DNA from: Candidatus Nitrospira nitrificans
GTDB taxonomy: Bacteria > Nitrospirota > Nitrospiria > Nitrospirales > Nitrospiraceae
Length of the DNA: 64,000 nt
Direction: 5' to 3'
NCBI RefSeq assembly: GCF_001458775.1
Contig: NZ_CZPZ01000035.1
Span: 1 to 64,000 of the forward strand
Made by a program: the position numbers and the translations under genes. Below the pieces are notes generated by a model that made no database searches, had not been told where the DNA came from, and worked only from the letters and a program-made list of their open reading frames with translations. Numbering within the stretch: the stretch's first letter is position 1; each line of letters opens with the position of its first letter. Below are positions 1 through 64,000 of the stretch, one piece after another.

Positions 1-668
1 ACGTTGGCGGCAATGGGGCCGTTGCCGATGCCGGCCCAGGGGCTGAGAGTCAGCCAGGGCGCACTGCTACTGGCCGCCCAATCGCCGTTCGAAGTGATCA
101 TCACATTCTGGCTCGCGGGATTCGCTCCGCCCTGCACTCCCGAGAACGTCACCGCGGCTGGGCTGACGGTAAGAGTTGGCATTGTCGGGCTGCTGTCTCC
201 TTGCTGAACGCTTGGAGAACTCACTTTGATAACGGGCGTTTCTAGCCGAACGATGCCCCCTGATTGCGCGGGAGAAATAGTCGTGCTGGGGCTTGAAAAT
301 TGGGAAGGCATAACTCCTGACTGAGAATCGCCAGATCCGAACGATGTACTGGGTGAAGTCGACGGTGAAGACTGTAGTGATACATTATTGCTCATTTCGG
401 TTTGCTTTTGAGGTGACGTAGTCTTCCCAATAAGACGATGTGGTGGAGTGGCTTCTCTCGTCAGCTCGCTCTTTTGTGCGCTTCCCCTCCGGTCGATCCG
501 GCTAAAGTCTTGAGATTTCTCAGGAGAATTGTTCTGCTGAGCTGTAACCCTCTCCAAGCCGGTCGCCGCTAGTGCGGACTGTATCAATGGAACCATCGAC
601 TCACAAACGAACACAAGCGTGCTCATACCGACAGAGAAGAACAACAATCGCTGAATCTTCTGGCGCAT
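1..668 (-). CDS. Partial secreted protein with BACON/Ig-like domain (C-terminus beyond window)
   Basis: Reading the minus strand from an ATG at 668 gives 222 residues with no stop before the window edge. A GGAGG lies about 9 nt upstream. Residues 1-30 form a basic start plus hydrophobic stretch, a likely signal peptide. A long Ser/Thr/Pro/Gln-rich linker follows. From about residue 180 the pattern LTVSPAAVTF, then NP-A-SQNV-ITSNGDW and APWLTLSPW, is typical of BACON/Ig-like beta-sandwich repeats. More repeats probably follow outside the window. An extracellular adhesion or carbohydrate-binding role is an inference; no catalytic motif is visible. Confidence 0.75.
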   Translation of the reverse strand, partial: MRQKIQRLLFFSVGMSTLVFVCESMVPLIQSALAATGLERVTAQQNNSPEKSQDFSRIDRRGSAQKSELTREATPPHRLIGKTTSPQKQTEMSNNVSLQSSPSTSPSTSFGSGDSQSGVMPSQFSSPSTTISPAQSGGIVRLETPVIKVSSPSVQQGDSSPTMPTLTVSPAAVTFSGVQGGANPASQNVMITSNGDWAASSSAPWLTLSPWAGIGNGPIAAN

Positions 669-1101
669 TGTCGGAGTCCTCCATGAACGGGCATTACAAC
701 TTCTAGGCTCGTGCAGGCCATGAGCAAGTTAGGTGCCCTTTGCAAGTCGGAAAACAGTTTTACCCGGTGTATGTTCAAATGAAGAGATTCTTGTGGCTTT
801 TGCTGAAAATCACCGCCCAAAGAGAGAGTTTCGAAGAAGGAGTCCTGGATGCGTGGAGAGGGTTCCGTATTTCCATGATGTACACATAAAGTGATTATTT
901 ATGTTTATACTCATAAACTTCGAAGGAGCCTATAATTGTGTTTACTTAGCAGACACGTGTACCCGGAGATCTCTTTGATATTATTGAGGCTGCTTGGGGA
1001 CTTTCTTCTCCTGTCCTCTGAGAAGAGCGTCTGAAACAACAGTTACTGCCCTCTATTTCACAGACACCAAAGGAGCTTCATGAAATCGGAGGCAGCCTGA
1101 C
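669..1101. other. Intergenic, AT-rich, no gene seen
   Basis: This is the upstream region of the BACON-type gene. It holds an AT-rich stretch at about 880-930 with CATAAA and TTTATG words in alternating orientation, and a lone CTAGG half-site at 703-707. No convincing coding sequence. Confidence 0.5.
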
Positions 1102-1403
1102 CAACAATACAAACGGCGATACACGGAAGAAATTAAAGCAAAAGCAGATCGATTCCTGAACGAGTCGGCACGGCCTGTTGCATGGCGCCCATCACGCATG
1201 GCATCACGGTCAGCATGAGCCGCAAGGGGAGCTGTTGAGACAATGCCAGTGTCGAAAGTTTTTTCGGGACACGCAAGCGCGAGTTCGTCTCCCATCGGCG
1301 TTACGTGACTCGTGACGAGGTGTTCTATGATCGACAGCGCCGTCAATCGATTCTCGACTATGACTCCTCGGCTGAGCGCGAAGTAAATGCGGCTGTGGCT
1401 TAG
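1102..1403 (+). pseudogene. IS3-family transposase remnant (OrfA start joined to OrfB end)
   Basis: From about 1111 one frame reads KRRYTEEIKAKADRF then LNESARPVA, which matches the N-terminus of IS3/IS911-type OrfA. From 1197, in another frame, the DNA reads HGITVSMSRKG, then C-stop-DNA (TGA in place of the TGG of NCWDNA), then VESFFGTRKREF and later FYDRQRRQSILDY, the C-terminal part of the DDE transposase OrfB. It ends at TAG 1401-1403. The middle of both ORFs is missing and there is an internal stop, so this is an internally deleted, dead element. No terminal inverted repeats were resolved. Confidence 0.8.
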
Positions 1404-1515
1404 ATATCTACGCGTCTACGAAATTGAGGAAGGTCAGCCTTTCCTTGACGGCCAAGGCGTCTTCTGCCATTGTTAGTCCCATTTGTACCATTTCGTCAGT
1501 CACCAGGGGGGCGGT

Positions 1516-2811
1516 ATGAACAAGCAAGAATCGCGATCGATTGCTGTTGTAGGATTGGGCTACGTGGGCCTTCCAATTGCCGTGGCATTTGGGAAAATTG
1601 ACCCCGTGATTGGTTTTGACATCAATAAAAGGAAAATTGAAGAATTACAAAAAGGAATCGATCGCACAGGAGAAGTATCACAAAATGATCTGGCTGCCAC
1701 TCAAATAAGATATACATCCGAACCGTCTGACCTCAAAACAGCCAAGTTCATTATTGTTGCCGTTCCGACTCCCATTAATGAGGCATTGCAGCCGGATCTT
1801 ACCGCCTTACAAAAATCCTCGGAGCTGATCGGGCAGAACCTCTCTCCAGGTACTATTGTGGTGTATGAGTCGACGGTTTACCCGGGTGCGACTGAGGAGG
1901 TTTGCCTGCCGATCCTGGAAAGAACGTCCGGAATGAAAGCGGGTGTAGAGTTCAAGGTAGGGTACTCGCCGGAACGAATAAATCCTGGAGATAAGGAACA
2001 TACGCTTGAAAAGATTATCAAGGTCGTATCGGCACAGGACGCTGAATCTCTGGACATCATTGCGGACACATATGCGTTAGTTGTAAAAGCGGGGGTTCAT
2101 CGAGCATCAAGCATCAAGGTGGCGGAGGCCGCCAAGGTCATCGAAAATACTCAACGAGACCTGAATATCGCATTGATGAACGAGCTCGCTTTGATTTTTC
2201 ATCGCCTGGGAATCGATACTAAATCCGTCCTTGAAGCCGCAGGGACGAAGTGGAACTTCCTCAAGTTCTCTCCTGGTCTTGTCGGCGGCCATTGCATCGG
2301 AGTGGATCCTTATTATTTGACATCAAAAGCGGAATCTGTGGGCTATCATCCACAAGTGATTCTTTCTGGTCGTCGCATCAACAACGGCATGGGAAAGTTT
2401 GTGGCAGAACATACCATGAAGCTACTCAGCCACATGTCTCGCCCTGTGAACGAACTCAGGGTAGGAGTGCTCGGCTTGACGTTTAAGGAAAACGTGCCTG
2501 ATCTTCGCAACAGCAAAGTGCCCGACATCATCTCCGAGCTTCGTGAATATGGAATCAAGGTATTCGTGTATGATCCGATTGCCGAGAGTGAGGAAGCCGT
2601 GGCAGAGTACGGCATTCACCTCGTCGGCTGGGAACAAATGAACGATCTTGATGGATTAGTCGTTGCCGTCGCGCATAAGAGGTTTTCCGATATGGGTATC
2701 GGAGATCTCCTCAAGCCTCTTCGCGATCAGAAACAAGCTGTCGTGATCGACGTCAAGGGCATCCTTGATCCAAGTCATATTCCTGCGTCGATAAAATATT
2801 GGCGGCTGTGA
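1516..2811 (+). CDS. tviB: UDP-sugar 6-dehydrogenase (TviB/WbpO-like)
   Basis: NAD-dependent oxidation of a UDP-hexose, probably UDP-N-acetyl-hexosamine, to the uronic acid for surface polysaccharide. The start at 1516 follows a GGGGGCGG ribosome site and gives 431 residues. The Rossmann motif VGLGYVGLP lies near residue 10. The catalytic cysteine is in GGHCIGVDPYYLT. The C-terminal NAD/UDP-binding domain carries GLTFKENVPDLRNSK, typical of the TviB/WbpO subgroup rather than Ugd. The usual partner epimerase (TviC/WbpP type) is not next to it. The gene stands alone between IS remnants, which suggests a displaced piece of a polysaccharide locus. The exact sugar substrate cannot be told from sequence. 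Confidence 0.85.
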   Translation: MNKQESRSIAVVGLGYVGLPIAVAFGKIDPVIGFDINKRKIEELQKGIDRTGEVSQNDLAATQIRYTSEPSDLKTAKFIIVAVPTPINEALQPDLTALQKSSELIGQNLSPGTIVVYESTVYPGATEEVCLPILERTSGMKAGVEFKVGYSPERINPGDKEHTLEKIIKVVSAQDAESLDIIADTYALVVKAGVHRASSIKVAEAAKVIENTQRDLNIALMNELALIFHRLGIDTKSVLEAAGTKWNFLKFSPGLVGGHCIGVDPYYLTSKAESVGYHPQVILSGRRINNGMGKFVAEHTMKLLSHMSRPVNELRVGVLGLTFKENVPDLRNSKVPDIISELREYGIKVFVYDPIAESEEAVAEYGIHLVGWEQMNDLDGLVVAVAHKRFSDMGIGDLLKPLRDQKQAVVIDVKGILDPSHIPASIKYWRL

Positions 2812-3003
2812 GGATGGGCTTGATTGTCACGTGGCCGGGCAAACTCATTTTTTTCTGACCCGTCATGTTCCAGATGATACCAAATAACGCCCACCCCTTT
2901 GACTGTCTCAGAGCCTGTTCATAATCTTTTGAGGACTTGGGGGACACGTCTTCTTTTTGGGAAGACGGCGTAACCCAATTCACTACCGGTTTTCGGCGAA
3001 GAT

Positions 3004-3540
3004 CTATCCGTTCAGCATCGGAGATCGGTCCTTCGAACAGATTCGTCGCATCTTCGTTAGCCACTTGGCTGCGGCTTCCGGCGTCATGGCTCCCATTGCA
3101 TCCATCAACGAGAGCGCTCCTACCGCATTGCCTTTTGCGTCCACTACCGGAATATGGCGAGCATGATGTTCCAGCATTGCCCTGACGGCATCCACAAGAA
3201 GAGCATCCTCATGACATCTGACCGCTTCGCGTTTTTTGATGATCTCATGAAAAGTAGCGAAAGCAGAATGCTCATCGGACTCTACCATGTTGAGCGCTAT
3301 ATCGTACTGAGTTACTGCTAAAACCGGCTCGTTTTTTAGGCAGATGATTAGTATGGATAGTTGTCTATCTTTTATTGTCCGGACTGCCTCTTTGAGACAA
3401 AGCGAAGCATCGCTGATTATGACGTCTCTCGTCATGATGTCCTTCACATAGCGATCTTCACCTTGAAGTACTCCATAGGCCTCATCATGGGTCGACTCCA
3501 AATAGATTCCAGAAGGACGTCGGGGAACTATTGTGATCAT
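3004..3540 (-). CDS. Two-CBS-domain protein
   Basis: 178 residues that are essentially a pair of CBS domains. The first spans about residues 30-95 (VKDIMTRDVIISDASLCLKEAV). The second spans about 100-165 (HEDALLVDAVRAMLEH, HIPVVDAKGNAVGALSLMD). Such stand-alone CBS pairs bind adenine nucleotides and act as energy or redox sensors; the partner is unknown. No strong ribosome site precedes the ATG at 3540, so the start is uncertain. It is convergent with the UDP-sugar dehydrogenase. Confidence 0.8.
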   Translation of the reverse strand: MITIVPRRPSGIYLESTHDEAYGVLQGEDRYVKDIMTRDVIISDASLCLKEAVRTIKDRQLSILIICLKNEPVLAVTQYDIALNMVESDEHSAFATFHEIIKKREAVRCHEDALLVDAVRAMLEHHARHIPVVDAKGNAVGALSLMDAMGAMTPEAAAKWLTKMRRICSKDRSPMLNG

Positions 3541-3769
3541 CGTATGCTAATAGCTGTCGAATTCACGCAAAATCTTAATCCAACTGTTTATGCGACCTTG
3601 GATTTTTAACTATACCCACGTGAGCGCTGACGACCGTAACACCACAGAGTCTGGGACTCGCCCTACCAGCGCGGCACCAGCGAACAGCCGACTGCGCGGC
3701 ACTTGCCCACGTGCGCAAACATCTGTGCTGCACCCAGCACGCGTTGAACGCCACTGCCAATCCAATAGG

Positions 3770-3838
3770 CTGAACACACGCCCACGACAATGTCTCGACC
3801 TTGTGACGCCGCTGGAAGTCTTCACCGCGGCATCATGA
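3770..3838 (+). pseudogene. IS30-family transposase C-terminal remnant
   Basis: The frame reads LNTRPRQCLDLVTPLEVF before a TGA at 3836-3838. This is the conserved C-terminal block of IS30-type transposases (L-N-RPR-LG-TP-EVF). About 5-25 nt downstream, GTTGCATCTGGAACTTGA resembles an IS30-type terminal repeat. Nothing recognisable remains upstream. Only a fragment, so confidence is moderate. Confidence 0.55.
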
Positions 3839-3941
3839 TTCACCCGTTGCATCTGGAACTTGACATACCTACATATTCAACCTGCACCACATCGGCTCGC
3901 TTCTAAAATACAAAGCGCTATGCCCAAGCCATGCAGCCCCG

Positions 3942-4310
3942 TTAGTGAGAGATGGGTTGGTCGGTCAAAAACGAAATGGCATGACCTTGACCGTCAACCT
4001 TTGCCTCAATATTGTCTCCGGGTTTTGCTTTCATGGACGACTTCGTATTCGTCGTGCGGTCAACGTGCATGCGCACTACTTTCCCGTCCTCATGTTGCTT
4101 GACGAAATAATTGTCTCCATCAACGCGCACCACCTCTCCCTTAACAGTTTTTCCAGGCTTCGAATCTCCGATCGAATCGCTGATCAGCATAGCTGAGGGA
4201 GCGATATTAAGCTGGTCGGAAGACCACGCCACAGTGGCCGGCGAGAACCCTGCCCACAACAGAAATCCGCATGAAAGATAACCGAATACTTTTTGAGATG
4301 ATGTCATCAT
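3942..4310 (-). CDS. Small secreted protein, paralogue of 43834-44235
   Basis: 122 residues with a signal peptide (hydrophobic core about residues 8-28). The mature part holds KGEVVRVDGDNYFVK, then DGKVVRMHVDRTT and KPGDNIEAKVD. The same blocks appear in the protein at 43834-44235 and more weakly in those at 46682 and 22056. The pattern suggests a small beta-barrel, possibly OB-like, in the periplasm. Function unknown. A CTAGG-type dyad lies 92 bp upstream of the start. The product is hydrophilic, with no catalytic residues and no cysteines. Confidence 0.75.
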   Translation of the reverse strand: MMTSSQKVFGYLSCGFLLWAGFSPATVAWSSDQLNIAPSAMLISDSIGDSKPGKTVKGEVVRVDGDNYFVKQHEDGKVVRMHVDRTTNTKSSMKAKPGDNIEAKVDGQGHAISFLTDQPISH

Positions 4311-4401
4311 AAGTCTCTCCTGTGATGAATGAGTGTAAAGAAACAGAATGGTCTCTTCTGCCTCTGCTTCCTATCTTGGAGTATCCACAGCGTGCCTTGA
4401 C

Positions 4402-4417
4402 CTAGGAATTGCCCTGG
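4402..4417. promoter_or_regulatory. CTAGG-type dyad, degenerate (CTAGGAATTGCCCTGG)
   Basis: A degenerate copy of CTAGG-N6-CCTAG upstream of the minus-strand gene starting at 4310. A weak -10-like CAAGAT lies 23 nt further downstream on the minus strand. Confidence 0.5.
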
Positions 4418-4429
4418 TTCAAAAAACGA

Positions 4430-4647
4430 CTAAAAACCCAAGCGATCGTCGATTTGATCGGAACTTAGGCTCAGGCTCATTCTTTGAGGGAGAAGTGGCG
4501 GTTGCGGCACTGCAAATTTCCGAGAAGAAAATGTGCGCAGCGGACTGTAGCGCGTGGCGATGCGGCGTCTATCCTTGATACGGCCGAACATGATCTCGAT
4601 TTTACGGCGCTGCTTATAGAACCGACGAATAAGGACGGAACAGAAGA
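4430..4647 (-). pseudogene. IS5-family transposase C-terminal remnant, frameshifted
   Basis: On the minus strand one frame reads LIRRFYKQRRKIEIMFG then RIKDRRRIATRY, the C-terminal catalytic Glu region of IS5/IS427-type transposases (YRQRHKIE-MFGRLKD-RRIATRYD). Just after, the continuation AHIFFSEICSAATAT is found in a different frame, so there is one frameshift. The N-terminal two thirds are missing. Dead element. Confidence 0.8.
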
Positions 4648-4653
4648 AATCTG

Positions 4654-5298
4654 TCAGGAATGTTCTTGTAGACAAAGACTTTCTTTCTTGTCGATGCCGG
4701 GAAGCCAGTGATACCTCTCTCCAAGGCTCACGGCGACGATCGTGATAAGAGCCCCTGCCAGGGCAGAGCCCATATCCTTTTGCGCGTCCCACTCGTCACC
4801 CTGTGTGCCGAGATATGCACTCCCTAGTTCCGGGTTGACGATGTGAGCGACGACTGCTTCAATCAACTCAAAGAATCCGCTTTGTGCCACCACTCCACTG
4901 ACGGAAAGATAATAAGACCACAAGCCTCGGACACCCGCTAGTCGTACCAGGAGTTCATGTAGGGGGTAGACCAAGAGCAGTCCATAAGAAAAATGGATCA
5001 GGCGATCGAACGGATTCCTTGTCAGATCGAACGTGCGTTGCAGCCAATGGCCGAACGGCACTTCCGCATAGGTGTAATGGGAACCGACGGCATGCAGCGT
5101 CAAAAAGCCGGTGAGGAGAACGTAAGAAGGAGTGGTAAATTCAAACCACCGATGGGACACCAGGAGCGCTATCACCGCTGCCAACGCCAGGAGATTCTCT
5201 AACAACCAATCCTGACGATCGTACGGAGAAATGGCCAATAGAGCCCAAAGAATCGTGTACCAAGCTCCCAGTCCTTGCAGCACTCTTGTCTTTGACAC
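4654..5298 (-). CDS. DUF2238 (YjdF-like) membrane protein, copy B
   Basis: Polytopic inner-membrane protein of the DUF2238 family. I chose the GTG at 5298, preceded by GAGGAT. It gives 214 residues, the same length as its neighbour, and begins 20 nt after the neighbour's stop; the longer frame would run far into that gene. Conserved family blocks visible are HAVGSHYTYAEVPFG, NPFDRLIHFSYGLLL, FFELIEA and LGTQGDEWDAQKDM. It forms a two-gene operon with copy A. Function unknown. Confidence 0.8.
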   Translation of the reverse strand: MSKTRVLQGLGAWYTILWALLAISPYDRQDWLLENLLALAAVIALLVSHRWFEFTTPSYVLLTGFLTLHAVGSHYTYAEVPFGHWLQRTFDLTRNPFDRLIHFSYGLLLVYPLHELLVRLAGVRGLWSYYLSVSGVVAQSGFFELIEAVVAHIVNPELGSAYLGTQGDEWDAQKDMGSALAGALITIVAVSLGERYHWLPGIDKKESLCLQEHS

Positions 5299-5317
5299 GG
5301 GATCCTCATGGAGAAGC

Positions 5318-5965
5318 TCAACGAGAAGAATCAGCGAGCCTGTCGACACCGGACCGTCGAGGCCAGGTTCGAATGCGACGCATGAGCAACAAAAGCGCCA
5401 CACAAAACAAAGCCCCGTAAAGCGCGGCCGCCATGTCTCTCTGCGCATCCCACATATCGCCCTGCGAACCAAGATAGGTCATGCCTAACTCCGGATGGAC
5501 GGCTTGCGCCACCCACGCTTCAATCATTTCCCACAATCCACTCAGGCCGAGGACCGTGATGACAGGGAGATAGTAGAGAAGCCACCCGCGCACTCCCGTC
5601 GAAAGACGCAACAGTTCCTCGAGAGGGTACGTCAATAAAAAACCGAAGCAAAAGTGTACGATTCGATCGTAATGATTCCGACTCACTGGCAAGACATATT
5701 CTATCCACCCACCTGCCGGCACTCGAGCGTAGGTATAGTGGACTCCAATGGCATGCATCGTTAAAAACACGGCGATTAAGATGTAAGAGGTGTGAGAGAG
5801 AGGAATCGCTCGATGCGTCACAATGAGGACGAATACAAAGACTGTCGGCAAAATACTCGCCAGCAACCAGAAATCCCGGTCGGCCGGTGCATAAGCCGTC
5901 CATAGAGACAGAACAACATACCAGCTGAATAGCGCGATCGGGACACCCATTTTCTGAAGATTCAT
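5318..5965 (-). CDS. DUF2238 (YjdF-like) membrane protein, copy A
   Basis: 215 residues, about six hydrophobic segments, same family as the next gene. Matching blocks are HAIGVHYTYARVPAG, NHYDRIVHFCFGFLL, LWEMIEAWVAQ and LGSQGDMWDAQRDM. The conserved His, Tyr, Asp, Glu and Trp residues in membrane or loop positions hint at a metal or proton function, but none is established. First gene of the tandem pair. A CTAGG dyad at 6250-6265 with a TACAGT 23 nt away could drive it through a leader of about 250 nt. Confidence 0.82.
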   Translation of the reverse strand: MNLQKMGVPIALFSWYVVLSLWTAYAPADRDFWLLASILPTVFVFVLIVTHRAIPLSHTSYILIAVFLTMHAIGVHYTYARVPAGGWIEYVLPVSRNHYDRIVHFCFGFLLTYPLEELLRLSTGVRGWLLYYLPVITVLGLSGLWEMIEAWVAQAVHPELGMTYLGSQGDMWDAQRDMAAALYGALFCVALLLLMRRIRTWPRRSGVDRLADSSR

Positions 5966-6249
5966 CAGTTCTCACCGATCCGGTTCCGCAGTGAGTAGAG
6001 TACTTACTGTACCGGTCCAACGTCTGGCGTGCAACTCGGCGGGAATCCTCGTGAACCATGCCCCTGAAGTGGAAACTATCGGGAAACTCGACTGCGGCGA
6101 ACGCCGTCATCTTTCCAATTTAAACGATCTGTGCAATGTGCCGAACCGGAGCCTAAAAGGTTTCCCCTCAATACGAATATCACTGAGGAGGGCCGACATC
6201 GGTTCACAAAAAGAGGGTGTACTGTAAGGCATTGAATAATGTCCATCTA

Positions 6250-6265
6250 CTAGGAAGGTTCCTAG
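6250..6265 (-). promoter_or_regulatory. CTAGG dyad, exact (CTAGGAAGGTTCCTAG)
   Basis: Exact CTAGG-N6-CCTAG, almost fully palindromic. On the minus strand TACAGT (6226-6221) begins after a 23-nt gap, the same spacing as at other copies, so this copy probably serves the DUF2238 operon. Confidence 0.7.
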
Positions 6266-6282
6266 GCATTGACGGCTGAGAA

Positions 6283-6298
6283 CTAGGTATGTCCCTAG
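6283..6298 (+). promoter_or_regulatory. CTAGG dyad, exact (CTAGGTATGTCCCTAG)
   Basis: Exact CTAGG-N6-CCTAG. AATGAT (6322-6327) follows after 23 nt on the plus strand, pointing to the YtxH gene at 6418. Confidence 0.7.
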
Positions 6299-6324
6299 GA
6301 CGATTCGGCTTGGAACGTGACAAT

Positions 6325-6360
6325 GATACAAACGATCACATGGATACAAACGGTCACATG
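6325..6360 (+). repeat. Tandem 18-bp direct repeat
   Basis: Units 6325-6342 and 6343-6360, each GATACAAACG(A/G)TCACATG, differ at one position. They lie between the predicted -10 and the ribosome site of the YtxH gene, so within its 5' leader. Confidence 0.85.
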
Positions 6361-6417
6361 CATGGCAGAAGATGATATAGAGTGGCAATCATGCCATTAC
6401 GAACGAAGGAGCCGGCA

Positions 6418-6663
6418 ATGGATAATTTAGCCTCATTTTTGGCTGGGGCACTTGTTGGATGTGGAGCCGTCTTGCTTCTGTCGCCTCAAAACAATGTTCC
6501 GATCCCCTTGGCCCTTGAGGAGTTGAAATCACAAGCCCAGGAGGGGTTCAACAAGCTCGAAGACAAGGGCTCGGCAGGATGGGGCATCGACGTAGGTCTA
6601 ACGCAAGAGCACACCGTACGCGATGTAGAAATGAGTCGCGATGGTTCGCGCAGCGCTCTGTGA
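6418..6663 (+). CDS. Small YtxH-like membrane-anchored protein
   Basis: 81 residues from the ATG at 6418, preceded by GGAG about 8 nt upstream. Residues 3-25 form a Gly/Ala-rich hydrophobic helix (LASFLAGALVGCGAVLLLSPQ-type), as in YtxH/gas-vesicle-like stress proteins. The rest is hydrophilic. A second YtxH-type protein is at 45846-46178. Function unknown. Two CTAGG dyads lie upstream, linking it to the putative stress regulon. Confidence 0.7.
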   Translation: MDNLASFLAGALVGCGAVLLLSPQNNVPIPLALEELKSQAQEGFNKLEDKGSAGWGIDVGLTQEHTVRDVEMSRDGSRSAL

Positions 6664-6744
6664 GTACGAAAGAGCGAACACGCACACACACTGCTCGACG
6701 TTGCGTGCTATGCCTAGAACAACCCGTTGCAAGCACCTATCCGG

Positions 6745-6981
6745 TCACTGGGTTGGGCAATCTCTTTCCCTGCCTCGTGTCTTGTCTTCATGATCTCTCG
6801 TTCTGTTCCATATCTTGGGACTCACTTTCACGAGCTTCGCTGAAAGTGGAGTCCATCCATGTTCCCGTTCGTGATCTTCGGCGTACTCTTCCCTGCGTTC
6901 CATCAGCTTTCTTTGGCATTCTGGTTGATCGTCTCTTGCCGCGTTGCCGCGGTTGCTTGTCCTGTTGCCCTTATGAGGCAT
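6745..6981 (-). CDS. Small hydrophilic protein of unknown function
   Basis: 78 residues, very rich in Arg, Glu, Asp and Asn, no hydrophobic segment; it begins MPHKGNRTSNRGNAARDD. AAAGGAG stands 6-7 nt before the ATG. A CTAGG dyad at 7052-7067 with TAGAGT 23 nt away on the minus strand gives a plausible promoter about 35 nt upstream of the start. Both points favour a real gene over a shadow ORF. No family recognised. The KGN-RG start loosely recalls small KGG-type stress peptides, but that is weak. Confidence 0.55.
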   Translation of the reverse strand: MPHKGNRTSNRGNAARDDQPECQRKLMERREEYAEDHEREHGWTPLSAKLVKVSPKIWNRTRDHEDKTRGRERDCPTQ

Positions 6982-7051
6982 GGTCGCTCCTTTCCAAGAA
7001 AGTTTTCATACGCTGTGAAAGAACTCTATCGAGAAATGCCACACAGCAGCG

Positions 7052-7067
7052 CTAGGGAATCCCCTCA
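7052..7067 (-). promoter_or_regulatory. CTAGG-type dyad, degenerate (CTAGGGAATCCCCTCA)
   Basis: On the minus strand TAGAGT (7028-7023) lies after a 23-nt gap, fitting the gene at 6745-6981. It is also 77 bp upstream of the plus-strand regulator at 7144. Confidence 0.5.
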
Positions 7068-7143
7068 ATCAGCAGCCGATCGGACTTGTATCGTTGAAGC
7101 AGGAGGCGTTAGACTAATTTTTGCCGAAAGGAGCGACTCACCA

Positions 7144-7806
7144 ATGGAGGCTAAATCAAAAATCTTGCTCGCGGACGACCATGTGTTAGTGGCGGAAGGT
7201 CTTCAAAAGCTCCTCGAAGCTGATTTCGAACTGACGGGAATCGCCGCAGATGGGCGCTCATTGCTGAAAGCCGTACAGGACAATCCCCCGGACGTGGCTG
7301 TAGTCGATATTTCTCTACCGCTTCTCAACGGATTAGATGCTTCGCGGCAGATCCTCAAACTCAATCCAGCCGTCAAGATTATTATTCTGACCATGCATTC
7401 TGAGTCGACCTTCGTGACAGAAGCGTTTCGTATCGGCGTGGCGGGCTATGTCTTGAAACAATCAGTCGGGTCCGAATTGGTATTGGCCATTCATGAAGTG
7501 CTCAAAGGCAATACGTATGTGTCTCCTGTTGTGGCTCAAGGTCTCGTCGAGCAAGCCGTTCATCCTTCGACGCCCGGTGTGTCTCACGAAGCGGTCGGTT
7601 TTGCGCAAGACCTCAGCTTACGCCAACGGGAAGTACTGCAACTGGTCGCGGAAGGCAAATCCATGAAAGAAGTGGCGGCCGTGCTGAATGTATCCATCAA
7701 AACCGTTGAATTTCACAAGACACGCATCATGCGGCAACTCGGTTTGCGAACCACCGCGGAATTGACGAAATACGCGATCACGAACGGATTGATCTCGATC
7801 CACTAA
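7144..7806 (+). CDS. NarL/FixJ-type response regulator
   Basis: 220 residues. The N-terminal receiver has the acidic pair D11-D12, phospho-acceptor D55 (VAVVDISLPLLNG) and the Thr/Lys switch region (ILTMHSES, YVLKQS). The C-terminal LuxR-type helix-turn-helix (about 150-215) includes LSLRQREVLQLVAEG and the recognition region VSIKTVEFHKTRIM. The ATG at 7144 was chosen because the receiver begins right after it. AAAGGAG lies upstream. The frame stays open for 95 codons before it, but these look non-coding. No kinase is adjacent. Convergent with a second regulator of the same class, which suggests a pair answering the HisKA_3 hybrid at 10029. Confidence 0.93.
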   Translation: MEAKSKILLADDHVLVAEGLQKLLEADFELTGIAADGRSLLKAVQDNPPDVAVVDISLPLLNGLDASRQILKLNPAVKIIILTMHSESTFVTEAFRIGVAGYVLKQSVGSELVLAIHEVLKGNTYVSPVVAQGLVEQAVHPSTPGVSHEAVGFAQDLSLRQREVLQLVAEGKSMKEVAAVLNVSIKTVEFHKTRIMRQLGLRTTAELTKYAITNGLISIH

Positions 7807-7829
7807 CTGCGGGTTTTGGCGATGATCGA

Positions 7830-8471
7830 TCAGAGCGAGGTCATCCCTTCCGCCAGCGCAAAGCGGATGAGATCGGAGGTGGTTCTAATACCCAGTTTAT
7901 GGGTGATGTTGGCCTTGTGGAATTCCACTGTTTTCGTCGAAATGTTGAGATCCTCCGCAATGTGCTTCGTAGAACGACCATTGGCAAGCATGATCAAGAT
8001 CTGCCGTTGACGTCCGGTCAAATTGCTCGAATATCCTTCCGGTCGTGACCATTCACATTCAATGGCGTCACGAACCTCCGGGTCAATTCCACTCGATAAA
8101 AAACGTCGATTGGCAAGCACGCTTTGAACGGCGGCATACAGTTCATCGGACGCTGATTGTTTGAGCACATAGCCCGAGGCGCCGGAACGAAACCCTTGGC
8201 TCACGGCGATCGCCTCCGCCAGCATGGTAAGAAACACGATTTTCACGCTTGGAAGCTTCAGATGAAGTTGCCGCGCCGCTTCGAAACCGCTCATCCCCGG
8301 CATGTTGACATCCAGTAAGACCACTTCAGGGCGAAGTTCCTTTGCCGCCGCCAACAATTCTTGCCCCGTTCCGACCGTCCCGACAACGCTGAACATCGGC
8401 TCTAACAATTGCCGGATGCTCTCGACAACGAGGGGATGGTCATCTGCAATGAGAATACGCGCACTATGCAT
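7830..8471 (-). CDS. NarL/FixJ-type response regulator
   Basis: 213 residues. Receiver with D10-D11, phospho-acceptor D54 (VVLLDVNMPGMSG) and a YVLKQS switch. LuxR-type helix-turn-helix with LTGRQRQILIMLANG and ISTKTVEFHKANIT. Its closest relative here is the convergent gene at 7144. An exact CTAGG dyad 137 bp upstream, with CATCAT 23 nt from it, marks a likely promoter. If this protein binds that motif, the gene is autoregulated. Direct targets cannot be read from the sequence. Confidence 0.93.
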   Translation of the reverse strand: MHSARILIADDHPLVVESIRQLLEPMFSVVGTVGTGQELLAAAKELRPEVVLLDVNMPGMSGFEAARQLHLKLPSVKIVFLTMLAEAIAVSQGFRSGASGYVLKQSASDELYAAVQSVLANRRFLSSGIDPEVRDAIECEWSRPEGYSSNLTGRQRQILIMLANGRSTKHIAEDLNISTKTVEFHKANITHKLGIRTTSDLIRFALAEGMTSL

Positions 8472-8607
8472 TGGACACCCATATCCATCAACGGCACTCT
8501 TCGTGCTTCCTATTCAATACTTGTCGGTGTGAAACCGCAAGAGCTCTGAGGTCGATGTGACCCACTGGATTACTATGCATGATGGATAGGTTCTCTTGCT
8601 CGCAATA

Positions 8608-8623
8608 CTAGGCAGAGCCCTAG
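8608..8623 (-). promoter_or_regulatory. CTAGG dyad, exact (CTAGGCAGAGCCCTAG)
   Basis: Exact CTAGG-N6-CCTAG. On the minus strand CATCAT (8584-8579) follows after 23 nt, directed at the response regulator starting at 8471. Confidence 0.7.
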
Positions 8624-8926
8624 CTATCATCATGAGGAGCGATGTTCTCCGCCTGAGTCCAGTCTATAGTCTGCTCCACCAAGAATATGGGGTTCCCTAC
8701 TTGTTCGGATGCATCGTCCGCACGACTCCTTTCCTTTCCCCACATCAGTCAAAAGCGCGGTGCTTCCGAACACCAGCCGAAGGTTTCTCATTTCGGCTGC
8801 CCTTCACAACGCGAACCAGGTCAAGTCAGATCTTGCGGGTCTTAAATTTATGGAAGCGGCACTCGCGTTCCAATTCCCATTATCAGCAACTAAACATCAT
8901 TCCTCCCGCAGCAGCATCCGTCAGGG

Positions 8927-8942
8927 CTAGGGAACAAGCTAG
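8927..8942 (+). promoter_or_regulatory. CTAGG-type dyad (CTAGGGAACAAGCTAG)
   Basis: One mismatch to CTAGG-N6-CCTAG. A weak -10-like TAAAAG follows after 23 nt. Lies about 140 bp upstream of the outer-membrane protein gene. Confidence 0.55.
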
Positions 8943-9078
8943 TCGTTCCGCACGATGCGGTGGGTTAAAAGAAAACATACAGCGAAGAGGCGGACAGCGG
9001 TTTGTGACGCGGGAACGATCCAAGCCGAAATGAAGCGAGAATAAAATATTAGACAGAGCTTCAACGAAGGAGCCGTCG

Positions 9079-9693
9079 ATGCATTCAACCATGCCCGTTG
9101 GCGCAGGCCTCATATTTCGCTTTGCACTGCTGCTTGCACTCAGTGGTCTGCTGTATTGTCCTCAGCAAGCCGATGCAGCTGACACCAATTGGGCAGGGAT
9201 ACCACAGGTCGAGATTCCTTTCTTTTCAGTCGGTGGAAGAGCGACCTATTTCGACCCAAAAGAGGGAGAAGAGCGTTGGTTCGGAGGCGCACAGGTTCGA
9301 GTCCATCCGTCTCATTATGTTGCCGTCGAGGGATCGGCAGACTATCGACGCGAAGAGTTCGCAGGCGGCACCAAAACCCATACCTATCCCGTGCAGGGAT
9401 CCCTGTTGATTTATCCAATCGGCACCACCAGATTGGCGCCTTTCATTTTGGGTGGCGGCGGATGGTACTTTACCTCGGTCGACGGTCCGGGCGGATTTTC
9501 CGACACTCAACACCGTTTCGGCGGCCACGTGGGTGGCGGAGTGCAGCTCTTTCTCACCGACCATATCTCCCTCGACAGCACCTATCGACACATCTGGCTC
9601 GAACGAGTTGAGTCGAAAGGCGCCGGCTTGGATGATAAGAAATTCGACGACAACGGACACATGGTGACCATAGGGCTGAACGTGCATTTTTAG
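9079..9693 (+). CDS. Outer-membrane beta-barrel protein
   Basis: 204 residues with a signal peptide (cleavage near ADAAD, residue 35) and an alternating hydrophobic/polar pattern of an eight-strand barrel. Visible strands include FSVGGRATYFD, HYVAVEGSADYRRE, PFILGGGGWYF and FGGHVGGGVQLFLTDHIS. It ends in VTIGLNVHF with the terminal Phe required for outer-membrane assembly. Resembles the OMP_b-brl/OmpA-like family. GAAGGAG ribosome site. Ligand unknown. A CTAGG-type dyad lies upstream. Confidence 0.85.
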   Translation: MHSTMPVGAGLIFRFALLLALSGLLYCPQQADAADTNWAGIPQVEIPFFSVGGRATYFDPKEGEERWFGGAQVRVHPSHYVAVEGSADYRREEFAGGTKTHTYPVQGSLLIYPIGTTRLAPFILGGGGWYFTSVDGPGGFSDTQHRFGGHVGGGVQLFLTDHISLDSTYRHIWLERVESKGAGLDDKKFDDNGHMVTIGLNVHF

Positions 9694-9775
9694 ATGCAGG
9701 GCTCTCGTAGAGCTCGAACATAAGGTGTTGTGGAGTCGGCCGCGCGTGTACATACATTAAAGGGAGGGTTCACAA

Positions 9776-9943
9776 ATGTTAAGCTGGGCAGTCACATTCT
9801 TTGTCATCGCGATTATCGCCGGCGTATTGGGTCTTTCCGGTGTGGCAGGGACCGCCACCAATATCGCGTACATACTTTTCGTCATATTCTTGATCGTGGC
9901 CGTCGTGAGTTTTGCGACTGGTCGACGTCCCCCTGTGACCTAG
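9776..9943 (+). CDS. Small DUF1328-type membrane protein
   Basis: 55 residues from ATG 9776 after GGGAGGG. It begins [19 protein letters not shown] and continues FSGVAG-type then [17 protein letters not shown]: two transmembrane helices with the short Gly-rich turn typical of DUF1328 (YtjA-like) proteins. Such peptides are common in stress-related clusters; molecular function is unknown. A strong hairpin follows the stop. Confidence 0.88.
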
Positions 9944-9953
9944 TCAGACTATT

Positions 9954-9998
9954 ATGATGAGCAGGCGTGGCGGTCTTCCTTGCCCGCCTGTTCATCAT
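9954..9998 (+). terminator. Hairpin between convergent genes
   Basis: 14-bp stem with one mismatch: ATGATGAGCAGGCG at 9954-9967 pairs with 9985-9998, 17-nt loop. There is no clear T-run, but its place between two converging genes suggests a terminator. Confidence 0.6.
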
Positions 9999-10028
9999 CT
10001 CTCCGCGACCGAGGGCATTAGATATCCT

Positions 10029-11687
10029 TCAGACATCTTTCGTCTTCACGCGCATGGCTTGCTCAATGGCTGAATAGAGTTCTTCCGTCACGGACCCTTT
10101 GGAGACGAATGCGACGGCACCCGCCCTGATGATGGCTTCTATCAGGTGTGGATTTTCGTGGACCGAGAGTCCGATCACGCTTACCTCGGGACACTGCTTG
10201 GTGATCTCAGTGGTTGCCGCAATCCCATCCAAGACCGGAAGATTCACATCCATGATCACGATGTCCGGCCGGAGTTGTTTCGCCAACGACACCGCCTCTA
10301 GGCCGTCCGACGCTTCCCCAATGACCGTAATGCTTTCGAGATTGTTGAGCATGCTCTTGATCCCTTTTCGGACCATGATATGGTCATCGACAAGCATGAC
10401 CCGGACTCTTGGCGCATCGGCATCTTGGCGATTGGTTTCTGATTGACCCGACGCTTCCTCCTCGTTCTGTCCTCCATCCCCCGGCTCCAAGCGGTCAGAT
10501 GGAGCCGTGGTCCTCAAACCTGGAATTTCACCGACTCCGTTGGATGTCACACGGGCATGGGAAGCAAGGACCGATGGTTTGTCGTCACTGCTCGGCCAAT
10601 ACGGCAGAATCATCGAGATTCGGGTTCCACGGCCGGGTGAAGATTCCATTTCGATTCGCCCACCCATGGCCTGCATCCGTTCGCTCACGCTGAAAAGACC
10701 GAATCGAGTCGAGCCGGAGTCACGCGCGGCCGGCTCCGCGGCATCGAAGCCGACGCCGGAATCTTCCACGGCCATTCGAAGCTCGCCGGTCGGCATGGTG
10801 TCCAATACCACGAGCGCCGCGTTTGTTTGGGCATGTTTGATCACATTGAACAACAACTCCCGCACCGATTGAAACAGGAGCACGGCCTGGTCCTCCGGCA
10901 GGTTAATACGGTCGATCTCCGCCCGAACCGTCACGGAGAGCCCGTGGCTTCGCATATGTTCTCTGAGCCATTTGAGGGCCTCCAGGAGACCGAAGTCTTG
11001 GAGGCTCGGTGGTGCAAGATCAGCGATCAGCGTCCGTGTATAGGTCAATGAATCATCAAGAATCTGATCCAACTCCTCCAAGCGCTTCACCGTCGTCGGT
11101 TCTCCGACTTGGTTGTGAGCTTGTCGCAATTTCATGCGACCCACAACCAAGAGTTGCGCGAGATAGTCATGCAGATCATGAGCGAGCTTTCTCCGCTCTC
11201 GTTGTTCGGTCAGCGTCAGATCGCTCGCCAACGCGCGGAGTCGCTCCTGAGACTGAAGCAGCTCGGTCGTTTTCGCTTGCAGGGCGCGGTGCGCCGCTCG
11301 ATTATCGTCCCGCAGTCTCTTTTGCTCCAGGGCTTGCGCCACCGCGGCGCCCAAACGGTCCGGCCTATCCTTCATGAGATAATCCGCGGCGCCGTGACGA
11401 AGCAGGGAGACGGCCTGTTCCTCGCCGATGGACCCGGAGACAATGATCAAGGGAAGATCCACGTCACGCAGATGCAGATGACGCAACGCCTCCATCGCGC
11501 TGAAGCCCGGCATGGCATTGTCGGAAAGGATGATATCAGGCGGGCATTGAAGCTGTTCAAGGTACGCGTCTTCGGAGTCCACCCGCCGGCAATCGGGATC
11601 ATACCCGGCTCGCCGGAGCTCACGCACCATCAGTTCAGCGTCATGCTCATCATCTTCGAGCAACAACACGCGCAGCGGCGTACCCAC
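10029..11687 (-). CDS. Hybrid sensor: receiver - HisKA_3 kinase - receiver
   Basis: I chose the GTG at 11687, with GGAGGTGATT just before it; it gives 552 residues. Order: receiver (LRVLLLEDDEHDAELMVREL, phospho-Asp in PDIILSDNAMPG), short coiled linker, HisKA_3 dimerisation box with the phospho-His in ERRKLAHDLHDYLAQ, HATPase (DSGVGFD, RFGLFSVSERMQAMGG), linker, then a C-terminal receiver (VRVMLVDDHIMVRKGI, IVIMDVNLPVLDG). There is no transmembrane or DNA-binding domain, so it is a cytosolic relay. HisKA_3 kinases normally act on NarL-type regulators, two of which are encoded about 2-3 kb away. Confidence 0.9.
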   Translation of the reverse strand: MGTPLRVLLLEDDEHDAELMVRELRRAGYDPDCRRVDSEDAYLEQLQCPPDIILSDNAMPGFSAMEALRHLHLRDVDLPLIIVSGSIGEEQAVSLLRHGAADYLMKDRPDRLGAAVAQALEQKRLRDDNRAAHRALQAKTTELLQSQERLRALASDLTLTEQRERRKLAHDLHDYLAQLLVVGRMKLRQAHNQVGEPTTVKRLEELDQILDDSLTYTRTLIADLAPPSLQDFGLLEALKWLREHMRSHGLSVTVRAEIDRINLPEDQAVLLFQSVRELLFNVIKHAQTNAALVVLDTMPTGELRMAVEDSGVGFDAAEPAARDSGSTRFGLFSVSERMQAMGGRIEMESSPGRGTRISMILPYWPSSDDKPSVLASHARVTSNGVGEIPGLRTTAPSDRLEPGDGGQNEEEASGQSETNRQDADAPRVRVMLVDDHIMVRKGIKSMLNNLESITVIGEASDGLEAVSLAKQLRPDIVIMDVNLPVLDGIAATTEITKQCPEVSVIGLSVHENPHLIEAIIRAGAVAFVSKGSVTEELYSAIEQAMRVKTKDV

Positions 11688-11732
11688 AATCACCTCCACC
11701 CTGACGGAACGCGTCTCGGACGCTTGTCCGTA

Positions 11733-12182
11733 TTACCCCAGGCCCTGGTTCAAGACCAACCAATACAAATTCAGCTGCCGAATGGCCTCGACAAACTGAT
11801 GAAAATCCACCGGTTTGACGATATAACTATTCACGCCCAACTGATAACTGTTCACCACATCCTGCTCTTCGCGCGACGATGTCAGAATGACGACCGGAAT
11901 CGACTTGGTGCGAGGGTCCGCCTTGCATCGGCGCAACACTTCCAGCCCGTCGACTTTCGGCAACTTGAGATCGAGGAGGATGAGTTTTGTCTGGCGACAC
12001 AGATCTCGCTTTTCATACGTGCCGGTGCTGAAGAGACAGTCCAGCGCCTCGGCGCCGTCTCGAACGACATGGATATGATTCGCCAAATGATACTGCTCGA
12101 AGACCCGGAGGGTCAGCTCAACATCATCCGGATTATCTTCCGCCAACAGCACTGAGATGTATTCCGGCCCCGTCGTGTTCAT
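11733..12182 (-). CDS. Single-domain response regulator (Rcp1-like)
   Basis: 149 residues, receiver only: VLLAEDNPDDVELTLRVFEQ, phospho-Asp in LILLDLKLPKVDG, VVILTSS and the KPVDFHQF switch. The long insert between helix 1 and the phospho-Asp strand is typical of Rcp1-type partners of PAS/phytochrome kinases. It overlaps the kinase gene upstream by 50 bp, indicating translational coupling and a cognate pair. With no output domain it probably relays phosphate or controls the kinase. Confidence 0.9.
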   Translation of the reverse strand: MNTTGPEYISVLLAEDNPDDVELTLRVFEQYHLANHIHVVRDGAEALDCLFSTGTYEKRDLCRQTKLILLDLKLPKVDGLEVLRRCKADPRTKSIPVVILTSSREEQDVVNSYQLGVNSYIVKPVDFHQFVEAIRQLNLYWLVLNQGLG

Positions 12183-14007
12183 AGACTCTCTCGAGCATCA
12201 TGGAAAAGGTTGCGCCGCCGTCGACACGCCCTTCCGCCCATGCCCGGCCGCCGTGGCGCTTCGCGATACGTTGGACGATCGCCAGCCCCACCCCGGTCCC
12301 TTCGAATTCTTCGGCGCGGTGCAGCCGCTGGAACACCGCGAACAATTTATGGACATATCGTTGGTCGAATCCGACCCCATTGTCGCGAATCCAATAGACG
12401 ACTTCTTTGGAAGGCCGATCCTCTCCGCTCCAACCGATCTCGATTCGCGCGCGTGCGCGGGGACGGGTATATTTCAATGCATTGGACAGCAGATTGACCC
12501 ACGCCTGTTTGAGCAGACGACGGTCGGCGCGACAGCGCGGCAGGTCATCGTTCACGATGAACTCGACCGTCCGCCCTTCGTGATCCTGCCGGAGCTCGAG
12601 CCAGGCTTCTTTGATGATATCCGTGGGATCGATGGAACGCAGTTCCATGGGAGAACGCGACAAGCGCGAGAAGGTCAACAGATCATCGATCAATTCTCCC
12701 ATCCGATGAGCTCCCTTGTGAATGATGCCCAAGCATCGGCGAGCCTCATCATTCAACGCGGGACCGTGATCTTCGATGAGAATCTTGACAAAGCCGTTGA
12801 TGGATCGCAGGGGTGCCCGAAGGTCATGAGAAACAGTGTAACTGAACGCCTCAAGTTCTTCGTTGGCCTCAAGCAGCGCCTGCTCGGCCCGTTTGCGCTC
12901 GGTGATATCCCGCATGGTTTCACACACCCCTAACAAGCGCCCTTTCAGTAGCACCGGAGAGAGGGTGATGGAAACATCCACCGGGCTCCCATCTTTCCGG
13001 AGACGCTGCGTTTCGATATGCTGGGGGATATGCTTTCGCAGCACGGTTTCAATCAGGGCCGTCGATTCCTTGAGCCGCACATCGGGCACAAACAGCCATT
13101 TGGGTTGCCCGACGGCCTGAGCCTCCGTCCACCCCAACAATTTCTCCGCCCCCTTGTTCCATGTGAGAATGCGCGAGTCCGGCGAGAACGAAATCACGGC
13201 ATCATCCGTGGACTGCACGATCGCAGCCAGATGGGCCAGTTGCCGTTCCGCTTGCTTGATGAACGTAATATCACGCGTAAAACATCGTGAATGATTAAAG
13301 CGGCCCTTATTCCATGAGACATTGGCGACAATCGACACGTCGCGAGTGGTTCCGTCCTTGCACAAGAGTTTCGCTTCATAGTTGTACAGGGTGTGACCGG
13401 CGGACAACGCATTCAAAATATGTTCTACCACCAGAGGGTCGGCATGGAATTCGCGAATGGAGTGGCCCACATACTCCTCTCGGCTGTAACCGAGCAACTC
13501 CAACTCCGCTTGATTGGCCCAGAGAATCGTTCCATCGGAGCTTTCCCCGTGCAGGCCGATAGCGGCGCCCTCTACAAAATCCCGCAATTCAGCCTCGCTT
13601 CGGTGCAGTATTTCTCGCTGTTCCATCAATTGTCGCAACGACCAGGTCGTCATTCCCACGGCCAGTATGCCGATCAGTCGATTGGTGAATCCGATGGTTC
13701 GATCGATCCCGAGAGGCGAGACCCAGAATCCCAACAACATCATTCCCGCGCATATGCCGCCTATCATAAATATGAAGGAAGAAGGATGACGGACCGACAT
13801 GCCGCTGGCGATCCATAAAGGAAAGAGATAGAGCATCCAGACGACGAATCCCAGCGGGGTCACACTGTCGAGAAAAAATATTCCACCGATACTGAGGACC
13901 AATACACCCCAGGTCCAGCGAGGGCCCGGGGTGAAGGCCCATAAAGGAGTGCGCCAGCGATGGAGGGACTGTGTCATATTCTCGAACAACTGTGGTCTCG
14001 ATAGCAT
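12133..14007 (-). CDS. Membrane-anchored PAS histidine kinase
   Basis: 624 residues. The N-terminus has about four hydrophobic helices (residues 30-125). Two PAS domains follow (about 140-265 and 265-390), the first with LGYSREEYVGHSIREFH. HisKA with the phospho-His in SYTVSHDLRAPLRSINGF, then HATPase with N-box WVNLLSNALKY and G-boxes DNGVGFD and GTGVGLAIVQRIA. Same layout as bacteriophytochrome-like kinases without the GAF/PHY part. GGAGG lies 9 nt upstream of the start. An exact CTAGG dyad lies 104 bp upstream. Paired with the receiver protein that overlaps its 3' end. Confidence 0.92.
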   Translation of the reverse strand: MLSRPQLFENMTQSLHRWRTPLWAFTPGPRWTWGVLVLSIGGIFFLDSVTPLGFVVWMLYLFPLWIASGMSVRHPSSFIFMIGGICAGMMLLGFWVSPLGIDRTIGFTNRLIGILAVGMTTWSLRQLMEQREILHRSEAELRDFVEGAAIGLHGESSDGTILWANQAELELLGYSREEYVGHSIREFHADPLVVEHILNALSAGHTLYNYEAKLLCKDGTTRDVSIVANVSWNKGRFNHSRCFTRDITFIKQAERQLAHLAAIVQSTDDAVISFSPDSRILTWNKGAEKLLGWTEAQAVGQPKWLFVPDVRLKESTALIETVLRKHIPQHIETQRLRKDGSPVDVSITLSPVLLKGRLLGVCETMRDITERKRAEQALLEANEELEAFSYTVSHDLRAPLRSINGFVKILIEDHGPALNDEARRCLGIIHKGAHRMGELIDDLLTFSRLSRSPMELRSIDPTDIIKEAWLELRQDHEGRTVEFIVNDDLPRCRADRRLLKQAWVNLLSNALKYTRPRARARIEIGWSGEDRPSKEVVYWIRDNGVGFDQRYVHKLFAVFQRLHRAEEFEGTGVGLAIVQRIAKRHGGRAWAEGRVDGGATFSMMLERVYEHDGAGIHLSAVGGR

Positions 14008-14110
14008 GGTCCGATGCCTCCACCCGGAAAGGGTGCGCTTGGGCTGTTTGCCACATCCTCGCTAATAGGGAACCGGAAGCACCATAGGCGATTCGTACCC
14101 GGCAGGCCTA

Positions 14111-14126
14111 CTAGGCAGACCCCTAG
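14111..14126 (-). promoter_or_regulatory. CTAGG dyad, exact (CTAGGCAGACCCCTAG)
   Basis: Exact CTAGG-N6-CCTAG. On the minus strand TATGGT (14086-14081) follows after 24 nt, directed at the kinase gene starting at 14007. Confidence 0.7.
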
Positions 14127-14171
14127 TGCGACGACTTCCGCTTTCATCGGTTGAAGACGCCGATCTACAGG

Positions 14172-14876
14172 CTAACGCGAGAGGAGTGGAGATTTTTGAG
14201 CCGCGAACAGCACCAATGCCGAGCACCCCACTTTCATGATCCAGCCGGGATGGCGAGCGATCAGCGCGTGATCGATGCGTGGCTCCTGAAGACAGTGGAG
14301 CGTCAAGCCGGCGGCTCGCGCGGCCGCTGTCATGGAATCAACCGCATGTATGGTTCCAGCCATGGCATAGTTCCGTCCTCCGGCCGTGAATCGGACGGTC
14401 GATCCGGTGAGGCGCTGCATTTCCGGGTGTACCGCCGAGACGATGAATCTGCCGCCGGGCCGCAGCGCCGCGGCGGTCTCTTGGAAGAAAGCCCGGAGAT
14501 CGTGGACATGATCCAACACCAAACCGGCAATCACTCGGTCGAATGAATTCGGCGCCAAAGGCAATTGTTCGATCGAGGCCTGGACGAAGCAAACGGGTGA
14601 CGGCATGGGTAGAGTCCTTCTCGCGCGAGCGAGCATGGCGCGCGACAAGTCGAGACCCACGACTTGCACGGTCGGGTCGGCGATTCGACGCGCGTATCGA
14701 CCAGTCCCGCAACCCAGATCCAGGATCCGACATCCATCAAACGGTTCGAGCATGGACAGCACGAACGGTTCGTCGAGAGCCGTGGTCGGATCCGCGTCAT
14801 CGTATTCGTCCGCCCACTGATCGTAAGCGGTTTGAACAGGCAACATGTCAGAATCGCCCGATCCCCTTATCATCAT
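14172..14876 (-). CDS. Class I SAM-dependent methyltransferase
   Basis: 234 residues with a methyltransferase-11-type fold: YDQWADEYDD near the start, motif I ILDLGCGTGRYARRI, motif II VVGLDLSRAML, post-II FVQASIEQLPL and DRVIAGLVLDHV, and LRPGGRFIVS. The substrate is unknown; the layout resembles UbiE/BioC-like enzymes. The start could also be the internal Met 10 codons later. Same strand as the flavoprotein upstream, gap 24 bp, so possibly one operon. Confidence 0.88.
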   Translation of the reverse strand: MMIRGSGDSDMLPVQTAYDQWADEYDDADPTTALDEPFVLSMLEPFDGCRILDLGCGTGRYARRIADPTVQVVGLDLSRAMLARARRTLPMPSPVCFVQASIEQLPLAPNSFDRVIAGLVLDHVHDLRAFFQETAAALRPGGRFIVSAVHPEMQRLTGSTVRFTAGGRNYAMAGTIHAVDSMTAAARAAGLTLHCLQEPRIDHALIARHPGWIMKVGCSALVLFAAQKSPLLSR

Positions 14877-14900
14877 GCCGATCCATTGCTCCCTGCATGA

Positions 14901-15857
14901 TTACCATGTCATGGGCCAAATTGCGCGCTTATCCCCGACACGCGGCAATGCATGCCGCTTCAAGCTATCGTCGAATAGATCTCGATTGATCGCTTGGCCC
15001 GCCGTGGCGCCTTGTCCGGCGGCGATGATCATCTGGCAGTTCGCCGGAGTCACGCATCCCGCCGCATAGAGCCCCGGCACGGTCGTCTGTAAATAGTGGT
15101 CGACGATGACTTGGCCGTCTTCGTCCAGCATCGCTCCGGCGCATTCCGCCAGACTATTGTGATAGATATCGCCTCGTGTCGTGAACGCCCCGTCGACAGT
15201 CACGCGACTACCCTGTTCAAAAATGAGGGCCGTCAGCTGTCCGTTATTGTGCAGTACGGAACGGATACGATCGTGCCGGATCGGCACTTCATATTCTTCC
15301 AGCCATCCCGCATGGTCCGTATCCCATCGAAAGTGTCGTCCGTTCGTGCAGATCATCACATTCGGTGTGAACAGCAGCATGGCGAGCGCATAATCCGCCG
15401 CTTCATTGTTCACCCCGATGATGACGATCTTTTTGCCTTGCACGCGAAAAGCGTCGCAATCCTTGCAGAAAAACAGACTCTGTCCCAGACACTCCTTCAC
15501 GCCGGGAATCTCGGGTGGAAGATGCGTCAAGCCGGTGGCGAGGAGCACGCGCCGGGCGCGATAAGCAGAGCTTGCTCCCCTGAGACAGAATGAATCGCCA
15601 TCCCGGCTCAATGAGCGGATGTCGTCTTCTATCACCGTGACGCCGAAACGAACGACCTGTTCCATCCCTCGCGCGAGAAGATCCTCGCCGTCGATCCCCT
15701 CCGGAAAACCCAGATAGTTCTGGACATCCGCCTCCCATTTGGCCATGGACCGCTTGGTGTGGACCAGCAGCGTCTCGCGCCGGCTACGACCGAGGTAAAT
15801 GGCCGCGGACAGTCCCGCCAATCCCCCTCCAATGATGATGACCTCATGCGCCTGCAT
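14901..15857 (-). CDS. Thioredoxin-reductase-like FAD oxidoreductase
   Basis: 318 residues. FAD-binding EVIIIGGGLAGLSAAIYLGR at the N-terminus, an ATG-type motif (LLATGLTHLPPEIPG), a redox-type pair CKDC in FFCKDCDAF, a partly degenerate NAD(P)-binding motif (KIVIIGVNNEAADYAL) and the FAD C-motif LYAAGCVTPANCQM. The length and CxxC match low-molecular-weight thioredoxin reductases, with CKDC in place of CATC, so the partner may be a non-standard thioredoxin or a peroxiredoxin. Downstream of a small unknown gene (18-bp gap). Confidence 0.85.
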   Translation of the reverse strand: MQAHEVIIIGGGLAGLSAAIYLGRSRRETLLVHTKRSMAKWEADVQNYLGFPEGIDGEDLLARGMEQVVRFGVTVIEDDIRSLSRDGDSFCLRGASSAYRARRVLLATGLTHLPPEIPGVKECLGQSLFFCKDCDAFRVQGKKIVIIGVNNEAADYALAMLLFTPNVMICTNGRHFRWDTDHAGWLEEYEVPIRHDRIRSVLHNNGQLTALIFEQGSRVTVDGAFTTRGDIYHNSLAECAGAMLDEDGQVIVDHYLQTTVPGLYAAGCVTPANCQMIIAAGQGATAGQAINRDLFDDSLKRHALPRVGDKRAIWPMTW

Positions 15858-15875
15858 CTGCCTGTCCGTCGTCGA

Positions 15876-16094
15876 TCAATCCGCCGTTTCCTGAACAATG
15901 CCGGTCTGTGAAAACAAAGTCAGTTCACCTATGGCTCGCTCAAAGCGCGGCCTCCATTCCGACTGTGAGGCGAAATGCAGTGGAGTGTCGACGGCCTGTT
16001 GATAGAGATTCGCGGTGGACAGTGCCCATTGCCTGGCGATATCCAAGCCGTCTCGCGCGCTCAAAAGTTCGAGACGCATGCGCTCGGTCATCAT
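15876..16094 (-). CDS. Small protein of unknown function
   Basis: 72 residues, soluble, helix-rich, with aromatic residues (Trp, Tyr, Phe) and no known motif: MRLELLSARDGLDIARQWAL and later FERAIGELTLF. It lies 18 bp upstream of the flavoprotein on the same strand, suggesting co-transcription. The ribosome site is weak. The start may be the third Met (16079). Real but unassigned. Confidence 0.5.
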   Translation of the reverse strand: MMTERMRLELLSARDGLDIARQWALSTANLYQQAVDTPLHFASQSEWRPRFERAIGELTLFSQTGIVQETAD

Positions 16095-16226
16095 GGTAAT
16101 CCGTTCAGGCCATCAACGAACCATCCTTTGAGACCTCATGAACGTCCAATGGAATCGCATGACGGCTACATAATCCATTCGGGCGAGCAGTAGTCGGATT
16201 TGAAAGAAGTCCCGTGGAAATTTGGG

Positions 16227-16826
16227 TTACTGTTTCCTGGTGTACGTGATCTCCATCATCAATATCTCGTTGCCGTTCCCGTGCGGCCCATACATCTCGA
16301 GAATTTGAGTGTTGGCGTCAGGGAACTTCCAGACGGCGCGCTGCTTCAGGGTGCCGTCGAATGGATCCGCAAGATTACCGTGCAAGGTGATGGTCTTTCC
16401 GTCAGCACCGGCCTTGCTTTCCATAGAGAAGATGCCGGTTCCCAATGAATCGATCCACGTCGTCATATATTTTTTAGTGAAATTGTCATAGCCCTGCACG
16501 CCGATGCCCGTAAAGGCATGCCCCCTCATCGTGCCCGTGCAATCCTGCTGCATATAACGGCCGCCGAGCAGCGCTTTATATTCGCACGTGCCCGTGGATT
16601 CCGTCGGCGGCTTGCCGGGTTCCATCCATTCTTTCGTCTGCGTCGTCCACGTGCCCGCGAGACTCGCCAGGTGTTTATGCGGCGCTCCAGGCGTGGCCAG
16701 TTTTTGATAGGTATCCATCATGACCTTTGGGTCCACGGGCTTCTTTATCGTTGGCTCCTTCGCCAATGCCGGAGGCAACGACGACAACAGACTGACCACC
16801 AACCACGTGAGTACTGCGCGATGCAC
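16227..16826 (-). CDS. Secreted DUF1579-type protein
   Basis: 199 residues. Signal peptide to about residue 22 (ALA-KE). The mature part shows HKHLASLAGTWTTQTKEWMEPG, STGTCEYKALLGGRYMQQDCTG and IGVQGYDNFTKKYMTTWID, the conserved blocks of DUF1579, a lipocalin-like beta-barrel fold. AAGGAGGAG precedes the ATG. The periplasmic ligand is unknown. CTAGG-type dyads lie further upstream in the 290-bp gap. Confidence 0.85.
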   Translation of the reverse strand: MHRAVLTWLVVSLLSSLPPALAKEPTIKKPVDPKVMMDTYQKLATPGAPHKHLASLAGTWTTQTKEWMEPGKPPTESTGTCEYKALLGGRYMQQDCTGTMRGHAFTGIGVQGYDNFTKKYMTTWIDSLGTGIFSMESKAGADGKTITLHGNLADPFDGTLKQRAVWKFPDANTQILEMYGPHGNGNEILMMEITYTRKQ

Positions 16827-16997
16827 GACTGGCTCCTCCTTGAGGGGAAGGTTCAGTTCGAGTGAAGGCCTCGAACAAGCGCCTTGTCTCTGTACCGTTT
16901 GCCCGCTCTTTTGCCGTTTGACGATCCGATGCTGCTATTCGAGGACCACAGGTCCTTTACTTTCTTAATGTTCAACATCCTAGGTGATGCTGATCAA

Positions 16998-17013
16998 CTA
17001 GGCACTTCCCTGG
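16998..17013. promoter_or_regulatory. CTAGG-type dyad, degenerate (CTAGGCACTTCCCTGG)
   Basis: One mismatch to CTAGG-N6-CCTAG, preceded by another CTAGG half-site at 16980-16984. TATGAT at 17031-17036 on the plus strand is only 17 nt away, not the usual 23. Confidence 0.45.
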
Positions 17014-17093
17014 AAGGAAAATGGAAGGAATATGATGGACCGACTTCATGAACTTCCTGTTTCGACAAACTACAAACGTGGACCACTCTTCGC

Positions 17094-17109
17094 CTAGGGA
17101 ACCAACCAG
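17094..17109. promoter_or_regulatory. CTAGG-type dyad, degenerate (CTAGGGAACCAACCAG)
   Basis: Lies just before the ATG at 17116, where a bound protein would block translation initiation or a start-proximal promoter. Two mismatches in the second half-site, no -10 at the usual distance. Confidence 0.3.
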
Positions 17110-17115
17110 GTGTGC

Positions 17116-17367
17116 ATGAAGGGACCGTTTGCTACTAAGATCTCTATGTCGGCGATGACGTGGCGCAGCAGTATGAGGACTATCGAACGCCCGGATCCGG
17201 ATCCTATGCCGCCTGATCCCAATCCTTTTCCTTCTCCGCAGCCGCCTCTCCCTGATCCATCGCCGTCCCCTCCCCTTCCACGCCCGCCTATTCCACAGTT
17301 GTTGGAATTCGGGCCACCAGAGAACCCTCCATGTCGGTGTGCCGGCATCGACCATAGGCGGTTGTAG
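17116..17367 (+). CDS. Possible proline-rich small protein
   Basis: 83 residues from ATG 17116 after AGGTG. A central run of PDPDPMPPDPNPFP-type Pro/Asp/Ser repeats, then PPIPQLLEFGPPENPP. There is no clear signal peptide, unlike the proline-rich protein at 41534. The opposite strand is also open over much of this stretch and Gly-rich, as expected for a Pro-rich region, so coding is not certain. Confidence 0.4.
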   Translation: MKGPFATKISMSAMTWRSSMRTIERPDPDPMPPDPNPFPSPQPPLPDPSPSPPLPRPPIPQLLEFGPPENPPCRCAGIDHRRL

Positions 17368-17392
17368 TAGAAGCGTTCATGAATAATGCGGG

Positions 17393-17408
17393 CTAGAGAG
17401 AGACCTAG
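17393..17408 (+). promoter_or_regulatory. CTAGG-type dyad (CTAGAGAGAGACCTAG)
   Basis: One mismatch to CTAGG-N6-CCTAG. GATAAT (17430-17435) follows after 21 nt. Upstream of the YHS gene at 17475. Confidence 0.55.
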
Positions 17409-17474
17409 TGCCTTTGTGGATCGAGTTGCGATAATGACAAATCAGGTTTTGTTGCGATGAGGAGGAGCCACGTC

Positions 17475-17657
17475 ATGCAAACATCCAAAAAAGTGAAAGA
17501 CCCGGTGTGTTTGATGGAGCTCGACCCGGATGAGGCAGTCGAGTCCGAAGATTATCTGCAACATCGATATTATTTTTGTAACGCGAACTGTCACGAGACG
17601 TTTCAGCTGGACCCCGAGCCTTATGCAAAGCGGTTACAGAGCCAAGATGACGCATAG
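17475..17657 (+). CDS. YHS-domain protein
   Basis: 60 residues. KDPVCLMELDPDEA, then YYFCNANCHETFQLDPEPYA, is a complete YHS domain (metal-binding Cys-rich motif seen in copper ATPases and heavy-metal proteins). The start at 17475 follows GGAGGAG; an upstream Met at 17457 would place that site inside the gene. Probably a small metal-binding or metal-sensing protein. A CTAGG-type dyad and a GATAAT lie just upstream. Confidence 0.88.
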   Translation: MQTSKKVKDPVCLMELDPDEAVESEDYLQHRYYFCNANCHETFQLDPEPYAKRLQSQDDA

Positions 17658-17677
17658 ATGAGGTCTGCGCGAGTGGG

Positions 17678-18238
17678 TCATTTGTAGGGGGTTGTCTGCA
17701 ACGAGTTCTTGAGCGAGAGTGCCTTTTCCCGATGGGTCTGTATTCTGGGCAAGATCGAGGCAATCCATTGCTTGGCATCTAAGTCTTCCAACGTCTTTGC
17801 ATCCAGGCCAAACTCTTCGACGTTGTTCTCATGATGTTGAATGACATATGACAGGTACGTGCGATCAAACGCATGTCCGGACAGATGAGAGAGTTCATCC
17901 ATTCTCTGCTTGTGTTCCGGATTTATCCCCGGAGGAAGCGTCACCCCCTTCTTGGAGGCCAGTTCTTCGAGCTGTCGACTGATGTTCATGTGTTCATCCG
18001 CCATTTGCGTGGCGAACTCTTTCACGCGATCATTCACCGCATGTTGAGTCACGAGTAGACCCAATGCGATTTCGACCAACTGCGCTTCCGCGGCTTTCTT
18101 GAGAAAGGGCTCGGCATTGGCCTTGATGCCAGGCCCTGCGGCCTGTACGCCGGCAACCCAGAGGGAAACGGCAAACGATACGGCAGCAAGCCCGATGGTC
18201 ATGTGAAGCATTGATTTCTCCGACCGAGTCATGGGCAT
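17678..18238 (-). CDS. Secreted DUF4142 protein
   Basis: 186 residues with a signal peptide (hydrophobic core 11-33, AQAA-type site). Ferritin-like helical pattern of DUF4142: FLKKAAEAQLVEIALG, VKEFATQMADEHMNISRQLE and SYVIQHHENNVEEF. His and Glu residues are placed as in that family. Proposed stress role, unproven. AGAGGAATCG precedes the ATG. Convergent with the YHS gene, gap 20 bp. Confidence 0.88.
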   Translation of the reverse strand: MPMTRSEKSMLHMTIGLAAVSFAVSLWVAGVQAAGPGIKANAEPFLKKAAEAQLVEIALGLLVTQHAVNDRVKEFATQMADEHMNISRQLEELASKKGVTLPPGINPEHKQRMDELSHLSGHAFDRTYLSYVIQHHENNVEEFGLDAKTLEDLDAKQWIASILPRIQTHREKALSLKNSLQTTPYK

Positions 18239-18366
18239 CGATTCCTCTTGTCACGTCTCATTACTCCGGCCTCTTCACATCACAGTGCATCCGTGTTTGC
18301 GCTCGCCCGACTGCATGCCTACTTCCATGGACGGTGCCCCCATCCCAACGGCGCATGTGATGAATA

Positions 18367-18792
18367 TTACACTTCGAGTTTGGCGTCCATTGTAATAATG
18401 GTGTTGAGGAGTTGCGAGATCGGGCAGCCGCTCTTGGCAGCCGCGGTTGCTTGATCCCAGATCGCCTGGTCTCCATGTGAGATCTTCCCTCGCACATTCA
18501 AGTGAATGCTCGTTATCCTCCAATCAGCCTCGACCTGTTCGATGTTCACCGTTGCGGTCGTGTCCAACCGCTCAGCCGGAAACCCTGCCTGCTCGAGCTG
18601 CGCGGACAATGCCATTGTGAAACAACCGGCATGGGCCGCGGCGAGAAATTCTTCCGGATTTGTACCGTTGCCGCGCTGGAACCGGCTGCCGAAGGAATAC
18701 TGATTGTCCGATAGGGCGCCGCTTTCCGTGGACAAAAGCCCCTTGCCGGTTTTGAGATTTCCCATCCATTGTGCCGAGGCGCTTCGTTGCAT
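18367..18792 (-). CDS. osmC: OsmC-type peroxiredoxin
   Basis: 141 residues, close in length and sequence pattern to E. coli OsmC. Reduces organic hydroperoxides with two catalytic cysteines: AAAHAGCFTMALS and KSGCPISQLL. N-terminal WMGNLKTGKGLLSTESG and FQRGNGTNPEEFLAAAHAG are diagnostic. AAGGAG stands 6-7 nt before the ATG at 18792; the longer frame starting at 18855 has no such site. Cytosolic oxidative/osmotic stress defence. Confidence 0.93.
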   Translation of the reverse strand: MQRSASAQWMGNLKTGKGLLSTESGALSDNQYSFGSRFQRGNGTNPEEFLAAAHAGCFTMALSAQLEQAGFPAERLDTTATVNIEQVEADWRITSIHLNVRGKISHGDQAIWDQATAAAKSGCPISQLLNTIITMDAKLEV

Positions 18793-19449
18793 GCGTTCTC
18801 CTTGGTTAGGCAGTTGTCCTGAGTCCTCTCCCGATACAGACATGAGTGCTCGCAAAACTTATCTTGATGCCGATCTGATCAGCGGTGAAATGGGATTCAA
18901 TAACGTGCGGCTGTTCCTTTGCCCTCAAGAGGGTAACGGGGGGAGCGAGTCGTAGCGACAACCAGCGAACCTCCATTATGTATCCTAGCAATGCCGAGCT
19001 GACGAACAGTACTGGAGGACCACCTAGGTATCCCCGTGGGAAGAGAGTTACGGAGGCATCAGGGATGCCACAAGATATCACCAGGAATTCCTCGTGATTG
19101 GGGACATCACCATTTTCCTTGAGTAGCGTTTCGTACTATTGCTGTAAAAATCCGTTCAATCTGAGCTTCTCGAAAAGGGAATGTCATCGTGTGGTTTGAT
19201 TCCACATGACAACCTGTCCTGAAGGCGACAGGTTGCTCCATTCGTTCCCCTTTGCCTCTACCACATCACACTTCGTTTCTCTGAATCAGAACCGACCGAT
19301 AATCGGCATTCAGTCGTCTAACGGTTGACATGCGCGATCGGACTTCAGCGGGTCTAACATTTGCAGCAATAGAATTAGAACAAGAGAATCGATCATCAAG
19401 CGGCAACATACCCCTTGCCGTCGCATGACCGATCTACGAAGGAACCTTC
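18793..19449. other. Intergenic, no gene seen
   Basis: Upstream of osmC and of the HAD gene, which diverge. Contains a weak CTAGG-type dyad (19024-19039) and a 9-bp hairpin (19210-19235). The reading frames here have no ribosome site or known domain. Confidence 0.5.
19210..19235. terminator. Perfect 9-bp hairpin
   Basis: CAACCTGTC (19210-19218) pairs with GACAGGTTG (19227-19235), 8-nt loop. No T-run, so it may be a structured leader element rather than a terminator. Confidence 0.35.
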
Positions 19450-20079
19450 ATGGCCCGAACCACCAAAGCCGTATTTCTCGATAAGGACGGCTTGCTGAAC
19501 ATGAACCATCCGTGCCGTCTGCGCGAGGGACTTGGCGAATGGCTACCAGACACCATCGAAGGGCTGCGGTTATTATACTTGGCCGGCTATGCCCTTATCG
19601 TGGTCACTCAAGAAGATGAGGCCGCGCCGGGAAGATTTACGCGGGACACGATCTTTGATGAAGAATTCACATTTCGAATCAATCTGGCCATGTTGGGCGT
19701 ACCGCTGCTTAATTTTTATCACTGTCCGCACCATCCCCAAGGCAAAATGGCGGCATTTGCGCATGAATGCCGCTGCCGCAAACCACACCCCGGGCTCTTG
19801 ATTCACGCCGCCGTCGAATTCAACGTCGACCTGCAACGGTCCTGGATGATCGGTGATGTCTTGGACGTTGTGGAAGCAGGACAGTTGGCTGAATGCCGAA
19901 CGATCCTCTTGGCGAACGGTCAGGAAACCAACTGGAACATGACCGAGCGGCGCTGGCCAAACTTTATCGCTGCGAACATGCTCGAAGCCGTCTCCATGAT
20001 TCTTCTCGCCGATGTGGACCATTGGTTGGACGGATCGCTGGGAGCGCGCGGAGCTGAGGGCGAGGAAGCAAACTTGTGA
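19450..20079 (+). CDS. HAD-type phosphatase, GmhB/HisB-N-like
   Basis: 209 residues. Motif I VFLDKDGLLNMNHPC, then the zinc-binding-type pair HCPHHP and CRCRKPHPGLL, then motif IV WMIGDVLDVVEAG: the hallmarks of D,D-heptose-1,7-bisphosphate phosphatases and HisB-N. Motif II is altered: VVTQEDEAAPG instead of VTNQSG, so substrate choice may differ. The C-terminal 30 residues are an extension. AAGGAACCTTC precedes the start. Orphan, with no heptose genes nearby. Confidence 0.82.
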   Translation: MARTTKAVFLDKDGLLNMNHPCRLREGLGEWLPDTIEGLRLLYLAGYALIVVTQEDEAAPGRFTRDTIFDEEFTFRINLAMLGVPLLNFYHCPHHPQGKMAAFAHECRCRKPHPGLLIHAAVEFNVDLQRSWMIGDVLDVVEAGQLAECRTILLANGQETNWNMTERRWPNFIAANMLEAVSMILLADVDHWLDGSLGARGAEGEEANL

Positions 20080-20230
20080 ACTGCAAAACCCGAACAACAC
20101 TCGCCTACCCCTCTCCCGACGCCTAAAAACCCGATTACACGGCCCTCTCGCCTCAAACAATCTGAAACAGCTCAGGTCAGTCCCGTCATCGTCTCACCGT
20201 ATCCCTGCTACTCCGGTTATGACTCTTGAA

Positions 20231-20365
20231 GAAAAATAAAAAAGCTCCGCTTTCATTCGAAAGCGGAGCTTCCCGGAACTTATAATTTTTACATTGCGTC
20301 TTATAACGTTTCCGTTATGTGTTCACAACGTTTCCATTACAAGTTCCGTTAACTTGAGCATACTA
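20231..20365 (-). ncRNA. Candidate small RNA or 3' UTR ending in a terminator
   Basis: On the minus strand a TTGGTC-16-TATGCT promoter-like pair sits near 20390-20360. The AT-rich repeat block follows and the transcript would end at the 13-bp hairpin plus U-run at 20231-20271. It could equally be the 3' UTR of the hemerythrin gene. Evidence is positional only. Confidence 0.3.
20242..20271 (-). terminator. Rho-independent terminator
   Basis: Perfect 13-bp stem, AAGCTCCGCTTTC at 20242-20254 with its complement at 20259-20271, 4-nt loop. On the minus strand it is followed directly by TTTTTATTTTTC, a strong intrinsic terminator for transcription coming from the hemerythrin side. Confidence 0.9.
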
Positions 20366-20490
20366 TACGCGCCGTGCAGACCAACTGGGAAAATCCCCAT
20401 AAATCACGAAACCGCGAGCCCACCAACGAATCGACGACCTCTTCGGTTTACTCGCTGAGTGCCGAGCCCGCTGAACCTACGTCGGATGGA

Positions 20491-21114
20491 TCAGACGGCA
20501 GCGGAAAGAAGTTCTTGCTTCCGTTGCTGCATCTGCCTGCCGAGCGTTTTCGTATCCATGGTCAGCTGAGCTTCAGCGAAGAGCTCATCCTCTTCCTCGA
20601 AAACATGGTTCGCCACCGTCTGCTGTAACTCCGTCATTCTCTGCCGGAATTCTTGGCTCAACGCGTCTTTCTGTCTGAGCTGAGCGATGAGGGCGCGTAT
20701 CACCCGATGCTCATCGAATGCGGAGGTGATCATATTGTTGGTCATTTCTTCAGAGCTATCGCTGCCTTCCCCACGTCCCGCCTCCACCTCCCCTGTCTCA
20801 TCGAGCTCAGGGGTGTGCATCGTCTTTTCTTCGCTGAACTGCGTGTCCTCATCGGCCGCTTCAAATTCTTCAATTTCAGCCGGATTTTGAAGAGCCGGAT
20901 AGAAGAGTTCCTCTTCCAAGGTACTGTGTACTTCAAGTTCTTGAAACAGCTGCTCTGCGATATGAGGTTTCTTTCCATTCTCTCCGTTCAGGAACCGCTC
21001 GAAGAGCGACTCAACTCGACGGTGATCTTCTTTCAACATTACAAGCGCGTCAGCGGAAGGATTCGTTTTGGACGGAGGTCTAGGATTGGCTGTGACTGAA
21101 TCGTGCTTTGGCAT
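20491..21114 (-). CDS. Hemerythrin-domain protein
   Basis: 207 residues from ATG 21114 after GGGAGGA. Iron-ligand pattern of hemerythrin HHE domains: ALVMLKEDHRRVESLF, VHSTLEEELFYPAL, then FDEHRVIRALIAQL and ANHVFEEEDELFAEA. About 60 acidic residues are inserted between the second and third helices. Such cytosolic proteins bind a di-iron centre and are linked to oxygen, NO or redox stress. An intrinsic terminator lies about 220 bp downstream. Confidence 0.88.
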   Translation of the reverse strand: MPKHDSVTANPRPPSKTNPSADALVMLKEDHRRVESLFERFLNGENGKKPHIAEQLFQELEVHSTLEEELFYPALQNPAEIEEFEAADEDTQFSEEKTMHTPELDETGEVEAGRGEGSDSSEEMTNNMITSAFDEHRVIRALIAQLRQKDALSQEFRQRMTELQQTVANHVFEEEDELFAEAQLTMDTKTLGRQMQQRKQELLSAAV

Positions 21115-21216
21115 AGGTCCTCCCTTAAAAACTTGAGAGAAGGGAATTATGCGAGGCGGGAGACGCGTGTCTCCCCGCCTCACCAAGGTGTGTAGAACCG
21201 GACAGGACAACCTTTC

Positions 21217-21615
21217 CTAATAACCGCCTCCTCCGCTCGAGGCCCCCGTTCCACCGGATGAACCCATGCCGCCCGAACCGGATCCCGAACCGAATCCCGA
21301 GCCGGAGCCACTCCCCCCGCTCGATCCTTTTCTCTGAGTGTTTGTACCAGGATCTGCCATTCTTCCTGACCCTCCCATCGTCGGGTCACCGCCTGTTTTC
21401 GGTACGTCGGATCGGCCATCAATACCATGTCTTTGATCCGGCCTTATAGTCCCACTGGGGCTACCGGCATTTTCCGATCCGGTTCCTGATCCACTTCTCA
21501 TGGCGCCCCCGGAAGGGGTTCCACTGGTCGATTGTTCAGCCCAGGATGGTCCCCCGGAGAATAACATCACTCCGCCTACGATCATCATGTACGCGCATGT
21601 CTGTCGCATCTTCAT
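21217..21615 (-). CDS. Secreted Gly/Ser-rich protein
   Basis: 132 residues. Signal peptide (MKMRQTCAYMMIVGGVM, then SWAEQ). The mature chain is low-complexity Gly/Ser/Thr with a more complex middle (DQRHGIDGRSDVPKTGG). It ends in GSGSG-type runs. AAGGAGG lies before ATG 21615. No enzyme motif. Extracellular or periplasmic structural role is only a guess. Upstream of, and on the same strand as, the hemerythrin gene. Confidence 0.72.
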   Translation of the reverse strand: MKMRQTCAYMMIVGGVMLFSGGPSWAEQSTSGTPSGGAMRSGSGTGSENAGSPSGTIRPDQRHGIDGRSDVPKTGGDPTMGGSGRMADPGTNTQRKGSSGGSGSGSGFGSGSGSGGMGSSGGTGASSGGGGY

Positions 21616-22055
21616 ACAAATCCTCCTTGGATGAAAAAACGGTTTTGGGCAAGACACGATAGAGATCTAAAAAGAGCAAGATATGGACCTCTTGCGATCA
21701 TTTCAGAGTCACAGAACTTTTAAACGAATACTGGGGTCATTCGCGCTGTGGGGGACCAGAATCGACCCTCACCGAGCAGACATGCTGTCTTGAGGTGGAC
21801 AAACCATCTTTGTTACGATGCTGCTGTTGTCTGCGGTGCGGGCCTGGACGATCACCACAATCCTCCCCTGAAGACGCATCAAGAAAGAACAGAGGGCGAC
21901 GGCAACCGCGTCATCGTTTTGTCCGTATCCGACGCGATGCTTCGACGTGTTGCCTGGAATGGGTCTGTGGTTCGGAGTAAGAGCGTCGCACGTCCACGGA
22001 TGATCACCCAGACCCGTTGAGGGCGTGCCACACTAATCCGGCCAGTTGTTCCTTA
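21616..22055. other. Intergenic, no gene seen
   Basis: 440 bp upstream of the Gly/Ser-rich gene. A plus-strand frame (21748-22020) exists, but it has no ribosome site and atypical composition. No repeat or dyad recognised. Confidence 0.45.
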
Positions 22056-22457
22056 TCACTGAGCGCCCGGAGGTAGGACTTCCGCGGGCGGAGTTTCCAT
22101 GACCTTCACCGCTTGACCCTGTTCATTCAACACAATACTCACGCGCTGCCCGACGGAAATATTCTGGAAAAGGTCAGGTCTGGTGAAATCAAAAAACATC
22201 GGCTTCCCGAGATCAGTCTTGAGCATGCCTTTCCTGGATTTAAAATCCAAGTTGCTCAGGACCCCCGTTACCGTGTGCTGATCCGGCGACTGCGACGCGC
22301 CCTGATCGTCGGCGGCCACTAAGCCATCGGCATGTGCGCGGTGCCCTATGAAATCTGCAACCATGATCATCACCGCGCACATTACCACCGGGGCCAGGAT
22401 CCAACCCCGACCGGCTCTCTCGCGCTTGGGCAAAAACATGAAGAGAAAATCAATCAT
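22056..22457 (-). CDS. Small exported protein, remote member of the secreted OB-like family
   Basis: 133 residues. An N-terminal basic stretch plus hydrophobic segment (residues 17-38) ends near AHADG. The mature part, TVTGVLSNLDFKSRKGML, then FFDFTRPDLFQNISVGQRVSIVLNEQGQAVKV, follows the same G-x-V / V-G-x-x-V order as the proteins at 3942, 43834 and 46682. GAAGGA lies 4 nt before ATG. Thirty-six bp after the gene at 22494 and probably co-transcribed with it. Confidence 0.65.
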   Translation of the reverse strand: MIDFLFMFLPKRERAGRGWILAPVVMCAVMIMVADFIGHRAHADGLVAADDQGASQSPDQHTVTGVLSNLDFKSRKGMLKTDLGKPMFFDFTRPDLFQNISVGQRVSIVLNEQGQAVKVMETPPAEVLPPGAQ

Positions 22458-22493
22458 TGGATTCCTTCACCGCCAAATACCTGGCCGGAAAAA

Positions 22494-22781
22494 TCAGGCG
22501 GCTTGGCCGCATTCCGTGGCGGATGGTCCAGGGACAGTCACGTGGTATTCACCGGATGGAGTTCGTTTGAGCAGCAACTCACCGCTACGGCTCATGCGAT
22601 CCACTTCAAGAAACACCTGATTCCAAGTAAAACCGGGGTGGGCTTTCAAGAGCGATTCGAGACAACATTCTTGTCCGGCCATCACCGTATGCCTGATCAC
22701 ATCGGCCAATGCTCGATCCTCCATGATGGATACGATTGGTTCCGATGGCTGTAAAGCTGAATGATTGAGCGTGATACTCAT
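22494..22781 (-). CDS. Small protein of unknown function, winged-helix-like
   Basis: 95 residues. HPGFTWNQVFLEVDRMSRSGELLLKRT then SGEYHVTV suggests helix-turn-helix plus wing, as in small regulators, but this is only pattern reading. Strong ribosome site AAAGGAGGG. A CTAGG-type dyad with a perfect TATAAT 22 nt away lies just upstream, the best promoter in the window. Heads a two-gene operon with the exported protein gene. Confidence 0.7.
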   Translation of the reverse strand: MSITLNHSALQPSEPIVSIMEDRALADVIRHTVMAGQECCLESLLKAHPGFTWNQVFLEVDRMSRSGELLLKRTPSGEYHVTVPGPSATECGQAA

Positions 22782-22821
22782 CGGTTCCCTCCTTTACCAT
22801 GGAGATGACTAACCCAACGCG

Positions 22822-22865
22822 ATTATAGCTTCGGTACCCGACACAACCACTGGGAACGACCCTAG
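22822..22865 (-). promoter_or_regulatory. CTAGG-type dyad (CTGGGAACGACCCTAG) with TATAAT
   Basis: Dyad at 22850-22865 (one mismatch). On the minus strand TATAAT (22827-22822) follows after 22 nt, then the start at 22781. Confidence 0.75.
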
Positions 22866-23038
22866 CAGGCTGTGGACGCGAGAGCGTTTCCTACGGATAA
22901 GCTGCGTGAATAAACACCATGACGGCAAGGGTGCCGCCTAGTCGAACGCCACGCGAGACCTCGATATGATGGGGACGATCCTACGAATGCACGAAGATAA
23001 GTCCGCAATCATAAACCGGCTAAACCGGCACGTCCCCA

Positions 23039-24166
23039 ATGTCTTGTCTCGATACCTCCACGGCTCCATCTCCTGTCCGGCTCAGCGAACAGACGCACGT
23101 CTATACCCCCTGTCTTCTGTGTAGATCGACCAGTTTCAGCATGATCAGTTCACGCGAGAACATGGCCGACCAGCGCCGTTATCTGACGGCATTCCATCGA
23201 CAACGACTGCGGAATCCACCTGACACACATCACGGCTCAGAAGCACTCATGGACAGAAGTCGATTTACCCAGGATTACGACACGCACATCGTTGCCTGCA
23301 GAAGATGCGGGCTGATTTGTCGCAATCCACATCCTCGAGCTAATTCCGTGATGCAAGCCTACGCCTCAGATCAATATGACCGGGATCATTTGCGACAGGA
23401 ATTCAACACGCAGCTCAGGTGGGCCCGCACGAAGATTCCCGTGGTGCGGTCGTGGCTCGCGGAAAAACATCGTCCGCGGCTGGTGGAGGTCGGCAGTTTC
23501 GTCGGCGGTTTCCTGGCGGCTGCGCGGGAAGAGGGCTGGAGCATTACCGGTGTGGATCCCGGTGAAACGGTCACTGATTTTTGCTCCGAATACAAATTGC
23601 CGGTCTATCGAGGCACGATTGAAAACGCTCCACTGCGTCCCGGCGAATTGGATGGCATCATGGTCTGGAACACGTTCGACCAATTGCCGGATCCCTATGC
23701 CCTGTTGGCGTCGGCAGCCGATAGCCTGAAAAGCAGAGGTTTGCTCGTGATTCGCATTCCCCATGGGACTTGTTATCGTATGTCTATTTCCCTGGCAACG
23801 CGGCATCGATGGATGCAACGTGTGCTGTACCCTCTGCTCGCGTGGAACAATCTCCTGAGCTTTCCCTATCTACACGGTTATGACGTGAATAGTCTCGATC
23901 GTTTAGTCGCTCACCACGGTTTCCGGCGGGAAGCGGTATATCCGGACACCTTGATGACTTCCTCCACGCCGACCACTCGATGGTGGGCTCGACTTGAAGA
24001 ACAGCTGCTGAAAGCTCTCTGCAGGTCGGCTTGGCAAATCGAAGGCGTGGTCGACGGACATCGATATCGAACGGCGTGCTGGTTGGACGTCTACTACCGA
24101 CGAACGGCAAAGAGAGAAACACAATTTACTAGGGGTTGCACCAGTAGGTTTAGTCGCCGGGTTTGA
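23039..24166 (+). CDS. Class I methyltransferase with zinc-ribbon-type cysteines
   Basis: 375 residues. The N-terminus has two CxxC pairs (TPCLLCRS and VACRRCGLICRNP), then a methyltransferase-23-type domain: RLVEVGSFVGGFLAAAREEGWSITGVDPG, then GELDGIMVWNTFDQLPDPYALL and KSRGLLVIRIPHG. This zinc-ribbon plus methyltransferase layout is common in sugar- or surface-modifying enzymes; substrate unknown. No strong ribosome site precedes ATG 23039, but the first CxxC requires a start this early. Confidence 0.82.
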   Translation: MSCLDTSTAPSPVRLSEQTHVYTPCLLCRSTSFSMISSRENMADQRRYLTAFHRQRLRNPPDTHHGSEALMDRSRFTQDYDTHIVACRRCGLICRNPHPRANSVMQAYASDQYDRDHLRQEFNTQLRWARTKIPVVRSWLAEKHRPRLVEVGSFVGGFLAAAREEGWSITGVDPGETVTDFCSEYKLPVYRGTIENAPLRPGELDGIMVWNTFDQLPDPYALLASAADSLKSRGLLVIRIPHGTCYRMSISLATRHRWMQRVLYPLLAWNNLLSFPYLHGYDVNSLDRLVAHHGFRREAVYPDTLMTSSTPTTRWWARLEEQLLKALCRSAWQIEGVVDGHRYRTACWLDVYYRRTAKRETQFTRGCTSRFSRRV

Positions 24167-24215
24167 GCAGACTATACGTTATCAGGAATGCTATGCGATA
24201 TATTTCTCGACCTGT

Positions 24216-24302
24216 GCCGGAGGGGTTGGTCTCGCGCTTGATGAGAGCGGGCGTGTTGCGATTGTGCTCTCGCGAAGATCGCGCGAAACCAACCCCTCCG
24301 GC
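24216..24302. repeat. Long inverted repeat (22-bp arms) in convergent gap
   Basis: Arms at 24216-24237 and 24281-24302 match at 21 of 22 positions (GCCGGAGGGGTTGGT then C/T then TCGCGC). Inside, GAGAGC (24243-24248) pairs with GCTCTC (24266-24271), so the RNA would fold as one long hairpin with an inner helix. No T-run. Possible bidirectional terminator or the footprint of a small mobile repeat. Confidence 0.85.
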
Positions 24303-24345
24303 TTCGTCCTTCAGTATCCGACTCCTTCGTGTACTGAATCGGATA

Positions 24346-24564
24346 TCACCGCCCTGGGGCTGAGGTGCCTACGGCAGTGTGTTTCCTCCTGTCGCGCCTT
24401 AGCCGCGAGGCGGATCGGGGGCCGGACGTTTGTTCGATGGGATGAATGTTCGTGACGGACCCGCAGTTGACACAGCGCAAGCCATGACATTGCCAGGCAA
24501 AATAATCCGTCGCTCCATAAAAGTAATCATGAATCGTAAACCCTCCACAGCGTGTGCACGTCAT
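24346..24564 (-). CDS. Small zinc-ribbon protein
   Basis: 72 residues. MTCTRCGG then CHGLRCVNCGS gives two CxxC pairs separated by FTIHDYFYGATDYFAWQ, a typical treble-clef zinc ribbon. The C-terminus is basic (SRLRRDRRKH). GGGAGAAG precedes ATG 24564, which is preferred over the upstream Met at 24603. Function unknown. Confidence 0.72.
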   Translation of the reverse strand: MTCTRCGGFTIHDYFYGATDYFAWQCHGLRCVNCGSVTNIHPIEQTSGPRSASRLRRDRRKHTAVGTSAPGR

Positions 24565-24863
24565 GTTGGCTTCTCCCTTCTGTCTGTTAGAGCTGAGTTC
24601 CATCCGTCACATGAATTGTGCGGCTCGCCTTTGAGGTGGTACCCAAGCAGGAATACTGCCACCGAGCGCCAAACCTCTAAGTCGGTGACATTGCACGCAA
24701 ACTTCTTGAAACACATGCAATCACTCCGGGCGCGGCGCGGGACAATGTGTTCCGATCAAGGAGAATCAGTCGGAAATTCAAGTGCGATGTATTGCCGTGG
24801 ATCGAGCACCTCGTCGGCAAGTTCGAGGCAGTACGTATTCTTCTACGCATAGGAGTTATGGAT

Positions 24864-26318
24864 ATGGCACAACATCCCCGCATCCTTGTCGTGGACGATG
24901 ATCGCGACACCTTATCCTTTCTTCGAGAGGTCCTCTCGCAGGAAGGCTACGAGGTGGAAACCACCAAGAGCGCGAAGGCGGCCTTAGGCATGGTGGCTCA
25001 ATGCCGACCCGATCTCATCATGTCCGACATTCATATGCCTGAGCTCGACGGATTGAGCCTGCTCTCGGAACTTCGTTCCCGCCGTCACGACATGCCGGTG
25101 ATCTTGATGACAGCGTATGGTTCCTTGAAGACCGCAGTGGACGGCATCCAGGCCGGAGCGTTTGATTACCTGAGCAAACCGTTCATGTTGGATGATGTGC
25201 GCTTGGTGGTCCATCGAGCCCTCGAACATATGCAGGTCCCTCCCCACAACCAGCAGCTCAAGAACCAACTGAACGATCGATTCGATGGTCTCATCGGCAG
25301 CAGTCCGGCAATGGTCCAGGTCTATAAATCCATCGCTCGGGTCTCGCGAACAGACAGTACCGTGCTCTTGCAGGGGGAGAGCGGCACAGGCAAGGAACTC
25401 CTCGCTCGAGCCATTCATGCCAACAGCAACAGGAAGACGGGACCATTCGTTGCCGTGGACGGCGGGGCGTTGACTGAAACCCTGCTCGAATCGGAATTGT
25501 TCGGCCATGAGCGGGGGGCCTTTACCGGGGCGGTGGGCGTGAAAAAAGGACTCCTCGAAAAAGCCCATCTGGGAACCTGTTTCTTGGACGAGGTGGCCGA
25601 CTTATCCGCAACATTGCAAGGGAAGTTACTGCGTGTGATCCAGGAGCGGGAGATCCGCCGGGTCGGCAGCACGACACCCATGGATGTGGACGTGAGGATC
25701 ATCGCCGCGTCCAAGAAGGATCTCAGCGCCCTCGTGAAAGCGGGCACATTTCGAGAAGATCTGTACTATCGGTTGAATGTGGTGACCATTGCCATTCCCC
25801 CGCTGCGTGAGCGGATGGAGGATGTGCCGCTTCTGGCGGAGCACTTCGTTCAAATCTACGGCGCCGCAAAAGCCCCGCAGGTGACCGGAATTTCGACCGA
25901 CGCCATGACGGTGCTTACTCAATACTGGTGGCCCGGCAACATCCGAGAATTGGAACACGCGATCGAGCGGGCGGTGGCGTTGAGCCCACATCCCATTCTC
26001 TGTCCGGAAGATCTTCCCCTGGCGGTGCGTACTGCGACGGTGCGGGAGGCGGACCACGCAAGAGGATGGATGACGGTGGAAGAACTGGTGCGCGAACATA
26101 TTGTTCGTGTGCTGAAGCACCACAATGGTGACTTGGGTCGTTCTTCATCCATACTCGGCATCCATCGGAAAACCTTGCTCAGAAAACTGCGTCAATATGG
26201 TCTCGTCGGCGGCCCTCGGACAGGCTATCCAAGCCCGGACACTTTGTCCGTCCCAGCCGGAGACGAACGATCGCCTTTGGAAGAACAATCCTTCGAAGAG
26301 TCGGCCTATACGTCCTAA
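24864..26318 (+). CDS. NtrC-family sigma-54 response regulator
   Basis: 484 residues. Receiver (RILVVDDDRDTLSFL, phospho-Asp in LIMSDIHMPELDG), AAA+ domain with Walker A GESGTGKELLARAIH, the sigma-54 contact loop ERGAFTGA, Walker B TCFLDEVADLS, and a Fis-type helix-turn-helix (LGRSSSILGIHRKTLLRKL). AGGAG lies 8 nt before ATG 24864; the ATG at 24858 is too close to it. Acts as an enhancer-binding activator of sigma-54 promoters. No matching kinase is adjacent. The receiver protein downstream may belong to the same circuit. Confidence 0.95.
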   Translation: MAQHPRILVVDDDRDTLSFLREVLSQEGYEVETTKSAKAALGMVAQCRPDLIMSDIHMPELDGLSLLSELRSRRHDMPVILMTAYGSLKTAVDGIQAGAFDYLSKPFMLDDVRLVVHRALEHMQVPPHNQQLKNQLNDRFDGLIGSSPAMVQVYKSIARVSRTDSTVLLQGESGTGKELLARAIHANSNRKTGPFVAVDGGALTETLLESELFGHERGAFTGAVGVKKGLLEKAHLGTCFLDEVADLSATLQGKLLRVIQEREIRRVGSTTPMDVDVRIIAASKKDLSALVKAGTFREDLYYRLNVVTIAIPPLRERMEDVPLLAEHFVQIYGAAKAPQVTGISTDAMTVLTQYWWPGNIRELEHAIERAVALSPHPILCPEDLPLAVRTATVREADHARGWMTVEELVREHIVRVLKHHNGDLGRSSSILGIHRKTLLRKLRQYGLVGGPRTGYPSPDTLSVPAGDERSPLEEQSFEESAYTS

Positions 26319-26418
26319 TCCTACTAATCCTAATTGATGCGCTCACTGACACATGTCAGATGTTGGACGAGAACGGTTATTGCACATGCGCGTACAACAC
26401 ATCGGAAGGAGGTGCGCG

Positions 26419-26847
26419 ATGCAAGGTTACGGAAAGCGAATCCTGATCATCGATGACGCGGAGGACCTCCGTTATCTCACGAGCATGGCGCTTTCAACCG
26501 CCGGCTATAATACCTACTCAGCCTCGGACGGAGCCGAAGGTCTCGATGCCATGACAAAGCGACGGTACGATGTGGTTTTGGTCGATCACCACATGCCGCG
26601 AGTCAACGGCCTCCAATTTATCGAGACGAGTCGAGCCAAGTGGCCGGACACGCCGATTATCTTCATGTCCGGGGACCACCGGTTCTACGGTCACGGCGAT
26701 CTGCTCGAAGGAACTTTTGCGTGCGTTGAGAAACCCTTCGAGTTGCCCCATCTCATTGAGTTGATTGGTTGTGCCTGCCGGAGGAGGGCGCGACAAGAAC
26801 CGGCCCAGATGCCGGCCTTTTCATATCTCGGCTCTGTGCCTCTCTAA
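26419..26847 (+). CDS. Single-domain response regulator
   Basis: 142 residues. ILIIDDAEDLRYLTSMAL, phospho-Asp in VVLVDHHMPRVNG, then IIFMSGD and the CVEKPFELPHL switch. The extra 20 residues at the C-terminus are not a DNA-binding domain. GGAGGTGCGCG precedes ATG 26419. It follows the NtrC-type gene by 100 bp on the same strand. Likely a relay or a partner of a distant kinase. Confidence 0.88.
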   Translation: MQGYGKRILIIDDAEDLRYLTSMALSTAGYNTYSASDGAEGLDAMTKRRYDVVLVDHHMPRVNGLQFIETSRAKWPDTPIIFMSGDHRFYGHGDLLEGTFACVEKPFELPHLIELIGCACRRRARQEPAQMPAFSYLGSVPL

Positions 26848-27169
26848 GGCGCACGACGGTCATCCAAGAACGATTCTCGGCGGTGCTCATGCTCATTTGA
26901 CATCGATTTGCCGCCGCAAACTTCGGGACCCTGTCGGATAGAAACCATGCCCTGATCGGCGGGCGCGGTCACGTTTTCCGCGAGAACTCACACGTCTAGG
27001 GTTTGCTCCAGTATTCCCTGCTGAGAACAGAGCGCACAGTCATATCCAGTACCTGCTTGATCCGGACCTGTCCGCGACTCTGCGGACAAACCATTTCGGC
27101 CCTCGGACTTTTCGACGATCCTGCGAAAGCGGGTCGGACTGGTTCGGGGGAATAGTCGAGGACGAAGGC
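26848..27169. other. Intergenic with one CTAGG-type dyad
   Basis: Apart from the dyad at 26996-27011 (upstream of the epimerase fusion) no gene or repeat was recognised. Confidence 0.5.
26996..27011 (+). promoter_or_regulatory. CTAGG-type dyad, degenerate (CTAGGGTTTGCTCCAG)
   Basis: CACAGT follows after 23 nt (27035-27040), a weak -10. The start codon of the fusion protein is 159 bp downstream. Confidence 0.45.
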
Positions 27170-29518
27170 ATGGGAAGCATGAACAAGACAGCGACGATTG
27201 AACAGGGGTTGGGCACATTAATTATTACCGGCAGCAGCGGTCGCATCGGCAGCTCGTTTATTGATCGCGTCGGCGAACGCTTTATCGAGATGGGGTTCGA
27301 TCGAGAAGGGCCGCCCCATCCGCCGCCGGACACCGAACACGTCATCGACTGTGATCTGAGCTCGGATCACAGCGTGCAGAGTGCGTTGGACAAAGTGCGC
27401 GGGCTCGGACATACACGAATTACCTCGGTGATCCATCTTGCCGCCTACTATAGTTTTTCCGGCGAGCCGAGTCCCTTGTATGAGCAAGTCACCGTGCGCG
27501 GCACCGAACGGCTGTTGCGCGGGTTGCGCGATTTCGAGGTGGAGCAATTCATCTTTTCCAGCACCATGCTGGTGCACGCGCCGTGCGAACCGGGAGAACG
27601 CATCAACGAAGAGTGGCCCCTCAAGCCGAAATGGGAGTATCCCAAGTCGAAGGTCGCCACCGAGCAACTGATTCTGCGCGAGAGAGGGGATGTGCCGGTG
27701 GTCCTCCTGCGTATCGCCGGTGTCTATGATGATCACTGCCACTCGATTCCCATCTCACACCAAATCAAGCGCATCTATGAACAGCGACTCATCGGCCGTC
27801 TGTATTCGGGCGACCTCACGCATGGGGCCTCCTTCGTGCATATGGACGACATGGTTGAGGCCTTGGTGCTCGCCGTCGAGCATCGCAAGGACCTTCCGCC
27901 GGTCACGACCCTGCTCATCGGCGAGCCGGACACGCTCAGCTATGACGAACTCCAACGAGCCATCAGCCGCGGGCTTCACGGTCATGAATGGACCACCTAT
28001 CGCATTCCCAAGCCGATCGCGAAACTTGGCGCCTGGCTCCGGACCTTGCTGCCGGGCGCCGATCCCTTCATCAAGCCGTGGATGATCGACATCTCCGACG
28101 ACCATTATGCCCTCGATATTTCCCGCGCCCGCGCGCTGCTCGGTTGGAATCCGCGACATTCGCTGCGCGAAACATTGCCGACAATGCTCGCCGCGCTTCA
28201 ATCCGACCCCGTCGATTGGTATCGGGAAAACGATTTGAAATCGAAGACCGTTTCCGACGGCCCGTCCTGGCCGCATGTGGCGAACATGCTGCTCGGATTG
28301 TGGCTCATCGGCACGGTGCCGGCGCTCGGCACGATCGACCCGGCGCTGACCTGGAGCGATCTCGCGAGCGGCGCGGCGATTATGCTGTTCAGCGCGCTCG
28401 CTGCTCGCCATGCCTGGGCGGCTTGGACCGTATGCGGACTGGGCCTCTGGGTGATGAGCGCGCCGTTGGTGTTCTGGGCGTCGAATGCCGCCGTCTACAA
28501 CAACGATCTGCTCGTCGGCGCGCTCGTGATTGCGTTCGCTGTCATTGTCCCGCAGTTCGGTCGCGACGATCCCGGCTCGGGCGCTCCGCCGGGCTGGAGT
28601 TACAACCCTTCCGGCTGGGTGCAACGATCGGCGATCGTCTTCCTGGCGATGATCGGATTTTTTCTCGCTCGTTATCTGGCGGCGTTTCAACTCGGTCACA
28701 TCGTCTATCCGTGGGACCCCTTTTTCGGCGAGGGCACGAGACGCGTCCTCACCTCGGACGTTTCGAAAGCCTTTCCGGTGTCCGATGCCGGATTGGGAGC
28801 GCTCTCATATCTGCTCGACGCTCTGGCCGGGCTGATCGGAGGCGTGCGACGCTGGCGCACCATGCCGTGGATGGTGGTGCTGTTCGGGGTCTTCATCATC
28901 CCTCCCGGTGTGACCAGCATCGTCCTGGTGATTCTCCAACCGGTCGGCATCGGCGACTGGTGCACGTTGTGTCTGGTGGCCTCGGTGGTGATGTTGCTGA
29001 TGGTGTCTCCCGCTTTGGATGAGGTGATAGCCACCGGCCAGTTTCTCCTTCGCGCGCGACGTACGGGCGCCAGTGTCTGGCACGTCTTTTGGCACGGGGA
29101 ACACGGCGCGGTGGATGAGCCAAAGATACGAACACGCTCGCTGCTCTCAGAAATGCTGCACAGCATTGAAGCGTTCTCCGCCCCATGGAACCTGTGGCTG
29201 AGCACAATGGTCGGAGTCTGGTTGATGGCTGCGCCGACAGCGTTCCACTTGGCCGGAGCCGTTGCCGATAGTACTCACATCGTGGGGGCGCTGGTCGTGA
29301 CATTCTCGGTGGTGGCGTTCGCCGAACCCGCGCGTCCGGTGCGCCTGTTGAACATGCTGTGCGGCGCATGGCTGCTCCTCGCTGCCTGGATCCTTGACGG
29401 CGGCGCGCCGAGTTGGACGTGGATCGGCATCGTCAGCGGGCTCGCGCTCATTGCGCTCAACGTTCGATGTGGTCCGATCGAGGATCAGTATGCCGGCTGG
29501 CAAGGATTGATTCGTTGA
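27170..29518 (+). CDS. Fusion: NAD-dependent epimerase + SPW + VKOR-like + SPW membrane protein
   Basis: 782 residues. Residues 15-345 are an extended short-chain dehydrogenase/epimerase (GSSGRIGSSF, catalytic-type Y157-P-K-S-K161, HLAAYY). Residues 365-460 form a first SPW repeat (NMLLGLWLIGTVPAL, GLGLWVMSAPLVFW). Residues 485-615 are polytopic with SKAFPVSDAGLGALSY and the in-membrane redox pair DWCTLCLV (C598, C601), as in vitamin-K-epoxide-reductase-like proteins; no loop cysteine pair is visible before it. Residues 650-760 are a second SPW repeat (TMVGVWLMAAPTAF, LCGAWLLLAAWI). One chain thus joins a cytosolic dehydrogenase to a redox-type membrane module. The substrate is unknown. Confidence 0.85.
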   Translation: MGSMNKTATIEQGLGTLIITGSSGRIGSSFIDRVGERFIEMGFDREGPPHPPPDTEHVIDCDLSSDHSVQSALDKVRGLGHTRITSVIHLAAYYSFSGEPSPLYEQVTVRGTERLLRGLRDFEVEQFIFSSTMLVHAPCEPGERINEEWPLKPKWEYPKSKVATEQLILRERGDVPVVLLRIAGVYDDHCHSIPISHQIKRIYEQRLIGRLYSGDLTHGASFVHMDDMVEALVLAVEHRKDLPPVTTLLIGEPDTLSYDELQRAISRGLHGHEWTTYRIPKPIAKLGAWLRTLLPGADPFIKPWMIDISDDHYALDISRARALLGWNPRHSLRETLPTMLAALQSDPVDWYRENDLKSKTVSDGPSWPHVANMLLGLWLIGTVPALGTIDPALTWSDLASGAAIMLFSALAARHAWAAWTVCGLGLWVMSAPLVFWASNAAVYNNDLLVGALVIAFAVIVPQFGRDDPGSGAPPGWSYNPSGWVQRSAIVFLAMIGFFLARYLAAFQLGHIVYPWDPFFGEGTRRVLTSDVSKAFPVSDAGLGALSYLLDALAGLIGGVRRWRTMPWMVVLFGVFIIPPGVTSIVLVILQPVGIGDWCTLCLVASVVMLLMVSPALDEVIATGQFLLRARRTGASVWHVFWHGEHGAVDEPKIRTRSLLSEMLHSIEAFSAPWNLWLSTMVGVWLMAAPTAFHLAGAVADSTHIVGALVVTFSVVAFAEPARPVRLLNMLCGAWLLLAAWILDGGAPSWTWIGIVSGLALIALNVRCGPIEDQYAGWQGLIR

Positions 29519-29570
29519 GGGTTTAGACGACGAGCCGGATCGATGAAAACGTGACAAGGCGTACGAACTC

Positions 29571-31292
29571 CTATGGGCCCGTGGAGGACACGGTGTACCG
29601 CTCTTCGATCGCGGAACGCACCAATTGTCGGCTTCGCTCGGCACTGAGGGAGGACTGCTGCTCGATCAGCCGAACCGCGGCAGCCAAGTGGGGATCTTTA
29701 ATGCCTTCTTCCATCCACTTGCTGTAATCCCCCTGTCGTAGGTGATGCAACCAGGTGGCCTCATCGACCCCCTCCGCCGTTTGCATAAACAAAATCAGGT
29801 TCTGCGCCCGCAGATTCAACACATTCTCCGGACCGCGGAAAAAGAAACTCCGGTCCGACGGCAATTCCCCTTCGGCATATTTCCGCCGATGACGTCGACG
29901 ATCCGCTTCACAGGGGGCGATGCGCACCCGATAGGGTGGCGTGCGGGCCCGCCGATCCCAAAAGATCGCTTCACCATGATTCAGCGTCGTCGGTTCCATC
30001 TGAGGTACCGGCACATCCAGCGTCCCGCACAATCGCGCGATCGTGCCGCCCGGATCATCTCCCAACGCCGCCATCGCCTCCACCCGTTGAAGGACCGGTT
30101 TTGCAATCTGGTCCGGATGCACGGTGACGTAAACGATGCCGGTCCAATCTTGAGCCAAGACACCCTGTACCGGTTGCCAATCGCGCGGCATCAAATGATG
30201 GGTTTCGTCGATGAGAATCCAATGGGGTCGACCGAATTTTGCCCGCCGCTCTTGAAGGGCCGGCAACAGCGCCAGAAAAAAGTCCGGACGATCTTGTAAC
30301 GATAAGCCTACGAGATTGACGATCAAATTCGTGTTCGGGCTGTCCAAAGCAGTGAGGATTTCCGCCATTCCCGGACCCCGTTGCGAAGTCCCAAACATGA
30401 CCGCTCCCGCAAAGCCCTCGTAATCCCCCTCGGGATCGATCACGCAGAACTGATACCCCTGTTCGATGACACGTTCGAGCAGTCCGGTAGCCAGGGTGGA
30501 TTTTCCACTCCCGGAGGAACCGGCCAGCAAGAGGTTGAGTCCCGTGGCAGGAATTGACACTTCCTCGCCGTTCTCTTGCATGCCGATGAGGATATTACGG
30601 CGGTTCGTGTTGAACGGAGGCACAGCGAGGTCATGTTCAACCAGTTCATCGATGATTTCGGCGACGCCGACTCCTGCCGCTCCGGTGGTGACCCGATCGG
30701 CAATGTCCTTGAGGGTCGGCACGGCGTTCGCCACCGCCACCGCGTACTCACAGTGATTGAGCAAGGCATGGTCGTTTTCCGCGTCTCCGATCGCCACGAC
30801 GTTGCGCGGAGATAAGCCCATCTCTTGCAATGCGGCCACGAGGCCGGTGGCTTTGTTGACCCCGGACGGGACGACCATGACGGCATCCCGATTGAAAATA
30901 ACTTGTAATTCGAGACCCAGATCTCGAATGACCTCGAGCACTGTCAGCTCATGCGGTCGAATCGTGCCGACGATCGACTCCCCGACCGAAAGCTCAGCAA
31001 CTTGTCGGCGGCGAAGCTCATCGACGAATCCCGGAGGAATCGGAGTGGCCAACCTGATCTGTTCTCGTGTGGCGGGGCGATAAAGCGCGGCCCCATTGTC
31101 CGCGACGACTCGCTCGCACAGTCCGATTTCCGGAAAGATATCCAGGATGTCCGGCAATCGGCGGCCCGTTACCAGAATGATTTTCCGTCCGGATTGATTG
31201 AGACGTTCAAGAGCGGCGATTGTCTCTTGTTCCACCCGGCCATCCACGGCCAGCGTGTTATCGTAATCCGTCGCTACGGCAACGTACCTCAT
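29571..31292 (-). CDS. Fusion: HAD-IIB phosphatase + HerA-like ATPase
   Basis: 573 residues from ATG 31292; a GTG 18 nt upstream is possible. N-terminal HAD: YVAVATDYDNTL with the nucleophile pair, ILVTGRRLPD, then VNKATGLVAAL and VVAIGDAENDHALL (Cof/SPP type). From about residue 235: NILIGMQENGEEVSIPA, Walker A LAGSSGSGKSTLATGL and Walker B HWILIDETHHLM, as in HerA/DUF87-type ATPases. The remaining C-terminus is helical and unassigned. Soluble. Role unclear: the pairing suggests sugar-phosphate dephosphorylation controlled by, or coupled to, an ATPase. Confidence 0.82.
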   Translation of the reverse strand: MRYVAVATDYDNTLAVDGRVEQETIAALERLNQSGRKIILVTGRRLPDILDIFPEIGLCERVVADNGAALYRPATREQIRLATPIPPGFVDELRRRQVAELSVGESIVGTIRPHELTVLEVIRDLGLELQVIFNRDAVMVVPSGVNKATGLVAALQEMGLSPRNVVAIGDAENDHALLNHCEYAVAVANAVPTLKDIADRVTTGAAGVGVAEIIDELVEHDLAVPPFNTNRRNILIGMQENGEEVSIPATGLNLLLAGSSGSGKSTLATGLLERVIEQGYQFCVIDPEGDYEGFAGAVMFGTSQRGPGMAEILTALDSPNTNLIVNLVGLSLQDRPDFFLALLPALQERRAKFGRPHWILIDETHHLMPRDWQPVQGVLAQDWTGIVYVTVHPDQIAKPVLQRVEAMAALGDDPGGTIARLCGTLDVPVPQMEPTTLNHGEAIFWDRRARTPPYRVRIAPCEADRRRHRRKYAEGELPSDRSFFFRGPENVLNLRAQNLILFMQTAEGVDEATWLHHLRQGDYSKWMEEGIKDPHLAAAVRLIEQQSSLSAERSRQLVRSAIEERYTVSSTGP

Positions 31293-31434
31293 GGGAATCG
31301 CCTGAAACACCGGGCATGTTTCACCGGCGGCAACTGCATGATATCCGCAATCCGGTCCTGATCCGCCGACTCTACATGACTCCTCGTGTAGGCTTGGAGA
31401 GATAGGAATTGCGACGAGCGCGAACCGTCACAGG

Positions 31435-31458
31435 CGTACGAAACATGTGTTTCGTACG
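31435..31458. promoter_or_regulatory. 24-bp palindrome, 11-bp arms
   Basis: CGTACGAAACA (31435-31445) is followed by TG and then by TGTTTCGTACG (31448-31458). A 2-nt centre is too tight for an RNA loop, so an operator for a dimeric regulator is more likely. It lies 143 bp upstream of the HAD-HerA gene and just after the slp gene. Confidence 0.6.
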
Positions 31459-31521
31459 ACCTACTCGGCTCGGTAAGTCCTTCAGCGCTTGAATCCGGCC
31501 GTATACACCGAGGTCCGTACA

Positions 31522-32091
31522 TTAGGATTGACTTCCTGACACACGAGCGCCCCCGACATAAGGCCGGTATCCGTAATAGCCGTACCCATAATAATTATGA
31601 AAACCGGCAAATGGGTAGTGCGATCTGGTGCGTTCGTCCCAGATGGTCATGTCACGGATGGCCAGCACCGGGTAGTCATACCCCGCCTTGTGAGTCGTTT
31701 CCATCCGGACGCCGAGAATCTCGCCGATGACCGTAATCCTGGCTCCTTCCTTGAAAATAGCCGGGTCGATGAGTTCACCACGACTGTCCACCGCGAAGAA
31801 CCTCCCTCGTGACGACGCTCGTCCCTCCAGCGGAAAATGGTCTTTGCCCAACGGTATCTCGAGCACTTCGACCGTGGTCTCTCCCCTATCGCGCGCGGCA
31901 TGAAGCACTTCTCCACCCCAGACGACTATTTGTCCCCGATAGCCTTCCGGTGAACTTTTGACTTGCTCATACGACAATTGAGCATTGACGTGTTTCGCCA
32001 AATGATCCGGGATGACCTGATACCGGCTACAGCCGCTCAGGATCGCCGAAAGAAGTGCGCACCCGATCAAAAATGCGCCATTGCTTTTCAT
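31522..32091 (-). CDS. slp: Slp-family outer-membrane lipoprotein
   Basis: 189 residues. Lipoprotein signal with lipobox LSGC (Cys 21). Family blocks: YEQVKSSPEGYRGQIVVWGGEVLHAARD, EVLEIPLGKDHFPLEGRASSRGRFFAV and GARITVIGEILG. The C-terminus is a Tyr/Gly-rich tail (YYGYGYYGYRPYVGG). Slp proteins are starvation/acid-stress lipoproteins in enterics; the exact role here is unknown. Confidence 0.88.
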   Translation of the reverse strand: MKSNGAFLIGCALLSAILSGCSRYQVIPDHLAKHVNAQLSYEQVKSSPEGYRGQIVVWGGEVLHAARDRGETTVEVLEIPLGKDHFPLEGRASSRGRFFAVDSRGELIDPAIFKEGARITVIGEILGVRMETTHKAGYDYPVLAIRDMTIWDERTRSHYPFAGFHNYYGYGYYGYRPYVGGARVSGSQS

Positions 32092-32162
32092 GGAACATCT
32101 CCCTTCTATCTATTTTCATTCAGCAATAGAATGAGCATGCCCATTATGCGCCAGCAGAGGGG

Positions 32163-32960
32163 TTACCGTTTGCTGCTCGGGTGGCCGCCTTCATAGCCTG
32201 GAGCCGGACCGGGCGGGGGGCCTGACGACCCAAAACCACCCACAGAGTTAAACGGAAGGCCTGGGGCACCTGGACCTCCGGTTTGTGATTGGTCGCCTTC
32301 ATGACCTGGGGCCGGACCCGGGGGCAATGCGCGAGTCCCGCTCGGTCCTTGGCCGCCCACCGCGGATTCACCCATCGGACCTGCGGCCGCCGGCCGATCC
32401 GTGCCTCCTGCCGTCGAATCTCCGCTCTTTGCCTTAGGCTGGCTACGGACCTTGTTGATTTCCTCCATGTAATGGGAAACATCCGGCGACATATCCTTGG
32501 AATGGATGGAACTGTTCGAGGGGCGCAGATCGTTCTTCGTGGCATTCAACGTCAGATTGCTCCCTTCGTGTTTAAATTGGCTCCATTGAAGCGGCAACTG
32601 ATATTTTGTGTCCTCGAGCTCAAGCACCGCGTACTCGATCTTTCCCGTCTTGGTGTCTTTCAATAACTTTTCAATCGTCCCTAACGTCTCGCCCTTCTTG
32701 TTTTTGACGATCTGATCGAGATGCTTCCCCTTTTCGTCGACCAACTCCCCTCGACGGACGGGAACGACGTCATAGTGTCCGACCACGCCTTGTCGGCCCC
32801 CGGTCATATCGGTCGCTTGTTTTTCCACGGATGATTTCGGTTGATTCATCTTTTGTCCGGGATCAACATCGCCCGGGCTCCCCTCGGCGGAGACCCAATT
32901 CGGCATCGCTAACATCCCCATCACAATCATCATGTAGGACATTCGCTGACTTCTCTTCAT
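32163..32960 (-). CDS. Secreted PRC-barrel protein with Pro/Gly-rich tail
   Basis: 265 residues. Signal peptide (SAEGS cleavage). Residues 75-160 form a PRC-barrel: GKHLDQIVKNKKGETLGTIEK, KIEYAVLELE and PLQWSQF. The tail holds two imperfect repeats of PPGPAPG(H/Y)EG about 45 residues apart. A neighbouring PRC-barrel gene follows upstream on the same strand. Envelope-stress role inferred only from location. Confidence 0.8.
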   Translation of the reverse strand: MKRSQRMSYMMIVMGMLAMPNWVSAEGSPGDVDPGQKMNQPKSSVEKQATDMTGGRQGVVGHYDVVPVRRGELVDEKGKHLDQIVKNKKGETLGTIEKLLKDTKTGKIEYAVLELEDTKYQLPLQWSQFKHEGSNLTLNATKNDLRPSNSSIHSKDMSPDVSHYMEEINKVRSQPKAKSGDSTAGGTDRPAAAGPMGESAVGGQGPSGTRALPPGPAPGHEGDQSQTGGPGAPGLPFNSVGGFGSSGPPPGPAPGYEGGHPSSKR

Positions 32961-33065
32961 AACAAACCTCCAGTCACATTAGATGGATGGACTTTCGTAC
33001 CTCACTTGACGGACGAACGACCCTGATCCACATGTTCTGGTCGCGTCACGATGTTCGTCTGATGT

Positions 33066-33623
33066 TCATCTGTGGAACTCCTCTTTCACCGCATATTGCA
33101 TGGGGAACGATCTCGCGACCGAGACATTCAGATTGGACCCCATGTCCCTCTTCAGGGCGTGGGCAGATTGAGCGCCGGAGGATCGACCGGCACGAGGGGC
33201 GGCGACCGACGATCGATCATAGAAGCGATAGACGACGAATCCTGGAGAGTTTTTGAGATGTTCTTCCATCATATCCAGCACGTAATGTTCATTTTTATGG
33301 CTTGGCATCAACGCTTCCCATGGCACGGCAAAGTATTCTTCGCCTAAACCAAAAAATCCCCCGACGGACAACACGGCATATTTGCTATACCCGTCGCGTC
33401 TCCAATTCATCACCAGATCTTTGATCTTGCCGAGATTCTTCCCGTCGATACTTTTCACTGAATTGCCGATCACCTCCCTGGAATTCGACATCTCTGGTTG
33501 ATCCTCGGCGTGGACCGGAGTTCCCCCCCAGGCCGACACCAAAAGGATCATGATGGCGATCCCGTGACCCATTCCTGGAATTGGGATCGGTCGGATAGAG
33601 GCTGATGTTCTGTTATCGTTCAT
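33066..33623 (-). CDS. Secreted PRC-barrel protein
   Basis: 185 residues. Signal anchor to about residue 40 (VHAED). PRC-barrel at 50-130: VIGNSVKSIDGKNLGKIKDLV, KYAVLSVGGFFGLGEEYFAVPWEAL. C-terminal basic tail. Paralogue of the protein at 32163, though only moderately similar. The gap of 105 bp between them suggests a shared or close promoter. Confidence 0.8.
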   Translation of the reverse strand: MNDNRTSASIRPIPIPGMGHGIAIMILLVSAWGGTPVHAEDQPEMSNSREVIGNSVKSIDGKNLGKIKDLVMNWRRDGYSKYAVLSVGGFFGLGEEYFAVPWEALMPSHKNEHYVLDMMEEHLKNSPGFVVYRFYDRSSVAAPRAGRSSGAQSAHALKRDMGSNLNVSVARSFPMQYAVKEEFHR

Positions 33624-33998
33624 TTACTCTCCCGCCTGATTTTGACTCCAACCCTAAACAAGTCGGCACAAACACCCTGCAAACATAGGCGCTGGCTCTG
33701 CAAAACACAGGCCGCTTGGTTGACGTTCCATTTTCTTGCTTTTCACATAACGCCGCGCTCTTCTTAATCCTATTCGCTGAACGCTTCACTGACAGCCGTC
33801 AGGGCAGAACGGACGAGTACGGAAGCACAATCTAATGAGCCGTTTCCTCGGACAAGATGTCTATCCAGAGACAAGTCTTCCTAGTAGGCATGGTTCAGAG
33901 ATGCAGGAAAGACGTAGAGAGTGAGCCCTATGGAGAAAAGACACGATGCCTATACTAGGCACTTCGCTTGCACGGCTTTCTGTGAGGTGATTGCGACT
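33624..33998. other. Divergent intergenic region, no gene seen
   Basis: Between the minus-strand PRC-barrel gene and the plus-strand transducer gene. Contains a small CTGAC-AGCC-GTCAG hairpin near 33790 and CTAGG half-sites near 33881 and 33955, neither convincing as a full dyad. Confidence 0.45.
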
Positions 33999-34376
33999 AT
34001 GGAAAGTATCGGACGCAAACGATGGGCCATTGCCGAGGGCTATATCCCCGCCGGCAGCCATGGACCCTCGCCACAGATGACCAGCCACGAAACAGTGTGC
34101 CTATTGAACACCTCAGATGGAGATGCCCATATCCGCATGACGGTCTTTTACACCGACCGTGAACCGGTGGGGCCCTATCAGCTCGTGGTGCCGGGACGAC
34201 GGACGAGGCATATCCGCTTCAACGATCTCACTGATCCGGAACCGATTCCCCTCGACACTGATTTTGCCAGTCTCATCGAATCAGATACACCGATCATCGT
34301 GCAGCACACTCGCTTGGATTCGCGCCAGGCGGAAAATGCCTTGCTCAGCACCATCGCGTTCGCGGGAGACGTGTGA
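33999..34376 (+). CDS. Sensory rhodopsin transducer (ASRT) homologue
   Basis: 125 residues. WAIAEGYIPAGSHGP, SHETVCLLNTSD, FYTDREPVGPYQLVVPGRRTRHIRFNDL and IIVQHTRLDSRQAENALLSTI match the family of the Anabaena sensory rhodopsin transducer, a soluble all-beta tetramer. GAGGTGA lies 9 nt before ATG 33999. No rhodopsin gene is in the window, so the protein probably has another partner; its DNA- or ligand-binding role in other bacteria is not settled. Confidence 0.9.
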   Translation: MESIGRKRWAIAEGYIPAGSHGPSPQMTSHETVCLLNTSDGDAHIRMTVFYTDREPVGPYQLVVPGRRTRHIRFNDLTDPEPIPLDTDFASLIESDTPIIVQHTRLDSRQAENALLSTIAFAGDV

Positions 34377-34447
34377 TGCCGGAATCCATCAATCCCAAGT
34401 ACTGTGCGGTCACGTGATGGTCCTACGGTCGGGGACCCGGTGATTGC

Positions 34448-35623
34448 ATGAGTCCACTTCGTCCGACGTCCGAGACTACGCCGGCTTCCTCTGCTCCACC
34501 ACAGGACGCTCGGTCGAGCAAGCCCGGAATCGACCGGCATTTATGGGAAATCCGCCCCGTCCGCGACCTGATGATTTTCGTCGCCATGGCCGGGCTGCTC
34601 TGGTTTCTCTACGAATTACGCAGTGTCTTCTTGCCGGTGTTTATCGCCCTCTTATTCGCCTATCTGGTCGATCCGTTTGTCGGGCATGCGTTCACACGTT
34701 GGTCGATTCCGCGCCCTGTCACCGTCGGGGTTCTGATGTTCGTGTTGGCTCTCGCCGGCATCGGGATAGGACTGTGGCTCGTGCCGCTCTTGATCGAGCA
34801 AGCCCAGACGCTCATACAGAAGATTCCGGTCTATGCGCATAATATTTCAGACCGGTATGAGTCCCTGTTCAGCAGCTGGTCGTTCAACTTCGGTGATTTC
34901 ATCGGCCGCGTGCAGAATGATCCGTTGGCGACGCTCCAGCCCCTCCTCTCGGGGACCGGTCACGCATTCGGCTTGCTGGGACAGCTGCTGGGGGTCACGT
35001 TCAATGTCGCTCTGTATGCGATCTTGATCCCGATCTACTTTTTCTTCTTCTCGTGGCATTTTGACGGCATGAGTCGAACCGTCGTTCGCCTGATTCCTAT
35101 CACGCATCGACCGCATCTGCTGCATGTCTTGCATCGCATGGATACGGCCGTGCGTGGCTTCTTTTCCGAACGACTCCTCATCGCGATGATCACCGGGGTC
35201 GTCTATGCAATAGGGTGGGCATTGACCGATGTCCCCTATTGGTTCCTGCTGGGAGTGGCCACCGGCATCGCCTCCCTCGTGCCCTACCTGTCAGCCGTCG
35301 GATGGCCGTTGGCCGTGGCGCTGAAGTATGCCGATGCCGTGACCGCCGGCCAGCCGGCCGAAACCGGATGGATGGCCATCCTCCTATGGCCAAGCGCGGC
35401 CTACCTGATCGGACAGTTCATCGAAAACTGGATCTTGACTCCCTGGTTGCAAAGTCACTCCACGGACATGAGCGCGGTCACGATCCTCGTCGTCGTCTTT
35501 CTGGGCGGCGCCATCGCCGGCCTGTTCGGACTGATCTTTGCCATCCCAGTGGCAGCCTGCATAAAAATTGCCATAGAGGAGTTCGTGCAACCGCGATGGC
35601 AGCAGTGGGTGCGAGAGACATGA
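34448..35623 (+). CDS. AI-2E family permease (PerM/YdiK-like)
   Basis: 391 residues with about seven to eight hydrophobic helices and the central helical hairpin domain of the family (residues 120-200). Blocks seen: LPVFIALLFAYLVDPFVGH, GRVQNDPLA and FLGGAIAGLFGLIFAIPVAA. Inner membrane; proposed to move small molecules or ions, substrate not predictable. It overlaps the next gene in an ATGA junction (35620-35623), so the two are translationally coupled. Confidence 0.9.
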   Translation: MSPLRPTSETTPASSAPPQDARSSKPGIDRHLWEIRPVRDLMIFVAMAGLLWFLYELRSVFLPVFIALLFAYLVDPFVGHAFTRWSIPRPVTVGVLMFVLALAGIGIGLWLVPLLIEQAQTLIQKIPVYAHNISDRYESLFSSWSFNFGDFIGRVQNDPLATLQPLLSGTGHAFGLLGQLLGVTFNVALYAILIPIYFFFFSWHFDGMSRTVVRLIPITHRPHLLHVLHRMDTAVRGFFSERLLIAMITGVVYAIGWALTDVPYWFLLGVATGIASLVPYLSAVGWPLAVALKYADAVTAGQPAETGWMAILLWPSAAYLIGQFIENWILTPWLQSHSTDMSAVTILVVVFLGGAIAGLFGLIFAIPVAACIKIAIEEFVQPRWQQWVRET

Positions 35624-36684
35624 AGAGAGACATGAACGGGCTCAGAGGAAAGACCAAGATGGAGAATCGTACTCAGCACGAGGAGAAACGCCGGACGCGG
35701 AAGGTTGTCGTCGTCACCGGCGCGTCGGCCGGGGTCGGTCGCGCCATTGCCGTGGAGTTTGGGAGGCACGGGCATGCGGTCGGATTATTGGCACGTGGCC
35801 GTGATGGACTGGAAGGCGCTCGACAGGATGTCGAGCAAATGGGTGGGACCGCCTGTCTGGTCCAGGCGGACGTCGCCGATCCGGATCAAGTTGAACGCGC
35901 CGCGGCGCAGATCGAAACCGATCTTGGACCGATCGATATCTGGATCAACAATGCCATGGTCTCGGTGCTATCCCCCGTGAAGGATATGACAACCGATGAA
36001 TTCAAACGCGTGACCGACGTCACCTACCTTGGCTATGTCCATGGGACCCTCGTGGCGCTGCGTCGCATGCTTCCGCGCGACCGAGGCGTCATCATTCAAA
36101 TCGGATCGGCTTTGGCCTATCGAGCCATCCCGCTTCAATCGGCTTATTGCGCCGCGAAACATGCCGTTCAAGGCTTTACTGAATCGCTGCGATCGGAACT
36201 GATTCATGATGAAAGCCGCGTACAAGTGGCGACGGTTCACCTCCCCGCGGTCAACACGCCACAGTTTTCGTGGGTGAAGACCCGCATGCCACGCCATTCC
36301 CAACCTGTGCCGCCGATATTTCAGCCGGAAGTCATCGCCCGGTCCGTGTACTGGGTCGCGCACCACCCGCGACGCGAGTTCACGATCGGACTCTCCGCGG
36401 TGAAAGCGATCATCGGCGATAAGTTCATCCCCGGACTCTTGGACCGTTATTTGGCCGGCATGGGATACGACGCTCAGCAAACACACGAATCGATCGATCC
36501 CCATCGTCCGAACAATCTGTATGCCCCCGTGCCGGGCGATTACGGCGCGAGAGGACGGTTCGACGACCGATCCGCCGATTATAGCCCGCAGGCTTGGGCC
36601 AATCGCTATCGCGGTTGGCTGGCGCTTGGAGGGTTGAGTATTGCAGCCTTATTCGCTCATCTGAGAGCCAGGAGGTCATCATGA
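35620..36684 (+). CDS. Short-chain dehydrogenase with C-terminal extension
   Basis: 354 residues. VVVVTGASAGVGRAIAVEFG (nucleotide binding), INNAMVS, and the catalytic Ser-Tyr-Lys in IGSALAYRAI and YCAAKHAVQGFTESL. About 100 residues follow the classical domain, including a hydrophobic C-terminal helix (GWLALGGLSIAALFAHL) that could anchor it to the membrane. Starts in the ATGA overlap with the permease. Starts at 35632 or 35659 are also possible. Confidence 0.88.
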   Translation: MKRDMNGLRGKTKMENRTQHEEKRRTRKVVVVTGASAGVGRAIAVEFGRHGHAVGLLARGRDGLEGARQDVEQMGGTACLVQADVADPDQVERAAAQIETDLGPIDIWINNAMVSVLSPVKDMTTDEFKRVTDVTYLGYVHGTLVALRRMLPRDRGVIIQIGSALAYRAIPLQSAYCAAKHAVQGFTESLRSELIHDESRVQVATVHLPAVNTPQFSWVKTRMPRHSQPVPPIFQPEVIARSVYWVAHHPRREFTIGLSAVKAIIGDKFIPGLLDRYLAGMGYDAQQTHESIDPHRPNNLYAPVPGDYGARGRFDDRSADYSPQAWANRYRGWLALGGLSIAALFAHLRARRSS

Positions 36685-37139
36685 AACGCGCGACCGCTTC
36701 GCGGTTGATTCTCGTGATTCCATTCGTCTCGGCGATCTCGATGCCGGCCGGGCAAGACGGCTACGGACATGCGCGGCTTGCCGCATCGCACGCACAGGCG
36801 CAAGAACGACCGTCTTATCAACACAAACAGGAACGCATCGTCCGCGCGACCGAGCAAGAAAAGGAAGCGTTCGACAGGTTCGTCGCGCACGAATCGCGTT
36901 TCAAGGACCATTACCAGGCGAACTTTTTGGCATCGCATTATGAATACCACCAATATCGTCCGGCCTACCAACATGGATTCGAGCTCGGCCTTGACCCGCG
37001 TTATGAGAGAGCGGACTGGAACAGCGTAGAGCCGGACGCACGGCGAACCTGGGTTGAAAGCACGATGGGATTGTGGAGTCAGTATCGAGATGCCGTGCGC
37101 TACGGATGGGAACAGGGTGTCGCATTGAAACGGAAATGA
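36681..37139 (+). CDS. Secreted protein of unknown function
   Basis: 152 residues. An N-terminal hydrophobic segment is followed by Gln/Glu/Tyr/His-rich sequence: YQANFLASHYEYHQYRPAYQHGFELGL and WVESTMGLWSQYRDAVRYGWEQG. No known domain named. Strong AGGAGG site; ATGA overlap with the SDR gene before it. Third gene of the permease-SDR set and located just before cydAB. Confidence 0.7.
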   Translation: MKRATASRLILVIPFVSAISMPAGQDGYGHARLAASHAQAQERPSYQHKQERIVRATEQEKEAFDRFVAHESRFKDHYQANFLASHYEYHQYRPAYQHGFELGLDPRYERADWNSVEPDARRTWVESTMGLWSQYRDAVRYGWEQGVALKRK

Positions 37140-37211
37140 CGACACACTCGAAGCGAAGCGGTCAGCGCCCATCCGACGACCCACCTTCACGAGTCAGGAC
37201 ACGACAGGGTT

Positions 37212-38561
37212 ATGATGTCGGATCTTATGGCTGCCCGCTCTCAAATGGCGATGTCCTTGGGCTTTCACATCGTCTTTGCCGTGTTGGGCATTGCGATGCC
37301 GGTGTTGACGGCGACTGCCGAGTGGAAATGGCTCAAGACGCGGGACGACACCTATCTCGCCCTTGCCAAGCGCTGGTCGAAGGGCACCGCCATTTTATTC
37401 GCCGTCGGCGCCGTGTCCGGAACCGTCCTCTCGTTTGAACTCGGCTTGCTCTGGCCTTCGTTCATGGAGCGGGCCGGTCCTGTCATCGGCCCCCTCTTCG
37501 GCCTCGAAGGGTTTGCGTTCTTCACGGAAGCGATCTTTCTCGGGATCTATCTGTATGGCTGGTCGCGCATCTCACCACGAGCGCACTTTCTTGCCGGTCT
37601 TGTCGTCGCGGCGAGCGGGATGGCCTCCGCGATTTTTGTCGTCACGGTCAACGCCTGGATGAATGCCCCGACCGGTTTCGATATCATTGACGGGCGAATC
37701 GCCGATGTCCGTCCGTTGGTCCCGTTGTTGCACCCGCTTGCCTTCCATGAAACGGTTCATATGTTGCTTGCGGCCTTCGCGGCGACCGGCTTTCTCGTGG
37801 CCGGCATCCATGCATTCTTTCTCTTGCGACGCCCGTCCGATCGGTTTCACCGACAGGCGTTGGCCATCGCTCTCGTCGTCGGCGGTATTCCTGCCGTCCT
37901 TCAACCGTTCAGCGGAGATCTGATCGCTCGGGCGGTCGCCGCTCATCAGCCGGCCAAGCTGGCCGCGATGGAAGCGCTCTTCGTTACGGAAGCCGGAGCG
38001 GATTTCGTGCTGTTCGGACTTCCGGACGCTTCTACGCACACAGTCAATTATGCGCTGACGATCCCTCGCGGGTTGAGCCTCCTGTTGCATGGCGATCCTC
38101 AGGCTGTCGTTCTCGGACTTGACAAGATCCCCCCTGAAGAGTGGCCTCCCGTCGCCGTCACCCATGTGGCCTTTCAACTGATGGTGGGCTGTGGGCTAGT
38201 CATGGCGGGAGTGGCAATCTGGGCGAATGTACGCCGGCGACAAGGAAGTCTTGAAAAGGATCGAGGGCTTTTACGCACGTTGATCGTTGTCGCCCCGTCG
38301 GGATTCATCGCCATCCAAGCCGGTTGGGTCGTGACCGAAGTCGGCCGCCAACCATGGATCATACAGGGACTCATGCGCACCTCGAAGGCTGTGACTCCCA
38401 TGCCGGGCCTTTGGATTCCCATGCTGACTTTCACTCTCTTGTATCTGCTCCTGGCGGCAGTCGTCGTCTGGGCTATCCGGCGTCACATTGCCGCCGCCGA
38501 CGTCGCCTCTTCCTCTGCGGAACATACAGTAAGGAAGGAGTCGAGCGATGCTCTCGTATGA
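37212..38561 (+). CDS. cydA: Cytochrome bd-type quinol oxidase subunit I
   Basis: 449 residues, nine predicted helices. Heme-ligand region SLGFHIVFAVLGIAMPV near the N-terminus, GLEGFAFFTEAIFLGIYLYGW, AFHETVHMLLAAF, FQLMVGCGLVM with the likely Met ligand, and GWVVTEVGRQPWIIQGLMRTS. The quinol-binding Q-loop is short, as in the cyanide-insensitive (CioA-like) branch. It reduces O2 to water with high affinity and without proton pumping. Overlaps cydB by 14 bp. Confidence 0.93.
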   Translation: MMSDLMAARSQMAMSLGFHIVFAVLGIAMPVLTATAEWKWLKTRDDTYLALAKRWSKGTAILFAVGAVSGTVLSFELGLLWPSFMERAGPVIGPLFGLEGFAFFTEAIFLGIYLYGWSRISPRAHFLAGLVVAASGMASAIFVVTVNAWMNAPTGFDIIDGRIADVRPLVPLLHPLAFHETVHMLLAAFAATGFLVAGIHAFFLLRRPSDRFHRQALAIALVVGGIPAVLQPFSGDLIARAVAAHQPAKLAAMEALFVTEAGADFVLFGLPDASTHTVNYALTIPRGLSLLLHGDPQAVVLGLDKIPPEEWPPVAVTHVAFQLMVGCGLVMAGVAIWANVRRRQGSLEKDRGLLRTLIVVAPSGFIAIQAGWVVTEVGRQPWIIQGLMRTSKAVTPMPGLWIPMLTFTLLYLLLAAVVVWAIRRHIAAADVASSSAEHTVRKESSDALV

Positions 38562-39585
38562 GCTCATAGTTGCCGCCGCGCTGGTAGGCGCCCTGACTTT
38601 GTATCTGTTGTTCGGTGGAGCAGACTTTGGGGCAGGGATCTGGTCTCTCTTTGCCATGGGTCGTCAAGGGCGGTCTCAACGCGCGCTCATCGATCAGGCC
38701 ATCGGTCCGATCTGGGAAGCCAACCATGTCTGGCTCATCATCGCCGTCGTGATTCTATTCACGGCTTTCCCGCCGGCCTTCAGCGTAATCTCCGTCAGAC
38801 TCCATATCCCGCTGAGTTTGATGCTCATCGGAATCGTGTTGCGGGGGACCGCCTTCGCCGTTCAAACTCACGACATCACATCGCGTCCGGACGGATTCAC
38901 GGGTGCGCCGCTGATCTGGCATCGAATATTCGCCTGGTCCAGCTTGCTGACCCCTGCCATGTTGGGCCTGATCCTTGGAGCGATCGCATCGGGACGCGCA
39001 TCCGGGCCGACCGACACGATCCGAGAAACCTTCGTCGATCCTTGGCTGGCGCCGTTTCCTATTGCAGTGGGTCTCCTCACGACGGCCTTGGTCGCCTACC
39101 TCGCCGCGGTGTATCTGGTCCTCGAGAGTCGAGAGCCCACCTTGCGCCGTCTGTTTCGACACCGGGCCATGGCGAGCGGGGTGCTTGTCGCCATACTAGC
39201 GACCATCGTCCTGTTCCTCGCCCAGGAAGGAGCGCCGGAAATCTATCAAGATTTGGCAAGAACGGCGTTGGGTCGCGCCTCCACCGTGGCGACCGCGCTG
39301 GTACATGTGGGAGCCCTCTGGGCGTTGATCACCGAACGCGATATTCTGGCTCGATTCCTGGCGGGAGTCGGAGCCGTCGCTATCGTATGGAACTGGGCTC
39401 TGGCGCAATACCCCTATCTCGTTGAGCCTTCCGTTACGATCTATGATGCGGCCCCTCACGGAACATTGGACATTTTGCTGGCGAGCCTGCTGGTAGGATC
39501 CGTCGTCCTCCTTCCCTTTCTGTTTTACTTATACAACCTGTTCAAGGGAGATGTCCTCTCGCGTCCGGCCCAATTCAAGCGCTAA
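38548..39585 (+). CDS. cydB: Cytochrome bd-type quinol oxidase subunit II
   Basis: 345 residues, eight to nine helices. Conserved N-terminal GGADFGAGIWSL and PIWEANHVWLIIAVVILFTAFP are the signature of CydB. The middle carries LRGTAFAVQTHD. AGGAGTCGAGCG precedes ATG 38548. Subunit II stabilises the heme centres of CydA. No cydX or assembly cydCD genes adjoin. Confidence 0.93.
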   Translation: MLSYELIVAAALVGALTLYLLFGGADFGAGIWSLFAMGRQGRSQRALIDQAIGPIWEANHVWLIIAVVILFTAFPPAFSVISVRLHIPLSLMLIGIVLRGTAFAVQTHDITSRPDGFTGAPLIWHRIFAWSSLLTPAMLGLILGAIASGRASGPTDTIRETFVDPWLAPFPIAVGLLTTALVAYLAAVYLVLESREPTLRRLFRHRAMASGVLVAILATIVLFLAQEGAPEIYQDLARTALGRASTVATALVHVGALWALITERDILARFLAGVGAVAIVWNWALAQYPYLVEPSVTIYDAAPHGTLDILLASLLVGSVVLLPFLFYLYNLFKGDVLSRPAQFKR

Positions 39586-39651
39586 CAGGATTGACGCATT
39601 CCGCCGGACGACGTGCATGGCACGACACGATGTTTATATTTATGAAGTTCA

Positions 39652-39696
39652 CTCGGGACAATCCTAGTCCCTCGTGCCTCTTCATCCCGGTATGAT
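39652..39696 (+). promoter_or_regulatory. CTAGG-type dyad (CTCGGGACAATCCTAG) with TATGAT
   Basis: Dyad at 39652-39667 (one mismatch). TATGAT (39691-39696) follows after exactly 23 nt and the start codon is at 39745. Confidence 0.75.
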
Positions 39697-39744
39697 CAGT
39701 TACTGATTCATCCAGCTTGATCGTTTATTGAAAAGGAGGATGCG

Positions 39745-40020
39745 ATGAAATTGGTGATGAGATGTCTGGCGGCGACGGTCTGCGTCATGGGCATGGCGAC
39801 GACGGGTAATGCCGGTGAAACCAAGGCCGAGATGGAGAATGCGAAAGGACAGGTGAAGGGCGAGATCGAAGAAGCCAAGGGTGAAGCGAAGGAGTTAAAG
39901 GAAGAAGCCAAGGGCAATGACATGAAGGCGGCAGGAGAGCGGGCGAAGGGCGATATCAAAGGAGCGATGGAGAAGGGAAAAGGGAAAGCAAAAGAATTGA
40001 AAGAGAGAATGAAGGACTAG
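39745..40020 (+). CDS. Secreted Lys/Glu-rich low-complexity protein
   Basis: 91 residues. Signal peptide cleaved near NAGE. The mature chain is a string of KGE/AKG/KEL heptad-like units (KGEIEEAKGEAKELKEEAKG), LEA/CsbD-like and probably helical or disordered. AAAAGGAGG ribosome site. Directly controlled by a CTAGG dyad plus TATGAT. A desiccation or envelope-protection role is inferred. Confidence 0.78.
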   Translation: MKLVMRCLAATVCVMGMATTGNAGETKAEMENAKGQVKGEIEEAKGEAKELKEEAKGNDMKAAGERAKGDIKGAMEKGKGKAKELKERMKD

Positions 40021-40108
40021 GCGAGCCGATACATTTTGTCGCCATTCCGAACCGGTCAGCGAGAACAAGAAACATCGGCAGGCCCACAACGTTGTTATGA
40101 GGTTGATC

Positions 40109-40567
40109 ATGAGACCCCTCTATTGTCGACATATTGTGTTAATCCTTGGGCTAAGCGGGTGTTTAGGCTGCGATGCCACTCGGGAGTTAGTGAAAGCGCC
40201 TTTTGATGCCACCACGGCGGTTTCCAATGGAACAACGCAAGCCACCGGGGAACTTACTCAACCCTCGAAAGAGTTTACCTCCAGTACGACCCCCGGTTCT
40301 TTGTTTAAAAACGAACAGCAATTGCGGGCATTTATTGCGCACAATTTCAACAATCTTCAACGCGATGTTGCGCAAGGTCGCGGCGAGTATCTCACGTCGA
40401 TGGCCACTCTCGCCGATATTCCGCTCGATCATCACGGGCGGTTATTTGTGGAGCTGCAGCATCGGTACCCGGTTCTCTATTCTTACGAGAGTTCTCCGTC
40501 GGAATCCTTACAGCATCTCATGGATACCATGAGGACTCAGCGGTCCCATGTTGTCGCTTTACAATAA
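40109..40567 (+). CDS. DUF3015-like lipoprotein
   Basis: 152 residues. Lipobox region LGLSGCLGC. C-terminal domain QLRAFIAHNFNNLQRDVAQGRGEYLTSMATLADIP then LQHRYPVLYSYE matches DUF3015 as I know it. GAGG precedes ATG 40109; the ATG at 40097 would lack a site. Periplasmic, outer-membrane-anchored. Function unknown. Confidence 0.78.
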   Translation: MRPLYCRHIVLILGLSGCLGCDATRELVKAPFDATTAVSNGTTQATGELTQPSKEFTSSTTPGSLFKNEQQLRAFIAHNFNNLQRDVAQGRGEYLTSMATLADIPLDHHGRLFVELQHRYPVLYSYESSPSESLQHLMDTMRTQRSHVVALQ

Positions 40568-40611
40568 ATCATGATTTCCGCGCTTCATGGAGACAGGGAA
40601 ACAAGGAGCAC

Positions 40612-40854
40612 ATGATGCCTACGGCACGACCCAGACGACGAGCCGAGAAAGCCAAGCGAGAGGGGAAAGCGCCCACGACACAAGCAGGCGAATTCGTGAA
40701 GGAGGAAATGCACGATCTCAAGCGAGGAAAACGAAACGTCACCTCCCGCAAACAGGCGATCGCCATCGGCCTCAGCAAGGCTCGCCGGGCAGAAGTCAAG
40801 CTCCCAGGACGAGCGCGGAAAGCGAATCGCAAAGGTTCCCGTGACGATCAATGA
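40612..40854 (+). CDS. Small basic protein (DUF6496-type)
   Basis: 80 residues, strongly basic: RPRRRAEKAKREGKAP, FVKEEMHDLKRGKR, VTSRKQAIAIGLSKARRAEVKLPG. The second half matches the DUF6496 family as I know it. AAGGAGCAC before ATG 40612. Could bind nucleic acid by charge; function unproven. Confidence 0.75.
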   Translation: MMPTARPRRRAEKAKREGKAPTTQAGEFVKEEMHDLKRGKRNVTSRKQAIAIGLSKARRAEVKLPGRARKANRKGSRDDQ

Positions 40855-40923
40855 AGAACCGGCGTGCCGGAACTGTGTCATCGAATTTTAGATTTCCCAT
40901 GGACCTGAAACAGGAGGCCATTT

Positions 40924-41310
40924 ATGCATCATGATAATCGCTCGCTGACCGAAAAACAGAAGCAATGCGTTACAGCCTGTTTGTCCTGTGCTCAGATATG
41001 CGAAACCTGCTCTGATGACATGATCGGCATGGGTCAACATCAGGATGATCATGAACTCCATGAACTCATGGTGCGGTGCATTCGGTTGTGTCGAGACTGT
41101 GCCGACATTTGCATGCTGACGGCACAATGGTTGAGTCGAGTATCCTCATGGTCCGAGGACATGTGCCGGTTCTGTGCGGATGTCTGCGAACAATGCGCCC
41201 ATGTGTGTGAGCAACATGCCCCCCAACATCCGCTGTGCGGCCAATGCGCTGAGGAATGCCGCCGGTGCGCGGCATTGTGCCAAGAAATGACCAATGCACA
41301 TGCCCGTTGA
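40924..41310 (+). CDS. Cys-rich four-helix-bundle copper-storage protein (Csp-like)
   Basis: 128 residues with 19 cysteines spaced CxxxCxxC along four helices: CVTACLSCAQICETC, CIRLCRDCADIC, CRFCADVCEQCAHVC, CGQCAEECRRCAALC. This is the Csp (DUF326) pattern, where thiols line the bundle core and store Cu(I). No signal peptide, so cytosolic like Csp3. Copper supply for cytochrome or nitrification enzymes is an inference. Confidence 0.9.
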   Translation: MHHDNRSLTEKQKQCVTACLSCAQICETCSDDMIGMGQHQDDHELHELMVRCIRLCRDCADICMLTAQWLSRVSSWSEDMCRFCADVCEQCAHVCEQHAPQHPLCGQCAEECRRCAALCQEMTNAHAR

Positions 41311-41533
41311 GAAGCACTAGTCGTGCCGGTGAGTCTAATCAGATGTACTGAACCTCCACTCAAAGTGGAGGGAATTTTTATTGAATCCCTCTCGACCGGG
41401 GGGACGCCGATACATGATGCCTATCTGATCAGAGCCGGATACTCTGCTGCGGACGTCCGGGAGTCGATCTCGACCTCTCACCGTGGCTTGCGTTGAGAGC
41501 GGACATTTTTCGTACGCCCGGAGGAGGGAGAAT

Positions 41534-41770
41534 ATGCGCCACATTTCTTCGACGATCATACTACTGGCCATCATTCACGGTACGTCGGCGCCTTCTTACC
41601 CGGTGGCCCAAACGGATCCTTTACCAAAACCCAGTCCTGGCCCCACGGATCCGATTCCCAAACCCGTACCAGGTCCGATTCCCAAACCAGGACCTACTCC
41701 GCTTCCTCCTTCATCCACCCCGGTGCCACCATCCACTTCGTCCATCCCCTTCGTTGGAGCACACTCATGA
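41534..41770 (+). CDS. Secreted proline-rich protein
   Basis: 78 residues. Signal peptide MRHISSTIILLAIIHGTSA; mature repeat DPLPKPSPGPTDPIPKP and PGPIPKPGPTPLPP. GGAGGGAG precedes ATG 41534. First gene of a four-gene set leading to superoxide dismutase, joined to the next gene by an ATGA overlap. Proline-rich extended chain, possibly a spacer through the cell wall. Confidence 0.7.
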   Translation: MRHISSTIILLAIIHGTSAPSYPVAQTDPLPKPSPGPTDPIPKPVPGPIPKPGPTPLPPSSTPVPPSTSSIPFVGAHS

Positions 41771-42132
41771 GATCTTCATTCGCCGCGGTTCCGACCTATT
41801 CTGAATCCCTTCGCATCGGATGGACCCTGCTCTGGCGTGGGACGGGAAGTGTTTTGCTCCTTCTCATTCTCTGTAATATTCTCCTAGTGACAGCGCTGCC
41901 CGAATTGCAGCGAACCGGCCCCTCGTTGTGGGCGACGGTATTTTCGCTTGCCGTCGTGACCTGTGTGGCCGCCTTCGGCATCATGCCCTTCGTCGTTCGG
42001 ACACTCTTCACGGCAACTTACACGAGATTTCATTTGCAACTCGTTCGGAACGTTGAACCGACCATCCAGGAAGAGATTGCTTCCCGCGACACCTCAAGTT
42101 CTCAACCGACATCACTCACTCACATTCAATGA
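41767..42132 (+). CDS. Membrane protein of unknown function
   Basis: 121 residues. Two strong transmembrane helices (VLLLLILCNILLVTAL, then VFSLAVVTCVAAFGIMPFVVR) and a polar C-terminus. Starts in an ATGA overlap with the proline-rich gene and ends 8 bp before the superoxide dismutase start. Translational coupling with both. No family recognised. Confidence 0.7.
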   Translation: MRSSFAAVPTYSESLRIGWTLLWRGTGSVLLLLILCNILLVTALPELQRTGPSLWATVFSLAVVTCVAAFGIMPFVVRTLFTATYTRFHLQLVRNVEPTIQEEIASRDTSSSQPTSLTHIQ

Positions 42133-42140
42133 GGTTCCAC

Positions 42141-42788
42141 ATGCACGTCTCATCTTCTCCTCGATTGTACGAAGCCAAAACCTATGACCTCCATGGATTA
42201 CAGGGCATATCCGACCGGACTCTCGAAACGCATTTTGCGCTCTATGAAGGCTATGTAAAGGAAGCCAACAATCTGACTACCCGCATTCGGAACCTCTTGG
42301 CCGACGGCCGAATCGATCAAGAAGAACAGCCTGGCTATTCAGAACTGAAGCGCCGCTATGGTTTTGAATATAACGGCATGGTTTTGCACGAATACTACTT
42401 CGGCAATCTCATGATGCATGGATCGCCTGATCCACCGGCAGAGTCACCGTTTCGACAAGCGGCCGTGGAGAGTTTCGGGACGTATGACATATGGAAGGTC
42501 GATTTCATTGGGGTCGGCAAGATGCGTGGAGTCGGCTGGGCGGTCTGTTATCTCAATCCTTACAACGGACGGCTGACCAATCATTGGATCACGCTACATG
42601 AATCCGGCAACATTGCCGGATTCATTCCGCTCCTTGTCATGGATGTATGGGAACACGCGTTTATTCTGGACTACAAGCCTTCGGAACGGGGGTCTTATAT
42701 CGAATCGTTTTTCGAAAATGTGTGTTGGAAGACCGTCGAGCGCCGGATGCAACGCTCAGCCACCCCGACTGTTCCCGCGCTTGCATGA
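42141..42788 (+). CDS. Fe/Mn-type superoxide dismutase
   Basis: 215 residues. Four metal ligands appear in the right order: H31 (ETHFALYEGYV), His in MVLHEYYFGNL, and Asp plus His in VMDVWEHAFILDY. WAVCYLNPYNG and NHWITLHESGN are partner blocks. AGG 7-8 nt before ATG 42141; ATG 42129 overlaps the upstream stop. It is longer and more diverged than classical SodB, so whether the metal is Fe or Mn cannot be told. Cytosolic. Confidence 0.88.
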   Translation: MHVSSSPRLYEAKTYDLHGLQGISDRTLETHFALYEGYVKEANNLTTRIRNLLADGRIDQEEQPGYSELKRRYGFEYNGMVLHEYYFGNLMMHGSPDPPAESPFRQAAVESFGTYDIWKVDFIGVGKMRGVGWAVCYLNPYNGRLTNHWITLHESGNIAGFIPLLVMDVWEHAFILDYKPSERGSYIESFFENVCWKTVERRMQRSATPTVPALA

Positions 42789-42846
42789 GGCCAAACGATC
42801 GTCCGATTTCCTGACCTATGGCTCGTCAGACTCACAGGGGATTGTG

Positions 42847-43704
42847 ATGAGTAAAGTCCAGCGTCCTCCGCAACAGCAGGCCAGACCAGGAGAGGAATCC
42901 AGAATGATGCCTCGACCGATCTCCACGGGGGAGACTTCCCAGGAGAAGATCGGCGACAGGTTGCAAGGCAAAGTGGCTCTTGTTACCGGAGGCGACAGCG
43001 GAATCGGTCGTGCCGTGGCATTTGCGTTCGCAAGAGAAGGCGCCGATCTCGCCATCGTCTATCTCAGCGAAGATAAAGATGCGGAAGACACCAAGCGATT
43101 CGTAGAGGAACTAGGAAGACGGTGTATCGCCCTGCGAGGCGACATCGGCGATGAGGCATTTTGTATCGAATGCGTGAGTGAGACCCTCACGACATATGGC
43201 CGGCTGGACATTCTCGTGAACAATGCCGCCGAACAACATCCTCGGGATTCCATCGGCGACATTACTGCCGTTCAGCTGGAGCGCACCTTCCGCACCAATG
43301 TCTTCTCAATGTTCTACCTGACAAAGGCCGCGCTTCCCCACCTTCGGCAAGGAGCCTCGATCATCAATACGACGTCGGTGACGGCGTATAAAGGCAGTCC
43401 GAAGCTGCTCGATTACGCATCCACGAAAGGCGCGATCGTTTCCTTCACCAGATCCTTAGCGTTATCCTTGGTCGAGAACGGGATTCGCGTTAATGCCGTT
43501 TCCCCCGGACCGATTTGGACTCCCCTCATCGTATCGACCTTCCCTCCGGATAAGGTGGCCTCATTCGGATCCGATGTTCCACTGAAACGAGCGGGGCAAC
43601 CGGCAGAAGTGGCCCCGAGTTATGTATTCCTGGCATCCGCGGATGCCGATTATATGACTGGTCAGGTGCTCCATCCAAACGGGGGAACTATCGTGAATGG
43701 ATAA
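42847..43704 (+). CDS. Short-chain dehydrogenase (stress-type, YdaD/GSP39-like)
   Basis: 285 residues. An N-terminal extension rich in Pro/Gln (QRPPQQQARPGEE), then KVALVTGGDSGIGRAVAFAF, LVNNAAEQHPRD, and the catalytic S-Y-K in NTTSVTAYKG and DYASTKGAIVSFTR, with PGPIWTPL. The extended N-terminus is typical of the general-stress short-chain dehydrogenases. GGGGATTGTG precedes ATG 42847. Last gene of the SOD set. Confidence 0.9.
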   Translation: MSKVQRPPQQQARPGEESRMMPRPISTGETSQEKIGDRLQGKVALVTGGDSGIGRAVAFAFAREGADLAIVYLSEDKDAEDTKRFVEELGRRCIALRGDIGDEAFCIECVSETLTTYGRLDILVNNAAEQHPRDSIGDITAVQLERTFRTNVFSMFYLTKAALPHLRQGASIINTTSVTAYKGSPKLLDYASTKGAIVSFTRSLALSLVENGIRVNAVSPGPIWTPLIVSTFPPDKVASFGSDVPLKRAGQPAEVAPSYVFLASADADYMTGQVLHPNGGTIVNG

Positions 43705-43744
43705 GCGGTGCCCGTATGAGCCATGATCGAGACCCTTTCATTGA

Positions 43745-43789
43745 CTAGGGGGCAACCTAGCATCGTATCGCAGTCGGCCGACGTACAAT
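43745..43789 (+). promoter_or_regulatory. CTAGG dyad, exact (CTAGGGGGCAACCTAG) with TACAAT
   Basis: Exact CTAGG-N6-CCTAG at 43745-43760. TACAAT (43784-43789) follows after exactly 23 nt. The gene starts at 43834. Confidence 0.8.
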
Positions 43790-43833
43790 ACAACCATGTC
43801 GAACTCTTCCCATTCTCAACGTAGGAGGCCCAT

Positions 43834-44235
43834 ATGTTATGTAAAGTGCACGGCAAGTATGTCGTGATGATCATGCTCTTGTTTTTCCTTACCAGCATAA
43901 TGACTTTGCCTGCGTTGGCAGAAGACCGTAAAGGATCGGGACCGAAGGGGGCGCCTCCAGGGACAGAACACATGAAAGGCAGCATGAAAGATAGTAAGGA
44001 GGGAAAGTTGGTCCTCGGAGAACTGTCGAGGATTGAGGGGGAATATTATTTCGTCAAGAAATCAGACGGAAAAGAAGTCAAACTACATGTCGCGCAGTCC
44101 ACACAACAGCCAGGCCCCATCAAACCAGGCGATCAAATTGAAGCTAAAGTCGATGACAAAAACCATGTTCTCTCGATCCATGGACAGGGCAGCACTGATC
44201 GCCGAGATTTGAAAGACCCAGAGGCCGCTCCTTAA
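43834..44235 (+). CDS. Small secreted protein, paralogue of 3942-4310
   Basis: 133 residues. Signal peptide (cleavage near ALAED), then a Lys/Gly/Ser-rich linker and GELSRIEGEYYFVKKSDGKEVKLHV, KPGDQIEAKVDDKNHVLS. These blocks align with the protein at 3942-4310 (YFVK, DGK-V-LHV, KPGD-IEAKVD). TAGGAGG precedes the ATG. Its promoter carries an exact CTAGG dyad. Function unknown; periplasmic. Confidence 0.8.
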   Translation: MLCKVHGKYVVMIMLLFFLTSIMTLPALAEDRKGSGPKGAPPGTEHMKGSMKDSKEGKLVLGELSRIEGEYYFVKKSDGKEVKLHVAQSTQQPGPIKPGDQIEAKVDDKNHVLSIHGQGSTDRRDLKDPEAAP

Positions 44236-44295
44236 TAGCCCCTAGAATGGGACGACCAGTTCTCGCGTGGTGGACGATCGAGTGCCTCTATTCTT

Positions 44296-44329
44296 CGGAT
44301 GGAGCCAGCCTTTATCCCGGCTCCATCCG
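44296..44329 (+). terminator. 11-bp hairpin downstream of 43834-44235
   Basis: CGGATGGAGCC (44296-44306) pairs with 44319-44329, 12-nt loop. Followed by a pyrimidine-rich stretch, no strong T-run. Confidence 0.5.
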
Positions 44330-44485
44330 TGATCGCTCCTTTCATCGGACAATAATATGATATTGGCCAAAAACAGAAACGCGCGGACAGCGCCGAGGAG
44401 AACCTTCGCACATTAAGAGATTGCAGGTGGCCCCCGAGTAGCACGAGTGATTCAGAGGACGACGCAGGTGTCGAAACAAGCACTC

Positions 44486-44503
44486 CCTCAAGGGGTCTTG
44501 AGG
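44486..44503. terminator. 7-bp hairpin
   Basis: CCTCAAG-GGGT-CTTGAGG, perfect 7-bp stem, 4-nt loop, in the convergent gap. No T-run; weak. Confidence 0.3.
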
Positions 44504-44588
44504 CCTGTATACTTGCGTCAGGAAGAACCTTCCTTTAACCGGCTTGTTGCATAACTTAAGACTAATGATGATCAAACAATAGCGGCTC

Positions 44589-45026
44589 TCACTGGTTGAC
44601 TGCCTGCTTGATGGTCACATGATCGGTCGTTGTCAGCGTACGCTGCGCCCCCGCATCTATGCTCAAGTTGCCAGGCCCGTAGGCGTAGACATATAACAGT
44701 CCACCAATCATGGCGAGATTTTTCATGAAATGGATCGTCTGATTAGGGTCGTCGAAGTTGGCATGAAAGATCAACGTCGTGGGAATCATGAACAGCGCCA
44801 GCAGTGCCGCTCCGATTCGACTCCAAAGGCCGAGCAGCAGGGAAACCCCTCCGACGAGTTCGATCGCGATCGCGCTTAAATAGAAGAATGTCGTGGCCCA
44901 GGCTATCCCCATGGCCTCCATAAATACTTGCGTTCCTCCTGGGTCGGCCACTTTCCGAAATCCTGATATGACAAAAATCATTCCCAATAGCAAACGTCCG
45001 ACGAGGCTGATGTATCGATCGCTCAT
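44589..45026 (-). CDS. DoxX-family membrane protein
   Basis: 145 residues, four transmembrane helices. LVGRLLLGMIFVISGFRKV, ELVGGVSLLLGLWSRIGAALLALF and NLAMIGGLLYVYAYGPG are DoxX signatures. Family members act in thiol or quinone redox and oxidative stress; the specific role here is unknown. Inner membrane. Confidence 0.9.
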   Translation of the reverse strand: MSDRYISLVGRLLLGMIFVISGFRKVADPGGTQVFMEAMGIAWATTFFYLSAIAIELVGGVSLLLGLWSRIGAALLALFMIPTTLIFHANFDDPNQTIHFMKNLAMIGGLLYVYAYGPGNLSIDAGAQRTLTTTDHVTIKQAVNQ

Positions 45027-45464
45027 AAGGCCTTGTCTCCCATGTGAGAGTGAAGGTATGGGACTAGCTATTTATGCTCACCACGTCGGCTGAAAGAGCC
45101 GTCGCCTATCTGCAAGTCTGCTCGCCCTTGTGAAGGGGGCATTGGAGCTTTTTTCCTCATGGCGGTATCAGTCATCCCAGTGAAACCGCTCTATGGCCAC
45201 TACGAGGTTTATATGCGCAGCTCGTCACGATTTTTCCATCCATAACAGAAAAAACGTTATTGGCAGAGGTTTGCTTCACACGGGCTTGCGACTCAGCCTT
45301 TACTGGAAACCAAAGGAGAGCGTTAATTGCGAGAGAACTGAGCTTGAGGGCAGCCCTATTTACCGTCATCCATCACGTCGGCCCGCCCATACGATGGCGA
45401 TGCTGCATCATATGGGCTGGCTGATCGTGTGGGTCATACAGGATCTCTTTGACTTTACGATCGA
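45027..45464. other. Intergenic, no convincing gene
   Basis: 438 bp between the DoxX start and the end of the BON gene. A plus-strand frame (from 45193) ends in a hydrophobic stretch, but it has no ribosome site and overlaps the BON gene end. Confidence 0.45.
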
Positions 45465-45800
45465 CTACTTTACCGTCGACCGGTCGGGATCCTGAGAGGC
45501 CTGAATTTGGAGATTGTTGTTCACCTGTCTGACTCCATTCACTTGCTTAGCCAGTTCCTCAGCTCGAGATTTATGTTCCCAAGACGGCACCACTCCGCTT
45601 AATTGAACGATTCCGCGTTCCGTATCCACATCGACCCGGGTGAAATTCGACACCCGATCGCCGGTCAGCTTGGTTTGAACAGCCGTGCTGATCGAGGCAT
45701 CACTGACCGTTTGCCCCATTGTCTTTCCCGTGGTGGATTGACAAGCCGTTACTGCGCCAAGCATGACACCTACCGTCAAAAGCATCGCCATAAAGCGCAT
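45465..45800 (-). CDS. BON-domain lipoprotein
   Basis: 111 residues. Lipobox GAVTAC (Cys about 20). One BON domain: SDASISTAVQTKLTGD, FTRVDVDTERGIVQLSGVVPS and AEELAKQVNGVRQVNNNLQI. OsmY-like, periplasmic, membrane- or phospholipid-binding. AAGGAGAATTCC before ATG 45800, better than the Met at 45815. Last gene of a four-gene set starting at 47398. Confidence 0.9.
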   Translation of the reverse strand: MRFMAMLLTVGVMLGAVTACQSTTGKTMGQTVSDASISTAVQTKLTGDRVSNFTRVDVDTERGIVQLSGVVPSWEHKSRAEELAKQVNGVRQVNNNLQIQASQDPDRSTVK

Positions 45801-45845
45801 GGAATTCTCCTTCATGTATGGGCGGCACCCGATCGTTCGAAAACC

Positions 45846-46178
45846 TTACCCGCGTGATTGCGTGGCTTCTTTTCCCACTTCCGCCATTTTATCTTTTCCC
45901 TGCTTCGCAAACTCCTTGGCCGTTCGGCCAGCTTCATTTAAAGTTTCCTGCCCTTTCTCGTAATAGTCCTTGCCACGTTCGACTGCGGCATCCCACGCTT
46001 CCTGACCACGCTCGACAAGCTCATCCTTGGCATCGGAGGCATAGTTTCGCAACATGCCTCGCAGTTCAGAACCGGCCTGCGGCGCAAGCAGAAGCGCCAC
46101 GCCGGCGCCGATGAATGCCCCCGCGATGAAAGCCGACCATCCCGCATTCTCTCCATTATCATACTGATCGTAACCCAT
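45846..46178 (-). CDS. YtxH-domain protein
   Basis: 110 residues. SAFIAGAFIGAGVALLLAPQAGSELRGML is the YtxH membrane helix with its LLLAP signature, then a long charged amphipathic helix (RGKDYYEKGQETLNEAGRTAKEFAKQG) resembling LEA-type repeats. AAGGAGG before ATG 46178. Third in the set. Proposed stress role only. Confidence 0.85.
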   Translation of the reverse strand: MGYDQYDNGENAGWSAFIAGAFIGAGVALLLAPQAGSELRGMLRNYASDAKDELVERGQEAWDAAVERGKDYYEKGQETLNEAGRTAKEFAKQGKDKMAEVGKEATQSRG

Positions 46179-46210
46179 CGTGATGACCTCCTTGTAGTTA
46201 ATGTGACCGT

Positions 46211-46657
46211 TCAGTACCGAATCGTGATGTCCCGCTCGGCTTCCAACCAATGATCAAGATCATGTCCATGTTGGAAGCCGCCCTCCGCATATAAAAAAAA
46301 CGCACGTTCCGCGATACGGCTATGAGCATCCTCTCCCGTGGCTCTCGCCGTACGCTCATCCCGAGAAGCCTGAATGGACATATCCGCTCCTCTGCCATCA
46401 TCGGACTCCATACCACCTTGCGGTTCGAGATCGCCGCCATACCGTGCCGAAGCGGCTCCATCGGACGGACCGGTTGAACTCTCCATATTCGGCTGCGTCC
46501 GTGAAGGAGAGCGCGAGGCACTCGCCTGCTCCCGTTCGGAAGGGCGAGCGGGCATCGGAGACGCACGTAACAGTTGGTTGTCTTCTTCCGCCTGCATAGG
46601 TGAAGCCACCTTGGCCTTACTTTTGGTTTTACGCTTTCCTTCGAATGTCTGTGCCAT
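46211..46657 (-). CDS. DUF2934 protein
   Basis: 148 residues. Long polar Ser/Pro/Arg-rich N-terminus (about 100 residues), then the DUF2934 motif SRIAERAFFLYAEGGFQHGH and DLDHWLEAERDI. Soluble. Such proteins are common in soil and nitrifying bacteria but uncharacterised. 24 bp from the gene upstream, so co-transcribed. Confidence 0.85.
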   Translation of the reverse strand: MAQTFEGKRKTKSKAKVASPMQAEEDNQLLRASPMPARPSEREQASASRSPSRTQPNMESSTGPSDGAASARYGGDLEPQGGMESDDGRGADMSIQASRDERTARATGEDAHSRIAERAFFLYAEGGFQHGHDLDHWLEAERDITIRY

Positions 46658-46681
46658 GATTTGCCATGTCCTTGGTTGTGA

Positions 46682-47398
46682 TCATTTCGTTGATAACGAT
46701 CGGCTGCTCAGCTGTTTAATGGTGGTGACCGTTCCCATATCCGACCCCTCGACTCTGACTTGATCTCCCACTTTGAATTCGCATGGACCAACCGAAAAAC
46801 CTGACCCTTTCGCCGCATCCTTCTTTGCTTCCGAATCCGTCGTGCCTACCACGGCTTTCATCTGTGATGGGTCTTGCCGTGGCGTGGAGGCCTGTCCTCC
46901 TTCAGAAGCCTGCCGCTGATGCGATTGTCGCTGCTCCCCCATCGAGCGACCGGACACAGCAGCCTCCTCCATGGCGGGAGTCGGTGGAATCTCGGACTGT
47001 TCTCGAACTTGTCCATGGCCTGTCGTCACTCTCGCACCGTCGCTATAGCTACAAACCTTGTTGGTGTCTTTGGTCACGTTTAGACGAACATGCTGGCCCT
47101 GATTTCCGCGAATCGCGAATTCGTTCCCTTGTATGTGCTCAATGGTTCCCACGATAATTTCCGGCCCACCCATGATCACGTTTGACGACTCTCCCCCTCG
47201 CAGTCCCAGGCTTTGTTGCCCTGCCTGTTGCGATGTTTCGCCCCCTCCGGTTCCGGATGCCCCTTGTGTTGTGAGCGCTGGAATGAGGCTTAATGCGCTG
47301 ACTGTTCCAGCCACAACCAGCACGACGTTGAGTCTCCCCGTTACGGGGCGGGTCTGTCTGTTGCTGCCATTGTTTTGCGGGTGATGTGGTTTGGTCAT
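46682..47398 (-). CDS. Larger secreted protein of the OB-like family
   Basis: 238 residues. An N-terminal transmembrane/signal segment (about residues 21-43), then IIVGTIEHIQGNEFAIRGNQGQHVRLNVTKDTN, a Gln/Ser/Glu-rich linker of about 100 residues, and FKVGDQVRVEGSDMGTVTTIKQL. The split blocks match those at 3942 and 43834, with a long insert. First gene of the four-gene set. A CTAGG dyad lies about 310 bp upstream (47706). Confidence 0.7.
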   Translation of the reverse strand: MTKPHHPQNNGSNRQTRPVTGRLNVVLVVAGTVSALSLIPALTTQGASGTGGGETSQQAGQQSLGLRGGESSNVIMGGPEIIVGTIEHIQGNEFAIRGNQGQHVRLNVTKDTNKVCSYSDGARVTTGHGQVREQSEIPPTPAMEEAAVSGRSMGEQRQSHQRQASEGGQASTPRQDPSQMKAVVGTTDSEAKKDAAKGSGFSVGPCEFKVGDQVRVEGSDMGTVTTIKQLSSRSLSTK

Positions 47399-47798
47399 TG
47401 GATCCTCTTCGTGCTGAGACTAGGCCCTCATCATTGGCTGTCTACACCTGCCTGTCAGTATGCTGTACAAAGGCAAGATATGCGCCGCAAAGCCATCCGA
47501 GTGCATTTTATGAGTAACTGCGCTGACACATGCGTAGTATGGGAGTGTCCCGCGGCATCTCGCTGTCCTTCGTCATTCACCGCAACGGCCAACTTGTCTC
47601 TCAGAGTCCAATTCGTCTCTCGTTCATCTTTTCCATAGTCGTTGCTCGCTGATGATCATTCCATTCTTTCGTTCACAACTTACTCTGCAATGACCGCGGA
47701 CACACCTAGGAGAACGCCTAGAAAAGTATCCTGGCGCATAAAAGAAACAGTATCCGGGGTGCTATTCGTGTCGGAGTTGCCGGCGAGACGGTCCAGTC
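47399..47798. other. Intergenic with one CTAGG dyad
   Basis: No gene seen. An exact dyad lies at 47706-47721. The region is the presumed promoter zone of the minus-strand set that begins at 47398. Confidence 0.55.
47706..47721 (-). promoter_or_regulatory. CTAGG dyad, exact (CTAGGAGAACGCCTAG)
   Basis: Exact CTAGG-N6-CCTAG. On the minus strand a weak TAAGTT (47682-47677) follows after 23 nt, which would give a leader of about 270 nt. Confidence 0.55.
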
Positions 47799-50486
47799 CT
47801 ATCCCGAAGACCGAGTACCTTCCTGCTCGAGTCGCAGCATGGCTGTCATGCGGACGGAAATGTGTTGTTTGACCCTGGAATAGTCGATCCAAGGATCTTG
47901 GCGCAGTTGCTGAAGACGTTCCAGGATGTTCTGAACAGTAAAGCGATGGGGCGATACTTCTCGTGGTAGCTCGTCCCAGGCAAGCGGAACGCTTATGGGA
48001 GCTCCGGGCCTGGCCCGCGTGGAATAGGCCGCCACGGCCGTCGCCCCATAGGAGTTGCGGAGATAATCGATATAGATTTTCCCGCGACGCGCGCGTTTAG
48101 CCATATTGGCCGTAAACAGAGACGGGACGACATGCGCCAAGTGTTCGGCGACCCTCTTCGAAAACGCCTTGACCTCCTCCCAACCTTTTGTTTTCTGCAA
48201 GGGGATGACGATGTGTAAACCCTTTCCACCTGTGGTTTTCACAAACGAGACGAGCCCAAGGCTATCGAGCAATGTTTTCGTCAATTGCGCAGCTTCAATC
48301 ACCTTTTTCCAAGGCAAGTCCGGGTCCGGGTCGAGATCCAATATCATGCGGTCCGGGCGATCGAGTCGGTTCCGACTCGATCCCCACGTATGAAACTCCA
48401 ATACCCCCATCTGAACGAGCGATATGACGGCTGGAAGAGACGTTGCGATCATATAGCAGGCGTAACCGTCTTTCTCCTGGATGACGATCCGACTGACCGC
48501 GGGAGCGACCTGTTCCGTGACGTGTTTCTGGTAAAAGCACCCGCCTTCATGTCCTTCGGGACAACGGACCAAGCTCAGCGGACGGTTCTTGAGATGCGGC
48601 AGAATCCATTCGGCGACGCCTTCATAGTACCGAGCCAACTCCAGTTTCGTGACCCCGATGCTCGGAAACAGCACCCGATCGGGATGGGTGAGCGTCACGC
48701 CCGCAATCTTGGTGCTACGGGACGTCTCGAGATTCACCCGTGCCTTTGCGGCGAACCGCCGGCGTCCATGGGATCGTGGGGATCGTGATGAAGTTTCGGT
48801 TGGTTGGGCAGGCGCCTGAAGGAGGGCCGACGTTGAATGGGCCTCTTCCCGCACGACTTGGCGTGGAGATTTGTCCGGGCGCAGCCCAAGAAAGGCCGCA
48901 TGACGCAAGAGTCCCTCTTGAGTCCACTCCGCAAAACGCACTTCCGCCACTAACTTCGGGCGCACCCAATGCACGCCTTTGGCGTCATACCCGGACGGCG
49001 GATTGATGACAGGGGCTTGTGATCGCGCGAGCTTTTTGAGCCTGCGGTGCAATCCTATCAAGCCTTCCTCTGAAAAGCCCGTGCCTACTCGACCGGCATA
49101 CTTGAGTGCCCCAGACTCTTCGTACACACCAAGCAGCAAGGCGCCAAATCCCTGCCGTGCCCCGGACGGATCGGTAAAGCCCACGATGACGAACTCTTGC
49201 CGACGTTGGCATTTCACCTTTACCCAGTTGCGATGACGTCCGGAGACGTAGGCAGCGTCGCCTCGTTTCGAAATCAAGCCCTCCATATTTCGACGGCAGG
49301 CTTCATCAAAGATGGTCTCCCCTTGGCCGACAATATGCGCGCTGTACCGCAACACCCCCTGCTTGGGTTCGCCTTCCAGCATCGAGGCCAGTCGACCCTT
49401 GCGTTCGAGGAGAGACTTCCCCCGACAATCTTCTCCGTCGAGATAGAGCAGGTCGAACAGGTAATACACCAATTGGCCGCCGGTCATGCCGTCAACAAAA
49501 TTTTGAAGGGCTTGGAAACTCATCGAGCCGTCGGGCAAAAGAACGACGACTTCCCCATCCAGCCAGGCCTCTGTGACCGGAAGCTTGCTCGCGGCTGCCG
49601 CCAGCGCGCCCAGCTTGTGCGTCCACTCCAAACCGTTTCGTGAATACAAACGCGCCGTGCCTTTCTGAATACGGCACAGCATGCGATACCCATCGTACTT
49701 CAATTCATGAAGCCATTCGTTTCCCCTCGGAATCGTATCGACAAGCGTGGCCAATTGAGGCCGGATCCAATCAGGAAAGCGTGCCTGCGTATCGTCCGTT
49801 CTCGAAGATGTTGTTCCTGAAACACCCACCTGCTGACGCGGCACGGGAGCGCCCCGTAAGAGGGGCTCACTCCCCTTCCGGTCAGCCGGTCTGTTTGAGT
49901 GCCAGACATCTGCTTTAGCCTCCGCGATGTCCTCCAGATCCATCCCGCTCTTCACGCTCCGTGTCTGAACCGTCGTCACATCGTTGCCGTTCGTTCGGGC
50001 CTCCCCGTCTCGCTCCTTGATCAGCAGCCAATTTTTCCCGTCGGCATCCCGGCCCTGAGCCATGCGAACCAAACTCCATCCGCCATGTAATTTTGTGCCG
50101 TCCAGATTAAACTTCAACCGTCCCTTGCGATAGGCGGCGAGAGCATCTCCTTCGGCTTTCCATCGTCCCTGATCCCATACCATCACCGCGCCGGCTCCAT
50201 ATTGTTTGGGCGGAATCACGCCTTCGAAACCGGCGTACTCCAGCGGATGATCTTCCACATGAACCGCCAACCGCTTATCGGCAGGGTTGAGACTTGGCCC
50301 TTTGGGGATCGCCCAACTTTTCAAGGTCCCTCCAAGCTCAAGCCTAAAATCGTAATGGAGACGTCGTGCCGCATGTTTCTGAATGACGAAGAGTCCTTCC
50401 GACTTGCCGGCGGTTCGCCCTCTTTTCCCAAGCGGCTCGGACGTCTTGGTGAAATCTCGCTTGCGCGTATAGTCTCGAAGACTCAT
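47799..50486 (-). CDS. ligD: DNA ligase D (non-homologous end joining)
   Basis: 895 residues in the order phosphoesterase - ligase - polymerase. Phosphoesterase: RLHYDFRLELGGTLKSWAIP (about 40-60). ATP ligase: catalytic K263 in HELKYDGYR, DGEVV, EGLISKR and WVKVKC. Polymerase/primase from about 600: RPLSLVRCPEGHEGGCFYQKH and LDLDPDPDLPWKKV. It repairs double-strand breaks with Ku; no ku gene is in this window. Suits desiccation or stationary-phase survival. Confidence 0.95.
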   Translation of the reverse strand: MSLRDYTRKRDFTKTSEPLGKRGRTAGKSEGLFVIQKHAARRLHYDFRLELGGTLKSWAIPKGPSLNPADKRLAVHVEDHPLEYAGFEGVIPPKQYGAGAVMVWDQGRWKAEGDALAAYRKGRLKFNLDGTKLHGGWSLVRMAQGRDADGKNWLLIKERDGEARTNGNDVTTVQTRSVKSGMDLEDIAEAKADVWHSNRPADRKGSEPLLRGAPVPRQQVGVSGTTSSRTDDTQARFPDWIRPQLATLVDTIPRGNEWLHELKYDGYRMLCRIQKGTARLYSRNGLEWTHKLGALAAAASKLPVTEAWLDGEVVVLLPDGSMSFQALQNFVDGMTGGQLVYYLFDLLYLDGEDCRGKSLLERKGRLASMLEGEPKQGVLRYSAHIVGQGETIFDEACRRNMEGLISKRGDAAYVSGRHRNWVKVKCQRRQEFVIVGFTDPSGARQGFGALLLGVYEESGALKYAGRVGTGFSEEGLIGLHRRLKKLARSQAPVINPPSGYDAKGVHWVRPKLVAEVRFAEWTQEGLLRHAAFLGLRPDKSPRQVVREEAHSTSALLQAPAQPTETSSRSPRSHGRRRFAAKARVNLETSRSTKIAGVTLTHPDRVLFPSIGVTKLELARYYEGVAEWILPHLKNRPLSLVRCPEGHEGGCFYQKHVTEQVAPAVSRIVIQEKDGYACYMIATSLPAVISLVQMGVLEFHTWGSSRNRLDRPDRMILDLDPDPDLPWKKVIEAAQLTKTLLDSLGLVSFVKTTGGKGLHIVIPLQKTKGWEEVKAFSKRVAEHLAHVVPSLFTANMAKRARRGKIYIDYLRNSYGATAVAAYSTRARPGAPISVPLAWDELPREVSPHRFTVQNILERLQQLRQDPWIDYSRVKQHISVRMTAMLRLEQEGTRSSG

Positions 50487-50626
50487 GGGCCCTTTTTCTT
50501 TCTACCCTGGGTGATCGGAATCAACAATCCCGGCAATTCATGGAACCTCGGCGCAAACATGAATGCAACCTCCTCGCTTGGCGCTGTGACGGGGAAGACG
50601 GATTCGAGAAAAGCGGGAGCATGATC

Positions 50627-51658
50627 TCAATGGTGCGAGGACAACGTCGGTTCAACCGGAACGATCAGCGCCATGCTCATGGCTTGGCGCACCATCTGGC
50701 TGGCATAACCCCACTCATTGTCATACCAGCTCATGACCTTCACCAGATTGCCGTCGACCACTTGAGTCATATCGAGGTCGACGATGGAAGCGCGAGCATC
50801 GTGAATGATGTCGGAAGAGACGATCGGTTCTTCGGTCACACCGACCACTCCTTGATATCGTTCACTCCGAGCCTCTTCCAGAAAGATCGCATTGACACGT
50901 TCGACGGAGGTCGCCTGCTCGGTCACCATGACGACATCGGCGATGGAACAGATCGGAACGGGAGCCCGGACGGCAGTGCCTATAAATCTTCCGTTGAGCT
51001 GCGGCAGCACGCGCGTGGTAGCCGCAGCCGCCCCGGTGCTGGAGGGGACGAGATTCATCGCGCCCGCCCGACCTCGGCGCCATTTTTTGTTTGGTTTATC
51101 AACGATGGCTTGGCTGGCCGTGTAGGCATGCGTGGTATTCATGACGGCTTTTTGAATTCCCAATCGCCGATCCATGATCTCCACGATAGGCGCGATACAA
51201 TTTGTCGTGCAGCTCGCGCAGGAGAGAATGGGCCCGTCCGCCTCTCGGTAGGGATTCACGCCATATACGACAATGGGAATGTCCTGATCTTTGGCCGGCG
51301 CAGAAAGAATCACGCGTTTGGCGCCGGCTTGAAGATGCCGTGCCAGTTCGTCCTTGGCGTTGAATCGCCCCGTACATTCAAACACGATATCGACTCCCAA
51401 CTTGCCCCACGGTAGCCGAGCCGGGTCGCCTTCGGCCAAGACGCGATAGGATCGGTCGTTCATGGTCAACATTCCGTCGCCGGCTTTGACTCTGCTGGGG
51501 AATCGCCCGTAGATCGTATCGTAGTTCAGAAGATAGGCGAGGTTGTCCGGAGAAATAAGATCATTTACCGCGACGACGTCGAGTTCAGGAATGCCGGCCG
51601 CTATCTTGAATGTTGCCCGACCGATTCGCCCCAGCCCATTGATGGCGACCTTCACCAT
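50627..51658 (-). CDS. gap: Glyceraldehyde-3-phosphate dehydrogenase
   Basis: 343 residues. KVAINGLGRIGRATFK, catalytic C150 in SCASCTTNC, HAYTASQAIVDKP, and WYDNEWGYASQMV near the C-terminus. Cytosolic glycolysis/gluconeogenesis enzyme. GGGAG before the ATG. Transaldolase lies directly upstream, 40 bp away, forming a small central-carbon operon. Confidence 0.95.
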   Translation of the reverse strand: MVKVAINGLGRIGRATFKIAAGIPELDVVAVNDLISPDNLAYLLNYDTIYGRFPSRVKAGDGMLTMNDRSYRVLAEGDPARLPWGKLGVDIVFECTGRFNAKDELARHLQAGAKRVILSAPAKDQDIPIVVYGVNPYREADGPILSCASCTTNCIAPIVEIMDRRLGIQKAVMNTTHAYTASQAIVDKPNKKWRRGRAGAMNLVPSSTGAAAATTRVLPQLNGRFIGTAVRAPVPICSIADVVMVTEQATSVERVNAIFLEEARSERYQGVVGVTEEPIVSSDIIHDARASIVDLDMTQVVDGNLVKVMSWYDNEWGYASQMVRQAMSMALIVPVEPTLSSHH

Positions 51659-51698
51659 GTCGCTTCTCCCTCATGATGATGAGCGACGCTATTCGTCC

Positions 51699-52856
51699 TC
51701 ACCGCGCCGCCGCTTCCGCGGCATTTCCCAATGCTTGCGTCCGCTTCGTTTCCAACGCGGCGAGAGCCGCATCGAATGAATCGACGAACTGCTGAACGCC
51801 TTCGTGCTCAAGCTGCCATACGACACAGTTAAGATTGATTCCGACTGTCTCTAAATCCCGCATCACTTGCGACGCCGCATCCAGGTCGGCCTCCACGGCA
51901 TTCTCCCTGACCTGCCCGTGATCGACGAAAGCCGACCAGGTTTTCTCAGGCATGGTGACGACCGTCTCCCGACCGATGAGGGGTTCGAGGTAGCAGAGGT
52001 CACCGTACGCGTGGTTCTTTGTGCCCACACTGGCCCATAACGGCCGTTGAACGCGCGCCCCCTTTGCCGCGAGCCGATTCCATCGCTCGCTCGTAAACGA
52101 TTGCGTGAAGGTGTGATAGGCCAGCTTCGCGTTGGCCACCGCCGCTCGTCCCAATAGCCGAGACGGCAATGATTCTGATTCGCGATGGGCGGACGGAATG
52201 CGCCGGATCAACAGGCGATCGACCAATGTATCGATTCGACTCACGAAGAAGCTGGCCACTGAGGCGACCGGCCGCAGTGGGAGGTTATCGGTGGCTCTTC
52301 GCTCGAGAGCGGACAGGTAGGCCTCGATCACCGCTTGATAGCTCTGAATGGAGAATAACAATGTGATGTTGACAGCCACTCCTTCACACAAGAGTTGCTC
52401 GATCGCCGGAATGCCGGCCTCCGTGGCGGGAATTTTGATGAACAGATTCGGTCGATCGACGAGCTCTCTGTATCGGCGCGCTTCGATCATCGTCTCGTCC
52501 GTGTTGTAAGCCAGGTGCGGCGCAATTTCCAAACTGACGAAACCGTCCAGTCCATCCGACGATTCGTAGACTTCCCGCAACAGGTCGCAGGCAAGTTGAA
52601 CATCCCGGATCAGCAGGGCTTCGAAGATGTGCCGCGTGGTTTTCTTTTGCTCTGCCAATTCTTGTATATCGCTGTCGTAGTCGTTGCTTGCCAACGCGGC
52701 GCAGAATGTGGTCGGATTGGCCGTAATTCCCCGGAGGCCCTGTTCACGGACTAATCGCCTGAGTCTTCCGCTGGTGATCATGTCTCTGGTGAGATTATCC
52801 AGCCAAGGGCTTTGCCCGCATTGATAGAGCCGCCGTATGGTGTTGTTCACTGGCAT
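51699..52856 (-). CDS. tal: Transaldolase
   Basis: 385 residues, the longer TalA-type form. PWLDNLTRDMITSGRLRRL, ITANPTTFCAAL, the Schiff-base lysine in LFIKIPATEAGIPAI, VNITLLFSIQSY and VASFFVSRIDTLVD. Exchanges C3 units in the pentose phosphate pathway. GAGAGGA precedes the ATG. Co-oriented with gap. Confidence 0.93.
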   Translation of the reverse strand: MPVNNTIRRLYQCGQSPWLDNLTRDMITSGRLRRLVREQGLRGITANPTTFCAALASNDYDSDIQELAEQKKTTRHIFEALLIRDVQLACDLLREVYESSDGLDGFVSLEIAPHLAYNTDETMIEARRYRELVDRPNLFIKIPATEAGIPAIEQLLCEGVAVNITLLFSIQSYQAVIEAYLSALERRATDNLPLRPVASVASFFVSRIDTLVDRLLIRRIPSAHRESESLPSRLLGRAAVANAKLAYHTFTQSFTSERWNRLAAKGARVQRPLWASVGTKNHAYGDLCYLEPLIGRETVVTMPEKTWSAFVDHGQVRENAVEADLDAASQVMRDLETVGINLNCVVWQLEHEGVQQFVDSFDAALAALETKRTQALGNAAEAAAR

Positions 52857-52874
52857 CGGTCGTCCTCTCGCTTC

Positions 52875-53339
52875 TTATTTGCTCGCAGCCGCCATAAGTG
52901 GACCGGCATTTCCGACATCCTCCTGACAGAAATCCTTGAAATCTCCTCGCAGAAATTTTAGAGCTATTCGCTCAATATAAATTTCCCTGGCCGTCCGGAA
53001 TCCGAGTCGACGGAAGAGCGGAAGAGGAGGACACCACCCATGCAGCGCGTGCTGGAGAAGAAAACCGGCCACGACGGCAGGAACTACAAACGCACGCCGG
53101 TGCCATATGGCCCCAGCGATCAGACCGATCAATGAGACCGATGCGGCGTTGATTTCGAGGACACGTTCAATGTCCCATTCGTGGTCCAGATCGCGCAGTC
53201 GGCGCGTGATTTCATAGTGACTCTTGGCATAGTGCCTTGCAACACTCCGCTCGGTCTGTCGGCGGATGCGCAAGTTGTGTTGAGCGGCAGTCTGCCGCTC
53301 AACACGGGTGCCGGTAGCCGGGATCATATTGGACCTCAT
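52875..53339 (-). CDS. DUF2892-type membrane protein
   Basis: 154 residues. Polar N-terminal 55 residues, then two hydrophobic helices (INAASVSLIGLIAGAIWH, FVVPAVVAGFLLQHAL) with LHGWCPPLPLFRRLGFRT, the DUF2892 (YgaP inner-membrane) pattern with its WCPP. AAGGAG before the ATG. Ends 18 bp upstream of transaldolase. Function unknown. Confidence 0.8.
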   Translation of the reverse strand: MRSNMIPATGTRVERQTAAQHNLRIRRQTERSVARHYAKSHYEITRRLRDLDHEWDIERVLEINAASVSLIGLIAGAIWHRRAFVVPAVVAGFLLQHALHGWCPPLPLFRRLGFRTAREIYIERIALKFLRGDFKDFCQEDVGNAGPLMAAASK

Positions 53340-53472
53340 TGCATCTCCTTGAGCGAGCCTATTGGCACTGGTAGTTCTTTAGGCTCGGATTCCATCTCAG
53401 AAACGCCTACCCGTTGGGAAAGCGGCCGGCACCCTCTTGAAAAACAGCGCACGAAATGCAGCCTGTGCGATA

Positions 53473-54084
53473 TCAAACTCGAAGCTGTATGCCGGTCCCG
53501 TCCTCCTGTAGCGGATGCAACCCATCGCCAGGCGGCACCTCGACGTCTAAAATTCTCACGTCGATGACCACTCGTTTTCCGGCCAATGGATGGTTGAAGT
53601 CTATTGTGGCCGTGTTCTCCGACAGATCTACGACCATGCATGGTGTCCCGTCTTCCATGGACAGCATCATTCCCGGCTCAACGTCTTCCGGCAAACGATC
53701 CTTACTGATCTCTATCTGCTTTGATTCATCGTATGGGCCGAATGTCTCTTGGGAACCGAGGTCGACTCGTTTGACTTCACCTTTTTTCATTCCCGTGATC
53801 GCCTTTTCAAGGTGGGGCAGGAGTTCTTCTTGGCCGAACGCGAACCGGCTGAAGTTGGATGGGATGGTGAGGTTGTATTCGGGAATTGAAATGGTATAGA
53901 CGACCAATGCCACGGTTCCTGCCGCGATCGGAGGACCTGGGTCATCCTGTCCCGCGCCGGCTGACGCCGGAATCGTTTGAGGTGTTGACGAAGATTCAAC
54001 GGACAGGTAAGAGACGACCAAAACGAGAGCGCAGATAGAGACAATCGAGATATAAATTAGAACCGCGGATCTCAAACCCTTCAT
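53473..54084 (-). CDS. FKBP-type peptidyl-prolyl isomerase (SlyD-like), exported
   Basis: 203 residues. Uncleaved or cleavable N-terminal hydrophobic helix (residues 7-28). PPIase region: FAFGQEELLPHLEKAITGMKKGEVKRVDLG, then the SlyD-type flap with FGPYDESKQIEISKDRLP and DFNHPLAGKRVVIDVRILDV. GGAGGTGG just before ATG 54084. The substrate is probably envelope proteins. No C-terminal His-rich metal tail as in enteric SlyD. Confidence 0.88.
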   Translation of the reverse strand: MKGLRSAVLIYISIVSICALVLVVSYLSVESSSTPQTIPASAGAGQDDPGPPIAAGTVALVVYTISIPEYNLTIPSNFSRFAFGQEELLPHLEKAITGMKKGEVKRVDLGSQETFGPYDESKQIEISKDRLPEDVEPGMMLSMEDGTPCMVVDLSENTATIDFNHPLAGKRVVIDVRILDVEVPPGDGLHPLQEDGTGIQLRV

Positions 54085-54117
54085 AACCACCTCCAATCGA
54101 TCATTTCCGGGCTCACG

Positions 54118-54615
54118 CTACTTTCGTTTAGGTCGCTTTTTAAACGAGGGCGCCTCATCCTTGAGTACGTTCTGTTTGGTCTCGACTTGCGACGGTTTTT
54201 CGTCGGTGGCTTGCCGTTCTGCATAGTCTTCCGACGAGACCGGATTGAGCTCCCAACGCTCCTGGTCGCGCTGGGCGATTTTCTCCTCAGGCCGCAGAGG
54301 TTCCGTGTCCTCATACGTCACCCCCACGGCATTGCCGATTTCATCTACGATATCTTGGTCGGGTGTCGGGTTAGATCCACCGACCACCTCATCCCCACCG
54401 AAATGGGCCTGCCTCCAATCCGCATCGATATCGCCTCCGGTCAAAAGAGTCTCCGGTGGTTCCCCTGTATCCTGTTTCGCTTGCTCATACCATTCCACCT
54501 CTACCTGATCCTCATCTTGCCCCAGAGCGGCAGGCTCCTGTTCCTCGTAATCACGAATAACCTGATCGGCATCGATCTCCTCATCGTTCCCGTTTGTCCT
54601 GTCCCGATTCATCAT
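54118..54615 (-). CDS. DUF6335-type acidic protein
   Basis: 165 residues, acidic. DADWRQAHFGGDEVVGGSNP, TPDQDIVDEIGNAVGVTYEDTEPLRPEEK, RDQERWELNPVSSEDYAER is the pattern I know as DUF6335. Strong GGGGAGGG before the ATG. Soluble. Function unknown. Next to the FKBP gene with a 33-bp gap. Confidence 0.78.
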   Translation of the reverse strand: MMNRDRTNGNDEEIDADQVIRDYEEQEPAALGQDEDQVEVEWYEQAKQDTGEPPETLLTGGDIDADWRQAHFGGDEVVGGSNPTPDQDIVDEIGNAVGVTYEDTEPLRPEEKIAQRDQERWELNPVSSEDYAERQATDEKPSQVETKQNVLKDEAPSFKKRPKRK

Positions 54616-55109
54616 TTGATGCCCTCCCCTATCCCAGTCAGAACCAGCGTCACTGATATGCGCGAGACGGCCATGTGTGGTTCACGCCCCCTCGCAACAT
54701 CTTCGATCACATGAACCGAGCCTCTTGGCCGATTCGTGTTTCGTACTACATTGTGCAAGTGCAAGAGATAGGCCTTGATTGATTCAAGCTCTTTTCTGCG
54801 TACTCGAGAGCGCAAACCGGAGGAAATGACAGGAAACTTTGACTCATTATGTCTTAGGGTAGAGTTAGAACGTTCCGTCCGACTACCATCAATATTCTGC
54901 ATGTGCAGATAGGCGGTCCGACAGGGGACAGCTTGTCCATCGTAATGTCTCTGATCAACTGAAGTACGCAGCGCTGCGGGCGACTTCCGGGCATCTTCCT
55001 GTTTGTGACAAGCGGCACCCGACTTTCGCCTATAACTAGGGGGCGACCGAGTGGTCTTCGAATCAGACTTTTCGCATCATGGGATCGGTATTCAAGGTCG
55101 AGATACCTT
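54616..55109. other. Divergent intergenic region with one CTAGG-type dyad
   Basis: A minus-strand frame (54612-54902, 96 codons) ends in an ATGA overlap with the DUF6335 gene, but it lacks a ribosome site and a recognisable domain. I did not count it as a gene. The dyad at 55036 serves the plus-strand gene. Confidence 0.5.
55036..55080 (+). promoter_or_regulatory. CTAGG-type dyad (CTAGGGGGCGACCGAG) with CATCAT
   Basis: Dyad at 55036-55051 (one mismatch). CATCAT (55075-55080) follows after exactly 23 nt. The gene starts at 55110. Confidence 0.7.
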
Positions 55110-55703
55110 ATGGTCGATCCCGCCATTCTGGTTCGTCAGTATCTGCTGTACTTCATCTTGCCGCTATGGCTTCTGGCCGGCCTGACCGACTATTTCCTGC
55201 ATAAACGTACGCATATCGAAGACAATTCAGGCACCAAGGAGTCGGTGCTTCATCTGCTCCAACTCGGGGAGGCTGGAATTCCGGTTGTCGTGGGATTGTT
55301 GTTCGACATCAACGCGCTGATCATCGCCGTTATGATCGTTGCTCTCGTGATACACGAAGCCACGGCTTTGTGGGATGTCGGTTACGCCCACACCCGACGG
55401 TACATCGGCCCGCTGGAGCAGCATGTGCATAGTTTCCTCGAAGTGTTGCCCATCATGGCCGTGTCTTTTGTGACCGTCTTGTATTGGGACCAATTTCAAG
55501 CTCTACTCGGCATGGGAATCCAGCCCGCACGCTTTGAGTTACGCCCCAAAGCCGATCCTATCGCTCCTCCCTATTTGATCGCGTTCTTCAGCTCCATCGC
55601 TATCTTCATCGCGGTCCCTTATGGAGAAGAATTGTGGCGTTGCCTCAGAACCGCCCAGCGGCGCCGCGGGCTCGCCGCTTCCATGGGACGAGTGACATCG
55701 TGA
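55110..55703 (+). CDS. Membrane protein of unknown function
   Basis: 197 residues, about five helices. YLLYFILPLWLLAGLTDYFLHKRTHIEDNSG then HLLQLGEAGIPVVVGLL, ALVIHEATALWDVGYAHTRRYIGPLEQHVHSFLEVLPI. Several His, Asp and Glu residues sit beside helices, as in metal or di-iron membrane enzymes; no family name recalled. Starts at ATG 55110 because earlier codons have no hydrophobic sense. The CTAGG dyad links it to the putative regulon. Confidence 0.72.
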   Translation: MVDPAILVRQYLLYFILPLWLLAGLTDYFLHKRTHIEDNSGTKESVLHLLQLGEAGIPVVVGLLFDINALIIAVMIVALVIHEATALWDVGYAHTRRYIGPLEQHVHSFLEVLPIMAVSFVTVLYWDQFQALLGMGIQPARFELRPKADPIAPPYLIAFFSSIAIFIAVPYGEELWRCLRTAQRRRGLAASMGRVTS

Positions 55704-55905
55704 TTCATCTTTCCTTCAGACGGCTGTTTTAGATTCGTGACCTGCGGACAGACGCACGAAGATTGTGCCCGGCGCCATCACCGCCTAATCACGAGCGAGA
55801 AAATGATGAGTGGGGTTTTACTTCTCTCCCGAATGGTTTTCGCACTGCCGGCGATAGAGGCGAACAAACGTCTCGCCCTCTTGTGACGACAGGACCCTAG
55901 CAGCG

Positions 55906-56244
55906 CTACTCGTCTCTTCCGTGAACCTCCGCCGGAGGAGCCGTGGCTTCCACCGCGGTGAATGGCTCGAGGATGATGAAACTGTGCCGACTACCCTTCG
56001 GTACAACCCACGAATCGCCGGTTTCGAGCAGGATCGTCTGGCCTTCGATATTGAGCTGAGCACGCCCTTTGATCGCGTAGCCTACTGTTTCATAGTCACG
56101 CATTTGCATGTCCTTCGGCGCGCCTGGTTGCAGATCCTCCCAGAGCCTCATCGAAACGGATTTTCCTGACGCCAGGTACTTTTGTCCCATGTCGCCGCTT
56201 GGAGAATGGCGTGAATCGACTTTCTTCACTGTGCTATCGGGCAT
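55906..56244 (-). CDS. Cupin-domain protein
   Basis: 112 residues from ATG 56244 after GGAGGCGG. Small beta-barrel: SMRLWEDLQPG, YETVGYAIKGRAQLNIEGQTILLETGDSWVVPKGSRHSFIILEP. Single cupin with His and Glu metal-ligand candidates, though the first motif (G-x5-HxH) is degenerate. Cytosolic. Ligand unknown. Confidence 0.85.
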   Translation of the reverse strand: MPDSTVKKVDSRHSPSGDMGQKYLASGKSVSMRLWEDLQPGAPKDMQMRDYETVGYAIKGRAQLNIEGQTILLETGDSWVVPKGSRHSFIILEPFTAVEATAPPAEVHGRDE

Positions 56245-56438
56245 GATCCGCCTCCGGTACATTCGCCTCTTCTGAGAGATGTGTTATTTCCTTCAATGCG
56301 GCACATACAACATCTTTCATGAATGTGGGTCTCTGATGAGAGAGAGTATTCATTATCTTTAATCCATAGACCAGACCGACCTTTTTGGTCTACCGGTGAT
56401 TCCCCTGGTTTCTGGAGTGAGACGATGGCATTGTTCGA

Positions 56439-57584
56439 CTATGGTTCGCTGTAGGTGATTCGATAGATCACCCCGGCCGAATCGTCTGAAACCAGCAGCG
56501 CTCCATCGGGCATCACGAGGACATCAACAGGGCGACCCCATGCCCGTTGCCCTTGAAGCCATCCTTCCGCAAAAACCGAATATCGCGTTCGCCCTTGCTC
56601 ATCCCGCGACACAAGCGTGACCCGATATCCGGCTTTCTCGCTCCGATTCCAAGACCCATGTTCGGCGATAAAAATTTGATTCCGATATTCCTTCGGGAAC
56701 ATGGTGCCGTTGTAAAAACGCATGCCCAGGGACGCGACGTGCGGGCCCAGTTCGGCGGCAGGCGCCGTGAATTCGCCGCAAGCATGTGTGCGGCCGTACT
56801 CCGGGTCTGCAATCGTTCTCCCATGGCAATAGGGATAGCCGAAGTGCAGTCCGGCCTTCGCCGCACGGTTGAGTTCGTCCGGCGGTTGATTGTCTCCGAG
56901 ATAATCGCGGCCGTTCTCCGTGAACCATAAGTCATGGGTGATCGCATCCCAGTCGAAGCCGACCGAATTTCGAACTCCGCGCGCGACGATTTCATATCCG
57001 CTCCCGTCCGGATTGAGACGGCCGATGAGCGCATAGCGATCGGGGTCGGGTTCGCAGATATTGCAGGGCGCTCCCACCGGCACATACAATTTCCCATCGG
57101 GACCGAATGCGATAAACTTCCATCCGTGCCCGGTCTCTTTCGGAAAGCGGTCCGTGATGACCACCGAAGGCGGCGGATCTTTCAATTGCGTATCGATATC
57201 GTCGAACCGCAAGATGCGATCCACGGAGGAGACGTACAACGAGCCTTTTCGATACGCCACGCCTACCGGCATGCGCAACCCGCGCGCGATCGTCAGCACT
57301 TCATCGGCGCGCTGATCGCCGTTCTTATCCAGCACAGCGTAGACCTCGCCTTTGTCTTTTGTCCCCACGAAGAGCACACCGTCTTGCCCTCGCACCATGC
57401 CGCGCGCATTCGGAACATTGTCCGCGTAGAGGGCAATGGTAAAACCAGAAGGAAGCTTGATCGTCTCGAGAGGAAGACTGCTCGCTTCGATCCGGCTCCC
57501 GAAGAAGAACAGTGTCAGCGACGCGCAGATCGGCCCGACCAGGCGATTCATAACCGTGCTGGTTCTCACGCGCTTTGTGCTCAT
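56439..57584 (-). CDS. PQQ-dependent sugar dehydrogenase (sorbosone/glucose type)
   Basis: 381 residues. Signal segment to about residue 36. Beta-propeller pattern: KLPSGFTIALYADNVPNARGM, GLRMPVGVAYRKGSLYVSSVDRI, FIAFGPDGKLYVPVGAPCN, GVRNSVGFDWD, DLWFTENGRDYLGDNQPPDELN and LNRAAKAGLHFGYPYCHG, IFIAEHGSWNRS. The conserved His/Arg/Asn residues that hold PQQ are in these blocks. Periplasmic oxidation of a sugar or aldehyde. Its place after pqqE supports a PQQ enzyme. Confidence 0.9.
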   Translation of the reverse strand: MSTKRVRTSTVMNRLVGPICASLTLFFFGSRIEASSLPLETIKLPSGFTIALYADNVPNARGMVRGQDGVLFVGTKDKGEVYAVLDKNGDQRADEVLTIARGLRMPVGVAYRKGSLYVSSVDRILRFDDIDTQLKDPPPSVVITDRFPKETGHGWKFIAFGPDGKLYVPVGAPCNICEPDPDRYALIGRLNPDGSGYEIVARGVRNSVGFDWDAITHDLWFTENGRDYLGDNQPPDELNRAAKAGLHFGYPYCHGRTIADPEYGRTHACGEFTAPAAELGPHVASLGMRFYNGTMFPKEYRNQIFIAEHGSWNRSEKAGYRVTLVSRDEQGRTRYSVFAEGWLQGQRAWGRPVDVLVMPDGALLVSDDSAGVIYRITYSEP

Positions 57585-57638
57585 GATGACTTCCTCATGA
57601 ATGGATTATAAGGCAGGATCTTCCGATCTCTTCACGCT

Positions 57639-58742
57639 TCACGAGATACGAACCATTCGACCGGTCCGATGCTCGAACAGGACCGGGACTCCGGCGTTGC
57701 GACCGGCCTGAGCTTTTGCCGACTCAATGACGTCATGGCCGGGAGCGAGTGAGCAGGCAGGGTCGGTCATCCCGGCATCTCCGATGAGATGAAACGCTTG
57801 GCAGCGACAGCCTCCGAAGTCCACGGCGCGTCGCGCACAGGTCCTGCAAGGATCGGGCAGCCATTCGTCGCCACGGAATCGGTTGAATCCCGCTGAATGG
57901 CGCCAGATATCCGCAAGCCGGCGCTGCGTGACATGCTCGAAGCGCAATCCTGGTACCGTATGCGCAAGATGGCAGGGCAATGCGAGCCCTTCCGGATTGA
58001 TCACGATGAACCGGCGCCCCCATCCTTCCATGCAAGATTTGGGATACTCCGTGTAATAGTCGGGCGTGACGAAGAGCACTTCCATTCTGCCGCGAAGACG
58101 CGTTTTGGCCTCAGCCGCAACGGTTCGCGCGCGCTCGATTTGTTCCCGAGCGGGCAGGAGCGCGACACGATTCTTCAATGCCCATCCCAGATATTGCGTA
58201 TTCGCCAACTCGAGCCGCTCGGCGGAGACACGTTCCGCCAGAGCGATGATCTCTTCGATTTCAGAAATATTTTCTCGATGGAGCGCGACGTTCAGGGTCA
58301 AGGGAAGTTCGAGCGACACGGCCCATCGCATGGCCTCCAGCTTGCGGCTGAAGGATGTCGCTCCGGCGATTCGGTCCGATGCGGACGATCTCGTGCTTTG
58401 AATAGATATTTGCACACTATCCAGACCCAGCGCGCGAAGTCGGGAGAGCCGCTCGAATGTAAGTGGAATACCGCTCGTAATGAGGTTCGTATAGAGGTCG
58501 AGCTTGCGGGCCTCCTCGACAAGCCGTTCCAAATCATCCCGCAACAACGGCTCGCCTCCCGTGAGGTTGAGTTGAACCACGCCAAGTTCTTCGGCTTCCT
58601 GAAAGACCCGCATCCAGGTGTCGGCGTCGATTTCGCTCTCATGCCCTACAAGGTCCGACGGATTCGAACAATAGGGGCAGTGAAGCGGGCACCGATAGGT
58701 CAGTTCGGCGATCAACGTATAGGGGCGATACGTGTTGTTCAT
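57639..58742 (-). CDS. pqqE: PqqE radical-SAM enzyme
   Basis: 367 residues. C18-x3-C22-x2-C25 in TYRCPLHCPYCSNP binds the SAM cluster; NLTGGEPLL follows. The C-terminal SPASM cysteines lie in CRTCARRAVDFGGCRCQ. It joins the Glu and Tyr side chains of PqqA with PqqD as chaperone, the first step in PQQ formation. The start at 58742 overlaps the pqqD stop (ATGA). Last biosynthetic gene before the sugar dehydrogenase, 54 bp away. Confidence 0.95.
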   Translation of the reverse strand: MNNTYRPYTLIAELTYRCPLHCPYCSNPSDLVGHESEIDADTWMRVFQEAEELGVVQLNLTGGEPLLRDDLERLVEEARKLDLYTNLITSGIPLTFERLSRLRALGLDSVQISIQSTRSSASDRIAGATSFSRKLEAMRWAVSLELPLTLNVALHRENISEIEEIIALAERVSAERLELANTQYLGWALKNRVALLPAREQIERARTVAAEAKTRLRGRMEVLFVTPDYYTEYPKSCMEGWGRRFIVINPEGLALPCHLAHTVPGLRFEHVTQRRLADIWRHSAGFNRFRGDEWLPDPCRTCARRAVDFGGCRCQAFHLIGDAGMTDPACSLAPGHDVIESAKAQAGRNAGVPVLFEHRTGRMVRIS

Positions 58743-59020
58743 GTCGCGCATCGAAGCAGGCCACGATCGGCAAGAATGCCCAGAAACTCGCGCACCCCTC
58801 GCTTGATTTCGGCAGGAGACACGTCATCATAGGCTCGGGCGAGATGATCGACCATGTCATCGATCGTCCATTCGCCCGTGCAAAGACGGGCAATCGCCGC
58901 GGCGGTGTCGTTCAGGGCAAGCCCTGTTTCTGGGTATAACAGCAGGTGGCGGCCGGTATGCCGATCGACTCGAAGGCGAACTTTCGGGCTAAGCCGAGGT
59001 CTGATCGCGATGATGGGCAT
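58739..59020 (-). CDS. pqqD: PqqD peptide chaperone
   Basis: 93 residues from ATG 59020, chosen because the domain then has the usual length; an ATG at 59056 is possible. RPRLSPKVRLRVDRHTGRHLLLYPE, LALNDTAAAIARLCTGEWTIDDMVDHL, and REFLGILADRGLL fit the winged-helix PqqD fold that presents PqqA to PqqE. Overlaps pqqC by about 32 bp and pqqE by 4 bp. Confidence 0.92.
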   Translation of the reverse strand: MPIIAIRPRLSPKVRLRVDRHTGRHLLLYPETGLALNDTAAAIARLCTGEWTIDDMVDHLARAYDDVSPAEIKRGVREFLGILADRGLLRCAT

Positions 59021-59753
59021 AGGCTCTGCGCTTTCGTTCTGATCCCGTTTCGACATAGGCCAAGAAGAGATGATCGAGCATGGTCCACAAAATATCGGCC
59101 TTCTTGATCAAGGCATTCACGCATCGTTCTTGGAGGGCATAGGTGGTCGCGTGCTGAACCACGAATTCGACGGCCTGGTTCGAATCAAGCGTTGCGCGAG
59201 CGATGCGCAACTGAAAATACTCCAAGCACTCCGCGCTCACCCAGGGATAATGTCGTCTCCAGGCTTCGAGGCGCCGCGCCATGAGAGAGGGCGCAAACAA
59301 TTCCGTGAGCGAGGAGGCCACCGCTTCGATAAGCGGAGCCTCATGGACGAATCCGACATATTCGTCGCATGCGAGCCTGACTCCCGGGAGCACGTATCGA
59401 TGGCTCTTCACCTCCTCGGCGTCGAGTCCGACGCCTCGCGCCAATTCAAGCCAGAGGGCGAGTCCGCCTTCCCCTTCCTGGTCGCCGTCATGGTCCCGAA
59501 TGCGGCGGAGCCACATTCGCCGAAAGGCCGGGTCATCGGATTTCGCGATGACGAACGCATCCTTGATGGGAATTCGTGTTTGATAGTAGTAGCGGTTCAG
59601 CACCCACTGCCGTAGCTGGGTCTTCGTTAACTTCCCGTCGTGCATCAGTGTATGGAAAGGATGGTGGTCATGGTAACGACGAGAGCCTTCCCGCTTGAGC
59701 CATTCGATAAAGACATCCTGTGGGAGTCGATCCCGATGGTGATTGTCCTTCAT
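58989..59753 (-). CDS. pqqC: PqqC, PQQ synthase (final oxidation)
   Basis: 254 residues. HDHHPFHTLMHDGKLTKTQLRQWVLNRYYYQTRIPIKDAFV, IRDHDGDQEGEGGLALWLELARGVGL and the helix region YPWVSAECLEYFQLRIAR are diagnostic. Catalyses the cofactor-free eight-electron oxidation and ring closure of AHQQ to PQQ. Start at 59753, 2 nt after the pqqB stop; the longer frame would run inside pqqB. Confidence 0.95.
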   Translation of the reverse strand: MKDNHHRDRLPQDVFIEWLKREGSRRYHDHHPFHTLMHDGKLTKTQLRQWVLNRYYYQTRIPIKDAFVIAKSDDPAFRRMWLRRIRDHDGDQEGEGGLALWLELARGVGLDAEEVKSHRYVLPGVRLACDEYVGFVHEAPLIEAVASSLTELFAPSLMARRLEAWRRHYPWVSAECLEYFQLRIARATLDSNQAVEFVVQHATTYALQERCVNALIKKADILWTMLDHLFLAYVETGSERKRRAYAHHRDQTSA

Positions 59754-59755
59754 CG

Positions 59756-60679
59756 TCACAATAGGATCTCCATCCCGTCCCATGCGACTCCCCACCCTGC
59801 CGCCGCAACGAGTTGTCGTTCGTGAGAATCCTCTCGTATCATGGGATTGGTGTTGTTGATATGGGTGAACACCCGGCGAGGAGCGGCGATATTCGAAAGC
59901 CGCGACAGACTTCCCTCTGATCCGCCGACGGGACAATGGGCGAGATCTTCCGCCGATTTTTCAAGGAAGCCCGGCGCGGAGAGCTCATCACTCGACCAGA
60001 ACGTCCCGTCGAACATCACGCAATCGGCACCTTCGAGCGCATTGAGAACCGAGGGCGTGATCCGGCCGACAGCGGGGAAATAGGCCAGCACTCCTCCCGT
60101 GAGCAAGTGGCGAAATCGGAGTCCGATATTCACCTCCGTCTCGACGGATGAAACGAGTCCTTCCAAATGGATCGGAAGCTTGCCCGGAGCGGCCACGGCC
60201 GTCACCGTCAGATCCGACGGTCTTCCGGCCGCATCCGACACCGGTTCCTCGACATCGAGTTTCAACGTCCGCCACGTGACCTGTCCGGCGAAACGCTGGA
60301 GTGTCCGATAGAAGACGTTGCCTTCGGTGAATCCGCGACGCACGGAGTCGGTCGCATAGAGAACGAGCCGATGATTCTCCCGTAGCGAGAGGAGTCCCAA
60401 ACAATGGTCCAGATCTCCGTTGGTCAAAAAGATGGCTTGGATCGGCGTCGAACGGGATCGACGAGGATGGAGGAAGGCACAGCTTTCGATCTGAGCGCGA
60501 ATGTCCGAAGAGGCGTTGACCAGAAACCAGTTATCCTCATCCGCGCTGAGACTGATGGATTCTTCTGTCCGATGGCTCGCAGCGATCAACCCTTTCCTCA
60601 TGTCTCCGCAATTCACACAGGCGCAGTTCCACTGCGGGAAGCCTCCTCCCGCAGCCGAACCTAGGACCCGAAGGCGCAT
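59756..60679 (-). CDS. pqqB: PqqB hydroxylase
   Basis: 307 residues, metallo-beta-lactamase fold. RLRVLGSAAGGGFPQWNCACVNCGDMRKG with its Cys pair, LTNGDLDHCLGLLSLRE (metal-binding segment), LTGGVLAYFPAVGRI, DCVMFDGTFWSSDEL and HINNTNPM. Thought to hydroxylate the crosslinked dipeptide. The start ATG 60679 overlaps the pqqA stop (TGATG). Confidence 0.95.
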   Translation of the reverse strand: MRLRVLGSAAGGGFPQWNCACVNCGDMRKGLIAASHRTEESISLSADEDNWFLVNASSDIRAQIESCAFLHPRRSRSTPIQAIFLTNGDLDHCLGLLSLRENHRLVLYATDSVRRGFTEGNVFYRTLQRFAGQVTWRTLKLDVEEPVSDAAGRPSDLTVTAVAAPGKLPIHLEGLVSSVETEVNIGLRFRHLLTGGVLAYFPAVGRITPSVLNALEGADCVMFDGTFWSSDELSAPGFLEKSAEDLAHCPVGGSEGSLSRLSNIAAPRRVFTHINNTNPMIREDSHERQLVAAAGWGVAWDGMEILL

Positions 60680-60825
60680 CACATCCTCTCACCAACCTTG
60701 ACAAGTAGCACGGATGACTCCGTCGGTGGTTCCTTCGCGCCGGGAGCATCGCGTAAATCATCCTGATACGAATTGATCTCGGCATCCATTTTCACTTCCA
60801 CGAATGAAGGCCCTTCCCAGTTCAT
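60679..60825 (-). CDS. pqqA: PqqA precursor peptide, extended form
   Basis: 48 residues: MNWEGPSFVEVKMDAEINSY, then Gln-Asp-Asp and 25 more residues. E16 and Y20 have the classical E-x3-Y spacing and are the atoms of PQQ. AAAGGAGGACC precedes the ATG. Most known PqqA peptides are about 22-30 residues; here the follower segment DLRDAPGAKEPPTESSVLLV is long and ends in the pqqB overlap. First gene of pqqABCDE. Confidence 0.93.
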   Translation of the reverse strand: MNWEGPSFVEVKMDAEINSYQDDLRDAPGAKEPPTESSVLLVKVGERM

Positions 60826-60965
60826 GACGGGTCCTCCTTTATCGACAATGTGGTATAAACGCTCGAACCATGGCCACAAACAATCGTTGGTCAGCCGTTC
60901 TTCCGAACGTCGAGACTAATGGTCCGTGGTCGGCGTTCGAACCAATCAAGACCAAACAATTACCG

Positions 60966-61385
60966 CTACGGCGCAGACACCTGCTGAAGCATGGCCGTAG
61001 TTCGGCCGTCGTAATGATCCTCATGGTCGCGGACGGCATCCTGCTTTGCAACATGCACCACGCCGTCTTTGTGTTCCGGTGGGCTGTAGATGGTATACAG
61101 CTTCAATGCCTCATGACCTGAATTTCTGATGTTGTGTTCGGTCCCTGCCGGAATGACGACCGCTGAGCCGTCTTCGAGCGGATACTCCGCGCCGTCGAGG
61201 TACGCGGTGCCGCGACCCGCCTCGACTCTGATGAATTGATCCAGCCGATGGGTTTCCGTACCGATATCTTCCCCCGGTCTGAGGCTCATCAGGACCAGCT
61301 GACTGTGCGCTGCGGTGAACAAGACCTTGCGAAACATGTCATTTGTAATCGTCGCTTCTTCAATATTCGTGATGTAGTGGCCCAT
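60966..61385 (-). CDS. Cupin-domain protein
   Basis: 139 residues. SLRPGEDIGTETHRLDQFIRVEAGRGTAYLDG, then DGSAVVIPAGTEHNIRNSG holds two cupin motifs with His, Glu and His metal ligands. Germin-like single barrel, cytosolic; reaction unknown. GAGGAGGAG before the ATG. Upstream lies a CTAGG-type dyad with a weak TACACA 23 nt away. Confidence 0.88.
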   Translation of the reverse strand: MGHYITNIEEATITNDMFRKVLFTAAHSQLVLMSLRPGEDIGTETHRLDQFIRVEAGRGTAYLDGAEYPLEDGSAVVIPAGTEHNIRNSGHEALKLYTIYSPPEHKDGVVHVAKQDAVRDHEDHYDGRTTAMLQQVSAP

Positions 61386-61451
61386 GTCGGACTCCTCCTC
61401 TGGGAAGGGAATGTCATTCGAATGTGTAGCGGGATTCCGGCAGATTCGATA

Positions 61452-61467
61452 CTGGTACTTCCCCTAG
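61452..61467 (-). promoter_or_regulatory. CTAGG-type dyad (CTGGTACTTCCCCTAG)
   Basis: Two mismatches in one half-site. On the minus strand TACACA (61428-61423) follows after 23 nt, directed at the cupin gene at 61385. Confidence 0.5.
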
Positions 61468-61482
61468 CGCGGTCGGTCTTCA

Positions 61483-62652
61483 CTATTTCGCAATGGTAAT
61501 GCCGGGAACGGGGGCTCCAACGGGCTGCACCATCATTTGGAACAGTTGATATAACATGCCGAAAGCCTTGGCATTGCGGATCTCTCTCGGCTTATCCGGC
61601 GTCGGCTTCCGGATCCCGTAGTATCGGTCTGCATACCGTACCGACACGGCGGCGTTCTCCAATGCGCTTTCGGATTCTTCAATCGTCAAAAGGCGAGTCG
61701 TATCCAGATCATGGCCGGTGAATTCCCGCGCGACCCGCGCCAGGAACTCCAAGATGGAGTTGAAGCTACGTAGCGTGATCTGCCCCGTCATGGGAATTTC
61801 CCCGCCTGGAAACCCGGGCCGAATGTCGACGAGAATGTCGTTCGGCGGCCATTCCCTCAGACGATCCGCCAATTCTCGACGCACCGCATCGTCCACTTCA
61901 TGCGGGCGATAGTTTGCGATCAAGATGCGCATGCGGTTCAGCCGATACCTCTTGTCTCCGGCCGACTTCCATTTATAACCTTTGTCCAAGGCGGCCAACA
62001 CATCTCCGGGAGCGAGACCCCCCGGCAACGCCCCGATCCAAGCTTCCTCCGACATGACAGGATCGATATGTAGCCGATGCTCGTCATAGAGCGATGCCAA
62101 ATGACCCACGCGTCGTTGGAATTCTTCATATTCCTCGGGGCGTCCAGGATCATTCAAGTACACAACCGTTCCGGCGTCGGATTGAATCCGCAAGGAACTG
62201 GCCGCCATTTGCAGCGCCATGCCGACGTCCGCGCCGACCTCGAGCAATTTGAGAACTTTTCTTTCATCCAAGGGAGTTAGAAGGCGCGTGGTGAATTCCT
62301 CACCATCGATCGGCACGATGGTGATGGTCGGGTTTTCAGCGGCTGTCGCACTGAACAGCGGGCCGACCAATCCTCGAGCATCTCCTTCCGGTGGTGTAAT
62401 ACCCGCGCTTACGCGGAAGTCGAACGTAGCCGCGACACTGGAGACCTTCGTGAAATGTAGCGGCTGGTAAAATCGAGCGCGAATGATGTTCAACAACAGT
62501 TGCTCGCTGGTCACCCGTTCTACGCTTCGATCATAAGCCAACACCGCGTGATGAAGCGCGGTCGGCGAGATACATCCCATGAGAAGAGACATCACGCCCA
62601 CTACGCACGCGGGCGTGAAAGCATATGTGCATCCTGAGAAAGGGCGGCCCAC
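61483..62652 (-). CDS. Lipoprotein of unknown function
   Basis: 389 residues if it starts at GTG 62652. Lipobox LLMGC (Cys 27). The mature chain: AVLAYDRSVERVTSEQLLLNIIRARFYQPLHFTKVSSVAATFDF, then soluble alpha/beta sequence, FGMLYQLFQMMVQPVG near the end. No named domain. The start lacks a ribosome site: a predicted promoter (dyad 62687, TAAGAT 22 nt away) would begin transcription at about 62652, so the message is leaderless or starts at a later codon (62604 or 62592). Confidence 0.75.
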   Translation of the reverse strand: MGRPFSGCTYAFTPACVVGVMSLLMGCISPTALHHAVLAYDRSVERVTSEQLLLNIIRARFYQPLHFTKVSSVAATFDFRVSAGITPPEGDARGLVGPLFSATAAENPTITIVPIDGEEFTTRLLTPLDERKVLKLLEVGADVGMALQMAASSLRIQSDAGTVVYLNDPGRPEEYEEFQRRVGHLASLYDEHRLHIDPVMSEEAWIGALPGGLAPGDVLAALDKGYKWKSAGDKRYRLNRMRILIANYRPHEVDDAVRRELADRLREWPPNDILVDIRPGFPGGEIPMTGQITLRSFNSILEFLARVAREFTGHDLDTTRLLTIEESESALENAAVSVRYADRYYGIRKPTPDKPREIRNAKAFGMLYQLFQMMVQPVGAPVPGITIAK

Positions 62653-62686
62653 AATTGTATCTTATCCAGATAATTGGGCAGACCCA

Positions 62687-62702
62687 CTAGGGAAATCCAC
62701 AG
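62687..62702 (-). promoter_or_regulatory. CTAGG-type dyad, degenerate (CTAGGGAAATCCACAG)
   Basis: On the minus strand TAAGAT (62664-62659) lies after 22 nt, upstream of the lipoprotein gene. Confidence 0.45.
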
Positions 62703-62825
62703 TACGCCTTTATTCAACTGTAGGGCATGTTCTCGATTGGCTTTCAAGCTAGGACGCGGGCGATCCGCATCAGCACCGCATCACGAATGTCGTCGGAATT
62801 TATCATATCTCGTCGCGTGCAGAGG

Positions 62826-62859
62826 GATATGCATTTTATTGAGATATGTATTTTGTTGA
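62826..62859 (+). repeat. Tandem 17-bp AT-rich direct repeat
   Basis: Units GATATGCATTTTATTGA (62826-62842) and GATATGTATTTTGTTGA (62843-62859), 15 of 17 identical, about 150 bp upstream of the oxidoreductase start. Confidence 0.85.
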
Positions 62860-63003
62860 AAGGCGCGGCTTCTCGACAGGAGCGATATAGAAGCGGCGGA
62901 AGATCATAAACAGTTGCGGCAAGACATATCATCTCAACGCTCGGTCGGCCGCCGAGCTGAGTTGCAGAAAACGAGCTGAAACGTTTCCGTATGGGAGGGC
63001 AGC

Positions 63004-64000
63004 ATGAAAGACAAACCAGCCGATCAGACCACCTCGATATGGATGGCAACGGCGAATCCACCGGAGTTGTCGCCGCTCCAGCAATCATCGCGCGCCGACG
63101 TATGCGTCATCGGCGCGGGTATAGCGGGGCTCTCCGTGGCCTATGGCCTGGCGCGCGAGGGAAAGTCTGTCATCGTCTTGGATGACGGCCGCATCGGGAG
63201 CGGAATGACCGAGCGCACGACAGCCCATCTTTCGAATGAAATCGACGACACCTATACGGAGATCGAACGGTTGCACGGCCGAGAAGGCGCGCGCATTGCG
63301 GCCGCAAGTCACACGGCGGCTATCGATCGAATCGAAACCATCGTGCGAGAAGAGGAGATAGACTGTGATTTCGAACGCCTGGATGGATATCTCTTTCCGA
63401 CAGGGGAACAAGCCGAGCATTTCCTCAAACAGGAAATGGAAGCCGTTGAGCGCGCCGGTCTCGGGGTGGAGCGGCTCGATCGCGCCCCCGTAATCCCGCT
63501 CGCGCCTGGTCCTTGTTTGCGCTTTCCCCGCCAAGGACAGTTCCACCCGTTACGATATCTCATCGGCCTGGCCGCCGCGATTCACCGGCAAGGAGGCCGC
63601 ATCCATACCGGAACCCATGTCCGCCGAGTGCAGGGAGGAGCCGAGGCGCAAGTGGAAACAGACGACGGACGGCGCATCATGGCCGGCTCGATCGTGGTCG
63701 CCACCAACAACCCTATCAACGACCTTGTCGCCATTCATACCAAGCAAGCCCCCTACACAACCTATGTCATCGGCGCACGGGTGCCGGCCGGCTCCGTGCC
63801 CAAAGCCCTCTATTGGGATACGGAAGATCCGTACCATTATGTCCGGACCCAGCGGGTCAAGACGGCGAAGAACGCATATGATTGTTTGGTGGTCGGTGGA
63901 GAGGACCACAAGACAGGACAGGCTCAGGATGGTCAGGCCCGTCATGCGCGCCTGGAACAATGGGCACGAGAGCGGTTTCCCATGATTGAACATATCGAGT
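63004..64000 (+). CDS. FAD-dependent oxidoreductase, DadA-like (C-terminus beyond window)
   Basis: 332 residues visible from ATG 63004 after GGGAGGG. DVCVIGAGIAGLSVAYGLAREGKSVIVLD binds FAD; TTAHLSNEIDD and LPCLRFP-type FHPLRYLIGLAAAIHRQGGRIHTGT follow. This subfamily often ends in a Rieske [2Fe-2S] domain, which would lie beyond the edge. Substrate probably an amino acid or amine. Preceded by a tandem 17-bp repeat. Confidence 0.88.
   Translation, partial: MKDKPADQTTSIWMATANPPELSPLQQSSRADVCVIGAGIAGLSVAYGLAREGKSVIVLDDGRIGSGMTERTTAHLSNEIDDTYTEIERLHGREGARIAAASHTAAIDRIETIVREEEIDCDFERLDGYLFPTGEQAEHFLKQEMEAVERAGLGVERLDRAPVIPLAPGPCLRFPRQGQFHPLRYLIGLAAAIHRQGGRIHTGTHVRRVQGGAEAQVETDDGRRIMAGSIVVATNNPINDLVAIHTKQAPYTTYVIGARVPAGSVPKALYWDTEDPYHYVRTQRVKTAKNAYDCLVVGGEDHKTGQAQDGQARHARLEQWARERFPMIEHIE

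Follow-up and report, generated by a model that had tools for sequence, protein, structure and literature searches.

A widespread SDR-SPW-VKOR-SPW membrane protein, encoded in Candidatus Nitrospira nitrificans, whose VKOR-type bundle lacks the loop cysteine pair

Results

One intact reading frame joins an extended SDR to three membrane bundles

The window, by which we mean the whole stretch of DNA analysed here (64,000 nucleotides, positions 1 to 64,000 of contig NZ_CZPZ01000035.1 of Candidatus Nitrospira nitrificans, assembly GCF_001458775.1), contains one intact open reading frame on the forward strand that encodes SDR, SPW, VKOR-type and SPW domains as a single chain (Table 1). When the whole ORF was searched against Pfam, Epimerase (PF01370) was found at residues 18-248 (E 1e-21), VKOR (PF07884) with 73.8 bits against a curated cut-off of 27.5 (78.9 bits in the DNA-level search), and SPW (PF03779) in two stretches, both of them curated matches, the better of which covers residues 367-457 (E 5e-21). 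The two SPW bundles score 49.6 and 47.6 bits against a cut-off of 31.5 in the DNA-level search, and each is a four-helix unit in the structural model. An AlphaFold model of the full protein, calculated from a 65-sequence alignment, reached a mean pLDDT of 88.9 and consists of the SDR followed by twelve membrane helices arranged as three four-helix bundles (SPW, VKOR, SPW); the membrane part modelled by itself gave a pTM of 0.84. Domain searches and model thus confirm the domain order that the initial annotation had proposed from the sequence, and the Y157-x3-K161 and C598/C601 motifs stand at the positions given there. The cysteines of the protein are residues 61, 139, 190, 422, 598, 601, 731 and 767, with none between 423 and 597.

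Table 1. Features of the fusion gene, with positions in the window
Feature	Position	Strand	Basis or remark
Whole ORF, 782 aa	27170..29518	+	ORF translation, Pfam; intact in L003-L006 at 75-92% identity
Extended SDR, residues 15-353, GalE-like fold	27212..28228	+	Pfam, VIA-align, conservation among 65 homologues
YPKSK, catalytic Y157-x3-K161	27638..27652	+	Conserved in 65/65
SDR-SPW1 linker, residues 354-366	28229..28267	+	Short, without His/Met in the window copy
SPW bundle 1, four helices	28268..28543	+	DNA-level domain search, AlphaFold model
SPW1-VKOR linker	28544..28612	+	Segment 461-475 without Met in the window copy
VKOR-type four-helix bundle, residues 488-612	28631..29005	+	PF07884, fold match, profile match to 3kp9
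TM1-TM2 periplasmic loop (predicted), residues 508-538, without Cys	28691..28783	+	T523 aligned with Synechococcus VKOR Cys56
CTLC, C598/C601, periplasmic start of TM4 (predicted)	28961..28972	+	Aligned with Synechococcus VKOR C130/C133
SPW bundle 2, four helices	29186..29461	+	DNA-level domain search, AlphaFold model

A frameshift or assembly error at the junction between SDR and membrane part had been named as a way in which this architecture could prove false, yet homologues from other assemblies, 92, 84, 79 and 75% identical and built in the same way, have this junction intact, and the architecture also occurs on complete plasmids, so that an artefact of any kind (frameshift, assembly join or chance ORF) is practically impossible.

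Around the window copy the chromosome is of stress type and has genes for cytochrome bd, an AI-2E transporter, a PRC-barrel protein, LigD and two-component systems. The segments 24747-26318, 26353-26847, 34448-39585 and 47799-50486 carry sigma-54 and receiver regulators, an AI-2E transporter, an SDR, cytochrome bd subunits I and II and a LigD-type ligase. Directly downstream, on the reverse strand (29571-31310), lies a gene for a 579-aa protein in which a HAD phosphatase (Hydrolase_3/sucrose-6-phosphatase-like) is joined to a HerA/DUF87-type ATPase, and a gene similar to it also adjoins the fusion gene in genome G007 (L142).

The SDR domain has a GalE-like fold and lacks the nucleotide-sugar motif

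The N-terminal domain carries the features of an extended SDR: TGxxGxxG at residues 20-27, the NAD-type D44, a YxxxK motif with Y157 and K161, a Ser/Thr active site and a GalE-like fold (Z 30.4 to 4zrm_A, VIA-align). The residues for NAD binding and catalysis vary little or not at all among 65 homologues. With the GalE-like extended SDRs 2p5u, 4zrm and 6kv9 (MoeE5) it has in common the fold (Z about 30), TGxxGxxG, D44 and the S/T-Y-K site; it differs from them in being joined to 12 membrane helices and in the RxxNVYGP motif, where it has Gly for Asn and DD for GP. The segment reads RIAGVYDD in the window SDR and RYGNVYGP in the aligned UDP-glucose epimerase 2p5u. At the position of the Asn, G184 is Gly in 65/65 sequences, so that the motif is absent from all of them; L-threonine dehydrogenase (3a1n/3a4v) likewise has Gly there. 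None of the NCBIfam equivalogs galE, HpnA, LegB and RmlB scored above its cut-off, the best reaching 41 bits against the 262 required for galE. The domain had been described as being of sugar-nucleotide type. Its fold is GalE-like, but the replaced Asn speaks against this description, and on the strength of the invariant Gly and of equivalog scores far under the cut-off a nucleotide-sugar substrate is not supported by the sequences.

The module is widespread and occurs as one, two or three genes

The initial annotation had called the fusion unusual, a view that does not hold: a collection with one genome per species contains at least 520 confirmed relatives (loci), and 146 plasmid records match, 117 of them over at least 80% of the length. 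The best 80 of these at least 520 relatives belong to Nitrospirota, Alpha-, Beta- and Gammaproteobacteria, Acidobacteriota, Gemmatimonadota, Bacteroidota, Bdellovibrionota and Chlamydiota. Within Nitrospirota the distribution is patchy (26/395 genomes at a strict threshold). A survey of the fusion order found the parts in one ORF at 86 of the 99 loci examined, and most of the others are split between the SDR and the membrane part. Two adjacent genes (SDR and membrane part) occur in Pontibacter and in three genomes of the window's genus (G038, G053 and G057), while at two loci of a sister genus (L149 and L153) SDR, VKOR and SPW follow one another as three genes, the VKOR frame starting within the SDR frame. 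That the same content is found as one, two and three genes is good evidence that the parts share a function, but does not tell which one. SDR-only copies that are 67-76% identical to the window SDR also exist, as do VKOR-SPW-only copies, and the former argue that the SDR can function where the membrane part is missing. The architecture is therefore no one-off oddity; it is a widespread membrane-bound module, an uncharacterised variant of oxidoreductase type.

The VKOR-type bundle has kept the fold and lacks the relay cysteines

VKOR similarity, which a profile search could have failed to find, lies far above the curated cut-off, and the fold agrees with it. Residues 478-628 of the model superimpose on Synechococcus VKOR (4nv5_B) with Z 13.3 over 135 residues at 3.1 A (VIA-align), with human and fish VKOR close behind, and a narrow VKOR profile (A4) finds Synechococcus VKOR 3kp9 by sequence (E 4.6e-6). 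A profile of the whole membrane part (A3) had no match in the PDB, a single-sequence phmmer search returned chance matches only, and a 1.1-kb stretch of the membrane part had no DNA-level match in E. coli genomes.

Enzymes of the DsbB and VKOR type work with two pairs of cysteines: one, a CxxC, lies next to the quinone, and the other, a CXnC in a loop, contacts the partner (PMC11208910; PMC4555120). The lack of loop cysteines noted from the window sequence proved true throughout the family: the loop CXnC pair between TM1 and TM2 is absent in all 99 rows of the alignment (93 different sequences), the position of Synechococcus Cys56 is Thr/Ser in every row, and three rows have a Cys close by, which in each case sits within TM2. 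The CxxC at the start of TM4 is retained in 92/99 rows, the window protein included, and replaced by S-x-x-A in seven. These seven are intact proteins of Microvirga, Sphingobium, Novosphingobium, Pelagerythrobacter and Croceicoccus (L034, L036, L085, L103, L108, L113 and L118); they form one clade (group support 89%), the tree requires a single event of loss, and all of them lie within copper islands. S529, S532, D539, Y547, RWRTMPW, Q590-P591, D617-E618, H703 and R725 are invariant or nearly so, also in the seven S-x-x-A members, so that selection on the fold must serve a function different from thiol oxidation or additional to it. Thiol chemistry cannot be what the family does in general, given a clade whose proteins are intact and yet have lost the two cysteines, and the retention of CxxC in the remaining 92 rows argues for some role of the motif in most members.

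The VKOR family (PF07884; Synechococcus 3kp9/4nv5, human 6wv3) and the window protein thus have in common the four-helix fold, the TM4 CxxC and a placement of loop and CxxC on the outer side. The window protein differs in having no loop Cys pair, a Ser/Thr at Cys56 and no fused thioredoxin domain, and its family differs in the dispensability of CxxC in one clade and in the SPW bundles and SDR that flank the bundle. Because the defining loop pair was looked for and is missing, we do not file the protein as a VKOR enzyme, and judged from its sequence the bundle is unlikely to be a standard VKOR. Loss of the loop cysteines is not unique to the fusion: two stand-alone VKOR-type proteins (L135 and L136, in G053) have the CxxC and no loop cysteines, pointing to a wider VKOR group of this kind.

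As the main rival to the reading that we prefer (see Discussion), the VKOR part of the CxxC-keeping members could be a genuine quinone-linked thiol oxidase in which C598/C601 takes electrons directly from a DsbA-like partner, with no relay pair in between, the SDR being a separate activity. The frequency of the CxxC, at the positions of Synechococcus VKOR C130/C133, is in its favour, as is the genome of the window, which has several DsbA-like genes, no PF02600 (DsbB) match anywhere and, by profile search, no VKOR other than the fusion protein; DsbA, DsbE/TlpA and CcdA genes moreover recur in the copper islands. It is opposed by the missing CXnC pair and by the clade without CxxC. The CXXC+4 residue, important or needed in human and mycobacterial VKOR and DsbB (PMC11208910), is Ala/Ser/Gly/Thr in this family, a difference that is only suggestive of a non-standard site, as Synechococcus VKOR itself has Ile. 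Finally, VKOR is missing altogether from 50/59 genomes of the genus, which rules out that VKOR serves as the group's general disulfide oxidase. Taken for the 92 CxxC-keeping rows, direct thiol oxidation appears unlikely, if still worth serious attention.

Nearly half of the sampled loci lie in copper or heavy-metal islands

The annotated plasmid neighbourhoods of the family are metal-resistance islands with P1B-ATPases, CueR, CopC/CopD, SCO, PCuAC, DUF305, DUF411, multicopper oxidases, Cus efflux and Mer. At least one copper-core neighbour is present at 42 of 87 loci and at least two at 29; the 42 divide into 36/80 genome loci and 6/7 plasmid loci, so that about half of the loci have no copper context. 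Among 31 genomes, which were picked from both kinds of locus and some of which are related, a multicopper-oxidase gene lies within 12 kb of 13/40 copies, compared with 0.7 expected from a background computed from the search results.

What is new here, besides this share of copper and heavy-metal islands, is that the copies in them tend, by sequence, to carry Met/His-rich linkers. Most copper-island members have a Met-rich PMMPGMSxEGMMD in the SPW1-VKOR linker, and island members tend to have a longer, His/Met-bearing insert ahead of SPW1 (in other members of the family the SDR-SPW1 linker measures 36-67 aa and is often His/Met-rich), whereas neither linker stretch of the window copy contains Met or His. 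The proteins of Sphingobium, Roseobacter-group and Rhodanobacter plasmids, uncharacterised like the window protein, have the same full-length architecture at 42-49% identity to it and differ from it in their longer Met/His-rich linkers and their copper-island context. In raw counts, 84 rows are concordant for Met-linker and copper context and 14 discordant. On the tree, however, there are no more than three changes of the trait, which leaves three independent pairs; once kinship is corrected for, the association is not significant (median p 0.5), and it is therefore not established independently of kinship. The window copy is not near copper genes, and its linker-poor relatives in G007, G086 and G091 have no copper neighbours either.

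Such linkers, together with the CxxC, would be expected to bind Cu(I) if the protein were a membrane copper-binding or relay protein with the SDR as a sensor or metabolic add-on. The copper-island neighbours, the PMMPGMSxEGMMD motif and the His/Met inserts of island members fit this idea. The window form has neither linker, though, and the linkers are predicted to be cytosolic; the SDR active site is fully conserved, which would be needless for a scaffold; and all seven CxxC-less members sit in copper islands, so that the CxxC is evidently not needed there. On balance we regard copper relay as improbable.

To our knowledge, no function is known for the SPW repeat domain. SPW bundle 1 resembles a cytosolic copper storage protein in structure (6zif, Z 11.6, 3% identity), a likeness that we discounted and did not use, because helical bundles reach such Z values without kinship and because the copper-binding Cys rows of those proteins are absent here. 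In the searched literature, which for the most part lies outside subscription journals, we found nothing pertinent on SPW with VKOR, copper or epimerase.

Predicted topology places the NAD site and the CxxC on opposite faces

Taking the SDR as cytosolic and each bundle as four helices, the prediction puts the TM1-TM2 loop (508-538) and the CxxC on the periplasmic side and the RRWR and 622-672 loops in the cytosol, and the positive charges on the long cytosolic loops fit this topology. The coupling of NAD chemistry to a membrane thiol or quinone module, as initially envisaged, is weakened by this arrangement and by the loss of CxxC in one clade. In the strongest form of this idea, a single catalytic path would lead NADH electrons from the SDR to the thiols, or to quinone, in the membrane. 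The conserved physical linkage of the two parts is compatible with such a path, and a mobile quinone could in principle bridge SDR and CxxC. A direct route from NADH to thiol is nevertheless unlikely with the two sites on opposite faces; SDRs, moreover, transfer hydride to their substrates and have no flavin or haem to split electrons, the CxxC is dispensable in one clade and SDR-only copies exist. We therefore consider a single catalytic path highly improbable.

Discussion

The reading that we prefer, tentatively, is that of a membrane-anchored NAD(H)-dependent SDR that acts on a hydrophobic or lipid-linked substrate by way of the VKOR-type bundle and serves under metal or envelope stress. 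To what the data show (architecture, conservation, gene linkage and context) this reading adds, by inference, a class of substrate, a role for the cavity of the VKOR-type bundle and one in stress. On the inner side of the membrane the SDR would oxidise, reduce or epimerise, with NAD(H), a compound that is hydrophobic or lipid-linked, such as a quinone-like or isoprenoid-linked molecule. This molecule would dock, or be held as substrate, in the cavity of the VKOR-type bundle, retained for that purpose and not for thiol oxidation of DsbA type, and the periplasmic CxxC may be a dispensable accessory site for redox chemistry or metal contact. The cell might use the module to protect its envelope under metal and redox stress, the window copy then representing a linker-poor form in a stress-type chromosomal region. 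A more specific and distinctly doubtful version of this reading is that a thiol-less VKOR fold binds a quinone or isoprenoid through S529, S532, D539, Y547, RWRTMPW and D617-E618 and presents it to the fused NAD(H) SDR, which would make the protein a member of an undescribed class of membrane enzymes in copper-resistance islands.

Hundreds of species carry the protein, many of them on plasmids within copper islands. The proteins are already in databases under generic names, and those encoded on plasmids are annotated as 'NAD-dependent epimerase/dehydratase family protein' or 'vitamin K epoxide reductase family protein'; the names 'epimerase' and 'vitamin K epoxide reductase' are poorly supported by the sequence evidence. 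The fusion, the SPW domain and the copper link are described in no paper of the literature searched (subscription journals were mostly outside it), and in copper-resistance islands, which are well studied, SDR-VKOR-SPW proteins thus form a recurrent member without a described role in that literature. With the shape of the VKOR fold kept, the relay cysteines missing and the active-site cysteines lost in one clade, the family also amounts to a natural experiment on the fold without disulfide chemistry.

The surroundings of split and SDR-only copies provide some minor observations. The three-gene loci (L149:6591-8678 and L153:6435-8507) are followed, as judged by eye, by glgC- and treY-type glycogen/trehalose genes. 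The SDR-only copies L145, L146, L147, L148 and L152 have a conserved neighbourhood in which, again by eye, we recognised MerR/B12-type regulators, formylglycine-enzyme-like proteins, a ferredoxin-domain protein and cytochromes. The SDR family gene has a trehalase/GH15-like gene next to it or close by in Pontibacter (L032, annotated as trehalase-like) and, by eye, at two Nitrospiraceae loci (L150 and L154), which hints at a carbohydrate link.
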